Assembly: GCF_014196625.1 (NCBI RefSeq)
Contig: NZ_JACIDZ010000023.1
Span: forward strand, 1-50,792
Origin: Martelella radicis
Lineage (GTDB): Bacteria; Pseudomonadota; Alphaproteobacteria; Rhizobiales; Rhizobiaceae
Direction: 5' to 3'
DNA: 50,792 nucleotides
Shown here in pieces: positions 1 to 50,792 of the stretch (positions are counted from its first letter, which is position 1; each line of letters begins with the position of its first letter). Position numbers and translations under genes: made by a program. The notes beneath the pieces were generated by a model. The model was not told where the DNA came from. It worked only from the letters and a program-made list of their open reading frames with translations, and ran no database searches.

Positions 1-34
1 CCCGCTCAAAACATGCGAGGGAAGGTTGGAACAT

Positions 35-89
35 GGGTCAATTCTCAATGGAAATATCAGGCCACACCGGGTCAGTTCTCAGTGGCAAT
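35..89. repeat. IS21-type terminal repeat pair (remnant)
   Basis: Two near-identical copies of GGGTCAATTCTCAATGGAAAT (35-55) and GGGTCAGTTCTCAGTGGCAAT (69-89) lie 34 bp apart in the same orientation. Tandem copies of a motif like this are typical of IS21-family ends. No istA or istB of this type follows within the window, so this is either the end of an element lying to the left or a scar. The repeat differs from the ATTCCGA/CCGGCC repeats near 4.65 kb, so two different IS21 lineages have left traces. Confidence 0.6.
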
Positions 90-157
90 CAACAACGGAA
101 ATTGGAAGAAAGCGTCCATCCGGACCTTCGGGAAAGTCCGAATAGGACACGAATGCG

Positions 158-371
158 TTCCGGTTTCGCCAAGGCCAATCCGGAATAGCTTGCGTTCCGG
201 ATCAGCATCCACGCGCACCCGGAAGATCACAGGAACCGGAACCAAGAAGAAGCTGTGAGGCATCCGTTCCAGAATAGCTGAAATTTCGGGTCAGCGCAGA
301 ACCCGGAATGAAAAGCTCAAGGCCTTGTTCCGGGTCCGAGACAACGAAACGGAAAAACCATCGTCCCGGAA
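158..371. repeat. Cluster of eight CCGGAA/TTCCGG hexamers
   Basis: CCGGAA or its complement occurs at 158, 180, 195, 219, 236, 303, 328 and 366. By chance about 0.1 copy would be expected in 215 bp. Spacing is irregular (22, 15, 24, 17, 67, 25 and 38 bp) and orientation is mixed. The block lies between the IS21-type end and the AAA-protease gene, in DNA without a convincing gene. It could be binding sites for a regulator or a decayed iteron array. No other function is visible in 1-468 apart from the ribosome binding site at about 456. Confidence 0.5.
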
Positions 372-468
372 CGGGCCGTGTCCGAAGCCGCCCGTCATGA
401 GCACCATAACCGCGCATCGTCGTCGGGCGCACACCGTTTAGCACTCCCCCTTTAAAAAGGAGATTTCC

Positions 469-2727
469 ATGTTTCCATCAACAAAGAACACTGACTGGCA
501 GCTCTATGCCGAAACGCTCATCGAGCGCCTCAAAAAAAATCCGGACCTGAAGCTCTTTGAAGGCAAATATCCCGGACCACTCCGAGGTGGACGGCAAAAG
601 GAAGAGGCGAAATCCCCTTCGTTCATCGCCGCGTTGAACGCCATCGAGGAAAAGGCATTCGCCCCACTACACGTCGATGGCGACGATCATAGCGACGCCG
701 ATGATCTATTTGTCGACGAAGAAGCACCGAACAATCATGCACTTCCATCCCGCGCTCTGTCCCTTGCAATCCGGCTTGCCCAAACATTCGGGGATGACGC
801 TTCGTTTGACCGGAAGTGCCTTGGCCAGGGCAAGTTGGCGGTCCTAACGTGCACCGATCCTATTGATATCGACAGTCTTTACCGGTTGATTGCGGTGACG
901 CTGGTCCCGTCCAACTGCCCAGTGACAATCGAACCGTCTCATTTCACCGGGTTTAGCTCCGAACTCATCCTCCTTTTCCCAAAGAATGAAGACGGTAAGA
1001 TCTCAGACTTCAATTTCCGTCAGTTCACCAGCAACATCTACGCGGCTCTGGAGCAACAGACACCTTGCCTGATCATCTTGCCGACTACATTGACACTGCC
1101 CGGCGACCTGCTTGAGCTTCTACCCGCCCCCATCGCTGTTTCGCCGCTTTCTCGTGAGGGAATGGTGATCCATCTCAGGGAAAGTCACGGCGTTCAGAAA
1201 GACGACATGAGCGAAGTCGAAGCGCAGCTTCCCGACGACAAGGAGATGGCAACCTTGCCATTCAGGTCGATCGCGGTTGCTCTGCGAAACCCGACAGCAA
1301 GCGGCGTGGCCGCAGCGTTGAAATCGAGAGCGGAACCTCGAAAATCAAAAAGCCCAACGCTGGAGGAATTCAGTGTTGCGTCCCCTGCCCTGATGGCCGC
1401 CAGATCCATGGTCGCTGACCTGATGCTTTGGCGAGACGGCAAGTGCAGTTGGGAGGATATGACTCGATCCGTTCTGCTTTACGGCCCTCCAGGCACCGGG
1501 AAGAGCCATCTCGCGAGAGCCATGGGCAATAGCGCCGGCGTTTCGTTCATTCAAAGCAGCCTCGCAGAATGGCAATCGGCCGGGCATCTTGGGCAATTCT
1601 TGGCCGCCATGCAGCAAACTTTTGCTGAAGCGAGAAGCAGATCACCGGCAGTTCTCTTCATCGACGAAGTCGACTCCGCGGGGTCCCGTTTCGACCCTGA
1701 CGATCATGGAAGGAACTACAGAAGGCAGGTGATCAACGGCATTCTCGAGCAAATCGACCTGATCATGCGGCATGAGGGCGTGTTGTTGGTAGGCGCCTGC
1801 AACGACCCATCCGCGCTTGATCCGGCGATCCTTAGAGCTGGCCGGTTCGACCTCAAACTGGAAGTCCCGCGTCCCGGCATTCCCGAACTTATCGGCATGC
1901 TCAAGCGCGCGCTACCTGATGCCGCCTGCGAAGACCGCCTTGAACCGCTCGCACGTCAGGCTGTCGGCCTAACGGCCGCTGAGGTCGATGCGGCTATCAG
2001 GCAGGCGCGATCCACAGCACGAGGTGCCGGACGTACATTCACTCTGAATGATGTCAGAGCCACGCTGAATATCAGCACGAAGACATTTCCAGCACTGGAT
2101 CAACGTGTCGCTCTCCATGAGGTAGGACATGCCATCGTCGCGGTGGCTCTGCAGCTTGGAGAGGTTTCTCGCATCGCAATTACACCCCAAGGCGGCGAGA
2201 CCTACAAGGTGGTTCAGAAGAACGAGGGTCTGCTGTCAGATATTCAGGCGGAGATGACATTTCTCCTGGCGGGGCGCGCCGCCGAGCAACTCATGCTCGC
2301 AGATGTGTCCGCCGGCTCAGGCGGCCCCTCGGGTTCAGACCTCGCGATCGCAACAAATCTGGCTTTGAAGATCGATACCAGCACCGGGCTGGGTGCGTCG
2401 GGTCCGGTCTGGCACGGTGACACTGCCACCCTCATGCTCCACGACGACTATCAGATGCAGCGCGTAAAGCGCCGGTTGGAAGATGCGCAGAGGATCGCCG
2501 AAAAGATCCTCGAACGAAATCGAAGTCTATTGGAGGATATGGCCAAAGTCTTGGTAAGCAAGCGTGAACTCAGTGGTCCTCAGCTCGAAGACCTACTGGG
2601 TCGTGTCGAGCCAGAGCGCGGGGAAGGGACCACGCTGCTCGGTCAGCACGAGCTGCACAACGGAAGGTCCATCTCTAAATCAGATGGCCTTGGCGATTGC
2701 GACGGATTCCGCAGCATTACAAAATAA
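469..2727 (+). CDS. FtsH-like AAA ATPase with M41 zinc-protease domain, no membrane anchor
   Basis: A 752-aa protein. Residues 1-300 match no domain I know and hold no convincing transmembrane segment. The AAA module has Walker A GPPGTGKS at 339-346 and Walker B VLFIDEVD at 395-402, followed by an arginine-finger region (LRAGRFD). A peptidase M41 domain follows with the zinc motif HEVGH at 550-554 and a likely third ligand, D624, in SGSDLA. It ends in a helical tail like that of FtsH. The start is supported by an AAAGGAG about 8 nt before ATG. FtsH and Yme1 proteins are membrane-anchored hexameric proteases that unfold and degrade substrates; this one appears cytosolic. It sits alone upstream of a relaxase-like gene between IS remnants, so it is probably mobile-element cargo. 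The substrate is unknown. Confidence 0.85.
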   Translation: MFPSTKNTDWQLYAETLIERLKKNPDLKLFEGKYPGPLRGGRQKEEAKSPSFIAALNAIEEKAFAPLHVDGDDHSDADDLFVDEEAPNNHALPSRALSLAIRLAQTFGDDASFDRKCLGQGKLAVLTCTDPIDIDSLYRLIAVTLVPSNCPVTIEPSHFTGFSSELILLFPKNEDGKISDFNFRQFTSNIYAALEQQTPCLIILPTTLTLPGDLLELLPAPIAVSPLSREGMVIHLRESHGVQKDDMSEVEAQLPDDKEMATLPFRSIAVALRNPTASGVAAALKSRAEPRKSKSPTLEEFSVASPALMAARSMVADLMLWRDGKCSWEDMTRSVLLYGPPGTGKSHLARAMGNSAGVSFIQSSLAEWQSAGHLGQFLAAMQQTFAEARSRSPAVLFIDEVDSAGSRFDPDDHGRNYRRQVINGILEQIDLIMRHEGVLLVGACNDPSALDPAILRAGRFDLKLEVPRPGIPELIGMLKRALPDAACEDRLEPLARQAVGLTAAEVDAAIRQARSTARGAGRTFTLNDVRATLNISTKTFPALDQRVALHEVGHAIVAVALQLGEVSRIAITPQGGETYKVVQKNEGLLSDIQAEMTFLLAGRAAEQLMLADVSAGSGGPSGSDLAIATNLALKIDTSTGLGASGPVWHGDTATLMLHDDYQMQRVKRRLEDAQRIAEKILERNRSLLEDMAKVLVSKRELSGPQLEDLLGRVEPERGEGTTLLGQHELHNGRSISKSDGLGDCDGFRSITK

Positions 2728-2998
2728 CAGTGCTCTTCACTGACAGAGGACGCCAAAATGAACGGCGTGTGCGCTAGGCGTCGAGCGCATCGAGGCATTA
2801 CGATCGACTGGCAGCAGGTCTGACTGCCAATCGATCATTTCGGTAACTGGAGAGAAGACATTTCTGTCGCGCGCCCGCATCACACTTTCGGGGCGACAAA
2901 ACGGCAGTTCCGGGTCCCTGCTCCACCTTGAACGGCATATAGAGCTGGCTCCAGTCACCGAACATACCTCTCAAATTCTCCCGGAAAATATCTCCCGA

Positions 2999-3033
2999 AA
3001 AACTATCGACAGTCTGTCAATGTAGATAGTTTT
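2999..3033. promoter_or_regulatory. Dyad upstream of relaxase gene (candidate operator or oriT)
   Basis: In the 396-bp gap 2728-3123 the only clear structure is AAAACTATC (2999-3007) paired with GATAGTTTT (3025-3033). An inner palindrome, GACAGTCTGTC, lies at 3008-3018. The dyad is about 90 bp before the MobV-like gene in AT-richer DNA. MobV oriT sites normally lie just upstream of their mob gene and contain inverted repeats, so oriT or an autoregulatory operator are both possible. The rest of the gap shows no supportable gene. Confidence 0.35.
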
Positions 3034-3123
3034 ACGTCGACAGAAAATTCACTCATTCCGTTTTCGATTTTCACAACCGCCCCGTATTCTGTTCAGAGGA
3101 TAGGAATACAGGTCAGATGCAGC

Positions 3124-4539
3124 ATGAGCTACCAGTTTATACATATACAGACATATGGTGACAGCGTTCGAAGCGTGGGGCAGAACGAAAACCACGTAAA
3201 CAGTGCACGGCAGGTGTTCGGCGAGGCGATGCGTTTGCCGGAATACTCGCGGCACGTCGACAACCCGCTTCCAGCACATTGCGTGGGTGGCACACACACA
3301 GTGGAGGAGCTCGCTCGGAGAAGGAGAGAACGACTCCTGTCAATCCGCGAAAAGGTTGTGTCCAAGACAGGGAAAACATATGAGCGCCGCCTGAGAAAGG
3401 ATGCTCAAACTCTCTACACGGAAATTCACTCTCACCCCATGAAGTGCTCGGTGCTCCTGGAAAACTACGCGCAAAATCGGCATGTAATCAACCAATGGCT
3501 TGCACTTTTGCTCAGGGACTTCGAAAACCGTATGCCGTCTGGCATCGAGTGGAGCGCGGTCCTGCACCGTGACGAAGAGTATGTCCACGCACATATCTTG
3601 GCCATCAATGCAGACCAGCCGAAGCTTAATGCGGCCAGCCTGCATTGCGGCAAGACTGCGGCATCCAGATATCGCGCAGCACACGACACTTCCTCGGCGA
3701 TCCCACCGCTTCCAAAGCCAGAGCTTCTGCTGCGCCCGCGCAAACCACGAAAACCAAAGCTGGCCAGAAAACAGCAAACGCGAGTCCGAAATCAACGGAA
3801 GTACGAGGCCGCTATCTTTGAATGGGAGCAAGCCTGCACTCAAGTCCATCAGGAAAACCAAAAACGGCTCCGACTATGGCGCGCGGAGAGCAGTGCCCAT
3901 CTTCGCGAAGCGAGAAAGCTCCGCACACACGTGCCCGAAATGAAGGCTTACGACGATGCCATGCGTGCTCTTCAGGACCACTATCACGATGCTGTTGGAA
4001 AGCCCTGCGGGCTATTGCGCGACGGGCCGCGCAAAGAGAGACTTTCGACCGTCGAACATGCCACTCGCAAGCGACAAGCCGAAAAACTTGCAAAGGATAT
4101 CAAGAACGTCAAACACATGCGGCGAGAAACGGCGGCAGAGGCTCAAAACATCGCGGACCAGACCAAGACGTTCGTAAAGAACCTTGAAGCACGGGAAGCG
4201 CGGCTTTTGCTTCGCGAAGAGGAAATCCAACGGCGAGAGAAAGACTTGACCGCAAGGGTCTCCGCATTTGATGAGCTTGAGGTTGCGATGGAGGAAACGC
4301 TCTCTGCAGCGGAACGGGGCGAAATCCATTTCTCCGCCAGAGGCTTCCAACTCTCCAATCCAAATATCACCGAAAAGCTCAAGAACTTCCTGAATCCTGA
4401 CCTCCGCCAAACTCCAGCAAGAAAGATTTTCGAAAAGTTTCTTAAGCTGATCAAGAGGACGGTTGTCGGCTCAACCGGGCATCCCCCTGTCTCGACAGAC
4501 GAAATACCTGCTGAAGACCTGGACAGACCCGGTCTTTAG
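3124..4539 (+). CDS. MobV/Pre-like HUH relaxase (plasmid recombination family)
   Basis: A 471-aa protein. It opens with MSYQFIHIQTY, like Mob/Pre proteins, and carries the HUH-type metal motif HRDEEYVHAH at 148-157 (H148, D150, E151, H155, H157), matching HxDExxPHxH of MobV relaxases apart from the missing proline. Residues about 200-400 are basic and then rich in charged heptads, consistent with a long coiled coil. Family members nick one DNA strand at oriT for plasmid mobilisation. No other transfer or replication genes are visible, so the protein may mobilise an integrated element in trans or be an orphan. No strong Shine-Dalgarno precedes the ATG. It follows the AAA-protease gene in the same direction after 396 bp. 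Confidence 0.7.
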   Translation: MSYQFIHIQTYGDSVRSVGQNENHVNSARQVFGEAMRLPEYSRHVDNPLPAHCVGGTHTVEELARRRRERLLSIREKVVSKTGKTYERRLRKDAQTLYTEIHSHPMKCSVLLENYAQNRHVINQWLALLLRDFENRMPSGIEWSAVLHRDEEYVHAHILAINADQPKLNAASLHCGKTAASRYRAAHDTSSAIPPLPKPELLLRPRKPRKPKLARKQQTRVRNQRKYEAAIFEWEQACTQVHQENQKRLRLWRAESSAHLREARKLRTHVPEMKAYDDAMRALQDHYHDAVGKPCGLLRDGPRKERLSTVEHATRKRQAEKLAKDIKNVKHMRRETAAEAQNIADQTKTFVKNLEAREARLLLREEEIQRREKDLTARVSAFDELEVAMEETLSAAERGEIHFSARGFQLSNPNITEKLKNFLNPDLRQTPARKIFEKFLKLIKRTVVGSTGHPPVSTDEIPAEDLDRPGL

Positions 4540-4632
4540 TCCGGTTCGGCGCCTTCAGGCGTCTCTTGCTGTCGGCGTCCTTGAGCTACTTGAACAGCCT
4601 TTGGTGAGCCGGACGCAGGTGCTAGGCTGCGG

Positions 4633-4698
4633 ATTCCGAAGTTAACCGGCCGGGTATTCCGATTTGAAGCCGGCCACGATTCCGATTAATAACCGGCC
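4633..4698. repeat. IS21-type left-end repeats, 23-bp period
   Basis: ATTCCGA recurs at 4633, 4656 and 4679, exactly 23 bp apart, each followed by CCGGCC (4646, 4670, 4693). This array of staggered repeats is the usual left end of a rhizobial IS21-family element and lies about 75 bp before the istA remnant, where it belongs. The 100 bp between the relaxase stop and this array hold nothing I can support. Confidence 0.7.
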
Positions 4699-4773
4699 AC
4701 CTTGAAGGCATGAGACACCCCCTGGGTCGTCAGCAACTTTGGCATGACTGTCCTTGTGACCAAAGGAAGCGTG

Positions 4774-4975
4774 ATGCCGGCAAAGAGAAGGCTGACTATG
4801 AGACAATTACGACAGATGCTCCGGCTTGCCGAAACACCCGTGAGATTGCACTAACGCTCGGCGTGGCGCGCAGCATGGTTCAGGATAATCTGAAGCGAGC
4901 GGCCGCGGCGGGACTGCGCTGGCCGCGTTGCGGTGACCTTACCGACGATGCGATCGAGGACAGACCTGTATCCTT
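4774..4975 (+). pseudogene. istA N-terminal remnant (IS21 family), frameshifted
   Basis: The reading MPAKRRLTMRQLRQMLRLAE is followed, after a frameshift near 4840, by REIALTLGVARSMVQDN and LKRAAAAGLRWP. This is the helix-turn-helix start of IstA transposases. An AAGGAAG ribosome binding site precedes ATG 4774. The catalytic DDE domain and istB are absent. The sequence breaks off near 4975 directly into an IS66 fragment, so this is a dead chimera. Confidence 0.75.
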
Positions 4976-4980
4976 GGCCG

Positions 4981-5396
4981 ACTGCGGCGGCAAACCTTTT
5001 CTCGCTTCCCGAGGCGAACGCCGCAATCGCCGGGGCGCTCGATCGCATCGACGATCTCTTTCCTACGGAAGAAAGAGCCATTGCCGAAAAGCTTGCCTAC
5101 ATCCATCGGCACTGGGGGATGCAAACCATCCTGCATAATGGATGGGTGAAGATCGATTCCAATAGCGTCGAGAACCTGATCCGGCCCATCGCTCTCAACA
5201 GGAAAAACGCGTTGTTCGCCTGACATGACGAAGGTGGGCGTGCCTGAGGCCGCATCGCATCTCTCATCGAGACAGCAGAGATCAACGGCATCGAGGCCTT
5301 CGCTTTCTCAAAGCCACTCTCGAGGCCATTGCCAACGATCATACCCAAAGCCGCATCGATGGCCTCCTTCCATGGAACTTCAAGCTATCGCGCTGA
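4981..5396 (+). pseudogene. IS66-family TnpC transposase C-terminal remnant
   Basis: The reading contains SNSVENLIRPIALNRKN and ALFAG, the hallmark C-terminal block of IS66 TnpC. After a frameshift at about 5222 it continues with HDEGGRA, IASLIETAEINGIEAF and SRIDGLLPWNF, ending at TGA 5394-5396. Only about the last 135 residues survive, joined upstream to istA. It cannot encode an active transposase. Confidence 0.85.
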
Positions 5397-5769
5397 TTAC
5401 CGGTGCGGCGCAGACGATGCTTACGTTCTAGGAATCTGATATGGCGGTCAATGTAAGCGGTGTTCTGCCGCGACGTTGTCCGGATTGGCATGATCTAAGA
5501 CCGGCATTCCATGGACGACGATAAGAAACTGCTCCAAGGAGGCCACAAAGGAGCCTAGGCTTTATCCGACCACCTCAGTTTCACTGCAAAATCTTCGGGA
5601 CGGGAAACGAATTTTGCGTTCTCGAAACGCACCTTGGAAGCTAAATAACCCGTTGCCGAGGTCTCCGTGCTCTATTCACTCCGCCGAAGCCACCGAGTGT
5701 GATTTCACTTTGAGAGCGTTTTCATCGGCGGCTTTCCTGTTCAAACATCTCATGCTCTCTCGGCACTGC
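5397..5769. other. Non-coding IS66 border debris
   Basis: GCAGACGATGCTTAC, ending at 5424, resembles an IS66 right end (terminal ...CTTAC), and GTAAGCGG at 5453-5460 resembles an IS66 left-end start in the opposite sense. The remaining bases to the mesD terminator have stops in all frames and no promoter or RNA gene I can support. Confidence in the end assignments is low. Confidence 0.35.
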
Positions 5770-5803
5770 GCCCGCCCTGCAGGACCAGCCTTGCAAGGCG
5801 GGC
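5770..5803 (-). terminator. Hairpin downstream of mesD
   Basis: GCCCGCCCTGCAGG (5770-5783) pairs with CTTGCAAGGCGGGC (5790-5803) with two mismatches and a six-base loop. It lies 17 bp beyond the mesD stop codon. There is no strong T-run, so it could be a stabilising 3' structure and not a true intrinsic terminator. Confidence 0.5.
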
Positions 5804-5819
5804 CGGCTTCCGGACCATA

Positions 5820-6851
5820 TTATGCCGCGGTATGTTCCTGTCGGACGATTGCCGCGCCGGCGCTCAGCGCTTCGAGCTTTCCGCGGGCGACGTTGCGCGC
5901 AAGCGGCGTCATGCCGCAATTGGTGCAGGGGTAAAGCTTGTCGGCATCGACAAACTGAAGCGCCTTGCGGAGGGTCGCGGCGACTTCGTCGGGCGTCTCG
6001 ATGGTGTCGGTCGCCACATCGATGGCCCCGACCATCACCTTCTTGCCGCGAATGAGCTCGATCAGTTCCATCGGCACATGGGAATTGTGGCACTCCAGCG
6101 AAACCATATCGATGTTGGATTTCTGAAGCCTCGGGAAGGTCTCCTCATATTGGCGCCATTCAGAACCCAGCGTCTTCTTCCAGTCGGTATTGGCCTTGAT
6201 GCCGTAGCCATAGCAGATATGGACGGCGGTTTCGCATTTGAGCCCTTCGATCGCCCGTTCCAGCGTGGCGATCCCCCAGTCATTCACATCCTCGAAGAAC
6301 ACGTTGAAGGCCGGCTCGTCGAACTGGATGATGTCGATGCCCGCTTCTTCGAGTTCCTTCGCTTCCTCATTGAGGGTTTTGGCGAATTCCCAGGCAAGCT
6401 TTTCGCGGCTCTTGTAATGCGCGTCGTAGAGCGTATCGATCATCGTCATCGGACCGGGCAGCGCCCATTTGATCGGGCCATCCGTCAGCGTGCGGAAAAA
6501 TTTCGCATCCTCGACGAAGACCGGCTTTTGACGCGATACCGCCCCGACGACGGTCGGAACGCTGGCGTCATACCGCTTCCTGATCCGGACGGTCTCGCGT
6601 TTCTCGAAATCGACGCCATCGAGGTGTTCGATGAAGGTCGTCACGAAATGCTGGCGCGTCTGTTCGCCATCGCTGACGATATCGATGCCGGCGCGCTGCT
6701 GTTCGCCGAGCGTCACCCGCAGGGCATCCTGTTTGCCCTCGGCAAGTTCGGCGCCTTCGAGCTTCCATGGCGACCAGAGCTTTTCGGGTTCGGCAATCCA
6801 TGCGGGCTTGGGCAGGCTGCCGGCAGTCGATGTGGGGAGCAGTTTTGTCAT
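5820..6851 (-). CDS. mesD: Folate-independent core methionine synthase MesD
   Basis: A 343-aa MetE catalytic-domain protein lacking the MetE N-terminal half. The zinc/thiol site is visible as HIC (H211, C213), E253 and CTNCGM (C312 the likely fourth ligand). MesD-type enzymes make methionine from homocysteine without folate and need the DUF1852 partner MesX, encoded immediately upstream. I chose ATG 6851 over the in-frame ATG 6869 because AGGA lies 10 nt before it. The gene follows mesX after 39 bp in the same direction, behind a MetR-like gene, which fits methionine control. The DUF1852 neighbour separates it from MesA, MesB and MesC types. Confidence 0.85.
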   Translation of the reverse strand: MTKLLPTSTAGSLPKPAWIAEPEKLWSPWKLEGAELAEGKQDALRVTLGEQQRAGIDIVSDGEQTRQHFVTTFIEHLDGVDFEKRETVRIRKRYDASVPTVVGAVSRQKPVFVEDAKFFRTLTDGPIKWALPGPMTMIDTLYDAHYKSREKLAWEFAKTLNEEAKELEEAGIDIIQFDEPAFNVFFEDVNDWGIATLERAIEGLKCETAVHICYGYGIKANTDWKKTLGSEWRQYEETFPRLQKSNIDMVSLECHNSHVPMELIELIRGKKVMVGAIDVATDTIETPDEVAATLRKALQFVDADKLYPCTNCGMTPLARNVARGKLEALSAGAAIVRQEHTAA

Positions 6852-6890
6852 GAACGGCAATCCTGTCATTGTTCGAAGAACATACTGGGT

Positions 6891-7868
6891 TCAAAGAGCG
6901 TATTGGGCGGACCAGTCGTTGAGAATGGCCTGATAGGGCTTGATAAATGTTTCCTCGGCAAACCGGCCTTGCTCGGTCGCCAGGCGCGTGCGTTCAACCC
7001 GGTCGTAGACGATCCGGGTGAGCGAGTGATCGCCATGCCTGAGGTTCGGCTTGTAGCATTCGCCGGCGGCGGAATTGGCATTGTAGATCTCGGGCCGGTA
7101 GATCTTCTGGAACGTCTCCATCGTCGCGATGGTGCCGATCAGTTCAAGATCGGTATAGTCCTGAAGCAGGTCGCCGAAGAAATAGAAGGCGAAGGGTGCA
7201 GCGCTTCCCGGCGGCATGAAGTAACGGACCTCCATGCCCATTTTGCGGAAATACTGCTCGGTCAGGGATGTTTCATTCGGCTGGTACTCAAAGCCCAGAA
7301 CCGGATGCTGGTTGGCCGTGCGACGGTAGGTCTTGCTGTCCGAAACGCTGAGGCAGATCACCGGCGGCTTGCGGAAATGCTCGCTATAGGTTTTCGAGTT
7401 GACGAAGGCCTTGAAGATCTTGCCATGCAGATCGCCGAAATCGTCGGGAACGCTGAAGCCGGCCCTGCCTTTGTTGTGCTCGGGAAGCACGACGCTGAAA
7501 TCATAGTCGCGCACATAGGAGGAGAAATTGTTGCCAACGAGGCCCTCAAGCCGCGCGCCCGTCCTGTGGTCGACGATCGTCGTCTGGAGCACCTCGATCG
7601 CCGGGAAGCTGTTGCCGTTGCCTTCGATATCAAGCTCGACGGAAATGATGTCGAGTTCGACCGAATAGCGATCGCTCTCCGGGTTGTCCCACTGCGCCAG
7701 GCTGTTGCAGCGATTGTCGATCATCCGCAAGGTATTGCTGAGGTTCTCCCGACGGCTCTCGCCTCTCGCAAGATTGGCGAAGTTTGTGGTGATCCGCGTG
7801 CCGTCGGATGGCGTGTAATCTTCGTCGAAACGAAGGCTTTTGATCGTGAAGGTGAAATCTCTGGTCAT
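6891..7868 (-). CDS. mesX: MesX (DUF1852), partner of MesD
   Basis: A 325-aa protein starting MTRDFTFTIKSLRFDEDY with TRITTNFANLARGE soon after, the typical opening of DUF1852. This family is established as the required partner of MesD; the pair was reported to need oxygen and no folate methyl donor, although the methyl source is unclear. No classical cofactor motif is visible. ATG 7868 is preferred to a TTG at 7898 because family members begin at this methionine. It is probably cotranscribed with mesD from the 278-bp gap downstream of the MetR-like gene. Confidence 0.88.
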   Translation of the reverse strand: MTRDFTFTIKSLRFDEDYTPSDGTRITTNFANLARGESRRENLSNTLRMIDNRCNSLAQWDNPESDRYSVELDIISVELDIEGNGNSFPAIEVLQTTIVDHRTGARLEGLVGNNFSSYVRDYDFSVVLPEHNKGRAGFSVPDDFGDLHGKIFKAFVNSKTYSEHFRKPPVICLSVSDSKTYRRTANQHPVLGFEYQPNETSLTEQYFRKMGMEVRYFMPPGSAAPFAFYFFGDLLQDYTDLELIGTIATMETFQKIYRPEIYNANSAAGECYKPNLRHGDHSLTRIVYDRVERTRLATEQGRFAEETFIKPYQAILNDWSAQYAL

Positions 7869-8028
7869 CGTGATCTGCCGTCCTGGCTTTGAGGGCAAGG
7901 CCCGAGGCCGTTTCTTGCGTGTTCCTGGTTTCTTGATCTTCGTTTTGGGCTCGCCCGGTCAGCGAATTTCCTGCGGTGACGGGTCAGGCCGTGCCAGCTC
8001 TATGCCCGAGCTCGATCATGAACAAAAA

Positions 8029-8041
8029 TGATTTTATTTCA
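8029..8041 (-). promoter_or_regulatory. Possible MetR box upstream of mesX
   Basis: On the minus strand TGAAATAAAATCA matches the MetR consensus TGAA-N5-TTCA with one mismatch. It lies about 165 bp before the mesX start in the only AT-rich stretch of the intergenic region and next to a MetR-like gene. A single imperfect match is weak evidence taken alone. Confidence 0.35.
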
Positions 8042-8146
8042 GGAAAACATGTCACCGAGTCATGGATTGACCGCCCGACCTTGATGAACGGCAAGCCAGT
8101 GCGGGTTTTGGCAGCCGGGACGGCGTGACAGAATTCAGCGACCGGT

Positions 8147-9019
8147 TCAGATTCTGACCGTCCTGGCCAGTTCCATGAAGCCATCCAGATAGTCGGGGTG
8201 ATCGCCCGTGCGCGCGCCGAGATGGATGGATTTTGCGATGCCTTCGCCGATCCGCACACCCCTCACCCCCTTGGCTCCGCGCAACAGCCAGTCGGGCGTG
8301 GCGCTGACGGCGCGGCCCGAGGCCACCAGCCGCAACATCAGATCGGTCGTTTCCACCGTGCGGTGGCGACGCGGCAGGGCGTGGGCTGGCACGAGAAAGC
8401 GGGTAAAGATATCGAGCCTTTCGCGCGAGACCGGATAGGTGATCAGGGTTTCGCCCGCCAGATCCTCTGGCTCGACCCATTGTTTTTGTGCGAGTGGGTG
8501 ATTTTCGGTCACTGCCAGAACCAGTTCGTAATCAAACACGGGTCTGTATTCGAGGCCCGCGCGCTCGATCGGATCGGGGGTGACGAGAATGTCGATCTCG
8601 TGGCTCAGAAGCGCTGCCAGCCCACCGAACTGGAAGGCCGTGGTCACATCCAGCTCGACATCGGGCCATTCCGCCAGAAACGGATCCACGACGCGCATCA
8701 GCCAGTCCTGGCAGGGATGGCACTCCATCCCCACCCGGATCGCCCCGCGCCGCCCGCGCGCATAATCCTCGATCACCGTCGCGCCATGTTCCAGCTGAGG
8801 CAGGACACGCTGCGCAAGGCTCAGGAGATAGTCTCCGGCCAGCGTGAGGCGCAGCTTATGCCCCTCGCGCTCCCACAGCTTGACACCGTAGCGATCCTCG
8901 AACCGGCGGATCGCATGGCTGACCGCCGATTGCGTTAGGTTCAACTGCTCGGCCGCCTGGGTCAGGCTCCCGGTCCGGTCAATCTCGCGCAGGATGGCCA
9001 GGGGCTGGATATCGATCAT
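8147..9019 (-). CDS. LysR-family regulator, MetR-like
   Basis: A 290-aa protein. The N-terminal winged helix (SLTQAAEQLNLTQSAVSHAI) is typical of LysR proteins. The effector domain has GMECHPCQDWL, DILVTPDP and ETLITYPVSRERLD, which line up with E. coli MetR (ECHSCIQWL, ETLLIYPVQRSRLD). MetR senses homocysteine and activates methionine genes. The codirectional mesX-mesD operon downstream makes these the obvious targets. ATG 9019 is chosen with AAGGA nine bases upstream; an adjacent TTG would also fit. Confidence 0.85.
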   Translation of the reverse strand: MIDIQPLAILREIDRTGSLTQAAEQLNLTQSAVSHAIRRFEDRYGVKLWEREGHKLRLTLAGDYLLSLAQRVLPQLEHGATVIEDYARGRRGAIRVGMECHPCQDWLMRVVDPFLAEWPDVELDVTTAFQFGGLAALLSHEIDILVTPDPIERAGLEYRPVFDYELVLAVTENHPLAQKQWVEPEDLAGETLITYPVSRERLDIFTRFLVPAHALPRRHRTVETTDLMLRLVASGRAVSATPDWLLRGAKGVRGVRIGEGIAKSIHLGARTGDHPDYLDGFMELARTVRI

Positions 9020-9021
9020 CA

Positions 9022-9048
9022 ATATGAGTCCTTGTCATGCACTCATAT
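9022..9048. promoter_or_regulatory. Dyad at the 5' edge of the MetR-like gene
   Basis: ATATGAGT (9022-9029) and ACTCATAT (9041-9048) form a perfect 8-bp inverted repeat with an 11-bp spacer, the geometry of a LysR site. It overlaps the ribosome binding region of the regulator gene, so autorepression is plausible. The remaining bases to 9189 show no gene. Confidence 0.4.
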
Positions 9049-9189
9049 TATCAATTAATTCGGCGTCATGACAAACAGCGACATTTGTCTTTTCGACGCA
9101 TCGTACCCCATGCCAGTTCCTCATGAAAAGAAGTGGCCATTTTAGCGTGTGATCGATCACCGTCTTCTCTCAAGGCCTGAACGGATACT

Positions 9190-10534
9190 CTAGCCGGCGA
9201 TGCGTCGGGAAGCGCGCCGCGGCAGAAGCAAAGCGACGAGCAGAGCGATGAGAAAGAGACCGGCGGCGGCGGCGAATACCGCTCGGTAGCCCTCCAGTGT
9301 TTGCAGGCGACTGTCCGGGGTTGCCATCGTGGCGACGAGGAAGATCGTATTGAGCAGGGCCGGGCCAATGGAGCCGCCGACCTGCTGGGTGACGTTGACG
9401 GGGGCCGACGCCACGCCGGATTGCTCCTCGCCCACGCCGGTCAGAGCCGAGCTGGACGCAGGTACAAAGTAGATGCCGAGGCCGAAACTCATGACACAGA
9501 GTGCCGGCAATACTTGCGCCCAGAATCCGAGTCCCGGACCAACCGGAACGAGCCAGACCATCCCCAACGCGGCCCCGAACAATCCGATCCACATGGTTCG
9601 GCTGTCGCCAAAACGCGGCATCAGTTTCGATGCGATCGAAGAGCCCAGCACAATCCCGGCTGAGAAGGGCAGAAACGCGAGACCGGTCGCCAACGGCGAG
9701 AACTCCAGCACTGACTGCAGATAAAAAGCGAGGAACATCAGCATCCCGAACATTCCTGCCCCTATCACCGCCATCGAAAGGAAGGCTGTGGCGCGGTTGC
9801 GGTCCGCCGGAATGGAAAGCCGCAGGAGCGGATTGCGCGCGCGGCTCTGGCGAAGAATGAAAACCATGAGAAGCGCCACGCCCGTCAGGATCGTGGCGGG
9901 AGCAAAGGCACGATACGTTTGCGCCCGCCTTCACCGGCAACAGTCAGGCCGTATACAACGGCTGTGAGGCCGCCGCTCGACAACAAAACCCCGTAAAGGT
10001 CAAGAGCGCTGCGGTCCCGCGCCGTGCTGTGCGGAAGCGTGCGCAGCGCTGCAAGCGCCACAACCAGCGCGATGGGCAGGTTGATATAGAAGCACCAACG
10101 CCGGCCGAGATATGCCGTGAGCACCCCGCCAAGGAGAAGTCCAACCGCTCCGTCCAGCCCCTGAACGGCGCCGCAAACCGCGAAGGCGCGGGTGCGAGAA
10201 TAAGCGTTGTGCCGGAGGCGGCAGCCCCGCCAAGGCCAGAAGCGAGCGCGAAGCCTGTTAATCCGAGCAGGAACATCCGCCGATGACCGAACCGGTCGCC
10301 GAGCCGACCGCCCAATAGCAGCAGGCCGCCGAAGCTCAGCGCATAGGCCGTGATCACCCAGGGGCGCGCCGTATCGGAAAGGCCGAGGCCAGCCTGCGCG
10401 CGCGGCAGAGCAATGTTGATGATCGAGGCATCGAGCACGATCATCAGTGTGGCCGAGGCGATGACGGCTAGCACGACGAAGGGGTAGCCCGCCCGTGACG
10501 GGGTCGATGAAATGGTCATTTTGGAAAATCTCAC
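9190..10534 (-). pseudogene. DHA2 (EmrB/QacA-type) MFS transporter, broken
   Basis: Three reading-frame segments together make a 14-helix drug/H+ antiporter. The N-terminal part (from 10534) has LDASIINIALP and GGRLGDRFGHRR. The middle has GLLLGGVLTAYLGRRWCFYIN, and the C-terminal part runs to 9190. Near 10190 the frame changes and about 25-30 codons normally found between LILARALQG and the RTRAFAVYGAV segment are missing, so this is a deletion and not a simple base error. A second frame change lies near 9920. It starts 4 bp inside the upstream methyltransferase gene, so it was the last gene of that operon. Confidence 0.75.
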
Positions 10535-11145
10535 ACCCGCCGTTTCAGGAAGAGGATATTGTCAGTCACCGTGGCGCTCTGTCCCTCCGGTCCGGAGGCG
10601 ATGCGGGCTATCGGGCAGAGGCAGCGATGCGCCCATGCCTCCGGGTCGAGCTGCATTGAGGCGAGCGTATCTTCGGCGGTGGGAAAGCGGGTATTTTCAG
10701 GCGACCAGGACCAGGGCGCCCGCGAGGCATGCTCGACGATCAGAAGATGACCGCCCGTGGCCACTGCCGCGGCGGCCCGCGCCAGCACTTCGCCGCGCGG
10801 CCAGTCCTGCGGCGAATGCAGGAAGCTGGCGGTAACCAGATGGAAGCGCCCCTCCGGAAAGGACAGGGCGAGATCGCGCGCCTCGAACCGGATGCGGTCC
10901 GCAACGCCGGCGGCTTCTGCGTTTCGGGCAGCGATGTCGAGTGCTACGGAAGAGACGTCGACAGCCGTCACTTGCCAGCCCTGACGGGCCAGCCAGACGG
11001 CATCGTCGCCCCTGGCGCAACCAAGTTCCAGCGCCGTGCCGGGGCGAAGCGGCCCCGCGAACTGGGACAGGGTCAAGCCGGGCTTGCCCGACGAGGTCTG
11101 CGGGCCCTTGGCATATATATCGTTCCAGATGGTTTCGGTCTGCAT
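10531..11145 (-). CDS. Class I SAM-dependent methyltransferase
   Basis: A 204-aa Rossmann methyltransferase with motif I ALELGCARGDDAVWLA near residues 38-53 and acidic motif II VTAVDVSS, resembling small TehB/thiopurine-type enzymes. The substrate cannot be read from the sequence. It lies 12 bp after a thioredoxin-reductase-like gene and overlaps the broken MFS gene by 4 bp, suggesting an operon once concerned with detoxification or export. Confidence 0.8.
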   Translation of the reverse strand: MQTETIWNDIYAKGPQTSSGKPGLTLSQFAGPLRPGTALELGCARGDDAVWLARQGWQVTAVDVSSVALDIAARNAEAAGVADRIRFEARDLALSFPEGRFHLVTASFLHSPQDWPRGEVLARAAAAVATGGHLLIVEHASRAPWSWSPENTRFPTAEDTLASMQLDPEAWAHRCLCPIARIASGPEGQSATVTDNILFLKRRV

Positions 11146-11157
11146 CTTTCGTCCCCT

Positions 11158-12075
11158 TCAGGCCGCTTCGCCGAGATCGAGATCGAAGATCAGCGAGCGA
11201 TGGGCAGCGCCGCCGGCCATCACCCCGGCCGCTGCCGCCAGCGTCGCGTTCGGCATCGGGCTTGCAAGATCGCCGGCGGCAAAGACGCCGGGAACTGTTG
11301 TCGCCTGCATCTGGTCAACCGCAATATAGGGCCCGGTCGGTCCGTCCTGCATTTCGCAGCCCAGTTGAGCCGCGATGTCACTGGAGGGCGCCGTCTGCGG
11401 CGCCAGGAAAAGCCCCGCAAGCGGAACCGTCCGTCCGTCTTCCAGCCGCACCGCTTCAAGCGCCGGACTGGTTCCGATGAGTTCCGCCACCGGCGTTTCC
11501 TCGATTTGAACGCCGCGGCTTTTCAGCGATTGCACCTGCTCTTCAGTCGGTCGGAAAGCCGTTCCGGTAAACAGCGTGGTTTGCCCCCAGTCGGGCAGCA
11601 GCATCGCCTGATGAAAGGCCATCTCATCGCGCGCGAGCACGCCGACCGGCTCGCGGTTGAGTTCATAACCATGGCAATAGGGGCAATGCAGCACGCTTGC
11701 ACCCCAGCGTTCGGCAAGGCCGGGGATATCCGGTAGGGTATCGCGCACGCCATAGGCGAGGACGATCCGCCGCGCGGTGACGTCACCGCCGTCGGCCAGA
11801 GAGACGCGGAAACCATTGCCCTCACGCCGGGCTAAAAGTGTCGCCTCGTCGCGAAAACGAACGGTCGGATAGACGCTCAACTCTTCACGCAACCGCACCT
11901 TGATCGCGCCCGGGCTTTGCCCGTCCTGTCCCGGAAACCCGTGCGATGCTTCGGCAAAGCGGTTTCTGGGCATGCCGGTATCCAGCACCAGCACCGCCTT
12001 TCGCGCCCGCGCCAGCTGCATGGCGGCGGACATGCCGGCAAAACTGCCGCCGATTATCAGAACATCATGATCCAT
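11158..12075 (-). CDS. FAD/NAD(P)-dependent disulfide reductase, thioredoxin-reductase-like
   Basis: A 305-aa protein with the FAD dinucleotide motif GGSFAG (9-14), a second nucleotide-binding region, a redox motif CPYC at 131-134 in place of the CATC of TrxB, and a C-terminal GVFAAGDLA flavin motif. Such proteins reduce small dithiols or act as dithiol oxidases. It is the first gene of an operon transcribed away from an Rrf2 regulator and is probably its target. The physiological substrate is unknown. Confidence 0.85.
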   Translation of the reverse strand: MDHDVLIIGGSFAGMSAAMQLARARKAVLVLDTGMPRNRFAEASHGFPGQDGQSPGAIKVRLREELSVYPTVRFRDEATLLARREGNGFRVSLADGGDVTARRIVLAYGVRDTLPDIPGLAERWGASVLHCPYCHGYELNREPVGVLARDEMAFHQAMLLPDWGQTTLFTGTAFRPTEEQVQSLKSRGVQIEETPVAELIGTSPALEAVRLEDGRTVPLAGLFLAPQTAPSSDIAAQLGCEMQDGPTGPYIAVDQMQATTVPGVFAAGDLASPMPNATLAAAAGVMAGGAAHRSLIFDLDLGEAA

Positions 12076-12134
12076 AGCCTGATCCCTTTTTGGTTTAATG
12101 TATTTTTATGAGTTACATGAAACACCAGACCATG

Positions 12135-12160
12135 GCAACACATGAAACTTTCATTGTTGC
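12135..12160. promoter_or_regulatory. Nested dyad between reductase and Rrf2 genes
   Basis: A perfect palindrome ATGAAACTTTCAT (12142-12154) is enclosed by GCAACA (12135-12140) and TGTTGC (12155-12160). It sits midway in the 132-bp divergent promoter region, a natural operator for the Rrf2 protein controlling both directions. Confidence 0.55.
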
Positions 12161-12207
12161 ATGATGGATGCTAAACAACAGATACCCAATCGCCAGGAGC
12201 CTATTTT

Positions 12208-12696
12208 ATGCCGCGTGATCTCCGCCTCTCCCGCATGCTGCACGTGCTGATTCATCTCGACCGGCATGTCGAGCGCGCGACATCCGACCAGATCGCCGGG
12301 ATGATTTCGACCAACCCTGTCGTCGTGCGGCGGATGATGGCGGGGCTCAGGGACAAGGAAATCCTGATCTCGGAAAAGGGCCATGGCGGCGGCTGGCAAC
12401 TGGCGCGCCCGCTGAGCGCGATATCTCTGCTCGATGTCTACGAGGCGATCGGCAGCCCGCCGCTCTTCAACATCGGCCCCGGCGCCGAACCCGCCGACTG
12501 TCTGGTGGAAAAGGCCGTCGACGCCCGGCTTGACCTGGCGATGCAGGATGCCGAACAGCGGCTACTGCAGCAGTTCTCCGAAATCTCGGTGGAAGACCTG
12601 GCGCAGGATTTCGAGCACCGGTTCGCCACACTTCAGGTCGAGGCGGGCGAGGCCGGCGCCAATGCAGCCTTCCAGCATTTTGGAACCGATAAGTAG
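12208..12696 (+). CDS. Rrf2-family transcriptional regulator
   Basis: A 162-aa protein with an N-terminal winged helix (TSDQIAGMISTNPVVVRRMM, with the KGHGGGWQLAR wing), as in Rrf2/YwnA-type repressors. Only one cysteine (PADC) is obvious, not the three-cysteine cluster of IscR, so it is more likely redox- or ligand-responsive through a single thiol than FeS-binding. CAGGAG precedes the ATG. It is divergent from the reductase-methyltransferase-MFS operon. Confidence 0.85.
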   Translation: MPRDLRLSRMLHVLIHLDRHVERATSDQIAGMISTNPVVVRRMMAGLRDKEILISEKGHGGGWQLARPLSAISLLDVYEAIGSPPLFNIGPGAEPADCLVEKAVDARLDLAMQDAEQRLLQQFSEISVEDLAQDFEHRFATLQVEAGEAGANAAFQHFGTDK

Positions 12697-12700
12697 TCAG

Positions 12701-12726
12701 CGGCATGGCGCTTAAACGCCATGCCG
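12701..12726. terminator. Bidirectional hairpin between convergent genes
   Basis: CGGCATGGCG (12701-12710) and CGCCATGCCG (12717-12726) form a perfect 10-bp stem with loop CTTAAA. It lies in the 54 bp between the convergent Rrf2 and phoX genes. The T-run is poor. Confidence 0.65.
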
Positions 12727-12750
12727 CATCACGAGCTGATTGCAGTATCT

Positions 12751-14643
12751 TCAGCCGACGAGGCCGTTGTCGTCGCGCTTGATCGCCATGATCGAGGAGC
12801 GCGGCAGGCCCTCTTCCGCCGGCCACGAGCCGCCCGGATGCTGGACGCCGACGAACATGGTGCGCCGGTCGGCCGACCAGCACAGGCCGGTGATCTCGCC
12901 GCCACGCGGGCCGGTCAGGAAGCGGACGATCTCGCCCGTTGCCGGATCGCCGGCAAGCTGCTGGTTGTTGCCCATGCCGGCGAAATCGCCCTCGTTGCTG
13001 TCCTCGCCATCGGTCTGGATCCAGACGAGACCGCTGGTGTCGAAGGCCATGCCGTCGGGCGAGTTGAACAGATTGCCGCTGTTGATGTTGGACGAACCGG
13101 CATAGGCGTCCGAATGAACCTCCGGATTGCCGGCCATGACGAACAGATCCCAGCGGAAGGTGTCGGCGGCGTGGTCGTCGCCATCGGGATACCAGCGCAC
13201 GATCTGGCCGTATTTGTTGGCCTCGCGCGGGTTCGGCCCGCCGACCGGCGTGGCATCGCCGCCGGCATTGGCCTTGACGCCGCGGTTCTTGTTGTTGGTG
13301 AGACAGCAATAGGCTTCCACGGCATAGGGGTTGACGGCGACCCATTCGGGGCGGTCCATGGTCGTGGCGCCGACCTTCGATCCGGCCATGCGGGCGAAGA
13401 TCAGGATGTCGGCGGGCTCCATGCCGGTGGTTTCCGGCGTCAGCGCCAGCCATTCGCCGGTCTGGTCGTCGTTGAACTTCGCGACATAGAGCGTGCCGTC
13501 ATCGAGCAGGCCATCGGTATCGCCGCCGGTGACATAGGGATGGGTCGAGACGAAACGATAGAGGAACTCGCCGCGCTCGTCATCGCCGAGATAGACCACG
13601 ACGCGGCCATCCGGGGCGAGCGTCACTTCGGCGTTTTCATGCTTGAAGCGACCAAGTGCCGTGCGCTTGACCGGCGTGCTGCCGGGGTCGGTCGGATCGA
13701 TCTCGACCACCCAGCCGAAGCGGTGCGGTTCGTTGGGGGTCTTCGACGTATCGAAGCGCGGATCGAACTTTTCGTAACCGTACTGGCTTTCCGCCGCCAT
13801 GCCATAGCGCTCGTAGCCGGCGGCGACGTCATCGCTGTAGCTCGTCTCTTCGGTCGCGCCGAAATAGCCGTTGAAGTTCTCCTCGCAGGTCAGATAGGTG
13901 CCCCACGGCGTCTTGCCGGCGCCGCAATTGCCGAGCGTGCCGAGCACGGCGCGGCCATCCGGATCCGCTTCCGTCTTCATGAGCGGATGACCGGCGGCCG
14001 GTCCCGAAATCGCCATCGGCGCATTGTGGTGCAGACGGCGGTTGAACGGGCTGGAGCGCACCACGGACCAGCCGTCAGCGCCTTCCGCGATCTCGACCAC
14101 GGTCACGCCCTGCAGGTTCTGCAGTTTCAAGACATCGGCCGCGCTCTGCGGCACGCCGTCTTCGGTATGCGGCAGGTTGATGTCGCTGTTCACATATTCA
14201 TTGTTGACCGCGAGAATCTGATGGCCACCGATCTCGAAGGTTTCCATGCCATCGGTATTCTCGCCGAAGACCTTATCGGATTCCTCGACCGAACCGCCGG
14301 TCTCGTGGTTGAATTCGGCCACGCCGTCATAAAGCGGATCGCCCCAGCTCACCAGAACCCTGGCTTTATAGCCCTCGGGCACGTGGAAGGCGTAATCGGT
14401 CTGGGTGGCGATCGGCGTGAACGGAAAGCGCGACTGCGGCGCTGCCGCTTCCGCCGTTCCGCCCGGCAACAGGCCGGCGCTCATGGCTACGGCGCCCGAG
14501 CCGAAGGCGACAACGCCGCCGAGGAAGCCGCGGCGCGAGATCGCGCGTTCGACCACCCGGTCAAATTCGCTTTCTTCGGGCCGGGGAAAGTTGAGTTCGT
14601 CCCACGCGTCGGCGGGTATCTTGATGGGCGGTATTCTGGTCAT
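12751..14643 (-). CDS. PhoX-family phosphatase, Tat-exported
   Basis: A 630-aa protein of the PhoX/DUF839 family. Residues about 36-66 form a Tat signal (SRRGFLGGVVAFGSG, then an Ala-rich stretch ending in EAA). The body has family blocks such as GNCGAGKTPWGTYLTCEEN and FKHENAEV. PhoX enzymes are periplasmic Ca/Fe-dependent alkaline phosphatases acting on phosphomonoesters. GAGGG seven bases before ATG supports the start. I saw no convincing Pho box upstream, so phosphate control is not shown. Confidence 0.85.
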   Translation of the reverse strand: MTRIPPIKIPADAWDELNFPRPEESEFDRVVERAISRRGFLGGVVAFGSGAVAMSAGLLPGGTAEAAAPQSRFPFTPIATQTDYAFHVPEGYKARVLVSWGDPLYDGVAEFNHETGGSVEESDKVFGENTDGMETFEIGGHQILAVNNEYVNSDINLPHTEDGVPQSAADVLKLQNLQGVTVVEIAEGADGWSVVRSSPFNRRLHHNAPMAISGPAAGHPLMKTEADPDGRAVLGTLGNCGAGKTPWGTYLTCEENFNGYFGATEETSYSDDVAAGYERYGMAAESQYGYEKFDPRFDTSKTPNEPHRFGWVVEIDPTDPGSTPVKRTALGRFKHENAEVTLAPDGRVVVYLGDDERGEFLYRFVSTHPYVTGGDTDGLLDDGTLYVAKFNDDQTGEWLALTPETTGMEPADILIFARMAGSKVGATTMDRPEWVAVNPYAVEAYCCLTNNKNRGVKANAGGDATPVGGPNPREANKYGQIVRWYPDGDDHAADTFRWDLFVMAGNPEVHSDAYAGSSNINSGNLFNSPDGMAFDTSGLVWIQTDGEDSNEGDFAGMGNNQQLAGDPATGEIVRFLTGPRGGEITGLCWSADRRTMFVGVQHPGGSWPAEEGLPRSSIMAIKRDDNGLVG

Positions 14644-14838
14644 GAAAGGTCCCTCGTAATTTAATATCGTTACAAGGATTGTCCTTACAGGGCGTTCTTA
14701 ACGGTGGCATGAAGGAACGCGCATGACCGACAAATGTTGAGCGTCAGGCTTGCGCAACTTTTTCAATTTTCAAACCTGAGGCAGACTTTCAATAAATCGG
14801 CAAAAATGCGTTGCCTTCATATAGCTCGTTCGATAAAC

Positions 14839-14851
14839 GTTATGATATTAC
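14839..14851 (+). promoter_or_regulatory. Candidate Zur box before the azt operon
   Basis: GTTATGATATTAC closely resembles the alphaproteobacterial Zur palindrome GTTATAATATAAC and lies 20 bp before the chosen aztA start. Zur would repress zinc-uptake genes when zinc is plentiful. Its position argues against a longer aztA frame starting upstream of it. Confidence 0.55.
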
Positions 14852-14870
14852 ATTACCGATTCTCCTGTCT

Positions 14871-15665
14871 ATGAACGAGACCCCTTCAATGGCCGAGGCC
14901 TGCCTGACCTTTCGCGATCTGACGCTCGGATATAACCGGCATCCGGCGGTGCACCACCTGAACGGCATTGTCGGCAAGGGCAGTCTGACGGCGGTGGTCG
15001 GTGGCAATGGCTCGGGTAAGTCGACGCTGATGAAGGGCATTGTCGGATTGCTGCGGCCGCTTGGCGGCAGTTGCGCGGTCGCGCCCGGCACCCGTCTGGC
15101 CTATCTGCCGCAGCTCTCGGAGCTCGACCGCAGTTTTCCCGCGCGGGTCGTGGACCTCGTCTCGCTGGGGCTGTGGCCGCGCCGCGGTCTTCTCGGGCGG
15201 CATCGCGCCGAGGACCGGCGGGCGGTCAGCGACGCGCTGATGGCCGTAGGTCTGGAGGGCTTCGAGAAGCGTCCCGTCGACAGCCTGTCCGGCGGCCAGC
15301 TGCAAAGGGCGCTGTTTGCGCGGGTTCTGGTGCAGGACGCCGATCTCATTCTTCTGGACGAACCGTTCAATGCGGTCGATGCGCGCACGATCACCGATCT
15401 TGTGGCGCTGATCAAGAACTGGCACGGAGAGCAGCGCACGGTCATGGTTGTCGTTCATGACCTCGATCTTGTGCGCGAACACTTTCCTCAAGCGCTGCTG
15501 CTGGCCAGACGGCCCATCGCCTGGGGCGACGTCCACGGCACGCTTTCGGCGGAGAACCTGCTGCGTGCCCGCCACTACAGCGAGCCATGGGATGAGCACG
15601 CGCCGTGGTGCGGGCCCGAGGGCGATGCAGGCCTGCCACGAGTTGGGGCGGGAGCGCGATCATGA
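14871..15665 (+). CDS. aztA: Zinc ABC transporter ATP-binding protein AztA
   Basis: A 264-aa ATPase with Walker A GGNGSGKST, signature LSGGQLQRALFARVL, Walker B ADLILLDEP and the switch histidine in VVHDLDLV. It matches the ZnuC/AztA/MntB group of metal ABC transporters. ATG 14871 is used because an upstream ATG would put the Zur-like box inside the gene; ATG 14889 is also possible, and neither has a strong ribosome binding site. It overlaps aztB by 4 bp. It energises zinc import at the inner membrane. Confidence 0.85.
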   Translation: MNETPSMAEACLTFRDLTLGYNRHPAVHHLNGIVGKGSLTAVVGGNGSGKSTLMKGIVGLLRPLGGSCAVAPGTRLAYLPQLSELDRSFPARVVDLVSLGLWPRRGLLGRHRAEDRRAVSDALMAVGLEGFEKRPVDSLSGGQLQRALFARVLVQDADLILLDEPFNAVDARTITDLVALIKNWHGEQRTVMVVVHDLDLVREHFPQALLLARRPIAWGDVHGTLSAENLLRARHYSEPWDEHAPWCGPEGDAGLPRVGAGARS

Positions 15666-16531
15666 TCTACGACGCTCTGGTGCTGCCCTTCATCGAGTTC
15701 GCCTTCATGCAGAGGGCCTTGTCCGGCGCGCTGATGCTGTCGCTGAGCGCCTGCCCGGTCGGCGTGTTCCTGATGCTGAGGCGCATGAGCCTGACCGGCG
15801 ATGCGATGGCGCATGCGATTCTTCCGGGCGCGGCCGCCGGCTTCTTGCTTTACGGCCTTGAGATCGTCCAGATGACGATCGGCGGGCTTGTCGCCGGCAT
15901 TTTCGTGGCGCTCGGCGCGGGCGCCATCGCCCGGCTCACGGTGCAGAAGGAGGATGCCTCGATGGCCGCCTTCTATCTGATTTCGCTGGCGCTTGGCGTG
16001 ATGATGGTGTCGCTGCGCGGCTCCAGCGTCGACCTGATGCATGTCCTGTTCGGCACGGTTCTGGCGCTGAACGACGATGCGCTGACACTGATCGCGCTGG
16101 TCTCCGTCACCTCCATCGTTCTCGTCGGACTGTTCTGGCGGGCGCTGGTGGCCGAATGCATGGACCCGCTGTTCCTGCGCTCCGTCTCCCGCCTTGGCTC
16201 GCCGGTGCATTTTATCTTTCTCGGCCTCGTGGTGATCAATCTGGTGGCGGGCTTTCAGGCGCTCGGAACGCTTCTGTCCGTCGGGCTGATGGTGCTGCCG
16301 GCGGCAGCAGCCCGCTTCTGGACGCAACGCGTTTCGACCATGTGCGCGCTCGCCATCGCCATCGGCTTTGCCTCCTCCATCGTCGGCCTGCTGCTGTCCT
16401 ATCACGCCTCGCTGCCGTCCGGCCCGGCGATCATCCTGTCGGCCGGCGCGATCTATTTCGTTTCGGTCGTCGCAAGCCCGCGCGGCCTTCTTCTGTCGCG
16501 CCTGCCGAAATCGCTGCATCGCGCAGCCTGA
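15662..16531 (+). CDS. aztB: Zinc ABC transporter permease AztB
   Basis: A 289-aa membrane protein with 8-9 hydrophobic helices and the ABC-3 family pattern LRRMSLTGDAMAHAILPG, which contacts the ATPase and opens the metal path. ATG overlaps the aztA stop (ATGA), indicating coupling. It ends 24 bp before aztC. Confidence 0.9.
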   Translation: MIYDALVLPFIEFAFMQRALSGALMLSLSACPVGVFLMLRRMSLTGDAMAHAILPGAAAGFLLYGLEIVQMTIGGLVAGIFVALGAGAIARLTVQKEDASMAAFYLISLALGVMMVSLRGSSVDLMHVLFGTVLALNDDALTLIALVSVTSIVLVGLFWRALVAECMDPLFLRSVSRLGSPVHFIFLGLVVINLVAGFQALGTLLSVGLMVLPAAAARFWTQRVSTMCALAIAIGFASSIVGLLLSYHASLPSGPAIILSAGAIYFVSVVASPRGLLLSRLPKSLHRAA

Positions 16532-16555
16532 TCAAGCAACTTACCGGAATTCATC

Positions 16556-17488
16556 ATGAAGACACTGACAACCCTTTTCACAAGCCTGATCGTCACCGCT
16601 GCATTCTGCGCGCCCGCCCATGCCGAGGACGAAAAGCTTGCCGTGGTCGCCAGCTTCTCGATCATCGGCGACTTTGCCGAACAGGTCGGCGGCGACCGCA
16701 TCACGCTTCGAACGCTGGTCGGACCGGACAGCGACGCTCATGTCTATGAGCCGCGCCCGGCCGATGCCATGGCGCTGGCACGGGCCGACATCATCCTCGT
16801 CAACGGCCTGCAGCTCGAAGGCTTCATGGACCGCCTGATCGAGGCCAGCCAGACGGACGCGCCGATCACCACCGTAACCGATGACGCCGATATCCTGAAC
16901 GATCCCAATGGCGGCCATTATCACTACATCGACGGCAAGGCGATTTTCCACGCCGCACCGAACGACCCGCATGCCTGGCAGTCGGTCGCCAATGCAAAGG
17001 TATATGTCGAAAATATAGAACAGGCCTTCTGCGCCGCAGATGCAGAAGGCTGCCCGACTTATCAGGCCAATGCCGAGGCCTATCTCGACGATCTGACGGC
17101 GCTCGATGCGGAAGTCCGGGCAACGGTCGATGCTATCCCCGAGGACCGCCGCGTCGCCGTCGTCGCCCATAATGCGTTCCGCTATTTCGAGCGCGATTAC
17201 GGGATTACCTTCCTTTCGCCGCAGGGCGTTTCGACCGAGTCCGAAGCATCCGCCGCGGATGTCGCCTCGCTGATCCGTGAAATCCGGGAAAAGCGCGCGG
17301 CGGCCGTCTTTGCCGAAAACATTTCCGACGCCCGCCTCGTCGAACAGATCGCGTCCGAAGCCGGACTGGAACTTGGGGGAACGCTCTATTCGGACGCATT
17401 GTCTTCAGCCGATGGCCCCGCACCGAGTTATATCGACATGATGCACTACAACGTCGAAACGCTCGCCACCGCCATCAACAACGGCTGA
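16556..17488 (+). CDS. aztC: Periplasmic zinc-binding protein AztC
   Basis: A 310-aa cluster A-I binding protein with a Sec signal (cleaved near APAHA-ED). Zinc ligands are predicted as H62 (DAHVYEPRP), H139 (NDPHAW), H205 (VAHNAF) and D280 (YSDAL), the three-His-one-Asp set known for AztC. It has no long His-rich loop like ZnuA, only a short GGHYHY. It delivers zinc to AztAB and accepts it from AztD, encoded next. Confidence 0.88.
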   Translation: MKTLTTLFTSLIVTAAFCAPAHAEDEKLAVVASFSIIGDFAEQVGGDRITLRTLVGPDSDAHVYEPRPADAMALARADIILVNGLQLEGFMDRLIEASQTDAPITTVTDDADILNDPNGGHYHYIDGKAIFHAAPNDPHAWQSVANAKVYVENIEQAFCAADAEGCPTYQANAEAYLDDLTALDAEVRATVDAIPEDRRVAVVAHNAFRYFERDYGITFLSPQGVSTESEASAADVASLIREIREKRAAAVFAENISDARLVEQIASEAGLELGGTLYSDALSSADGPAPSYIDMMHYNVETLATAINNG

Positions 17489-17557
17489 CAACAATAAACC
17501 GGGCAAGGCCGAACCTTGCCGCTCAACGTTACGTTATACCATCAAGGAGAGACAGAT

Positions 17558-19375
17558 ATGAAACGATGGATCCTGGGCGCTTCCACGCTCGCGATTGCGC
17601 TCGGCGCGCCTGCTGCCTTTGCTGAAGACCATGAGGACAGCGTCACCCTCTACCGCGTTTTCGTCGGCGACCATGCGGATGCGAAAATCACGGCCTTCGA
17701 CCTCAGCGAGCCCGACCATCGCTGGTCCTTCGACACCACCGGCCAGAACAAGCTTTACGCGGTCAACGGTGGCGCGGCCATCGTCGCCGTGCAATCCGAC
17801 GATGATGCGGTTCACTTCATCGACAGCGGGATTTCGCTGCACTCTCATGGCGACCATTCCGATATCGATATCGAGGAGCCGGTCGCACTCGAGGAAAGCC
17901 TCACCGGTCCGCGCCCGTTCCACATCATCGATCATGACGGCAAGGTTGTCATCAATTTCGACAAGGGCGGCTATGCCGAAATCGTCGATGCGGGCGAGCT
18001 TCACCATGGCGAGCTTGAAACCAGCCAGTTGAAGCAGGAACGCGCCCATCACGGCTTTGCCGCTCCCGTCGGCAAGTTCTGGGTCACGAGTGTTGCGACC
18101 GATACGCCGGTCGACGGCACCCGCATCGGCCTGCGCGCCGTGACCGAAGACGGCGAGCCGACCGGCGATGTCGCGACCTGCACCGGCATTCACGGCGAAG
18201 CCTTCTCCGGCGCCTTTCTTGCCGCCGGTTGCCAGGAAGGCGTGCTGACCGTGACCGCTGGAGAAGACGGCCCGGTATTCGAAATGCTGCCCTATCCGGA
18301 AGACCTGCCAAGCGACCAGACGACGGGCACCCTGCTCGGCGCGAAAAGCATGCAGGTCTTCCTCGGCAATTACGGATCCAATGGCCTCGTCGTCGTCGAT
18401 CCCGCCGACGAACCGCATTTCCGCTATATCGAACTGCCCTTCCGTCGCGTCGATTTCGCGCTCGATCCGGCCAATGCCCGTTACGGCTATGTCCTGACCG
18501 AAGATGGCAGCCTGCACCAGATTGATATCCTGGACGCCAGCCTCACGGAAAGCGCCAAGGTCACCGAACCCTATTCGATGGACGGCCACTGGAATGATCC
18601 GCGTCCGCGCATCGCCATGGCCGGCGATGAAATCGTGATGAGCGACCCGAATGCCGGCCTCGTCCGCCGCATCGCCAAGGACGGCCTTTCGGAAGTCGGC
18701 ACGATCAACGTTGGCGGCATGCCCTACAATATCGCCGTTGCCGGCGGCAGCGGCATGGTCCACGAAGGCGAACATGACCACGAAGGCCATGACCACGATC
18801 ACGCTCATGGCGACGAAGCGCATGCCCACGATCATGGCGACCCGCAGATCGCCAAGGGCTATTTCGAGGACAGCCAGATCGCGGATCGCGCCCTTTCCGA
18901 CTGGGAAGGCGACTGGCAGTCGGTCTACCCCTATCTTCAGGATGGCACGCTCGATCCGGTGATGGATCACAAAGCCGAATCCGGCGCGATGACCGCTGCG
19001 GAATACAAGGCCTATTACGACACCGGCTACAAGACCGATGTCGAGCGCATCACCATCGATGGCCACGACGTCACCTTTTATGAGAATGGCGAGGCGGTCG
19101 AAGGCCACTACGAAAGCGACGGCTATGAAATCCTGACCTATGCCAAGGGCAACCGCGGCGTTCGCTTCATCTTCGAAAAGACCGGCGGCGACGAGGGTGC
19201 ACCGCAGTTCATCCAGTTCTCCGACCACCGGATCGCACCGGCCGACGCCGACCACTACCATCTCTACTGGGGTGACGACCGCGCGGCGCTTCTGGAAGAA
19301 GTTACCAACTGGCCGACTTACTACCCGTCATCGCTCGACAGCGACCAGATCGTCCAGGAGATGCTGGCGCATTGA
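17558..19375 (+). CDS. aztD: Zinc chaperone AztD fused to ZinT
   Basis: A 605-aa periplasmic protein with a Sec signal (to about AFAED). Residues about 25-400 form a beta-propeller-like AztD chaperone. A His/Asp-rich linker (about 402-428, with repeated HDHEGHDHDHAHGDE-type residues) follows. From about 434 to the end is a complete ZinT/YodA domain (ALSDWEGDWQSVYPYL, GVRFIFEK, HYHLYWGDD, NWPTYYPSSL). AztD hands zinc to AztC; ZinT scavenges periplasmic zinc and cadmium. I know these as separate proteins, so the single chain may concentrate two donors and a metal sponge beside AztC. AAGGAGA seven bases before ATG 17558 fixes the start. Confidence 0.88.
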   Translation: MKRWILGASTLAIALGAPAAFAEDHEDSVTLYRVFVGDHADAKITAFDLSEPDHRWSFDTTGQNKLYAVNGGAAIVAVQSDDDAVHFIDSGISLHSHGDHSDIDIEEPVALEESLTGPRPFHIIDHDGKVVINFDKGGYAEIVDAGELHHGELETSQLKQERAHHGFAAPVGKFWVTSVATDTPVDGTRIGLRAVTEDGEPTGDVATCTGIHGEAFSGAFLAAGCQEGVLTVTAGEDGPVFEMLPYPEDLPSDQTTGTLLGAKSMQVFLGNYGSNGLVVVDPADEPHFRYIELPFRRVDFALDPANARYGYVLTEDGSLHQIDILDASLTESAKVTEPYSMDGHWNDPRPRIAMAGDEIVMSDPNAGLVRRIAKDGLSEVGTINVGGMPYNIAVAGGSGMVHEGEHDHEGHDHDHAHGDEAHAHDHGDPQIAKGYFEDSQIADRALSDWEGDWQSVYPYLQDGTLDPVMDHKAESGAMTAAEYKAYYDTGYKTDVERITIDGHDVTFYENGEAVEGHYESDGYEILTYAKGNRGVRFIFEKTGGDEGAPQFIQFSDHRIAPADADHYHLYWGDDRAALLEEVTNWPTYYPSSLDSDQIVQEMLAH

Positions 19376-19404
19376 GGCGGCCTGCGCGGCGATCCAAAAA
19401 ACAA

Positions 19405-19430
19405 GCGTCCGCCCCTTCAGGGCCGGACGC
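19405..19430 (+). terminator. Hairpin between aztD and the COG0523 gene
   Basis: GCGTCCG (19405-19411) pairs with CGGACGC (19424-19430), with an inner CCC/GGG helix. It lies 30 bp after the aztD stop. There is no clear U-tract, so it may attenuate transcription instead of ending it. Confidence 0.5.
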
Positions 19431-19481
19431 ACCGGTCTCTCAGGGAGCCCGTCGCCACACTCCGTCTCAGAGAGGAATCGA

Positions 19482-20552
19482 TTGAAGCAGTTCTACGACC
19501 CTGTTGCGGTAACGCTGCTGACCGGCTTTCTCGGTTCCGGCAAGACGACGCTGATCAATAAACTGGTCAGCGATCCGCGCATGGCCGACACGGCCGTGAT
19601 CATCAACGAATTCGGCTCCATCGCCATCGATCACGATCTGGTCCGCACCGGTTCGGAACGCTACCTGCGCACCACGACCGGCTGTCTCTGCTGCTCCGCC
19701 ACCAGCGACATCCGAACCTCGCTTTACGAATTGCACGAGGCCCGGATGAAAGGCGCAATCGGCCCGGTCAGCCGGGTGGTCATCGAAACCACCGGACTTG
19801 CCGATCCCGCTCCGATCATCAACAGCCTGATCCCCGGCGGCGCGCCCGCGACTGCGCAGCGCGACCACGCCGTTGCGCGCCACTTCTATCTGCAAGGCGT
19901 CATCACCGCCTTCGATACTATCGATGGACGCTCGACGCTTGCAAGCTTCATCGAGGGCTGGAAGCAGCTGGCCTTCGCCGACGACGTCATCCTGACGAAA
20001 ACCGATATCGCCGAGGAAAAACGGAACTGGCCGCAAGAACTGGCGGTACTCAATCCGGCCGCGCGCTTTCACGACCGGCATGCGCCGGACTTCGATCTCG
20101 TATCTCTTCTCGGCGAACCGCCCTATTCGGTGTCGCACAAGGCTGAAGACGTCAATGGCTGGCTGGCGATGGAGCGGCTCGCAGCGCATCCCGAGCACGA
20201 CCACGACCCCAATCGCCATGGCGACGAGATCGAGGCGTTTTCCCTGACGAGCGAGGCGCCGCTGGACCCGGATGCGATCGGCATTCTGCTGGGCCTTCTT
20301 GTCAGCCCGCAAAACCGCGGCCTTATCCGCATGAAGGGGCTGGTCGCCCTCAGTGATGATCCGGAACGACCAATGGTGATCCACGCCGTCCAGCACCGGA
20401 TAGACCCGACTGTGCGCCTGCCGGAATGGCCGGGTGAGGAACGCGGCACGCGGATCGTTTTGATCGGCATGGACCTTCCGCAAAAACAAATCCGCGCGCT
20501 GTTCGCCGCACTTGTCGCGCGGTCGAACAAAAAAGGAAGGACTTCCGCTTGA
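19482..20552 (+). CDS. COG0523 (CobW/ZNG-type) G3E GTPase metallochaperone
   Basis: A 356-aa G3E GTPase with P-loop GFLGSGKTT (15-23), the metal motif CLCC (C68, C70, C71), switch ETTGLADP, base-recognition TKTD and a CobW C-terminal domain after a short His-rich stretch (HPEHDHDPNRHGD). Zinc-linked COG0523 proteins load metal into client enzymes under zinc limitation, which fits the azt operon upstream. The best start is TTG 19482 with AGAGGA six bases before; translation further upstream does not look like coding sequence. Confidence 0.85.
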   Translation: MKQFYDPVAVTLLTGFLGSGKTTLINKLVSDPRMADTAVIINEFGSIAIDHDLVRTGSERYLRTTTGCLCCSATSDIRTSLYELHEARMKGAIGPVSRVVIETTGLADPAPIINSLIPGGAPATAQRDHAVARHFYLQGVITAFDTIDGRSTLASFIEGWKQLAFADDVILTKTDIAEEKRNWPQELAVLNPAARFHDRHAPDFDLVSLLGEPPYSVSHKAEDVNGWLAMERLAAHPEHDHDPNRHGDEIEAFSLTSEAPLDPDAIGILLGLLVSPQNRGLIRMKGLVALSDDPERPMVIHAVQHRIDPTVRLPEWPGEERGTRIVLIGMDLPQKQIRALFAALVARSNKKGRTSA

Positions 20553-20836
20553 GCAATGCGTTTGTGAATCCGCTCGCCCCGAAAAAGCCGAGCGTTATCG
20601 AGGCAGCGCGCAGGATCAAAGGCTGGACGCGCGCGCTTCTGAAGATCGACGACGCGACCGTCGTCTCGATCAACGAGCTTGCATGTCACGTTCCCGGCTG
20701 TCCGCCGCGCGAAACGGTGATTCTGGTGATGGCGGGACCGACCGACACCCGTCAGTTTTCCATCCACAAGGCGATGGCGGATGTTACATGCGAGGATGTC
20801 GACGCGGTTGTCGCGGATGGACAGAGCCGCGCATGA
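20549..20836 (+). CDS. Conserved small protein of unknown function linked to COG0523
   Basis: A 95-aa protein with a CHVPGCPPRETVILV segment, a CxxxxxC arrangement that could bind metal, and no signal peptide or membrane helix. It starts at TTG overlapping the GTPase stop (TTGA), with AAGGAAGGA upstream, so the two are translationally coupled. I do not recognise the function; a client or cofactor of the GTPase is a reasonable guess. Confidence 0.7.
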   Translation: MSNAFVNPLAPKKPSVIEAARRIKGWTRALLKIDDATVVSINELACHVPGCPPRETVILVMAGPTDTRQFSIHKAMADVTCEDVDAVVADGQSRA

Positions 20837-20867
20837 AAGCCGCGCGACCGGCCGTCATTTCGCTTGC

Positions 20868-20907
20868 GTCAAATTGACAAGTTGCAATAACTTGCGGCTT
20901 CTATTCT
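20868..20907 (+). promoter_or_regulatory. Possible MerR-type promoter of the copper block
   Basis: TTGACA (20874-20879) and TTCTAT (20899-20904) are separated by 19 bp, longer than normal and typical of MerR-family promoters. The spacer holds CAAGTT-GCAAT-AACTTG (20878-20894). A second palindrome, GTCAAATTGAC (20868-20878), overlaps the -35. Copper genes follow. No regulator gene of this type is in the window. Confidence 0.4.
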
Positions 20908-20967
20908 TGTTTCGTCGAACGTGTTCGCTCAAAGGCGGAACAGCAGAATGATGGGGAGGTTTTGGGT

Positions 20968-21330
20968 TTGCGGGGATTGAAGGCTGCGATGCGGGAGCTG
21001 GCGGCGGCACTGGCCGTGATCGCCGTTTTTGCGCTTGCCTTTATCTATCAGCCCTTCATGCCCGCACTGACCCACCATGATGCGAGCTCGCTTCTGGCGT
21101 CGTCCCAGAGCGTTCTCTGCGGCAGCGGTCCCGGCGATGACGGGGCCATGAGCCACGGCCCCTGCCATGCCTGCCGTCAGGACGCCGCCATCCTGCCGCC
21201 GCCGCCGGACGAGGCCGTCCCGGCCTATACCTGCCTCTTGGCGCATGATCTCGCATTTGAAGACGAGACCCCGTCCCGCGTCGTCTACACAAGCCATTAC
21301 AATCCACGCGCACCCCCGTTAGCTGTCTGA
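20968..21330 (+). CDS. Small membrane-anchored protein, DUF2946-like
   Basis: A protein of about 120 aa with one N-terminal hydrophobic helix (ELAAALAVIAVFALAFI) and a periplasmic part with HGPCHACRQD, a CxxC near the middle. This layout resembles DUF2946 proteins found with copper genes. TTG 20968 is preferred since GGGGAGG lies eight bases upstream. It is followed by the YcnI-PCuAC gene after 62 bp. Confidence 0.6.
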   Translation: MRGLKAAMRELAAALAVIAVFALAFIYQPFMPALTHHDASSLLASSQSVLCGSGPGDDGAMSHGPCHACRQDAAILPPPPDEAVPAYTCLLAHDLAFEDETPSRVVYTSHYNPRAPPLAV

Positions 21331-21392
21331 TTCCGCAAAGCGGACCTGTCAGGGTCCGTAAAATCACGACAATTCCAAACGGAGTATTTTCC

Positions 21393-22436
21393 ATGACCAA
21401 GTTCATGACCCGTCTCGCATGGGCCGGCGCAATCAGCCTTGCCAGCCTTTCCGCCGCCAATGCCCATATGACGCTCGAAACCGGCGAAGCACCGGCCGGC
21501 AGCAGCTACAAGGCCGTTATCCGCGTGCCGCACGGCTGCGATGGCGCGGCGACCACCGAAATCCGCGTTCAGGTGCCGGAAGGCTTTTACAGCGTGAAGC
21601 CGATGCCGCATGCCGGCTGGGAGCTCGAAACCGTCACCGGCGCTTACGCCGAAACCTATATGAACCATGGCACGCCGGTCAGCGAAGGCGTGACCGAGGT
21701 GATCTGGAAGGGCGGCGAACTGCCCGACGCCTATTACGACGAGTTCGTGATGCGCGGCTCGCTGACGGCCGATATCGCGCCCGGCACGGTGCTCTATTTC
21801 CCGGCCGTTCAGCTTTGCGCCGATGGCAGCGCCAACCACTGGACCGGTACGGGCGAGACCGGCGACGGCGAACCCGCGCCCAAGCTGACGGTGACGGCCG
21901 CCGGTCACGGACATGGTGGCCACGACGACCACGCCGCAATGTCTCATGACGTGAGCCACGATATGGACCACGCCATAAGCGAGGACATCAAGCTTGGCGA
22001 TCTCGACATCACCGGCGCCTTCGCCCGTGCCACCCTGCCCGGCGCGCCCGTCGGCGGCGGGTTCCTGTCGGTCACCAATAATGGCGATACCGACGACCGC
22101 CTCATCGCCGCCTCATCCGATGCCGCGGGCGACCTGCAGCTTCACAACATGCGCATGGATGGCGATGTGATGAAGATGTACCAGATGACCGATGGCATTC
22201 CGGTTCCCGCCCATGAGACTGTGGAGCTTTCGCCGGGCGGCCTGCACATCATGTTCATGAAACTGAAAGGTCCGCTTGTCGAAGATACGGTCGTCGATGT
22301 CGAATTGACCTTCGAGAAGGCCGGAAAGGTGACCGTGCCCTTCGCCGTCAAGAGCATCGCCGCGAAGGAGGATGGTCATGCGATGCACGGCATGGATCAT
22401 GGCCACGCCGACCATGGCGACATGAAGGCGAACTGA
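21393..22436 (+). CDS. YcnI (DUF1775) and PCuAC copper chaperone fusion
   Basis: A 347-aa exported protein. The signal peptide ends at ANA, so mature YcnI begins with H25, the copper-binding N-terminal histidine. The DUF1775 domain spans about 25-165. A His-rich linker (about 171-193) follows, then a PCuAC/DUF461 domain with H251, M262, H285 and M287 in the H-x10-M-x22-HxM pattern, and a His/Met-rich tail. These domains bind copper and pass it toward cytochrome oxidase. The start is supported by GGAG upstream. SCO1 and PepSY genes downstream fit copper delivery. Confidence 0.88.
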   Translation: MTKFMTRLAWAGAISLASLSAANAHMTLETGEAPAGSSYKAVIRVPHGCDGAATTEIRVQVPEGFYSVKPMPHAGWELETVTGAYAETYMNHGTPVSEGVTEVIWKGGELPDAYYDEFVMRGSLTADIAPGTVLYFPAVQLCADGSANHWTGTGETGDGEPAPKLTVTAAGHGHGGHDDHAAMSHDVSHDMDHAISEDIKLGDLDITGAFARATLPGAPVGGGFLSVTNNGDTDDRLIAASSDAAGDLQLHNMRMDGDVMKMYQMTDGIPVPAHETVELSPGGLHIMFMKLKGPLVEDTVVDVELTFEKAGKVTVPFAVKSIAAKEDGHAMHGMDHGHADHGDMKAN

Positions 22437-22566
22437 GTTTCGGACACCGCACCGCCCCCGCGCAGCCTGACTGGCGATGCGGGGCGTTCCCACATCGCAC
22501 AAGAGCGTCTGCTGCCGGGCTGGCGACGGCCCTGCAGGCCTGTGTGCGTAAGGAGGAATTCAGGAC

Positions 22567-23175
22567 ATGAAGAACTTCAGAAGGACCCTCTGGGGGGCCG
22601 TTGCCGCCATCTGCGTGGTGATCATCTGGCTGGTCTATCAGATCGGCGAGACCAACGAAGAGATGATGCATATCCCGATGGGACCGGACTTCACGCTGAC
22701 CGCCGATGACGGTTCCGAGATCACTCAGGCCGCCTTCCGCCAGAAGCCGACCGCGCTGTTCTTTGGCTTCACCCATTGCCCCGAAGTCTGCCCGACGACG
22801 CTTTACGAGCTCAATGGCTGGCTGCACGCGGTCGATCCCGATGGCGACAAGATCGACGCCTACTGGGTCACGATCGATCCGGAACAGGACACGCCGGAGA
22901 TGATGCGGCGCTATCTCTCCAACGTCACCGACCGCGTCACCGGCATTGCCGGCGATCCGGACAAGGTCCGCGCCATGGCGGACGGCTTCGGCATCTATTA
23001 CGAAAAGGTGCCGCTCGATCCGAACGACCCCGACGGCGACTACACGATGAACCATTCCGCATCGGTTTTCCTGTTGAACGATGGCGGCGTGCTGCAGAGC
23101 ACCATCGCCTATCAGGAAGATCACGATACGGCGATTGAGAAGCTGAAGAGGCTGATCGACACCGACGATGGCTGA
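22567..23175 (+). CDS. SCO1/SenC copper chaperone
   Basis: A 202-aa protein anchored by one N-terminal helix (residues 8-25) with a periplasmic thioredoxin-like domain. Copper ligands are CPEVC (C71, C75) and the distal H163 in MNHSASV. SCO proteins deliver copper to, or reduce, the CuA site of cytochrome oxidase. AAGGAGG precedes the ATG. It overlaps the next gene by 8 bp. Confidence 0.9.
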   Translation: MKNFRRTLWGAVAAICVVIIWLVYQIGETNEEMMHIPMGPDFTLTADDGSEITQAAFRQKPTALFFGFTHCPEVCPTTLYELNGWLHAVDPDGDKIDAYWVTIDPEQDTPEMMRRYLSNVTDRVTGIAGDPDKVRAMADGFGIYYEKVPLDPNDPDGDYTMNHSASVFLLNDGGVLQSTIAYQEDHDTAIEKLKRLIDTDDG

Positions 23176-23536
23176 GTTGCGCGAAAACCGCGATCTGATC
23201 GGCGGTATCGTTCTGGTGTTCTTCCTGCTGTTCTCGCTGGCGCCGGCCGGCATCATGCCGGTTGCAACGCCGGAAGGCATCAAGGTCGTCATCTGCACGA
23301 ACCACGGCCCGCTGGAGATCACGACAGAGCCGAAGCCCGCAAAACCGGAGCCGGCGCAGGGCAGCCCTTGCGGCTGGGCCATGGCGCATGGCCTGTTCAA
23401 TCTCGCCGATGCCCCGCAAGCCCTGTCGAAGGGAAGCAGCGCCTTCCTGATCGTTCACGATCGACCGACGACCGTGCTCGCACATGCCAAGGCCACAGGC
23501 CTCCCGCCTTCAACAGGGCCACCGCTCGCTTCCTGA
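23168..23536 (+). CDS. Small membrane protein, DUF2946-like
   Basis: A 122-aa protein with a hydrophobic segment (IGGIVLVFFLLFSLAPAGIM), then VICTNHGPLEI and SPCGWAMAHG, a spaced Cys-His pattern like DUF2946 members. It overlaps the SCO1 stop by 8 bp, so it is translationally coupled. A copper-related role is inferred from context only. Confidence 0.65.
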   Translation: MAELRENRDLIGGIVLVFFLLFSLAPAGIMPVATPEGIKVVICTNHGPLEITTEPKPAKPEPAQGSPCGWAMAHGLFNLADAPQALSKGSSAFLIVHDRPTTVLAHAKATGLPPSTGPPLAS

Positions 23537-23578
23537 GTTTCGAAATCCGTTGAAACCTCATCGAAGCGAAAGACAGAC

Positions 23579-24982
23579 ATGACTGACACGATCTCCCGGG
23601 CCGCGGCCCCGTCGGCTTCGGCCGATGCCAGGAAATACTATTTCATCGCCTGGCGATGGCACTTCTACGCCGGGCTTTACGTCATCCCTTTCCTCTGCAT
23701 GCTGGCCATCACCGGCCTGACAATGCTTTGGATATCCTGGGGCGCTGGCCTTGGCGCCGAGCGCATGGCCGTCACGCCGCAGGGCGGGACGATGGCGAAC
23801 AGCGCACTTGAGGCCGCAGCGGAGGTGGCCGTTTCCGGCGGCCATGCCACGCAGTATGTCGAACCGCTTGCCGACAATCGCATTGCCGCCTTTGCCGTCG
23901 AAACAGGCGCCGGCACCACCGGCGTGGCGATCGATCCCTATAGCGGGGCGGTGATGAAGACCTTCCCGTGGCGCGCGGGCTGGTACGATTTTGCAACGGA
24001 TATCCATGGCACGCTTCTTCTGGGCCGGTTCGGCGACCGGATGATCGAGATCGCCGCAAGCCTCGCCATCATCATGATCGCGACCGGGCTTTACCTGCAT
24101 TGGCCGCGCAACGGTTCCGGCTGGCGCGCGGCGCTGGTGCCGCAGCTTTCTCTCAGGAAGCGAGCGCTCTGGAAATCCATCCACGGCGTCACCGGCATGT
24201 GGATCTCGCTTGTCCTGCTCGTCTTCCTGCTGTCAGGCCTGAGCTGGGCCGGCATCTGGGGCGAAAAAATGGTGCAGGCGTGGAACACGTTTCCGGCCGA
24301 AAAATGGGGGGCGCCACTTTCCGACAGCACCCATGCCGACATGAACCACGGCAATACCAAGGAGGTTCCGTGGGGCCTCGAACAGACGCCGCTACCGGAA
24401 TCCGGTTCGCTCGCCGGCGTCGAGGCGATTTCCGGCGAGGTCGATATCGACAGTGTAGCGGCCTTCGCCCGCTCGCTCGGTTTCAACGGCCGATTTCAGG
24501 TCTATATTCCGGCAGACGCCACCGGCGTTTGGACCGTCAGCCACGACAGCATGTCAAATGACGGGCCCAACCCGACCGCCGACCGGACGATCCATATCGA
24601 CCAGTATACCGGCAGGGTTCTGGCCGATGTCGGATTTGCCGACTATTCGCCCTATGCCAAGGCCATGGCCGTCGGCATCGCCTTCCACGAAGGCGACCTC
24701 GGCGTCTGGAACCTCGTGCTGAATACCGTGTTCTGCCTATCCGTCGTGCTGGTGTGGATCTCGGGGGCCATCATGTGGTGGAAGCGTCGCCCGGGCACCG
24801 TCGGCACGCGCCTGTTTGCGCCGCCCAGACCAAAGGACCTGCCATTCTGGAAAGGGGCGGCCCTGCTCGTCGTCGCGCTCGGCATCGTGTTCCCGATGGC
24901 CGGGTTTGCGATCGCGCTCATCCTATTGTTGGATGCGACAGTGCTGCGGTTCCTTCCAGGCATTCGGCGCGCGCTGAGCTGA
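23579..24982 (+). CDS. PepSY-associated transmembrane protein (PiuB-like)
   Basis: A 467-aa protein with the PepSY_TM layout: a helix near 30-55 (WRWHFYAGLYVIPFLCMLAI), a periplasmic PepSY domain, helices near 158-180 and 205-225, a second periplasmic region, and C-terminal helices ending in a hydrophobic pair. The RWHFYAGL block is characteristic. Relatives are linked to metal and siderophore uptake or reduction; here the copper genes point to copper handling. Confidence 0.85.
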   Translation: MTDTISRAAAPSASADARKYYFIAWRWHFYAGLYVIPFLCMLAITGLTMLWISWGAGLGAERMAVTPQGGTMANSALEAAAEVAVSGGHATQYVEPLADNRIAAFAVETGAGTTGVAIDPYSGAVMKTFPWRAGWYDFATDIHGTLLLGRFGDRMIEIAASLAIIMIATGLYLHWPRNGSGWRAALVPQLSLRKRALWKSIHGVTGMWISLVLLVFLLSGLSWAGIWGEKMVQAWNTFPAEKWGAPLSDSTHADMNHGNTKEVPWGLEQTPLPESGSLAGVEAISGEVDIDSVAAFARSLGFNGRFQVYIPADATGVWTVSHDSMSNDGPNPTADRTIHIDQYTGRVLADVGFADYSPYAKAMAVGIAFHEGDLGVWNLVLNTVFCLSVVLVWISGAIMWWKRRPGTVGTRLFAPPRPKDLPFWKGAALLVVALGIVFPMAGFAIALILLLDATVLRFLPGIRRALS

Positions 24983-24988
24983 AAAGCG

Positions 24989-25021
24989 TCGATGCGGCGC
25001 GCCACAAGCACGCCGCATCGA
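24989..25021. terminator. Bidirectional terminator-like hairpin
   Basis: TCGATGCGGCG (24989-24999) and CGCCGCATCGA (25011-25021) make a perfect 11-bp stem with an 11-base loop. It lies between the convergent PepSY and aapP-like genes. Confidence 0.7.
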
Positions 25022-25042
25022 ACTGTCTCGCGACGGGAGCCT

Positions 25043-25786
25043 TCAGTGGATCATCGTCCGGATGCTGGACAGAAAACGGCGGGTTCTCTCGTCTTCCGGC
25101 GCATCGAAGAACTGATCCGGGGCGGCGGTTTCGACAATCCCGCCGGCTTCCATATAGACGACGCGATCGGCGACCTTGCGGGCGAAGCCCATTTCGTGGG
25201 TCACGACCACCATGGTCATGCCGTCATCGGCGAGTTCCACCATCACGTCGAGCACTTCCCGAATCATCTCCGGATCGAGCGCCGATGTCGGTTCATCGAA
25301 CAGCATGATCCGCGGCCGCATGCAGAGTGCGCGCGCAATGGCAACCCTCTGCTTTTGCCCGCCGGAAAGCTGCCCGGGAAATTTGGGCGCCTGGTCGAGA
25401 ATGCGGACCCGCTTCAGGAAGGTTTCCGCCGCCGCCTCCGCTTCCGCGCGCGGCGTGCGCCGCGACAGGATCTGCGGCAGAACGCAGTTTTCGAGCACCG
25501 TCAGATGCGGAAACAGGTTGAAATGCTGAAACACCATGCCCGCATCGCGCCGGACCGCATCGAGATTGCGCAGATCGTCGCCAAGCTCGACGCCGTTGAC
25601 GACAATCCGGCCCGCCTGATGGTCCTCGAGGCGGTTTATGCAGCGGATCAGCGTCGACTTTCCAGAGCCCGACGGCCCGCACACCACCACTTTCTCGCCG
25701 GCCGCAACCGTCAGCGAAACGCCCTTGAGGACATGAAAATCGCCATAGAATTTGTCGATATTATCGATTTCGATCGCAGGTTTCAT
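25043..25786 (-). CDS. Polar amino-acid ABC transporter ATPase, AapP-like
   Basis: A 247-aa ATPase with Walker A GPSGSGKST, signature LSGGQKQRVAIARAL, Walker B IMLFDEPTSALDPE and the H-loop VVTHEMGFAR. It is nearly full family length with the expected start MKPAIEIDNI at 25786, which overlaps the upstream permease stop by 4 bp. It powers the Aap-type importer encoded by the three genes upstream. Confidence 0.92.
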   Translation of the reverse strand: MKPAIEIDNIDKFYGDFHVLKGVSLTVAAGEKVVVCGPSGSGKSTLIRCINRLEDHQAGRIVVNGVELGDDLRNLDAVRRDAGMVFQHFNLFPHLTVLENCVLPQILSRRTPRAEAEAAAETFLKRVRILDQAPKFPGQLSGGQKQRVAIARALCMRPRIMLFDEPTSALDPEMIREVLDVMVELADDGMTMVVVTHEMGFARKVADRVVYMEAGGIVETAAPDQFFDAPEDERTRRFLSSIRTMIH

Positions 25787-26874
25787 CCGTGTGTCCTTGC
25801 GGCTACGCCCCGTTCGAGATGGCGCGAATAGATTGAGATGGAAAAGCAGATGATGAAGTAGATCGCCGCGACGAACAGATAGGCCTCGGTGGAAGGCGCC
25901 GGCCATGCCGGGTCGGTGCTGGCGCTGCGCGCCGCGCTCAGCATGTCGAACACGCCGACGATCAGCACCAGCGAGGTGTTCTTGATCATCACGATGGCGG
26001 TGTTGGTCAGCGGCGGGATCACGTTCTGGATCGCCTGCGGCAAAACGATGTGCCAGATCATCTTCCAGTAGGGAATGCCAAGCGCCTCGGCCGCCTCGAT
26101 CTGGCCATCGTCCAGCCCCTGAAGGCCGCCGCGAATGACCTCCGCCAGATAGGCGGCCGCGAAGATCGTCAGCGCGGCAAGCGTCCGCCCCAGCTTGTCC
26201 ACCGTCCATTCCGGCGGCAGCAGCAGCGGCAGCAGGATCGCCGCCACGAACAGCAGGCCGACCAGAGGAAGACCGCGCACCAGTTCGATCACGAAAATGC
26301 TGATCGCGCGGGCAACGGGCAATTTCCCCCGCCGCCCCAGCGCAAGCAGCACGGCGAGCGGAAACGCAAGCCCGAGCGAAAGCGTCGCCAGAAGCAGCGT
26401 CACCGGCAGGCCGCCCCATTTCGACGTCGGCACGTAGTCGAGGCCCAGCACGCCGCCGCCCATCAGCACCAGCATGGCGGCAATCGCGACGGCCCAGACC
26501 AGCAAGAGCCGAGCATTCCATAATCTCGGCGACAGCGAAACCAGAACCATGGCGACGATCAGCATGATGACGATGGTGGCCCGCCATTGTTCTGATGGCG
26601 GATAGAGGCCGAACAGGATCAGCCGCGCCTTGGCCCCGATAAAGGTCCAGCACGCCCCGCCGCCCTGGCATGCGGCCGGGCCGCCTACCCAGTGGGCATC
26701 GAGAACGGCCCAGTTGAAGGCCGGGATGAGGCCGACGATGATCAGGACGGCCAGAACCGTGAGGAATGCCGACAGCAGGTCGCCGAACAACAGCTTCAGC
26801 AGTGGCTTGCGCTTGGCCTTCGGCGGTTTCTGCGGTGCATCGGCAGCGGTGGTGAAGGTAATATCGGTCATCAT
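25783..26874 (-). CDS. Amino-acid ABC transporter permease, AapM-like
   Basis: A 363-aa HisM-type permease with a long N-terminal part (an extra helix plus a periplasmic loop with CQGGGACW) as in AapM/BztC. The EAA loop EAAEALGIPYWKMIWHIVLPQA contacts the ATPase. It starts ATGATG at 26874, overlapping the AapQ-like stop by 4 bp. Confidence 0.9.
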   Translation of the reverse strand: MMTDITFTTAADAPQKPPKAKRKPLLKLLFGDLLSAFLTVLAVLIIVGLIPAFNWAVLDAHWVGGPAACQGGGACWTFIGAKARLILFGLYPPSEQWRATIVIMLIVAMVLVSLSPRLWNARLLLVWAVAIAAMLVLMGGGVLGLDYVPTSKWGGLPVTLLLATLSLGLAFPLAVLLALGRRGKLPVARAISIFVIELVRGLPLVGLLFVAAILLPLLLPPEWTVDKLGRTLAALTIFAAAYLAEVIRGGLQGLDDGQIEAAEALGIPYWKMIWHIVLPQAIQNVIPPLTNTAIVMIKNTSLVLIVGVFDMLSAARSASTDPAWPAPSTEAYLFVAAIYFIICFSISIYSRHLERGVAARTHG

Positions 26875-28019
26875 CGCACCACCAGCGCAACGCGCGCGTT
26901 GTACCAGTTCATGAACGCGGAAACGGAGAGCGAAATGCTGAGGAAGACAGCCAGCATGATCAGGATGCTTTCGATCGCCTGGCCGGTCTGGTTGATCACC
27001 GTGTTGACCACGAGGCCGAGTTCGGGATAGCCGACCGCCACGGCAAGCGTGGTGTTCTTGACGGTTGAGAGATATTGCGAGGTCATGGGCGGCACGATGA
27101 TCCTGAGCGCCTGCGGCAGGATGATCCGGAACATGATGTGGCGTTCGCCGAGCCCCAGGGCGCGCGCGCCTTCCCACTGGCCCTTTTCGACGGCGTCGAT
27201 GCCGCCGCGGATGATTTCGCCGATGAAGGCGGAGGTGTAGATCGTCAGGCCGGTGATGATCGCGGCGAATTCGGGCGAAAGCACCATGCCACCCCTGAAA
27301 TTGAGCCCCTTCAGGGCCGGAGCCTCGAGGCCGACCGGATGGCCGAGCATGCCGGAGAGCCCGACAACGACTGCCACCCAGAGGCAGACAGAGAGGCCGA
27401 CGCTCGCGGCTTTTAGCGGCAGGCGCTTTCTTGCCGAAAGCTTGAAGCCGGTGACGAGCGCAATGACCATCAGGATCGCCGCGACGATCAGCAGCATGCT
27501 GGCGCCCGGGCCGAGCGTCAGGGCCGGAGCATAGACGCCTCGAATGGACAGGAACACGCCGGGCAGCGGATTGAGCGCCTCGCGCGGAACCGGAAACAGC
27601 GAGGTGGCGATCGCATACCAGAAGAGAAGCTGGACGATCAACGGAACGTTGCGCAGCACCGTGACATAGGCGCCTGCAAAACGCGACAGCAGCGGATGGG
27701 CGGAGCGACGCGACAGCCCGACCGCCAGACCGAGCACGGTTGCAAACAGGATCGACAGGAACGACAGCCACAGCGTATTGGCTAGACCGACGACATAGGC
27801 CCAGAAGAAGCTGTCCGATGCATCATAGCGGACGATGCTTTCGGAGATCGGAAAGCGCGCCGGCCGCCAGAGATAGTCGAACCCGGTGCGGATGCCGCGT
27901 TCGGTCAGGTTCTCATGCGTATTGCCCGCAAGCCACCAGACGAACAGGACCAGACCGCCCAGAAGGGCGATCTGCATGGCCCAGGAACGGGCCCGTTGTG
28001 AATACCAGAGCGACAGCAT
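26871..28019 (-). CDS. Amino-acid ABC transporter permease, AapQ-like
   Basis: A 382-aa inner-membrane permease with the large periplasmic loop and GYWR/LWRPARFPI region typical of AapQ/BztB and the EAA loop EGARALGLGERHIMFRIILPQA. It heterodimerises with the AapM-like subunit. It starts 8 bp after the binding-protein gene stop. Confidence 0.9.
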   Translation of the reverse strand: MLSLWYSQRARSWAMQIALLGGLVLFVWWLAGNTHENLTERGIRTGFDYLWRPARFPISESIVRYDASDSFFWAYVVGLANTLWLSFLSILFATVLGLAVGLSRRSAHPLLSRFAGAYVTVLRNVPLIVQLLFWYAIATSLFPVPREALNPLPGVFLSIRGVYAPALTLGPGASMLLIVAAILMVIALVTGFKLSARKRLPLKAASVGLSVCLWVAVVVGLSGMLGHPVGLEAPALKGLNFRGGMVLSPEFAAIITGLTIYTSAFIGEIIRGGIDAVEKGQWEGARALGLGERHIMFRIILPQALRIIVPPMTSQYLSTVKNTTLAVAVGYPELGLVVNTVINQTGQAIESILIMLAVFLSISLSVSAFMNWYNARVALVVR

Positions 28020-28027
28020 GACCGGCT

Positions 28028-29050
28028 TTACTGAAAGGCCAGCGGGAACATCAGCCCGCCGTCGTTGAACAGCGCGTTATAGCCTCGCTGCAGCTTCAGC
28101 GGGCTGTCCATGCCGACATTGCGGTCATAGACCTCGGCGTAATTCCCGACGGATTTCACGATGCGATAGGCGAAATCGTCGCTGAGACCGAGGGCCGCGC
28201 CATTGCCCGGATCCGTGCCCAGAAACCGGCGGATGCGTGGATCGTCACTGTCGAGATAGTCGTCGATATTCTCGCTGGTAAGCCCGAATGCCTCGGCGGC
28301 GATCATCGCCTGGATCGACCAGGTCACGATATCGAGCCATTGGTCGTCGCCATGACGAACGGCGGGCGTCAGCGCATCCATATAGGGCGTGGCCGGGAAG
28401 ATGACATAATCGTCCGGATTGTCCGCCATCGTCGCGCGCACGGAGGCAAGCGCCCCGGCATCGGTGATCAGCGCATCGCAGCGGCCGGAGAAGAAGGCCT
28501 GGCGCGCGGCGGTGGTGTTGTCGAAGACGACCGGCTGAAGATCGAGATCGTTCTTGGTCGAGACATCGTTGACCACCACTTCGGTGGTCGAACCGGTCTG
28601 CACGCAGACGGAAGCGCCCGCCATGTCCTCGACGCTGGTGATGCCGACCGATTTCGGCATCATGAAGCCGGTATATTCATAGTAATTCGGTGTCGTGAAA
28701 TTGATGCCGTTGGCGTCGCGCTGCAGTGTCCAGGTGAGCGTGCGCGGCAGCATGTCGATCTCGCCCGTCTGAAGCGCCGGAATGCGCTGCTGGCCGGACA
28801 GCGGCACGAAATCGACCGCATCCTTGTCGTCAAGCACGGCCACGGCGACGGCCCGGCAGGTCTCCACGTCGAGGCCGCGCCAGTAGCCATTGTCATCCGG
28901 AGCGCCGAAGCCGGGTGTGCCCTGGCTGGAGCCGCAGATCAGCCGCCCCCGCTCCTTCACGGTCTCAAGCGTCGAGGTCGATTGCGCCAGCGCCGGGGCG
29001 GCAAGCGCCGTTAGCAGCGCCATTGCGGTCAATGTGGTCTTGCAGGTCAT
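28028..29050 (-). CDS. Periplasmic amino-acid-binding protein, AapJ-like
   Basis: A 340-aa protein with a cleaved signal (ALAAPALAQS) and the AapJ/BztA family opening LETVKERGRLICGSSQGTPGFGAPDD. It is type II periplasmic binding protein fold by family. AapJ of rhizobia binds broad L-amino acids; the MetC-like gene upstream suggests that here the substrate could be a sulfur compound such as cystathionine or cystine, which the sequence does not prove. AAGGAG precedes the start. Confidence 0.88.
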   Translation of the reverse strand: MTCKTTLTAMALLTALAAPALAQSTSTLETVKERGRLICGSSQGTPGFGAPDDNGYWRGLDVETCRAVAVAVLDDKDAVDFVPLSGQQRIPALQTGEIDMLPRTLTWTLQRDANGINFTTPNYYEYTGFMMPKSVGITSVEDMAGASVCVQTGSTTEVVVNDVSTKNDLDLQPVVFDNTTAARQAFFSGRCDALITDAGALASVRATMADNPDDYVIFPATPYMDALTPAVRHGDDQWLDIVTWSIQAMIAAEAFGLTSENIDDYLDSDDPRIRRFLGTDPGNGAALGLSDDFAYRIVKSVGNYAEVYDRNVGMDSPLKLQRGYNALFNDGGLMFPLAFQ

Positions 29051-29093
29051 GTTCCCATCTCCTTGTTGGATTTTATATGCTGCATGTGACTTG

Positions 29094-30254
29094 TCAGCCT
29101 GCGAGCGCAGTGAAGAAGCGGTCGAGGTCTTCCCTGAGATCGGAGGGATCTTCCACGCCGATATTGACGCGCAGAATGATGCGATCCTTGTGGGGGTGCG
29201 GCATCTGCCGCGATGTCTTGACGCTCATCGGGGCGATCAGGCTGCGGGTGCCGCCCCAAGATGCGCCGATGGCGAAATAGCTGAGACCATTCAGCGCGGC
29301 ATCGAGACGCGCTTCGTGCCCCGCCGGCAGGACGACCGAGAACAGGCCGCTCGCGCCGGCAAAGTCGCGTTTCCAGATGGCATGTCCGGGACTGGAGGCG
29401 AGCGCGGGAAACAGCACCGGCCCGACGCTGCGGCTTTCGAGTTCCGCCGCGATTTCGCCGGCCACGCGACCAACATGGGCGAGACGCACGGCCATGGTTT
29501 CCAACCCGCGCAGAACCAGTTGCACGGCATCCGGCGAAACGCCGAAGCCCAGCATGCGCATGGTGTCGCGCAAGGCCTTGCGGAGATCCAGATCGTTGAC
29601 GCTGACGGAGCCCATCAGTAGGTCGGAGTGACCGCCCGGATATTTGGTCAGCGCCTGCATCGAGAAGTCGACGCCATGGTCGAGCGGCTTGAACAGAAGC
29701 GGCGTCGCCCAGGTATTGTCGATGCCGGTCAGGATGCCGCGCCGTTTCGCAAGCGCGGTGATGGCCGGCACGTCCTCGATTTCCATGGTTGTGGAACCGG
29801 GCGATTCCATCCAGATCAGCCGGGTATTCTCTCGGATGAACGCCTCGATGCCAGCACCGATCCCCGGTTCGAACACCGACCATGCGATGCCGCGCGGCGC
29901 GAGGAAATTGCGGCAGAGACCGATGACGGGCGGATAGGCGTTGTCGGCCACCAGAACATGGTCGCCGGGCTTCAGGCACGAGAGCAGCACAACGGCAATC
30001 GCGGCCTGGCCGGAGGGCACGATGACCGTCTTCAACCCGTTTTCGAGCGCAGAAAGCTGCGCCTCCAGCACGCGCTGCGTTGGTGTGCCGTGCAGGCCGT
30101 AGGAATAGCCGTCGAGATCCCGCTGGGAGCGGGTCGCATAGGCCTCCGCATCCGGAAAGACGATCGTGGAGGCCCGGTGGGTCGGAACGCCGAGGGCGGC
30201 ATAGCCCTCTTCGCTGATCTTCGGGTGATGAACGCTTCTTGTTGCGTCGCGCAT
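29094..30254 (-). CDS. PLP-dependent cystathionine beta-lyase-like enzyme (MetC family)
   Basis: A 386-aa Cys/Met-metabolism PLP enzyme. The PLP lysine is K204 in ALTKYPGGHSD, with SGQAAIAVVLL binding phosphate and GIDNTWATP holding the aspartate for the ring nitrogen. MetC-type enzymes cleave cystathionine or cystine to pyruvate, ammonia and a thiol; a gamma-synthase or other lyase of this family cannot be excluded. It is the first gene of the operon with the Aap-like transporter and is divergent from a LysR gene. Confidence 0.85.
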   Translation of the reverse strand: MRDATRSVHHPKISEEGYAALGVPTHRASTIVFPDAEAYATRSQRDLDGYSYGLHGTPTQRVLEAQLSALENGLKTVIVPSGQAAIAVVLLSCLKPGDHVLVADNAYPPVIGLCRNFLAPRGIAWSVFEPGIGAGIEAFIRENTRLIWMESPGSTTMEIEDVPAITALAKRRGILTGIDNTWATPLLFKPLDHGVDFSMQALTKYPGGHSDLLMGSVSVNDLDLRKALRDTMRMLGFGVSPDAVQLVLRGLETMAVRLAHVGRVAGEIAAELESRSVGPVLFPALASSPGHAIWKRDFAGASGLFSVVLPAGHEARLDAALNGLSYFAIGASWGGTRSLIAPMSVKTSRQMPHPHKDRIILRVNIGVEDPSDLREDLDRFFTALAG

Positions 30255-30319
30255 GTGAACTCCTGAAATAATGACGCCATCATTGCCTTTTGCTGGCAGC
30301 AGGAATACTGATCAGGGCA

Positions 30320-30331
30320 CATAGTTCTATG
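30320..30331. promoter_or_regulatory. Palindrome in the divergent metC-like/lysR region
   Basis: CATAGTTCTATG is a perfect palindrome around TT, 17 bp before the LysR start, inside a 93-bp divergent promoter. It is a plausible LysR or autoregulatory site. Confidence 0.35.
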
Positions 30332-30347
30332 CGGAAACCTTATAGGC

Positions 30348-31247
30348 ATGAATTTTCGCCAGCTCGAAGCCTTCAACGCCGTCATGATCTCGGGCTCGAC
30401 CGTCCGGGCCGCCGAACTGATGGGCGTCACCCAGCCGGCCGTCTCGCGTCTGATCGCCGAGCTGGAAGCGGCGGTGCGGTTTCCACTGTTCGACCGGGTG
30501 CGCGGGCGGTTGATCGCGACGCCCGAGGGAACGCTGTTCTTCCGGGAGGTCGAGGTCAGCTTCAAGGGGCTGGACCGGCTGCAGGCAACGGCGGCCAGTA
30601 TTCGCGACTACGGGGCCGGCACGCTGAAGATCGCCTCGCTGGCGGCGGCCGGGGCCATCCTGGCGCCTGCGGCCATCCGCGCCTTCCGGAAACAGAATCC
30701 GGGCGTGAGGATCACCTTCCACATCACCTGGTCGTCGGCGATCCGCAACGGCATCACCGACGGGCAGTATGATCTCGGGCTCGCGGCGGATGAAATCGAC
30801 CGATCGGGCATCGACAGCCAGTTGTTCGGCAGCTTTCCGGGCCTCCTCGCCATGCCGAAGTCCCATCCGCTGACCCTTCACAAGTCGATCACCCCCGATT
30901 TGATCGCGGAATGGCCGCTGATCGGCCTCAGCCCCGAGGACCGGGCGCGGCAGCGCTTTGACGAGACCATGAAGAAAGCCGGGCACGAGCCAAAATATGT
31001 GATCGAGACCCCGAACGCCGCCACCATCTGCGCACTGGCGCAGGAGGGCGACGCCGTGGGACTGGTGAACCCGCTGGTCATCGGCGAAGCGGAAAGCAGA
31101 ACCTTCGCGCTCCGCCCCTTCGCGCCCGAGGTGATGTTCCGCGTCTACCTTCTCTTTCCCGCCGACATCCAGAAGTCCACCCTCGTCCGCGGCTTCACGG
31201 CCGAGCTTTTCCGACTGCGAAACAGGTACGAGATGCCAATCGCATAG
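30348..31247 (+). CDS. LysR-family transcriptional regulator
   Basis: A 299-aa protein with a LysR helix-turn-helix (STVRAAELMGVTQPAVSRLI) and a substrate-binding-like effector domain (about 90-295). The divergent position indicates control of the lyase-transporter operon. The effector cannot be told from sequence. The ATG has no strong ribosome binding site. Confidence 0.88.
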   Translation: MNFRQLEAFNAVMISGSTVRAAELMGVTQPAVSRLIAELEAAVRFPLFDRVRGRLIATPEGTLFFREVEVSFKGLDRLQATAASIRDYGAGTLKIASLAAAGAILAPAAIRAFRKQNPGVRITFHITWSSAIRNGITDGQYDLGLAADEIDRSGIDSQLFGSFPGLLAMPKSHPLTLHKSITPDLIAEWPLIGLSPEDRARQRFDETMKKAGHEPKYVIETPNAATICALAQEGDAVGLVNPLVIGEAESRTFALRPFAPEVMFRVYLLFPADIQKSTLVRGFTAELFRLRNRYEMPIA

Positions 31248-31448
31248 GAAAGCGGAAAGCAGCCTTTCCAGCTACATCGCACATTCTGTTGAGCTGCTTC
31301 AGGTCGTGACCGTCGAGCCGTACATTCATGGCGGCCAGCCATTATTGCCGTCCAACTTCGTAAATATCTCCGTCTGTCCTGCGAGTTGTGCGGCTCCCCA
31401 AGCATGGTTTCACGGCCGACGTCGCACGAATACGCGGTTGCTGTCCGT

Positions 31449-32177
31449 TCAGGCAGGATTTACATGCTTCACCCGATCATCATTGCTCTGGCTGCTTTCT
31501 TTGCCGGCAACCGGCTTCTCCTGCCCGGCGGCGGGTAGAACAACAACCTTTGCGCCGTCCGGGACGCGGCGATAGAGGTCCATAACGTCCTGGTTCATCA
31601 TGCGGATACAACCCGACGACATTGCCTGGCCGATCGACCACGGCTCGTTGGTTCCGTGGATGCGATAAAGCGTGTCCTTGCCGTCCTCGAACAGATAGAG
31701 CGCGCGGGCGCCGAGCGGGTTCGTTGGTCCGCCTTCCATGCCACCCGCCCACTTCTTATAGGTGTCGGGATCGCGCTTGATCATGTCCTGCGTCGGCGTC
31801 CATTTTGGCCATTCGCGCTTGTAGGCGACATTCGCCGTGCCGGACCATGCCATGCCCGCACGTCCTACACCCACGCCATAACGCATAGCCTTGCTGTCCG
31901 CCATGACGAGATAGAGGAACCGGTTTTCGGGATCGACGACGAGCGTGCCTGGTTGTTCGCCGGTCGGATCGTCGACAAGCTGACGCCGGAATTCGGGATC
32001 GAACTGTTTCAGATTGACAGCCGGCACATTGAACGGCTCGTCGGTGACGGCGGCGTAGCGCGCGTCCTCAAGCACCGGCTTCGGCGCTGGCGGCTGCGGG
32101 GGAGCGCCGGTCGACGCACAGGCCGAGAGCCCTGCGACAACGACGATCGGAAGCAACCTGACTGATAGATACCTCAT
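31449..32177 (-). CDS. L,D-transpeptidase lipoprotein (YkuD family)
   Basis: A 242-aa protein. A lipobox LSAC puts lipidation at C20. The YkuD domain has the catalytic set HGTN (H174) and SSGCIRM (C190), and ends in a Glu/Lys-rich tail. Such enzymes form 3-3 crosslinks in peptidoglycan or attach proteins to it. It overlaps the DsbA-like stop by 4 bp, so it lies in an operon with periplasmic disulfide enzymes that could keep its cysteine reduced. Confidence 0.9.
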   Translation of the reverse strand: MRYLSVRLLPIVVVAGLSACASTGAPPQPPAPKPVLEDARYAAVTDEPFNVPAVNLKQFDPEFRRQLVDDPTGEQPGTLVVDPENRFLYLVMADSKAMRYGVGVGRAGMAWSGTANVAYKREWPKWTPTQDMIKRDPDTYKKWAGGMEGGPTNPLGARALYLFEDGKDTLYRIHGTNEPWSIGQAMSSGCIRMMNQDVMDLYRRVPDGAKVVVLPAAGQEKPVAGKESSQSNDDRVKHVNPA

Positions 32178-32803
32178 TCGACGCGTTCTCCCGCGGTGTG
32201 ACGCCGTCTGGCCTCCGCCACCGTTTCCTTGAAGCCGTCATAGTCGAGCGTCGTCGTCATCATCGGGCCGATCAGATAGGTCGGCGTCGAAATCAGGCCG
32301 AGCGCATCGCCCTGCTCCATCGTGCGCCCCAGAAGTGCGGCGATCTCGGCGTGGTGGCCGGTCACATCGTCCTGCAATCGCTGCATGTCCACGCTGGTGT
32401 CGCGCACGGCTTCGAGCATCTGCGCCTCGGTGACCTTGTGACCCGGCACGCTCATCAGGGCATGATGAACCTCTTCATACTTGCCCTGATAACCGGCGGC
32501 GAGCGCCAGTTGGGCGCCATAGACGGAGGCTTCGGAAAGCACCGGCCAGTCCTTGTAGACGAGCCTGATATTGCCATCCTCCTCGACGATGCGGTCGAGG
32601 TCCGGGGCCGATTTCTTGCAGAAGGGGCAGTTGTAATCGAGGAAGGCGACGATGGTGATGTCGCCGTCGGGATTGCCCGCCTCGGGCGCGTCGGGATCGT
32701 GCAGAATGGCGTTGACGTCGATATTCTGGGCCAGTGCGGGCATGCCGCTGGCAAGGGTGAACGCCGCCAGCGCGGCAGTGGCCAGGAAGGTCCTGCGCTT
32801 CAT
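32174..32803 (-). CDS. DsbA-family periplasmic thiol oxidoreductase
   Basis: A 209-aa protein with a signal peptide (ends near ALAQ) and a thioredoxin fold with an inserted helical domain. The active site is CPFC (C59, C62) and the cis-proline loop is ISTPTY. It resembles Com1/ScsC/BdbD-type members. DsbD next door suggests it acts as a reductase or isomerase kept reduced by DsbD, not as an oxidant. Confidence 0.87.
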   Translation of the reverse strand: MKRRTFLATAALAAFTLASGMPALAQNIDVNAILHDPDAPEAGNPDGDITIVAFLDYNCPFCKKSAPDLDRIVEEDGNIRLVYKDWPVLSEASVYGAQLALAAGYQGKYEEVHHALMSVPGHKVTEAQMLEAVRDTSVDMQRLQDDVTGHHAEIAALLGRTMEQGDALGLISTPTYLIGPMMTTTLDYDGFKETVAEARRRHTAGERVE

Positions 32804-32824
32804 GTCTGTCTCCTTGATTGGTCC

Positions 32825-34633
32825 TCAGGCGCCGGCCCGGGACAGGTTTTGTGAAATGGTTTCAGGGGTTATGGCGCCGGTGATCCGCGAATTGCCGATC
32901 TCCCGGCCGTCGCGATCCACCAGAAAAAGCGTCGGCGGACCAACGACGGAAAACCGGTCCATCAGCGCCCGCGCGTCGCCATTCTGGCGGGTGACGTCGA
33001 CCGTGATCATGGAAACGTCCTGAAGCCGCGCGGCAATCGCCGGTTCGGCCATGATCTTCTCGTTGGACTTGCAGATCGTGCACCAGTCCGCAGTGAACGA
33101 GACCAGCACCGGCGTTTGGCCGGAGCGGGCAAGCGCTTCGTCAAACGCGGTTGACGCGGTGACCCGCGTTTCAGCGACCTGATGGCTGGGTTGCGGAGCG
33201 CCTGCCAGAAACGCCAACGGCTTGAGCGGGTCGCCCTCGCCTGCGGCCGCGCCGACAAGCATGACGGCGCCGGCAATGAACATCACAAGGCCGCCGGCCT
33301 TGGCTGCGCGTTGCCCCCAGCCGCTTCCGGCGGAAATGCGGTCGAAGGCGCCGACGAAGACGGCAAGACCGATGGCCGTCGCGCCCCAAAGGGCAAGCGC
33401 GGCGGGCGGCGGCAGAAGCCGCGCGACGAGCATTACGGCCACGCCGAGAAACACGACGCCAAAGACCTGTCGGATCGCCACAAGCCAGGGGCCGGATTTC
33501 GGGAGGATACGCGCGCCGAAAGTGCCAAAAGCGACCAGCGGCAGCCCCATGCCGAGACCGAGCGCAAAGAGCGCGACGGCGCCCTTGGCGGCCTCGCCCG
33601 TGTTGATGGCATAAAGCATGGCCGCCGCCAGCGGCGGGGTAACGCAGGGCCCAACGATGAGCGCGGAGCCGAAGCCCAAAACCGCGGCCCCCGCCACGGA
33701 GCCGCCACGCCCGCGACCGGCAAGACGGGATGTGAGCGCTGACGGCAGCTGAAGCTCGAAGAGGCCGAACATGCCAAGCGCCAGCACGATGAACACGGCC
33801 GCCGAAAGGCCGAGTGCCCAGGGTGTCTGGAGTGCCGCCTGCAGATTGGCGCCCGACAGACCGGCGACCAGTCCGACCAGACCGTAGGCGGCGGCCATAG
33901 CCAGCACATAAGAAAACGACAGGATGAACCCGCGTGCGGCGGAAAGCTTTGTACCCGCGCCGGCCAGAGTGGCCGACAGGATAGGGATCATCGGGAAAAC
34001 GCACGGGGTCAGCGACAACAACAGGCCGAAGCCGAGAAAACCCGCCGCCATCAAAAACACATTGCCGTTGAGATAGGATGCTGCCCGCCCGGTCTCGTCC
34101 GGCCCGGTGTCCGCAGCATTCGTGTCCGAAACGGCGGGGCGAGCGGGTGAAGCCGTTTGCCAAGGGCCGGATCGGCTGGCGTCGGCACTCAGCCGGTTGC
34201 CGCTTCCCGATATCGAAAGGCTCGCCAGGTCGAGCGTCTTTTCGACCGGCGGATAGCAGATGCCCTGTTCGGCGCAGCCCTGATAGCGCACCGTTAGCCT
34301 GTCGGCGTCAAGTCCTTGCGGGAGAGCGGCCCGGACATGGTTGTGGTAGACGTCCACACGGCCGAAATTCGGATCGTCCTTTTGGACGCCCTCGGGCAAG
34401 GCGAGTGGAACCAGCTTCGCGCCCTCGCTCACCTTGAGGCTGTCGCGATAGAGATAGGTGCCCGGCGCTATCATCCAGTCGAGCGTTACCGCGCCGCTGC
34501 CGTCGCGGGCGGCCTGAAGCCGGAATACGTCGTCGGCGGGCGGCGGCATCTGCGCGAAGGCTGTGTACGCCATGCCGACAAGCAGCAGGACGGCGACGAA
34601 ACAGGAGAACGGAAACCGGATCATTGCAGCCAT
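32825..34633 (-). CDS. dsbD: Thiol:disulfide interchange protein DsbD
   Basis: About 602 aa with the three DsbD parts: a signal and an N-terminal immunoglobulin-like domain with CAEQGICYPP, a central membrane domain of eight helices with SLTPCVFPM and GPCVTPPL, and a C-terminal thioredoxin domain with DWCTICK. It moves electrons from cytosolic thioredoxin to periplasmic thiols. ATG 34633 (AGGA eight bases upstream) is preferred to an in-frame start at 34711, which would place the dyad at 34672-34704 inside the gene. Confidence 0.92.
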   Translation of the reverse strand: MAAMIRFPFSCFVAVLLLVGMAYTAFAQMPPPADDVFRLQAARDGSGAVTLDWMIAPGTYLYRDSLKVSEGAKLVPLALPEGVQKDDPNFGRVDVYHNHVRAALPQGLDADRLTVRYQGCAEQGICYPPVEKTLDLASLSISGSGNRLSADASRSGPWQTASPARPAVSDTNAADTGPDETGRAASYLNGNVFLMAAGFLGFGLLLSLTPCVFPMIPILSATLAGAGTKLSAARGFILSFSYVLAMAAAYGLVGLVAGLSGANLQAALQTPWALGLSAAVFIVLALGMFGLFELQLPSALTSRLAGRGRGGSVAGAAVLGFGSALIVGPCVTPPLAAAMLYAINTGEAAKGAVALFALGLGMGLPLVAFGTFGARILPKSGPWLVAIRQVFGVVFLGVAVMLVARLLPPPAALALWGATAIGLAVFVGAFDRISAGSGWGQRAAKAGGLVMFIAGAVMLVGAAAGEGDPLKPLAFLAGAPQPSHQVAETRVTASTAFDEALARSGQTPVLVSFTADWCTICKSNEKIMAEPAIAARLQDVSMITVDVTRQNGDARALMDRFSVVGPPTLFLVDRDGREIGNSRITGAITPETISQNLSRAGA

Positions 34634-34671
34634 TTGCGATTCCTGATTATCAAAGCAGCGCGTCAGATCGT

Positions 34672-34704
34672 CCCGCCAGCTTAAGTCAGCCTTAAGCTGG
34701 CGGG
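34672..34704. promoter_or_regulatory. Large dyad containing a PmrA-type box
   Basis: CCCGCCAGCTTAAG (34672-34685) and CTTAAGCTGGCGGG (34691-34704) are perfect 14-bp arms around TCAGC. Read as direct repeats, it contains CTTAAG-N5-CTTAAG, the exact format of the PmrA box and close to the QseB site. It lies about 35-40 bp from both the dsbD and response-regulator starts. Confidence 0.65.
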
Positions 34705-34739
34705 AAAACAACGGCCACGTTCAAACGGAAAGACAGTCC

Positions 34740-35402
34740 ATGCGCATACTCGTGGTTGAGGATGATCCGGTTCTGGCTGATGGCCTTGCTGTCGGCCTCA
34801 GGCTCAACGGCGACACAGTCGACGCCGTAGCGACCTGCGCCGACGGCGTTGCGGCCATTGAAACCGGCACTTTCGATGCGATCATCCTCGACCTGATGCT
34901 GCCGGACGGCTCCGGGCTCGACCTGCTGGCAGAGGTAAGACAGGCCGGAAACCGGACGCCCGTGCTGATGCTGACCGCGCTCGACGAAACAGCAGACCGG
35001 ATTCGCGGTCTCGATGTCGGCGCCGATGACTATATCGGCAAGCCCTTCGATCTGGACGAACTCGCGGCGCGCCTGCGCGCGGTCATGCGCCGGGGCCATG
35101 GGCAGGTCGAGCCGGTTCTGAACGCCAATGGCGTGGCGCTCGACCCTTCGAAAATGCTGGCGACCGTCGAAGGACGGGAGATCGTCCTGTCACGCCGCGA
35201 ATTCGCGATCCTGATGGCGCTGATGGAGCGCCCTGGCGTTATCCGTTCACGGCAGGCGCTTGAAGACCGCCTGTATGGCTGGCAGGAGGAAGTCGAAAGC
35301 AATGCCATCGAAGTCCACATCCACAATCTGCGCGCCAAGATCGGCAAAACCAGCATCGAAACCGTGCGCGGGCTTGGCTACCGCATGAGGCCAGACCGAT
35401 GA
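34740..35402 (+). CDS. OmpR-family response regulator (QseB/PmrA/TctD-like)
   Basis: A 220-aa protein with a receiver domain, phosphoacceptor D51 in ILDLMLPDGSG, acidic pocket EDD at 7-9 and the conserved lysine in GKPFD, then an OmpR-type winged helix (about 125-218) with VEVHIHNLRAKIG-like sequence and RGLGYRM. It is cotranscribed with the kinase gene (4-bp overlap). The PmrA-type box in its own promoter suggests autoregulation and joint control of dsbD. Confidence 0.92.
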   Translation: MRILVVEDDPVLADGLAVGLRLNGDTVDAVATCADGVAAIETGTFDAIILDLMLPDGSGLDLLAEVRQAGNRTPVLMLTALDETADRIRGLDVGADDYIGKPFDLDELAARLRAVMRRGHGQVEPVLNANGVALDPSKMLATVEGREIVLSRREFAILMALMERPGVIRSRQALEDRLYGWQEEVESNAIEVHIHNLRAKIGKTSIETVRGLGYRMRPDR

Positions 35403-36706
35403 ACTCCCTGCGTCGCCGTCTTTTCATTCTGCTTGTCGTCGCTTCCGGCGTCATCTGGGTGGCGGCTGTGATCTGGATTTCGAGCTGGAGCCGTTTCGAG
35501 GTTCAGCATGTGCTCGATACCCGGCTCCAGGAAGCCGCACGCATGGTTCACTCGCTGGTTTCCAGCAGCGATATCGACGCTGCGCGGAAAAACGGAACAT
35601 TCGCCTCGGTCGACTACGACAAACAGTTGTCATGCCAGATCTGGTCGCTCGACGGCGACCTCATGGCCCGCTCCAGCGGCGCGCCGGATGAAAGCATCGC
35701 GCTCAACGAAGATGGGTTCGGCGATCGCGAGGTGAATGGCGAGGCATGGCGCGTTTATACCATCATCGACCCCGAAAAAGGCGTGCGGGTGGTCGTCGGT
35801 GACCGCGTCGGCCTTCGAGACCGGCTGGTCCGCGACCTTATTGCGGGGCTGCTGATCCCGGCGGCGCTGGTGCTTCCGGTGTTCGGGTTTCTCATCTGGT
35901 TCAGCCTCGGTCGCGGTCTTCGTCCGCTGAACCGGATGGCCGGCGACATCACCGCCCGCGACGCTGAGGATATGCGCGCGATTGACGCCGAAGACGCCCC
36001 GTCCGAGGTCCGGCCTCTGGTCGATGCGCTCAACGGCCTTTTCGGCAAGGTGGATGCCGCACGCAGACATGAGCGCGAGCTGACGGCCTTTGCGGCCCAT
36101 GAACTGAAAACGCCGCTTGCGGGCTTGCGCATGCAGGCACAGGTGGCGCGTGCGGCCAAAGACGACGCGATGCGCGATCAGGCTCTCCGGCAAATTCTTG
36201 TTTCAGTCGACCGCACCGACCGTCTGGTCCGCCAATTGCTGACACTGGCCCGCCTTGAGGCCGGCTCGGAAAAGCTCAGCCGGGAACCGGTGATTATCGG
36301 CGAGGTGCTGCGCGATGTGATCGCGGGCCTGACCAAAGGAGGCAATACGACTATCGACCCGGCGCTGGACCAGCTCAGCGCCAAGACAAATGCCGAAACA
36401 CTGCATCTTATCCTCAGAAACCTGCAGGAAAATGCGGTCCAGCACGCCGGTTCGAACGGCGCGGTGCACTGGCGCATGACGCCTGAAGGAAACGGACTGG
36501 CCATTGAAGATAACGGTCCGGGTGTGCGGGAAGAAGACCTTGAGCTCTTGACCCGCCGGTTTTATCGCGGCCACGACAACAAGGCATCCGGCACGGGTCT
36601 CGGCTTGACAATTGCCGCCATGGCGGCAAAACGGCTCGGCGCGTCTTTGACTTTCGAAAACATGGCGGACGGACAGGGCTTCCGCGTCTCGGTCGAACCG
36701 CTCTGA
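35399..36706 (+). CDS. Sensor histidine kinase (QseC/TctE-like)
   Basis: A 435-aa kinase with helix 1 (7-30), a periplasmic sensor of about 120 residues, helix 2 (about 147-170), a HAMP region, phosphoacceptor H234 in AAHELKTPLAG, and an ATPase domain with ENAVQHA, DNGPGV and GTGLGLTI. The trigger is unknown; the dsbD operon opposite suggests periplasmic redox or envelope stress. Confidence 0.92.
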   Translation: MNSLRRRLFILLVVASGVIWVAAVIWISSWSRFEVQHVLDTRLQEAARMVHSLVSSSDIDAARKNGTFASVDYDKQLSCQIWSLDGDLMARSSGAPDESIALNEDGFGDREVNGEAWRVYTIIDPEKGVRVVVGDRVGLRDRLVRDLIAGLLIPAALVLPVFGFLIWFSLGRGLRPLNRMAGDITARDAEDMRAIDAEDAPSEVRPLVDALNGLFGKVDAARRHERELTAFAAHELKTPLAGLRMQAQVARAAKDDAMRDQALRQILVSVDRTDRLVRQLLTLARLEAGSEKLSREPVIIGEVLRDVIAGLTKGGNTTIDPALDQLSAKTNAETLHLILRNLQENAVQHAGSNGAVHWRMTPEGNGLAIEDNGPGVREEDLELLTRRFYRGHDNKASGTGLGLTIAAMAAKRLGASLTFENMADGQGFRVSVEPL

Positions 36707-36787
36707 TTTTGCAGCCCAATCCCCATTGCAAAAATGGCGCTACCTTTTCAGGCCGCGCCACTTCAAATTAGGTCATATTGCTGGTTC

Positions 36788-37345
36788 TTATCGGACCGAA
36801 AGCGGCGCCGTGAAGGTCTTTCCTTCGACATCGGTCAGCGTCAGCACCATATCGCGTTGATATCGGCTCCTGCCGAGACAGCGAAATCCGGTGACGCCTG
36901 ACTGCCGAGCTGGCAACGAACGCTGTAGGCAAGCGCCTTGCAGGTCGAATAAGGCGCAAAGCTGTTATCCGCGATCTTGAGGACTTCCTTGTCCAGACGC
37001 GCGTAGACGCCATAGTCGAAAACCGGCTGATCGGCATTGTTCTTGTCCCCGAGCGTGGCACGGACAATGTGCCCCCCATGCGTTTCGGGGCCGCGGTCCA
37101 TGTAGACGCGCACCGAAGCGGTATCGTCGGTCAGCACGCCCTCGCTCATCGTGACGCGGGGATGCAGGTTGTCGAAGCGCTTGCCGAGGGGGCTGTAGAT
37201 GCCATCGAGGAAGAAACCATAGAAGAACACCGTGAAGACGAAGGACAGAACCCCAATACCGCACAGCTCGCAAGAACGGCTTTGGTCAGGAAGGTCAGAG
37301 CCACGCGACGCAGCCGGCAAAAGACCACCGCGCCGGGCCATTTTG
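36788..37345 (-). pseudogene. Decayed gene for a small membrane-anchored protein
   Basis: Three frames read in order give one plausible protein: a basic start and hydrophobic segment (RRVALTFLTKAVLASC, then GIGVLSFVFTVFFYGFFLDG), a soluble part (YSPLGKRFDNLHP, TDDTASVRVYMDRGPE) and a tail ending FTAPLSVR before TAA 36788-36790. Frame changes lie near 37255 and near 36880. I do not recognise the family. It sits at the edge of the island. Confidence 0.5.
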
Positions 37346-37603
37346 CAAAATGACGGCGTGGCGAACCTGCTGTTATGGTATGTCCGGACATAATCGCGTC
37401 CACGATCACGAGAGCACCTGGCCTGATGCCAGGTTCATGGACATTGAGATAAGACCCTGACCAAGAAACTGGAGAATGGATTTGAGTGACGTGGTCCGAT
37501 TTGATGCACAGCGTCGTAGGTCTTGAAGGGAATCGAACCGACGGCACGTTGCCGACTGAATCAATCCGCTGAAAGCGGATGGTTCTTCAATACTTTAATC
37601 AGT
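37346..37603. other. Non-coding stretch with two palindromes at the island's left side
   Basis: It contains TATGTCCGGACATA (37379-37392, perfect) and CCTGGC-CTGAT-GCCAGG (37417-37433). A fragment GGTTCGATTCCC on the minus strand near 37530 looks like a tRNA T-loop, but the stems do not pair. No gene is supported here. The stretch marks the change from chromosome-like genes to island genes. Confidence 0.4.
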
Positions 37604-38050
37604 CTAGGCGGGAGCTCTCCTTGGCCCCCACCCCTCGGCTGTCAAAAAGTCGGTCCGACCTTCCACTGCGTCTATGATGCTTTCAGGATTGCAATTGCGA
37701 ATTGTAACCCCGTAGTCTTCTAGCACTTCCGGAACTTCACGTCCGTGGAGCAACGGGTATGGACACCAATAATGCGCTTGCCTTGCGTGTCCCCGAGTCG
37801 ACCCACGGCCTCACATGAGTTTCGATTAAGACGATCACTGTTGATGCCCAGTTCAATTTCATGCGCATGAGGCGCTTCAACGTCCTGTCACTCGCTCGGT
37901 GGTCATAGAGCCGACGTTGGTTCTCCGGCTTAGCGCGAATGGAACTGTTGCGAATTTCATAGCCCCGCCTTGCGAGGCTTGTCGTCAGCTGCGTTACTTG
38001 GACAACATCAGCATGATTATTTCTATTGAGATGTATCGAAGACCTGCCAT
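37604..38050 (-). pseudogene. TIR-like (MTH538/ThsB-type) protein gene, multiply frameshifted
   Basis: ATG 38050 has a perfect GGAGG seven bases upstream. Read with corrected frames the product has RYISIE, NNHADVVQVTQLTTSLARRG, YEIRNSSI, LKRLMRMKLNWASTVIVLI, THVRPWVD, QGKRIIGVHTR and then REVPEVLEDYGVTIRNCN and PESIIDAVEG, ending at TAG 37604-37606. Those blocks are the core of MTH538-type TIR-like domains, the fold of the Thoeris sensor ThsB. At least three frame changes are needed and the segment after PWVD is shortened, so the gene is dead. ThsA is not present. Confidence 0.7.
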
Positions 38051-38152
38051 CGCCTGACCTCCAATAATTACCCTATTCAATTAGGTATTGTTGGCATTTT
38101 TTTACAATTGTATATGAGACGTATTCTATGTACGCGATTTCGATAGTTGCTG

Positions 38153-38818
38153 TCAGGAATAAAGATCCAATCTCCCCAACGCTTCGTCAAGAATAGCCTC
38201 GGCGGCACGCAAGGCGCCCTCTTGAACCGGCTCGATCCGGATCCATTTTCCATAGCGGTCGTCCTTGGCGAGCTCGCGATATTCCTCCGAAACCTTTCTC
38301 ATCAAATTGCCGTCGGCTTCAAACTTGTCGTATGTGGTACTGACATAGTCTCGCTTCCCTTTGCGCGCGATCAGCTCACGAGAAAAGTCCACCGGGATGT
38401 CCAGCCAGATGTTGTAGGCAGGCACGATCGTGCTCAATCTCTGGTACTCAAGATCAAGGACAAACTGGCGCACGCGGGCACTCTCGTCGGGATCATCAGC
38501 ACGGGCGGCCTGGTAGGCAATATTTGAGGCCGCGTATCGGTCCGCGATAACCAGTTTGCCCTCTGCCAGCCACTTTCTTAAGTCCGGCTGTCCTTCCTGG
38601 CGATCAAGTGCAAAAAGAAGGGATAATGCGTAGGGGCTGTCGTTTCCAAGGTCGAAGTTTCCGGAGAGGTAGCGCCCAATCAGCTTGCCTGTCTCCGTAC
38701 GGTCGTAACCGGGCGACGCGACCATTTTGACGTCATGGGAGGCCGCGAGGACCGTTGAAAGTCCACAAGCCAACGTATTCTTCCCAGACCCATCGATGCC
38801 CTCGACCGTAATCAACAT
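38153..38818 (-). CDS. Thymidylate-kinase-like protein
   Basis: A 221-aa dNMP kinase with P-loop GIDGSGKNT (7-15), IADRYAASNIAYQ and a lid region RKGKRDYVSTTYDKFE, family length for Tmk. It phosphorylates dTMP or a related nucleotide. It is divergent from a ThyA-like gene across 114 bp, so it is likely a dedicated partner and not the housekeeping tmk, which normally lies with holB. A modified nucleotide as substrate is possible. Confidence 0.8.
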   Translation of the reverse strand: MLITVEGIDGSGKNTLACGLSTVLAASHDVKMVASPGYDRTETGKLIGRYLSGNFDLGNDSPYALSLLFALDRQEGQPDLRKWLAEGKLVIADRYAASNIAYQAARADDPDESARVRQFVLDLEYQRLSTIVPAYNIWLDIPVDFSRELIARKGKRDYVSTTYDKFEADGNLMRKVSEEYRELAKDDRYGKWIRIEPVQEGALRAAEAILDEALGRLDLYS

Positions 38819-38932
38819 GTTTTAGCCATTAGTCTGTCCCGCACTGATTGTGTTCACTATCTTCCAAGCCTTTTAAGTCTTATATGATTCCTCAAAGCTA
38901 GACATCTGATTTGACAAATCGTGGGTTGCTGC

Positions 38933-39955
38933 ATGCAGGTTTTTTCAGGGACCACAGCAGACGAAGCTTGGCGCATTGCCGCCAAGACCATCTTCGATGA
39001 TGCGGAGATCGGCGTTGAGCCGGGCCGAAACGGACCCGTCAAAGAACTCGTTCACGCGGCGTTCGTGATCAAGGAACCCCGCCAGCGGTGGGTTTTGAGC
39101 CGACGGCCCGCGATGAACCCGGCCTTTGCGATCGTTGAAGCCTTCTGGATCTTGAGCGGAAGAAACGATGCAAGGCTTGTGAATCGCTGGAATCCGTCGC
39201 TTCCCCATTTTGCTGGCGATACGTCGAGCTATCCGGGAGCCTACGGATACAGGCTGCGCCGGCATTTTTCGGTCGACCAACTCGACCGGGCGATCGATGC
39301 GTTGATCGCCAATCCCACCAGTCGCCAAGTGGCTCTGCAGATATGGAGCGCCGTGGACGACCTACCTGCGACGACAGGAGCGCCGCGGTCTGCCGACATA
39401 CCCTGCAACACCGGCTCTTTCTTAAGGGTGCGGCAGAACGAACTGCATTGGCTTCAAGTCCTGCGCAGTAATGACCTCAATCGCGGAACGCCCTATAATT
39501 TCGTTCAGTTCACCGTTTTGCAGGAAGTGGTTGCCGGGTGCTTGGGTGTAAGCGTTGGTCCATACACCCACGTCTGCAACAGCCTTCACGTATATCAGAA
39601 CGATCTTGATACGTTTTCCTTTGCACCCAAAAGCGCCTTGCGGTCAAACTCTAGCCTTCTTTTGCCAAAGAAAGAGGCTTTCGAGGCAATCTCAATCTTC
39701 GAAAGGGTACTCGAACGACTCGGCGACCCGGCGCTGACCGGCGCAGAGTGCACCGACATTATTAAACACGCCGTGCTACCGCCCGGCCATCACAACCTGT
39801 TGCTCATCGCAGCGGCCGATATTGCACGGCGCCTTGGCTGGGACGACGTTATGACAGAAGCGGCGCAAGGATGTTCCGACCCGCTACTGCTAGCAGTCTG
39901 GAAAAAATGGTGTGAACGGTGGGTTCGCTCTCGCGAACTAAGAAAGGCACTCTGA
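38933..39955 (+). CDS. Divergent thymidylate-synthase-fold protein
   Basis: A 340-aa protein. ThyA signatures are visible but altered: SRQVALQIW where ThyA has SRR, the nucleophile region IPCNTGSF with C158 but Asn in place of the usual His after Cys, RSNDLNRGTPYNFVQF (R178, D181 and N189 like RSaD...PFN) and HVCNSLHVY. It could methylate or hydroxymethylate a pyrimidine nucleotide, or bind one. ATG 38933 is used (weak ribosome binding site); GTG 38921 is possible. It runs into the phosphoesterase gene 7 bp later. Confidence 0.75.
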   Translation: MQVFSGTTADEAWRIAAKTIFDDAEIGVEPGRNGPVKELVHAAFVIKEPRQRWVLSRRPAMNPAFAIVEAFWILSGRNDARLVNRWNPSLPHFAGDTSSYPGAYGYRLRRHFSVDQLDRAIDALIANPTSRQVALQIWSAVDDLPATTGAPRSADIPCNTGSFLRVRQNELHWLQVLRSNDLNRGTPYNFVQFTVLQEVVAGCLGVSVGPYTHVCNSLHVYQNDLDTFSFAPKSALRSNSSLLLPKKEAFEAISIFERVLERLGDPALTGAECTDIIKHAVLPPGHHNLLLIAAADIARRLGWDDVMTEAAQGCSDPLLLAVWKKWCERWVRSRELRKAL

Positions 39956-39962
39956 GATCATA

Positions 39963-42221
39963 ATGGCAAAGAACGGCTTTATACTGCATGTCGCTGACCC
40001 TCATCTTTTTGAAAAGGAACCTGCCCGGGGTTTCCACGACCTGAAGGCCTCCGTCGAGGGTGTTACACAGGATACGAAAGAAGAAACATTCAAACTGACG
40101 CTCGAGCTGCTCGATAAGCGGTTGGCGAAAGAGGGCATCAAACTGGATGCGGTCGTATTTACTGGTGACGCCCAAGACAGGTTTTCTTCAGGCGGTCATA
40201 CTTGGCTTCGTGACACGCTTCTCGAAGTCTTCAAAGATCGCGGCATCACCAAAAAGAATATCGTCGCAACGCCTGGTAATCACGACGTCGATCGAAATCT
40301 CTTGGCGGGTAATCCTGCGAGATTTAAGGAGTTCATCGAAGTCTGGCGCAACGGAGAGAGCGTTACCCCTTGGCTTGATGTTACCGACAATGCAGAAAGC
40401 TCTTTGGCGCATAGGTTTGAGAACGAGGGCAAGACCTTCGAAATATATCCCATAAATTCCAGCCAGTGGTCGCAGACGAAGCTCAAGGCGCCGGCATCGA
40501 TTTTTTCCATGCTGCCGGAGCTGACGAAGAGCCTTACCGGTGTTGAACCAGACCTCGTCAAAAAAGCCTACGACGAGGTAATCCTGCCAAAGGTCGAGGA
40601 ACTCCTTAGTGCAGATATCGCTCGTATCTCACCGGACCAGCTGTTTTACCTCAGCAATCTCATGCAACACAGTGGGCGCGATGAGCGAAGGCTACGGATT
40701 GTCGCGCTCCACCATCATCTGACTGCGCCAAATGTCAGCGAGGAATTTAGAGCCTTCAACGACATTACCGACCTAAGCTTGCTCAGAGAGTTCCTGCGCG
40801 AGAACGAGGTGGATGTCGTGATTCATGGCCACAAGCACGTCGAAAACCTCACCTACGACTATGTTTACCCAAGTGACGGAGGATCGCTCGACCGTCCGCC
40901 GCATCGCATGATGGTGATCTCCGGAGGCGCGTTGGAAGTCGCCAAGGGCGCCTCCCCATTGCGCCTCATAAAGTTATCCGGATTACCGGGTGCGCCGGAA
41001 GTGGAAGTCGAGACCATTCCATTAGCTACGCGCGGGCTCAGCCTCAAAAGAGGCCCGAGTCTTAAAGGACGCGTTTGGCGCGAAAACCATGCGGTCGCCG
41101 GCGGACCGGTCATAATCAAGGGAACGGATATCAACGAGGTCTACATCCGGGCAGTGCGTGCGGCCCAAGAAGAGGCCCGCGGTGGAATGTTGATCGTCCA
41201 CCTCGATCTACCAAACACGACGACCGAAGACCGCGAGAACCTTCCTTTTCCGAGAAGCTATCCAGATCCGGATAGCGAGCCGTCTGGCTCTGCCGAACAC
41301 GCCTGGGTGCGTGACCTCGTGTCGTGGTGGCAGCTACCGCGATCGACATTGGAAGAACGTATTCCCTATATCCACGGTACCCGCCTTGAGCGTTTCGCTG
41401 GCCGTTTCAATCAGATCAAGCGCTTGACCAGCCTGCTGCGTCAGAACAAGACGACGTCGCGGGGCATAGCAACGCTGGTCGATCCGACGCGAGATTTTAC
41501 CGCTGATGGATCAAAGGAAGACTTTGCGTCCTTCTGCCTCATCCAATTTAAGTGGCATGTTGACAAGGTGGGGGGCCGCAACCTTCTGGACTGCATCGGC
41601 TATTATCGGGCGCAGGAATTTAAGCATTGGTGGCCGATCAACGTTGCGGAATTGAGAGAACTCCAACAACAAGTTGCCGCGGCTGTTGACGGTGAACCAG
41701 GCCGCATTACCACCATCGCCGCGGATGCAAGGGCAGTCCTCACTCGCGCACCAGGCCAGGTGGCTGTTCCGGTGATCGACCGATGGCTAGACCAGGCGCC
41801 GGAAAAGCTCGCTGGCCTCGCTACCCTGCTTGCTGGCGCTTCCAGCATACCGAATGGCACGGAGATCAAGACAGCGTGGAGCGAATTCCTCGCTTCCCAA
41901 GCTTCCGCAGCCGAGACCTCCAATTACAATCCAGAAGGCGTACCTGTAGCAGTCGACGGGCTGCAGATGCTAGCAAGGCTGATTGAGGAATTCTCAACCG
42001 ATCAAGCAGACGCTAACGAGCTTCGCGTTACGCTTCGCTCTCTAGCGGCACAAAACGAACGTTATGAAAAGTCGGCAAGAAATCGGGCGGCGTACGATAC
42101 TTGGGCTCCAATGGCGTCATACTATCTTGGGAAACTCGCCGATCTTACTCGTCCTATGATGTCCAAGTCCGAGGAACAAGGAACCGAAAGTTCCTCCGCA
42201 TTAGCAGCTCGGGAACAGTGA
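39963..42221 (+). CDS. Calcineurin-type phosphoesterase fused to a ThyA-like domain
   Basis: A 752-aa protein. Residues 1-about 330 are a metallophosphoesterase with all metal blocks: DPH (D12, H14), TGDAQD, GNHD (105-108), HHHLT and HGHKH (288-292). Residues about 390-610 resemble a divergent thymidylate synthase: FCLIQF with C525, then YYRAQEFKHWWPIN (R549, N560) in the place of the ThyA Arg and Asn motifs. The last 130 residues are helical and unknown. Fusion to a hydrolase suggests removal of phosphate from a nucleotide product or nuclease action. It is cotranscribed with the ThyA-like gene before it. Confidence 0.7.
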   Translation: MAKNGFILHVADPHLFEKEPARGFHDLKASVEGVTQDTKEETFKLTLELLDKRLAKEGIKLDAVVFTGDAQDRFSSGGHTWLRDTLLEVFKDRGITKKNIVATPGNHDVDRNLLAGNPARFKEFIEVWRNGESVTPWLDVTDNAESSLAHRFENEGKTFEIYPINSSQWSQTKLKAPASIFSMLPELTKSLTGVEPDLVKKAYDEVILPKVEELLSADIARISPDQLFYLSNLMQHSGRDERRLRIVALHHHLTAPNVSEEFRAFNDITDLSLLREFLRENEVDVVIHGHKHVENLTYDYVYPSDGGSLDRPPHRMMVISGGALEVAKGASPLRLIKLSGLPGAPEVEVETIPLATRGLSLKRGPSLKGRVWRENHAVAGGPVIIKGTDINEVYIRAVRAAQEEARGGMLIVHLDLPNTTTEDRENLPFPRSYPDPDSEPSGSAEHAWVRDLVSWWQLPRSTLEERIPYIHGTRLERFAGRFNQIKRLTSLLRQNKTTSRGIATLVDPTRDFTADGSKEDFASFCLIQFKWHVDKVGGRNLLDCIGYYRAQEFKHWWPINVAELRELQQQVAAAVDGEPGRITTIAADARAVLTRAPGQVAVPVIDRWLDQAPEKLAGLATLLAGASSIPNGTEIKTAWSEFLASQASAAETSNYNPEGVPVAVDGLQMLARLIEEFSTDQADANELRVTLRSLAAQNERYEKSARNRAAYDTWAPMASYYLGKLADLTRPMMSKSEEQGTESSSALAAREQ

Positions 42222-42812
42222 CCTTATCCCCGATTACGCGATCCCGTTCGACAAATTTGCGCCGGCGCACCGTTAGAAATGGCCCGCACTTCGGAGGCAA
42301 CAATGCAATGCATTGTGGTCGGTTAAATTCAAGTTCGTTGGCTACGTGTAACATCCAGTTGTGCATACGTAAGTGCGCTTAGCAGCTGAACGAGTTAAAA
42401 GTTTTTTGTGCATTGTTTACCGAAGAAAGTAAACCAATGCTCTGAGCCTACGCCTACGCAGCAGCTTGACGACAATCGTCGCGGTGCCTTGCAGCGGGAT
42501 CAGGACGTTGAGGTAGCATTCCATCTACCTCCATCGCCCCACAAACGAAGTTTGGCGTCGGGCGGCGGCCCCACCTGCGTTAGGTAAGTGGCGAGTGTGA
42601 TTTCCCCAGTATTGCTGAATATTGCTTCTACCGCCATCAATGCATGGTTTTTGAAGACCTAGCGCACTATGCGCCGTGGCTTCGCCTCTCTGCGAAACAG
42701 GTTGTGCGCCAATATTTTCGATAACGGCACTCGCTTCTAGAAGGAGTTTACCTACCCCTTGCAAATCTAGTCGTGTAGGATTATCTTACGCTTCGGTAAG
42801 GAGTTCGTACCA
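42222..42812. other. 590-bp gap between modules A and B
   Basis: No supportable gene on either strand. ACAATGC-AAT-GCATTGT (42300-42316) is a perfect inverted repeat 79 bp after the phosphoesterase stop and may act in termination. GC content falls relative to the chromosomal part. The last 30 bases hold the hairpin and ribosome binding site of the next operon. Confidence 0.4.
42786..42801 (+). promoter_or_regulatory. Small dyad overlapping the ACP-like gene's ribosome binding site
   Basis: CTTAC-GCTTCG-GTAAG abuts AAGGAG (42799-42804), nine bases before ATG 42813. It could be an operator for the XRE protein encoded one gene later or an RNA hairpin limiting ribosome access. Confidence 0.35.
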
Positions 42813-43118
42813 ATGACAAAAGACGAAGTCATGAATGCCATGCTTCAAGTGCTCGATCGCGTACAGTCGCTGAGTGGATGCCCAAGTCCTGCTCTCAAGG
42901 GCTCAGATGTTCCTGGTAAGGTGCTGGAAAGCTTCGACAGTACGGTTTGGCCGGTCGCGACTGGTTGGCTTGCGAAGAAGCTCGACATCATCATCCCCAA
43001 CGATGTCCATATCTTCGGAACGTTGGACGGAAAAACCCTCCTAACTATCGACGAAAGCGTTGACCTGGTCCTCGCGAAGAAGCAAAGCAAGCCCCCGATT
43101 ACGGTCGCGGCGGAGTAG
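42813..43118 (+). CDS. Acyl-carrier-protein-like small protein
   Basis: A 101-aa acidic helical protein. ESFDSTVWPVATGWLAKKL resembles ACP helix II, with S43 as candidate phosphopantetheine site (FDS in place of DSL), and IIIPNDVHIFGTLDGKTLLTIDESVDLVL matches the C-terminal half of stand-alone ACPs. ATG has GGAG nine bases upstream. It is the first gene of a five-gene operon, and an AcpS-like gene lies on the opposite strand of the same island, which strengthens the reading. The acyl or aminoacyl load is unknown. Confidence 0.6.
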   Translation: MTKDEVMNAMLQVLDRVQSLSGCPSPALKGSDVPGKVLESFDSTVWPVATGWLAKKLDIIIPNDVHIFGTLDGKTLLTIDESVDLVLAKKQSKPPITVAAE

Positions 43119-43121
43119 TAC

Positions 43122-43490
43122 ATGAGCGAAAAAGATAGACAAAAAAGAATTGCGGACCGAATTAAGGAGGCCCGGCAACTGTCAGGCCTGAGCCAGGCCC
43201 AGGCTGCGAAGATGCTGGAGAAGCATCGGCCGACGATCAGTGAGATCGAGAACGGCAATCGGAAAGTTTCAGCGACAGAGCTCGCGCAGTTCGCGGAAAT
43301 CTACGAGGTCTCAATCAACTATCTGATGGGAGCAGGCCCGGATCAAATGAATCCTTCTGACCCGAAGCTTCAGCTTGCGGCCAGAGAACTGAGCAAACTC
43401 AGCCCAGACGCGTTGAACAGTTTGATGCGCGCGCTTGCGGTCATCCAAGAGGACGACAAGGATGACGATTCCGATGACGGCGAAGCGTAA
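43122..43490 (+). CDS. XRE-family transcriptional regulator
   Basis: A 122-aa protein with helix-turn-helix RIKEARQLSGLSQAQAAKML and TISEIENGNRKV (residues about 10-65), followed by an acidic tail ending DDKDDDSDDGEA. It starts 3 bp after the ACP-like stop and overlaps the ImmA/IrrE gene. The HTH plus ImmA pair is the standard repressor-and-protease switch of mobile elements and defence operons. Confidence 0.9.
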   Translation: MSEKDRQKRIADRIKEARQLSGLSQAQAAKMLEKHRPTISEIENGNRKVSATELAQFAEIYEVSINYLMGAGPDQMNPSDPKLQLAARELSKLSPDALNSLMRALAVIQEDDKDDDSDDGEA

Positions 43491-44328
43491 TCTCATCATA
43501 CAGGCGTCCCAAGCGGCAGCCGAAGCCCGTGATCAAGCAGACGTCGACGATATCGATCCGATCGACGTCTACACGGTTGCGGATCGGCTCGGTTTGCGAG
43601 TGCGTTTTCTCAAGGTCAGTATGGAAGGGCTTTACAAGAAGGGCCCTCCTGCGATTACGTTTCTATCGTCACTGCGGCCGGTTCCAAGACGCGCCTTCAC
43701 GTGTGGACACGAGCTCGGACATCATTGGTTCGGGCATGGGTCAACGATTGATGAGCTTAAAGAGGACGAACGCAAGTCGTCTGATAAGCCAGAGGAAATT
43801 TTGGCTGATGCGTTTTCGTCGTTCTTGCTGATGCCATCGATCGGTATCCGGAGGGCTTTCGCTTCCCGCAAATGGGACATTTCGGCTCCATCACCGCTCC
43901 AAATAGCAACGGTAGCAAGCGAATTCGGCGTTGGATATGGGACCCTAATCTCTCATTTGACCTACGTGCTTCACCACATAGGTGAGGAGCAGCGGACCGC
44001 ATTACTGAAGACGAAACCTCAGCAGATACGGCGCTCTATTATCGCCGACGATACACTGACAGCTCTGCCGGTCTTCGACGGACACTCGCTGACCTCCACG
44101 GTCGACCTCGACATTGGCAATGGTATCGCGCTTCCCAAGCTCAGCGAGATCAAAGGCGAAGGTTTGGACTATCTGCAAGATGGCGGGGATTTCGCCATTT
44201 ATAAAGCGACAAAGCGCACCAAACTGAAGGTTCGGGCCGGCTTGCGTCAAATGACTGTGCGTATCGGCCCTACAGAATACGAAGGCTTGATGAAACACCG
44301 ACACGTTGAGGAGGAAAATGATGACTAA
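43474..44328 (+). CDS. ImmA/IrrE-type metallopeptidase
   Basis: A 284-aa protein with the zinc motif HELGHHWFGH and a downstream acidic ligand region (ADAFSSFLLMP), typical of ImmA/IrrE. These enzymes cleave a partner XRE repressor to induce the operon. ATG 43474 lies within the XRE gene with AAGGA upstream; ATG 43462 is an alternative. It overlaps the ThyA-like gene by 8 bp. Confidence 0.88.
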   Translation: MTAKRNLIIQASQAAAEARDQADVDDIDPIDVYTVADRLGLRVRFLKVSMEGLYKKGPPAITFLSSLRPVPRRAFTCGHELGHHWFGHGSTIDELKEDERKSSDKPEEILADAFSSFLLMPSIGIRRAFASRKWDISAPSPLQIATVASEFGVGYGTLISHLTYVLHHIGEEQRTALLKTKPQQIRRSIIADDTLTALPVFDGHSLTSTVDLDIGNGIALPKLSEIKGEGLDYLQDGGDFAIYKATKRTKLKVRAGLRQMTVRIGPTEYEGLMKHRHVEEENDD

Positions 44329-45121
44329 GTCCGGATCACCACGGTTGATTGAGGCAAGCGGTCTTTCGATCGCCTGGGGCCATGTCCTGTCTGTGCTGAC
44401 GGCACCCGGTTGCACGGAAATTTCGCCGCTGACACTTTCGATCACGGGTTTTGACAACGAGGGATACCCCGTGGAGAACCAGAATATTCGAGCGGCGCTC
44501 GATACTTGGCTGGAAATCACCGGCAAACGAGGGTGTGAAAATGTCGCATTCACGATTTTTCCAGAGCGGTATTATTTGCTGGCGCAAGGCAACCGCGCAG
44601 AGTTCTTTGAAATGTATCGAGAAGCCTTTCAACGCATCCAAGAATTAAACCCGCAAAACAACAGGAAAGGCTCCTATTTCCAGCGCCTGATAGATTTTGA
44701 AGGCGGGGGCAAGGGTTTCAATCAGTTGGAGTGGATCCTTGCCGAATACGAACGTCGCCCAAGCGGCCGCCGATCCAGATGGCAGGCGACAGCTTTCGAT
44801 CCCTATCGTGATGTCAGCCGAACATCGCTTCAAGAATTCCCATGTCTTCAGCAGGTGAGTTTTACGTTCTCCGAAACGAACGGCTTGATCGTCAACGCCT
44901 TTTATGCGACGCAGCAGATCATTCGAAAGGGATATGGAAACTACCTAGGCCTCAGCCGACTTGGTCGCTTCATGGCACATGAGATGGGATTGAAGATGGA
45001 ACGGCTCAACGTATTCGTTGGCGTCGCACAAGCGGACGATCTGAAAAAAACGGACCCGGATTTTCTTGCGATGATGGCCGTTATCAAGGCGGAACTGCAA
45101 AATGCCCCGGTTCCCGCGTGA
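44321..45121 (+). CDS. Divergent thymidylate-synthase-like protein
   Basis: A 266-aa protein. FPCLQQVSFTF places C175 where the ThyA nucleophile sits, and GLIVNAFYATQQIIRKGYGNYLGL stands in for the ThyA strand and Arg/Asn motifs. The N-terminal half (PLTLSITGFDNEG, NQNIRAALDTWL) is also like bacterial ThyA relatives found in phage-like operons. Folate and dUMP ligands are poorly kept, so the substrate may not be dUMP. GAGGAGG lies six bases before ATG 44321. It overlaps the next gene by 4 bp. Confidence 0.6.
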   Translation: MTKSGSPRLIEASGLSIAWGHVLSVLTAPGCTEISPLTLSITGFDNEGYPVENQNIRAALDTWLEITGKRGCENVAFTIFPERYYLLAQGNRAEFFEMYREAFQRIQELNPQNNRKGSYFQRLIDFEGGGKGFNQLEWILAEYERRPSGRRSRWQATAFDPYRDVSRTSLQEFPCLQQVSFTFSETNGLIVNAFYATQQIIRKGYGNYLGLSRLGRFMAHEMGLKMERLNVFVGVAQADDLKKTDPDFLAMMAVIKAELQNAPVPA

Positions 45122-46152
45122 CTGCTGAACGAAAACTCGCTTCGCAACCATTCACGATAGGCTCGAACCAATTTTCGAGCCTTGAGGTTACACCGGTTTT
45201 CGACGCCTATTGGCAATTCGCTGCGGAGCGGCAGGAAATCTATTTTCGAAGAATTGAGAGGCGGCATGGTCCTTGGACTCACGATCCAATCTTGAAGCAG
45301 TTTCGATTTACCAATGCCTATCGAGCCGCTGATCGTGTTAGCCAATACCTGATCCGCTCAGTGATCTACGAGCCGAACTTCGATCAAGATCCCGCAGAAG
45401 TTTTCTTTCGCACGATCCTGTTCAAGGTTTTCAATAAAATCGAGACCTGGGAAATCCTTACCGAGCAAGTTGGCGCGCTCTCATGGAAGGCGTTTAGACC
45501 CGCCGCGATCGATAAGGTCCTGTCCAAAGCTCAACAGAATGGGGGCCGAATATACTCTGCGGCCTATATAATGCCTCCCGTAAAATTGGGGCCGACTGGC
45601 GGGGTGAAGCACCGCGGACATCTGGCTCTTCTTGAACTCATGATGCGGGAACGGGTTTATGAACGCATTCAGGAGACAAAAAGCCTGAAGCAGGTCTACG
45701 AAATTTTGACAGCCCTTCCCTCGATAGGTCCATTTCTCGGGTATCAACTAGCGATCGATCTCAACTACTCGTCGCTTATCCATCATGAGGAAAGTGACTT
45801 TGTCGTCGCCGGCCCCGGAGCTCTCGACGGCATTTCAAAATGCTTCGTAAACGCCGATAATCTGCAGCCTGCCGATATTATTGAGTTCATGACCGACCGC
45901 CAGGAACTGGAGTTCGAGCGCTTAGGTCTGAACTTCAAATCTTTGTTTGGCCGCCGCCTGCAGCTTATCGACTGCCAGAACCTGTTTTGCGAAATCAGCA
46001 AATATTCCCGGGTGTCGCATCCTGACATCAATGGACGAGCGGGCCGCACCCGGATCAAACAGAGTTTTCGCGATCACGGCGACGTGCCTCGACCGTTCTT
46101 CCCGCCCAAATGGAATCTTGTCGTGCCGACAAGTGTCAGCCTGACGCGATAA
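45118..46152 (+). CDS. 5-hmdU DNA kinase helical-domain / aGPT-pyrophosphorylase-like protein
   Basis: A 344-aa protein that starts at GTG overlapping the previous stop (GTGA). QFRFTNAYRAADRVSQYLI (residues 61-79) is the signature of the helical family found in phage 5-hydroxymethyl-dU DNA kinases and alpha-glutamyl/putrescinyl thymine pyrophosphorylases. ALPSIGPFLGYQLAIDLNY (about 204-222) resembles a DNA-glycosylase helix-hairpin, followed by a conserved acidic stretch (HHEESDFVVAGPGALDG). Phage relatives hypermodify thymine in DNA. Partnership with a ThyA-like enzyme here suggests base modification or removal. Family call from memory of the motif. Confidence 0.6.
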   Translation: MTAERKLASQPFTIGSNQFSSLEVTPVFDAYWQFAAERQEIYFRRIERRHGPWTHDPILKQFRFTNAYRAADRVSQYLIRSVIYEPNFDQDPAEVFFRTILFKVFNKIETWEILTEQVGALSWKAFRPAAIDKVLSKAQQNGGRIYSAAYIMPPVKLGPTGGVKHRGHLALLELMMRERVYERIQETKSLKQVYEILTALPSIGPFLGYQLAIDLNYSSLIHHEESDFVVAGPGALDGISKCFVNADNLQPADIIEFMTDRQELEFERLGLNFKSLFGRRLQLIDCQNLFCEISKYSRVSHPDINGRAGRTRIKQSFRDHGDVPRPFFPPKWNLVVPTSVSLTR

Positions 46153-46510
46153 CGACTGCTGCCGCAGCGTTTTGCGTATGCGTAATACTCAGGAGCCAGG
46201 ACTTGATCTGCATTTTCTCAGCCCGAAGAGCGGCTTGGCCAGAAAGATGAATAGTCGGTTGACCAGCTGACGCGCGAACTTCGATCTCCGTCATAGCCGT
46301 CCCCTGCTGAAGACCACCAAGCACTTTCGAGACAGCCTCTTTGGCAGCAAATCGACCGGCAAGCCGGTCGATCCGGCTGGTGCTGTGCTCGGCTTCGGAG
46401 AGCTCGAATGAGGTGAATACTCGGCCTAGCACGACAAGATCGTCTAGGACGTAGAGTGCGCGAAACTGCGGAAGCTCCACCAGGTCAAGACCGACACCGA
46501 TGACCACCAC
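46136..46510 (-). CDS. AcpS-like holo-ACP synthase (phosphopantetheinyl transferase)
   Basis: A 124-aa protein with the two AcpS motifs: GVGLDLVEL (D9) and RLAGRFAAKEAVSK (E58, K62), which bind Mg and CoA. It attaches 4'-phosphopantetheine to a serine of an ACP. It starts at GTG three bases after the 64-aa gene stop and converges on the kinase-like gene with a 17-bp overlap. The housekeeping acpS usually lies near lepB and rnc, so this copy is probably dedicated to the island's ACP-like protein. Confidence 0.82.
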   Translation of the reverse strand: MVVIGVGLDLVELPQFRALYVLDDLVVLGRVFTSFELSEAEHSTSRIDRLAGRFAAKEAVSKVLGGLQQGTAMTEIEVRASAGQPTIHLSGQAALRAEKMQIKSWLLSITHTQNAAAAVVIASG

Positions 46511-46513
46511 GCG

Positions 46514-46708
46514 CTAACGTGCCGCGCTCTTGCGCAATTCCGGGTCCTTGATCCTACCAATGGCTTCCCGGCGCTCTTCTGAGGCCTTCTGAGCCTTCTG
46601 CAGGATCACTTCCATCGCCGGGCGATGTTTCTCGATCGCAGTCGAAACTTTTTCGCCGGATCTCGGTGGGCCGCTACGAGGCGAAAAACTTGCGCTTTTC
46701 CAAGCCAT
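46514..46708 (-). CDS. Small basic protein of unknown function
   Basis: A 64-aa protein, MAWKSASFSPRSGPPRSGE then a charged helix (EVILQKAQKASEERREAIGRI). GGAGG lies six bases before ATG, inside the end of the patatin gene, and the start is one base from that stop, so it is coupled. No family is recognised. Confidence 0.6.
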   Translation of the reverse strand: MAWKSASFSPRSGPPRSGEKVSTAIEKHRPAMEVILQKAQKASEERREAIGRIKDPELRKSAAR

Positions 46709-46709
46709 T

Positions 46710-48281
46710 TCATTCCTCCATTTCTTTGAACCGGTCTGCAAGCATACCAAAAAACTCTCTCACATCAGTTTCGATGCTGGTTATCATCGTACCAACAGTT
46801 TCGTCTTCCGGCAAATCCCGACCACCATCAATTTGCACGACAAAGCCTACTGGTCCGTCACCAATGGAAATGGGTATGCACAGGACCCATTTCAAATCGC
46901 TTCGAAGGGCCTTGCGACGCAACCGATGTTCCGGAGCCGCTAGACTGAACTCCGGAGACAATGGAGCGAGTTCGAACCAGCTATCGCCGGTTTTCCAGGC
47001 CTGCCCTGCCACCGTTCCATCGATCGGGATCAACATTCGTTCATCATGGTGTCCCTCATATCCGGTTGAATACCGGAGCCGCAAGGAACGCGTGTGTCCG
47101 ACATCCGGAATTGCAATCGCCACCCTGACCTTAGGGTTGCGCTGGTCGAGCGCGGCTTCGATGACGTCGTCGACGAGCCCTTTGGTGAAACGACAAGCCT
47201 CGGCATAGGTTTCAGGGGTTTGAAAGAGCCATTTGTCTAACTTGGCCGTTGCCGCCGTTTCTGCATCGAGGACCTCCTTAACGGCCCTATCGATGGACAG
47301 ATCAAACTCGAGAAGATGCAAGCTTGTTGAAAGCTCAAGCCGTTCAGCTTGGCCGGCAGCACGAAGATTAAGTTCGGAAGAACCGAACAATCCAGTTTGA
47401 ATGAAAGCACCCAGCCAGTTTAGCCGATTGAGGATTCGCCGTTCCGTGGTTGTCTGGATCTCAACGGCAAGGGTGATGGCATCAGGGTCAAGTTCGCGCT
47501 CTTCGTCAAACGACCATGCAGGGAGGTTTGAGACAATCCCCCCGTCCATATGCAAGTTTTCGTCAATGATCAGCGGTTCGAATATGATTGGAAGGGAGAT
47601 AGAGGCAGCGACCGCATCTGCTACCGGGACATTCGGTGTTCGCTCAGGAGAAAAAAGCTCCATCTTCCCGGTCGTCAGATTGGCGCTTACGATCTTGAGG
47701 ATAGGCCGACCGTCGCAGCCGTAGTCTCCCATTCGAACGACGCGTTCCGGCTCCGATGGGAACATTCGCTGCTGGAGAAGGATGCCAAGGGCTTCAGAAA
47801 ACTCCCGCGATCTGGCAAGTCCTGATAAGAGCGAAGTAACAACGCAACAGAGAAGAATTATCAACGCAGCGAAAATAGCTGTGGCGAGATAAATTCTACC
47901 CCATGCCAGGAGAGCGCCGACCAAGATTAGAGTGAGCGCAACGCCGACCAGCGAGGCGCATAAAATCGTCGGCAACATCGGCATCGCTGTGCGAAAAAGC
48001 CAGACTTTCCACCATCCCCATCTACCGAACAGATGCTTCGCCTGTTTGATGGAGGGTCTGATCTCACCAAGCCGCGAGATGACGGAAGATTTGTCGAGCG
48101 GGTTCAGAAGTTCATCCGCAGAGAACCCCGAGGCCTTTAGTGTTGCAACCAGAGCTCCAGCGGATGTGCCAGAGAGCCCCCTGAAATCAACACCCTTTGC
48201 TTCCAGCGCTCTGAGAGCGCCAAGATGAATCAGGGCCTTCGCACCGCCCCCGGCAAACGCCACAAACATTCGATGTGTCAA
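46710..48281 (-). CDS. Patatin-like phospholipase with membrane segment and GAF-like domain
   Basis: A 523-aa protein. The patatin blocks are GGGAKA (11-16, oxyanion hole), GTSAG (S40 nucleophile) and DGG (D246), forming the Ser-Asp dyad. A hydrophobic insert at about 102-152 would span or dip into the membrane twice. Residues about 375-515 look like a GAF sensor domain (LRLRYSTGYEG, CIPISIGDGPVGFVVQIDG). Patatin effectors in CBASS (CapV) degrade membrane lipids when activated by a nucleotide signal; here the GAF-like part is a candidate sensor. It heads the operon with the 64-aa and AcpS-like genes. Confidence 0.8.
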   Translation of the reverse strand: MTHRMFVAFAGGGAKALIHLGALRALEAKGVDFRGLSGTSAGALVATLKASGFSADELLNPLDKSSVISRLGEIRPSIKQAKHLFGRWGWWKVWLFRTAMPMLPTILCASLVGVALTLILVGALLAWGRIYLATAIFAALIILLCCVVTSLLSGLARSREFSEALGILLQQRMFPSEPERVVRMGDYGCDGRPILKIVSANLTTGKMELFSPERTPNVPVADAVAASISLPIIFEPLIIDENLHMDGGIVSNLPAWSFDEERELDPDAITLAVEIQTTTERRILNRLNWLGAFIQTGLFGSSELNLRAAGQAERLELSTSLHLLEFDLSIDRAVKEVLDAETAATAKLDKWLFQTPETYAEACRFTKGLVDDVIEAALDQRNPKVRVAIAIPDVGHTRSLRLRYSTGYEGHHDERMLIPIDGTVAGQAWKTGDSWFELAPLSPEFSLAAPEHRLRRKALRSDLKWVLCIPISIGDGPVGFVVQIDGGRDLPEDETVGTMITSIETDVREFFGMLADRFKEMEE

Positions 48282-48789
48282 ACGCTTTCCACTGCTCGTT
48301 CATGATGTTGACCGTTCTTACCAAACAGAAGTGGAAAGCGGAACTATGAAGGTCAGGTGTTGATTTCCAGCCGGCTTTAGCCCGTTTAGCCATTCGCGTT
48401 ACCCACCGGATCCGGTGTAATGAATTGGGTAACAACGATTTTTCCGGCGTAAGTGGATCAATGCGAACGGAAAAACGGGGCAAACACACACGGAAACGAA
48501 CAGCAGGCCGTCAAAAAGAGAAACAAACAAGGCGAACAACACGCGTGATGCGCCATGAAGCGAGGGCCATAGCTCTTCACAAGAGTGGCAGTTGATGACA
48601 GTCGTTTCAGCGCAATCGGCATGCGTTCTCGTTATAAGAGGAATCTTTCATAGTTTTCTCTTGGTTATCAACATTTTGCGCTGTCTGGCGTGTTTTTTGG
48701 ACTCGATAAAATTTTCGCACACCGGGTAAACTGCTCCCATCAACCACAGCGGAGGCAAGGCCTCCACCGGACTGGAGCACTCGGGGCCT
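48282..48789. other. 508-bp gap between the patatin and recombinase genes
   Basis: No supportable gene. It holds the nested palindrome at 48398-48433, CTCTT-CAC-AAGAG near 48575 and GGAGGC-AAG-GCCTCC (48751-48765), which lies 24 bp before the small gene preceding the recombinase. AT-rich bases near 48650-48720 could carry the recombinase promoter. Confidence 0.4.
48398..48433. repeat. Nested palindromes
   Basis: An outer repeat GTTACCC (48398-48404) / GGGTAAC (48427-48433) encloses a perfect 14-bp palindrome CACCGGATCCGGTG (48404-48417). There is no T-run. A binding or recombination site is more likely than a terminator. Confidence 0.45.
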
Positions 48790-48975
48790 ATGGCGCGAGA
48801 ACGGACGAGGCATGTCAAAATCAGGAACAAGGCAGCGGGTGCCACCCGCGCTTTGCCTGTTGACAATGCGACTGCTCCTTCAGACCATAAAGAACATAAA
48901 GAAGACTTCTACAATTTCATCCGCGCTCTCGCTCGTGATCAGGCACGCAAGGACCATGATCGCGATCCGGGGTGA
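48790..48975 (+). CDS. Small basic protein preceding the recombinase
   Basis: A 61-aa reading frame ending EDFYNFIRALARDQARKDHD, 21 bp before the recombinase gene and in the same direction. Its helical charged end looks like a real small protein, perhaps a recombination directionality or accessory factor, but no family is recognised and the ribosome binding site is weak. Confidence 0.45.
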   Translation: MARERTRHVKIRNKAAGATRALPVDNATAPSDHKEHKEDFYNFIRALARDQARKDHDRDPG

Positions 48976-48996
48976 GAGGCTATCCGGAGACCAGCG

Positions 48997-50715
<1,719 letters not shown>

Positions 50716-50792
50716 TTATGTTTTGAGCGTTTTCGGGTTATGGCGTTTGACGGTGAGGTCGTGCCTTGCCCGGGTGTTTTTGTTTTGCCGGT

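Follow-up and report, generated by a model that had tools for sequence, protein, structure and literature searches.

Which process would bring an acyl carrier protein (ACP), an XRE repressor, an ImmA/IrrE metallopeptidase, a relative of thymidylate synthase (ThyA) and a protein with the helical domain of phage 5-hmdU DNA kinases (HMUDK_hel) together in one set of genes? The question is raised by positions 42813-46152 of a stretch of 50,792 nucleotides from Martelella radicis (contig NZ_JACIDZ010000023.1), referred to below as the window. A sequence-only reading had described these five codirectional genes as an inducible system that makes, detects or removes a modified thymine. ORF and family calls recover all five genes as claimed, and the interpretation is supported in part. 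The cassette is probably an uncharacterised anti-phage system. In its full form, the reading preferred here, to which a probability of about 45% is assigned, is that of a horizontally mobile, XRE/ImmA-inducible system against phages or other mobile elements that acts via an altered deoxypyrimidine.

Gene layout and predicted folds

The operon on the plus strand opens with the ORF call of the ACP (42813-43118, 101 aa), followed after a 3-bp gap by the CapH-like XRE repressor (43122-43490; PF01381, 4e-15; PADLOC capH, 1.1e-13). The CapP-like ImmA/IrrE metallopeptidase, which carries an HExxH motif (43435-44328; PF06114, Peptidase_M78, 7e-14; PADLOC capP, 3.1e-15), has a longest ORF of 297 aa starting at TTG 43435; its true start is perhaps the in-frame ATG at 43474, leaving a 17-bp overlap with the XRE gene. 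The divergent ThyA-fold protein, for which the label ThyA3 is coined here, is encoded at 44321-45121, where translation from the in-frame ATG 44321 yields 266 aa and the gene overlaps that of ImmA/IrrE by 8 bp. The stand-alone HMUDK_hel protein of 344 aa (45118-46152; PF18723, 1e-107) starts at GTG 45118 with a 4-bp overlap with ThyA3.

Several further genes flank the operon; of these, the AcpS, patatin, tmk, thyA1 and metallophosphoesterase-ThyA genes had been omitted from the earlier inventory. On the minus strand lie the holo-ACP synthase AcpS (46136-46510; PF01648, 1.4e-9; PDB AcpS, 2e-16), a small protein (46514-46750, with an in-frame ATG at 46708) and a patatin-like phospholipase (46710-48281; PF01734, 3e-28). 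On the other side are the accessory dTMP-kinase-like gene tmk (38153-38818, minus; PF02223, 1.1e-20), the thymidylate-synthase or pyrimidine-hydroxymethylase-like thyA1 (38921-39955, plus; PF00303, 7e-22; phrog_5131, 6.5e-56) and an accessory metallophosphoesterase-ThyA fusion (39963-42221, plus; PF00149, 2.3e-15; PF00303 at 9e-4, under the cut-off). A large serine recombinase (48997-50682, plus; PF00239, PF07508, PF13408), the end of which overlaps a tRNA-Met gene (50639-50715, minus), is likely the island's mobility gene.

The ACP itself has no match in Pfam, PADLOC, PHROGs or NCBIfam. A PDB search with a 40-member profile of its family gives mostly acyl carrier proteins, all with weak scores (best E=0.0072), and its invariant Ser43, within a DSL-like motif, aligns with the phosphopantetheine serine. 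This serine is present in 64 of 65 family members, the exception being L030. The AcpS match to TIGR00556 (9e-22) exceeds the cut-off of that family, and Asp9 and Glu58 are both conserved in 63/63 members, as in a holo-ACP synthase. Conservation of this serine, together with an AcpS dedicated to the cassette, makes it likelier that the ACP presents a group for attachment, as had been proposed; against this, the recurrent neighbour clusters contain no recognisable enzyme for loading the donor group.

The predicted ThyA3 model (pLDDT 93.2) matches thymidylate synthases in the PDB (E=2.3e-9), so that the ThyA fold, on which the sequence-only reading had staked itself beforehand, is borne out. The catalytic Cys is found in 76/76 members, and so is the base-contacting Asn. 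Fold and Cys place ThyA3 in the ThyA superfamily. It does not qualify as a genuine thymidylate synthase: when it is aligned by MAFFT with the ThyA of the same genome, the dUMP/folate-site set of Arg166, Ser167, Asp169 and His207/Tyr209 (E. coli numbering) is not retained, and the TIGR03283 match (E=2.8e-11) reaches 43 bits where the cut-off is 174.55. The lone Pfam match, TPR_10 at E=0.12, is meaningless. By motif alignment, thyA1 keeps the Cys together with the Arg-Ser and Asp of the phosphate/folate site.

The HMUDK_hel protein aligns over residues 25-305 with positions 1-280 of the 281 of PF18723 (360 bits, cut-off 25). Its predicted model (pLDDT 91) resembles the 637-aa 5-hmdU DNA kinase of Bacillus phage SP10 (E=5e-14; TM 0.43 by SP10 length and 0.76 by the length of the window protein) and a protein of Delftia phage PhiW-14 (E=1e-8). 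Among predicted structures it also matches aGPT-Pplase clade 1 (E=1e-9) and an amino acid:DNA transferase (E=1.8e-3, prob 1.00), and on these models it shares the amino-acid:DNA-transferase/aGPT-Pplase fold, in agreement with the earlier assignment. Matches in the PDB, to the glycinyltransferase of phage PaMx and to DNA glycosylases, are weak (E=0.067, TM 0.32 to 0.36), and a search of PDB sequences with the profile of the protein gives no relative. The protein is not itself a phage 5-hmdU DNA kinase, as Pfam, PHROGs and NCBIfam give no match to an N-terminal P-loop kinase and only the helical domain is present.

The XRE/ImmA pair and a conserved palindrome

Upstream of the ACP gene lies a putative XRE operator, O1 (GTAGGATTATCTTAC, 42775-42789), with one mismatch to the palindrome GTAAGA-N3-TCTTAC. 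A second, weaker operator-like site with two mismatches is found 21 bp beyond O1 (42796-42810), and in many aligned regions a GTAAG-like half-site lies downstream of this second site. The likely promoter (42759-42787, plus strand), read from the sequence beside 68 aligned regions, consists of a candidate -35 element TTGCAA (42759-42764), a 17-bp spacer and a candidate -10 element TATCTT (42782-42787) that falls within O1. With up to two mismatches allowed, 70/76 regions contain the palindrome; it is absent from four (L030, L070, L073, L083), and the other two are too short for scoring. Counted over 14 genomes, the exact site occurs precisely once in each of six genomes, all of which carry a type I cassette, and the reversed-palindrome control gives 0. 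We infer that XRE binds GTAAGA-N3-TCTTAC. The operator, which was missing from the earlier inventory, adds support to the claim that the system is inducible; induction as such is what we infer.

The best PADLOC models for the two proteins are capH and capP, and the XRE protein and the HExxH metallopeptidase, the motif being kept in 71/74 ImmA family members, stand in one operon as in CapH/CapP-type pairs. Cleavage of DdrO by PprI is stimulated by single-stranded DNA, and the same paper cites this for CapP/CapH as well (PMC10904395). The locus is not a CBASS system: PADLOC recognises no CD-NTase among the nine window proteins scanned, and the patatin scores 24 bits against CBASS_lipase, for which the cut-off is 200.

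Conservation, partner genes and genomic context

The exact order ACP-XRE-ImmA-ThyA3-HMUDK recurs in 49/75 non-duplicate loci, which argues that it is not due to chance. The loci come from several distantly related phyla, so that conservation of the order elsewhere, the other point on which the sequence-only reading had staked itself, is borne out too. Within 6.5 kb of ThyA3, ImmA and HMUDK are each found in 68/70 loci, XRE in 60/70, ACP in 59/70 and AcpS in 57/70. MazG/MazG_C (54/70; the MazG of L010 carries MazG_C, PF18722, 2e-78) and a dCTP-deaminase-like protein (DCD; 31/70; 4e-13 in L008) recur as well; the sequence-only reading had missed these partners, and the observation is larger than first claimed. 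The metallophosphoesterase-ThyA protein, which matches the NCBIfam anti-phage phosphoesterase DS9_1 at 1.7e-20 (73 bits, cut-off 420), lies within the same distance in 8/70 loci, and L067 is the one other locus in which tmk was seen next to the cassette. The small protein between AcpS and patatin has no Pfam match; its profile matches in nine loci, duplicates included. The cassette is rare and patchy, being present in 8/397 genomes of the host's order (four at E<1e-100 and four at 1e-23 to 1e-29).

Single defence-type neighbours occur among 135 flanking ORFs (GajB 3, AbiEii 3, SoFic 2), and an AbiEii-like cluster, one member of which was checked by Pfam, is present in 8/75 loci. A control of 106 ORFs drawn from the same genome as the window gives defence matches as well, with mad3 (6) and mad8 (5) exceeding any listed flank family; 30 families are hit in the control against 188 in the flanks, the latter figure being inflated because GajB models overlap. 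The cassette core contains no gene recognised as an obvious toxin or nuclease.

A second type of locus retains XRE-ImmA, and five of these were read (L122, L123, L124, L126, L136). HMUDK was not found in the first four, which contain instead a UDG-family protein (Pfam, 6.6e-10 in L123, with BLAST homologues in the other three; the L126 homologue has no Pfam match of its own). An ACP-like ORF stands immediately 5' of XRE in type I and in 5/5 of these loci. In L123 and L124 it is backed by the ACP profile (E about 1e-4, nine-sequence set) and in L122 hardly; in L126 and L136 it was recognised by eye from the DSL motif. AcpS was not found within the stretch searched, and the second-type ThyA3 relatives retain an Arg that type I has lost. 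In L125, a ThyA3 relative is accompanied by DCD and a different UDG (1.3e-28) and ACP, XRE and ImmA were not found; ThyA3 can therefore occur without ACP. Sister HMUDK loci (L011, L012) combine an ordinary ThyA with Nmad2 and a ThsB-type TIR protein (ThsB_TIR), a profile search finds no ACP in them, and L011 additionally has a CBASS-type CapV lipase (NF041079, E=4e-86).

Possible mechanism, alternatives and known systems

In the preferred reading, XRE would occupy its palindrome over or beside the promoter in the resting cell, keeping the operon silent. Infection or replication damage would lead ImmA to cut XRE, by family resemblance to CapP/CapH and PprI/DdrO, and the freed enzymes would then work on the dU/dT nucleotide pool. 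The ThyA-type cysteine of ThyA3 would activate C5 of deoxyuridylate, the cassette's AcpS would add phosphopantetheine to the ACP, which may supply or carry a group for attachment, and the HMUDK_hel protein would act on the 5-substituted base, as a nucleotide or within DNA. The altered product might poison or mark the DNA synthesis of the invader, and in the subtype of the window a membrane-type patatin may contribute cell killing. One specific and rather doubtful version is that the C5 carbanion formed with the ThyA3 Cys attacks an acyl or aminoacyl group that the ACP carries as a thioester, replacing methylene-folate, and that the resulting 5-acyl-type deoxyuridylate is processed by HMUDK_hel, or by the second-type UDG, in invader DNA. 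It is favoured because type I ThyA3 has lost folate- and phosphate-site residues yet keeps Cys and Asn, because an ACP-like ORF precedes XRE in type I and the five second-type loci, and because ACP is lacking from the HMUDK loci with ordinary ThyA; it is weakened by the ThyA3 relative in L125 and by the second-type loci, in which neither ACP in the former nor AcpS in the latter was found. The ACP could instead belong functionally with XRE/ImmA.

Signalling offers a different and somewhat improbable explanation, in which ThyA3, HMUDK and ACP would make a nucleotide-type messenger for an effector, the patatin here and TIR or CapV in the sister loci. Patatin is indeed present in all nine rows that could be assessed among the ten of the window's clade, and AcpS lies between or beside in 8/9 (in L020, DCD takes that place). 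The motifs are largely kept (GxSxG 8/9, DG[GA] 9/9) and most members have a long hydrophobic stretch, at about residues 101-158 in the window by hydropathy. However, patatin lies within 6.5 kb of ThyA3 in just 7/70 loci, seen only in this clade, the neighbour clusters of other cassettes include no recognisable recurrent effector family, and the nine scanned proteins lack a CD-NTase. Hypermodification that marks the DNA of the host or element as self, as phages do with thymine, appears unlikely: the fold match to the SP10 and PhiW-14 proteins, the adjoining thyA1 and tmk, and MazG and DCD partners that could prepare dU-type nucleotides fit it, but a palindrome at a single operon, together with the repressor and protease encoded there, points to induced rather than constant expression, a restriction enzyme was not recognised in the core and the HMUDK_hel protein has no recognisable P-loop kinase half.

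Defence by recognising the hypermodified thymines of modified phages and then removing or capping them would account for the weak glycosylase likeness of HMUDK_hel and for the UDG proteins of the second-type loci and L125. It leaves the synthetic appearance of ThyA3, ACP and AcpS unexplained and draws on just five second-type loci, one with a homologue lacking a Pfam match, and is judged slightly less likely still. ACPs are used in natural-product pathways, and MilA, an enzyme of mildiomycin synthesis, is a CMP hydroxymethylase among the structural neighbours of ThyA3; a small nucleoside pathway on mobile elements is nevertheless very improbable given one conserved palindrome with XRE/ImmA, and given that the recurrent neighbour clusters shown include nothing recognised as a ketosynthase, adenylation, export or resistance gene.

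If the preferred reading of an inducible defence cassette is correct, bacteria of several phyla share an immune system in which an ACP helps to make an unusual DNA precursor; to our knowledge, such ACP-assisted chemistry has no counterpart in immunity. It would give the stand-alone HMUDK_hel and MazG_C families a cellular role and link phage hypermodification enzymes to host defence, with the palindrome, the ACP serine and the ThyA3 cysteine as direct handles.

With the CapH/CapP (CBASS) and DdrO/PprI pairs, the cassette has in common an XRE protein and an ImmA/IrrE metallopeptidase, but the genes of its pair sit between those of ACP and ThyA3 within the operon, with a palindrome of their own and without a CBASS synthase. 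Thymine hypermodification in phages such as SP10, PhiW-14, SP15, M6 and PaMx11 likewise pairs the HMUDK_hel/aGPT-Pplase fold with a nearby ThyA-type enzyme; in contrast, the window protein lacks the P-loop hmdU kinase domain and stands in a cellular operon with repressor, protease, ACP and AcpS. ThyA3 shares its fold with MilA (TMq 0.60) and the dCMP hydroxylase AfhB of phage HY126 (TMt 0.69), but in a profile alignment it has Asn at the position of the Asp of MilA, and several ThyA residues of the phosphate/folate site are missing from it. Among experimental precedents, DefensePredictor (2026) comes closest: thymidylate synthase (TS) and 5-hydroxymethyluracil kinase are among the domains that it newly validated within defence systems of E. 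coli, perhaps in separate systems (PMC13092281). The claim that no system with this set had been described is limited accordingly; 'acyl carrier' has 0 occurrences in the text searched, and the passages that name TS or 5-hmdU kinase do not name XRE/ImmA alongside (PMC13092281). Domains of its eight highlighted predicted systems include aGPT-Pplase, MazG, MazG-C and dUTPase, and the abbreviations in the legend of its Figure 3 include TS, dNMPk, 5hmdUk, NMAD and MPP (PMC13092281). The sister loci L011 and L012 may be of the kind validated there. Two domain types of the cassette are tied to phage defence by the experiments of that study (PMC13092281).

The operon and its products

The five open reading frames proposed at window positions 42813-46152 were confirmed there as codirectional and tightly packed. 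They encode an acyl carrier protein (ACP)-like protein of 101 aa, an XRE protein, an ImmA/IrrE protein, a divergent ThyA-fold protein of 266 aa (ThyA3) and a 344-aa PF18723 protein (HMUDK_hel), together referred to as the cassette or type I. Pfam searches confirmed the XRE, ImmA/IrrE and HMUDK_hel identities. ThyA3 has no meaningful Pfam match and is matched below cut-off by the NCBIfam methanogen thymidylate synthase model. Its AlphaFold2 model (pLDDT 93.2) matches thymidylate synthases and the hydroxymethylases MilA and AfhB (E 2e-9 to 3e-8), which bears out the ThyA-like assignment made from sequence. The ACP-like protein gave no family match by itself. A profile of 40 members, searched against the PDB, recovers mainly acyl carrier proteins at weak scores (best E=0.0072), in agreement with the sequence-only reading. 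Ser43, the sole invariant residue of this profile, aligns with the phosphopantetheine serine of the PDB proteins.

Convergent with the operon are genes for a holo-ACP synthase (AcpS; PDB AcpS match 2e-16), for a small protein and for a patatin that contains a long hydrophobic stretch. By eye the patatin C-terminus resembled a GAF domain; it had no PDB match, and this assignment was dropped. Upstream lie a tmk-like gene, the ThyA-like gene thyA1 and a metallophosphoesterase-ThyA fusion. Sequence common to same-genus genomes ends at ~37,260-37,420 (a synteny estimate of the left island edge), and the end of a large serine recombinase gene falls within tRNA-Met (50639-50715); therefore, the operon and its neighbours probably sit within a genomic island of ~13 kb. 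No att repeat linking tRNA-Met to the left edge was found, and the contig stops 77 bases beyond tRNA-Met. Far from the island, at the left contig end (469-4539), two genes were labelled by eye, one for an FtsH-like AAA+ protease-type protein and, after it, one for a MobA/relaxase-like protein.

The ThyA3 fold could suggest a canonical thymidylate synthase, which is ruled out by its changed site residues. A Cys and an Asn, the latter the base-contacting residue, are invariant across 76 ThyA3 proteins (counts that leave out only the loci L034, L046 and L064). Aligned to the genome's own ThyA, which is encoded separately on contig C4, type I ThyA3 has replaced an Arg, a Ser, an Asp and a His/Tyr of the sites for phosphate, folate and ribose. 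These equivalences rest on a MAFFT alignment plus the fold match; MAFFT was used because hhalign did not usefully align the ThyA3 family to that ThyA. The 344-aa protein had been read as related to hmdU kinases and aGPT-like proteins. Its model (pLDDT 91) matches, among predicted structures, the helical half of the 5-hmdU DNA kinase of Bacillus phage SP10 (E 5e-14, TMq 0.76), a protein of Delftia phage PhiW-14, aGPT-Pplase clade 1 and amino-acid:DNA transferases. The top PDB matches, to the 5-PmdU glycinyltransferase of Pseudomonas phage PaMx and to DNA glycosylases, are all weak (E 0.067 and above). The hmdU-kinase helical fold proposed from sequence is borne out by the predicted structures. 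Because no kinase domain is recognizable, a full 5-hmdU DNA kinase is ruled out.

Distribution and variants of the cassette

A pattern scan of 84,980 species genomes found at least 150 stretches encoding ThyA3. The best 80 of these and five further loci (L-numbers) were collected, and 75 remained after removal of eight near-duplicates (L014, L026, L034, L037, L046, L048, L049 and L064) and of a sister system (L011 and L012). Since the loci were selected by ThyA3, its presence in them is by construction. The exact order ACP-XRE-ImmA-ThyA3-HMUDK is kept in 49 of the 75, at least some of the misses stemming from a contig end or a ThyA3 frame lost to the overlap filter; the proposed conservation of gene order therefore holds across genomes, and a chance arrangement is ruled out. 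Partners within 6.5 kb of ThyA3 were counted in 70 loci, L018, L024, L053, L056 and L066 being left out because their ThyA3 frame was lost to the same filter: ImmA and HMUDK each occur in 68, XRE in 60, ACP in 59, AcpS in 57, MazG in 54, a dCTP-deaminase-like partner (DCD) in 31, the metallophosphoesterase-ThyA fusion in eight and patatin in seven. The one MazG tested (L010) consists of MazG and MazG_C (PF18722, 2e-78), and the one DCD tested (L008) is indeed dCTP-deaminase-like. A MazG_C search of the window's genome gave zero matches, as did its controls.

In whole-genome samples the family is rare, with members in 8 of 397 genomes of the order (four strong, four weak) and in 4 of 398 of the phylum, the window's included. 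The ThyA3 tree (76 rows) places Bacteroidota and Cyanobacteriota in one group each, requires six changes for Pseudomonadota and puts one Verrucomicrobiota row inside the window's ten-row clade. This pattern is consistent with horizontal movement, short of proof. Each of the nine rows of that clade with a long enough contig has patatin, as does L018, outside the tree.

Other families adjoin the cassette as well. A DUF1643 protein (PF07799, E=2e-50 for L052:5487-5975) does so in the cyanobacterial loci L052, L036, L038, L041 and L061, and DUF1643-like frames were seen by eye upstream of the cassette on the viral contigs L131 and L133. An unnamed family of ~180 aa adjoins DCD or the cassette in seven loci (L016:2332-2880; L008, L009, L013, L015, L032 and L072); its motif by eye is HDxRNHxDI...KHYGLHxAKY, with a similar frame at L125:8130-8765. 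The two members searched had no Pfam match. The family may replace MazG in L008 and L032.

A second type of system (L122:6814-12156, L123:5167-10843, L124:7670-13346 and L126:7118-13850) comprises an ACP-like frame, XRE, ImmA, a papain-like C1 peptidase (Pfam match in L122 and L126) and a ThyA3 relative. MazG_C accompanies them, and a UDG-family protein (Pfam match in L123, homologous in the other three) stands where type I has HMUDK. Neither HMUDK nor AcpS was found in these four loci, and L123 and L124 also carry DCD. Their ACP-like frames have a DSL motif; the ACP profile clearly supports those of L123 and L124 only, and gives no support for those of L126 and of L136, a viral contig on which a second-type operon is combined with HMUDK and thyA1. 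A SIR2-STAND protein adjoins the L122 copy. In L125, DCD and UDG accompany a ThyA3 relative; ACP, XRE and ImmA were not found there. The sister system (L011:5195-11135 and L012:9393-14482; families tested in L011) consists of a ThsB-type TIR (ThsB_TIR), Nmad2, a ThyA-family protein with an extension of ~300 aa and HMUDK, and has no ACP by profile search. In addition, L011 carries a CapV lipase of the CBASS type (NF041079, E=4e-86), and a TylF-like methyltransferase is encoded in L012. Because of the gene content of all these loci, the ThyA3 partner is seen to switch between two enzyme folds, and ACP mostly, not always, accompanies ThyA3. A tie of ACP to HMUDK only is ruled out by the ACP-like frames of second-type loci that lack HMUDK.

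The palindrome upstream of the operon

A palindrome, GTAAGA-N3-TCTTAC, lies upstream of the ACP gene and is a candidate XRE operator. The search covered 1.6 kb of sequence ahead of ImmA (or of HMUDK) in the 75 loci and the window. The match is exact in 54 of the 76 regions, has one mismatch in 11 (including the window) and two in three; the palindrome is present in 70 regions, L066 and L086 included, and two regions are too short. In the 1.6 kb searched it was not found in L030, L070, L073 and L083; in L070 and L073, neither XRE nor ImmA was found beside the other cassette genes. L030 also has the only ACP of 65 without the serine (L030:8496-8711), which may reflect decay of this copy or a wrongly read frame. 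Among proteobacterial and cyanobacterial loci, many have a TTGAC-like -35 ahead of the palindrome in the aligned regions and a -10 within it; in Bacteroidota the palindrome precedes a TATATTTG-like element. Of 1,220 random 415-bp windows drawn from these loci, with the true sites left in, 23 reach 0-1 mismatch.

In a whole-genome search of 14 genomes, a single exact palindrome occurs in each of six, all type I, and none in the reversed control. It is absent genome-wide from G754, whose cassette is cut off by a contig end, and from two sister-system and five second-type genomes. The window's genome has one other site at one mismatch, the reversed control giving five. The palindrome therefore appears to serve this one operon, if the XRE protein reads it, as we infer.

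A possible role in defence

The best of several explanations is an XRE/ImmA-inducible mobile anti-phage or anti-element mechanism acting through an altered deoxypyrimidine, to which we give a probability of roughly 45%, somewhat short of even odds. A defence function would follow from control by a repressor-protease pair like capH/capP (PMC10904395), from the rare and patchy spread, and from published validation of related domains. Thymidylate-synthase and 5-hmdU-kinase domains have been validated in defence, whether in the same system or in separate ones (PMC13092281). Among the flanks, Gabija GajB stands beside patatin in L013 (E 1e-136), and an AbiEii-like cluster is present in 8 of 75 loci. 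Defence-island enrichment was examined with PADLOC. From 231 flanking ORFs, 148 were sampled and 135 of these scanned, the 13 longest being left out (25 of 188 families listed), alongside a control of 106 ORFs; in the control, mad3 (six members) and mad8 (five) exceed any listed flank family.

A hypermodification set of a phage's own would place the cassette chiefly in viruses. XRE-ImmA-ThyA3 does occur on contigs of a viral collection (L131:4449-7709, L132:4409-8473, L133:3474-6732 and L134:3148-7942), and the ACP profile supports an ACP at L131 and L132, and less strongly at L133 and L134. L131 has the palindrome without mismatch, L132 and L133 have it with two mismatches and L134 with three. 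These four loci stand against 150 genome stretches, both counts being lower bounds from pattern scans, and by this rarity the phage explanation is set aside. On two viral contigs, the gene immediately after HMUDK (L132:8494-9543 and L144:6002-6967) encodes a protein that looks radical-SAM-like by eye (CxxxCxxC). CBASS is likewise ruled out, no CD-NTase being found among the nine window proteins scanned.

The cassette is real and widespread and, as far as the open-licence literature goes, uncharacterised. Papers from 2013 and 2015 reportedly predicted nucleotide-modification neighbourhoods, and some of the genes of the set may have received names in them already. The cassette belongs to the broader kind of 'nucleotide-modification conflict system', within which its ACP with an AcpS of its own, its divergent ThyA and its conserved palindromic, putative operator are new.
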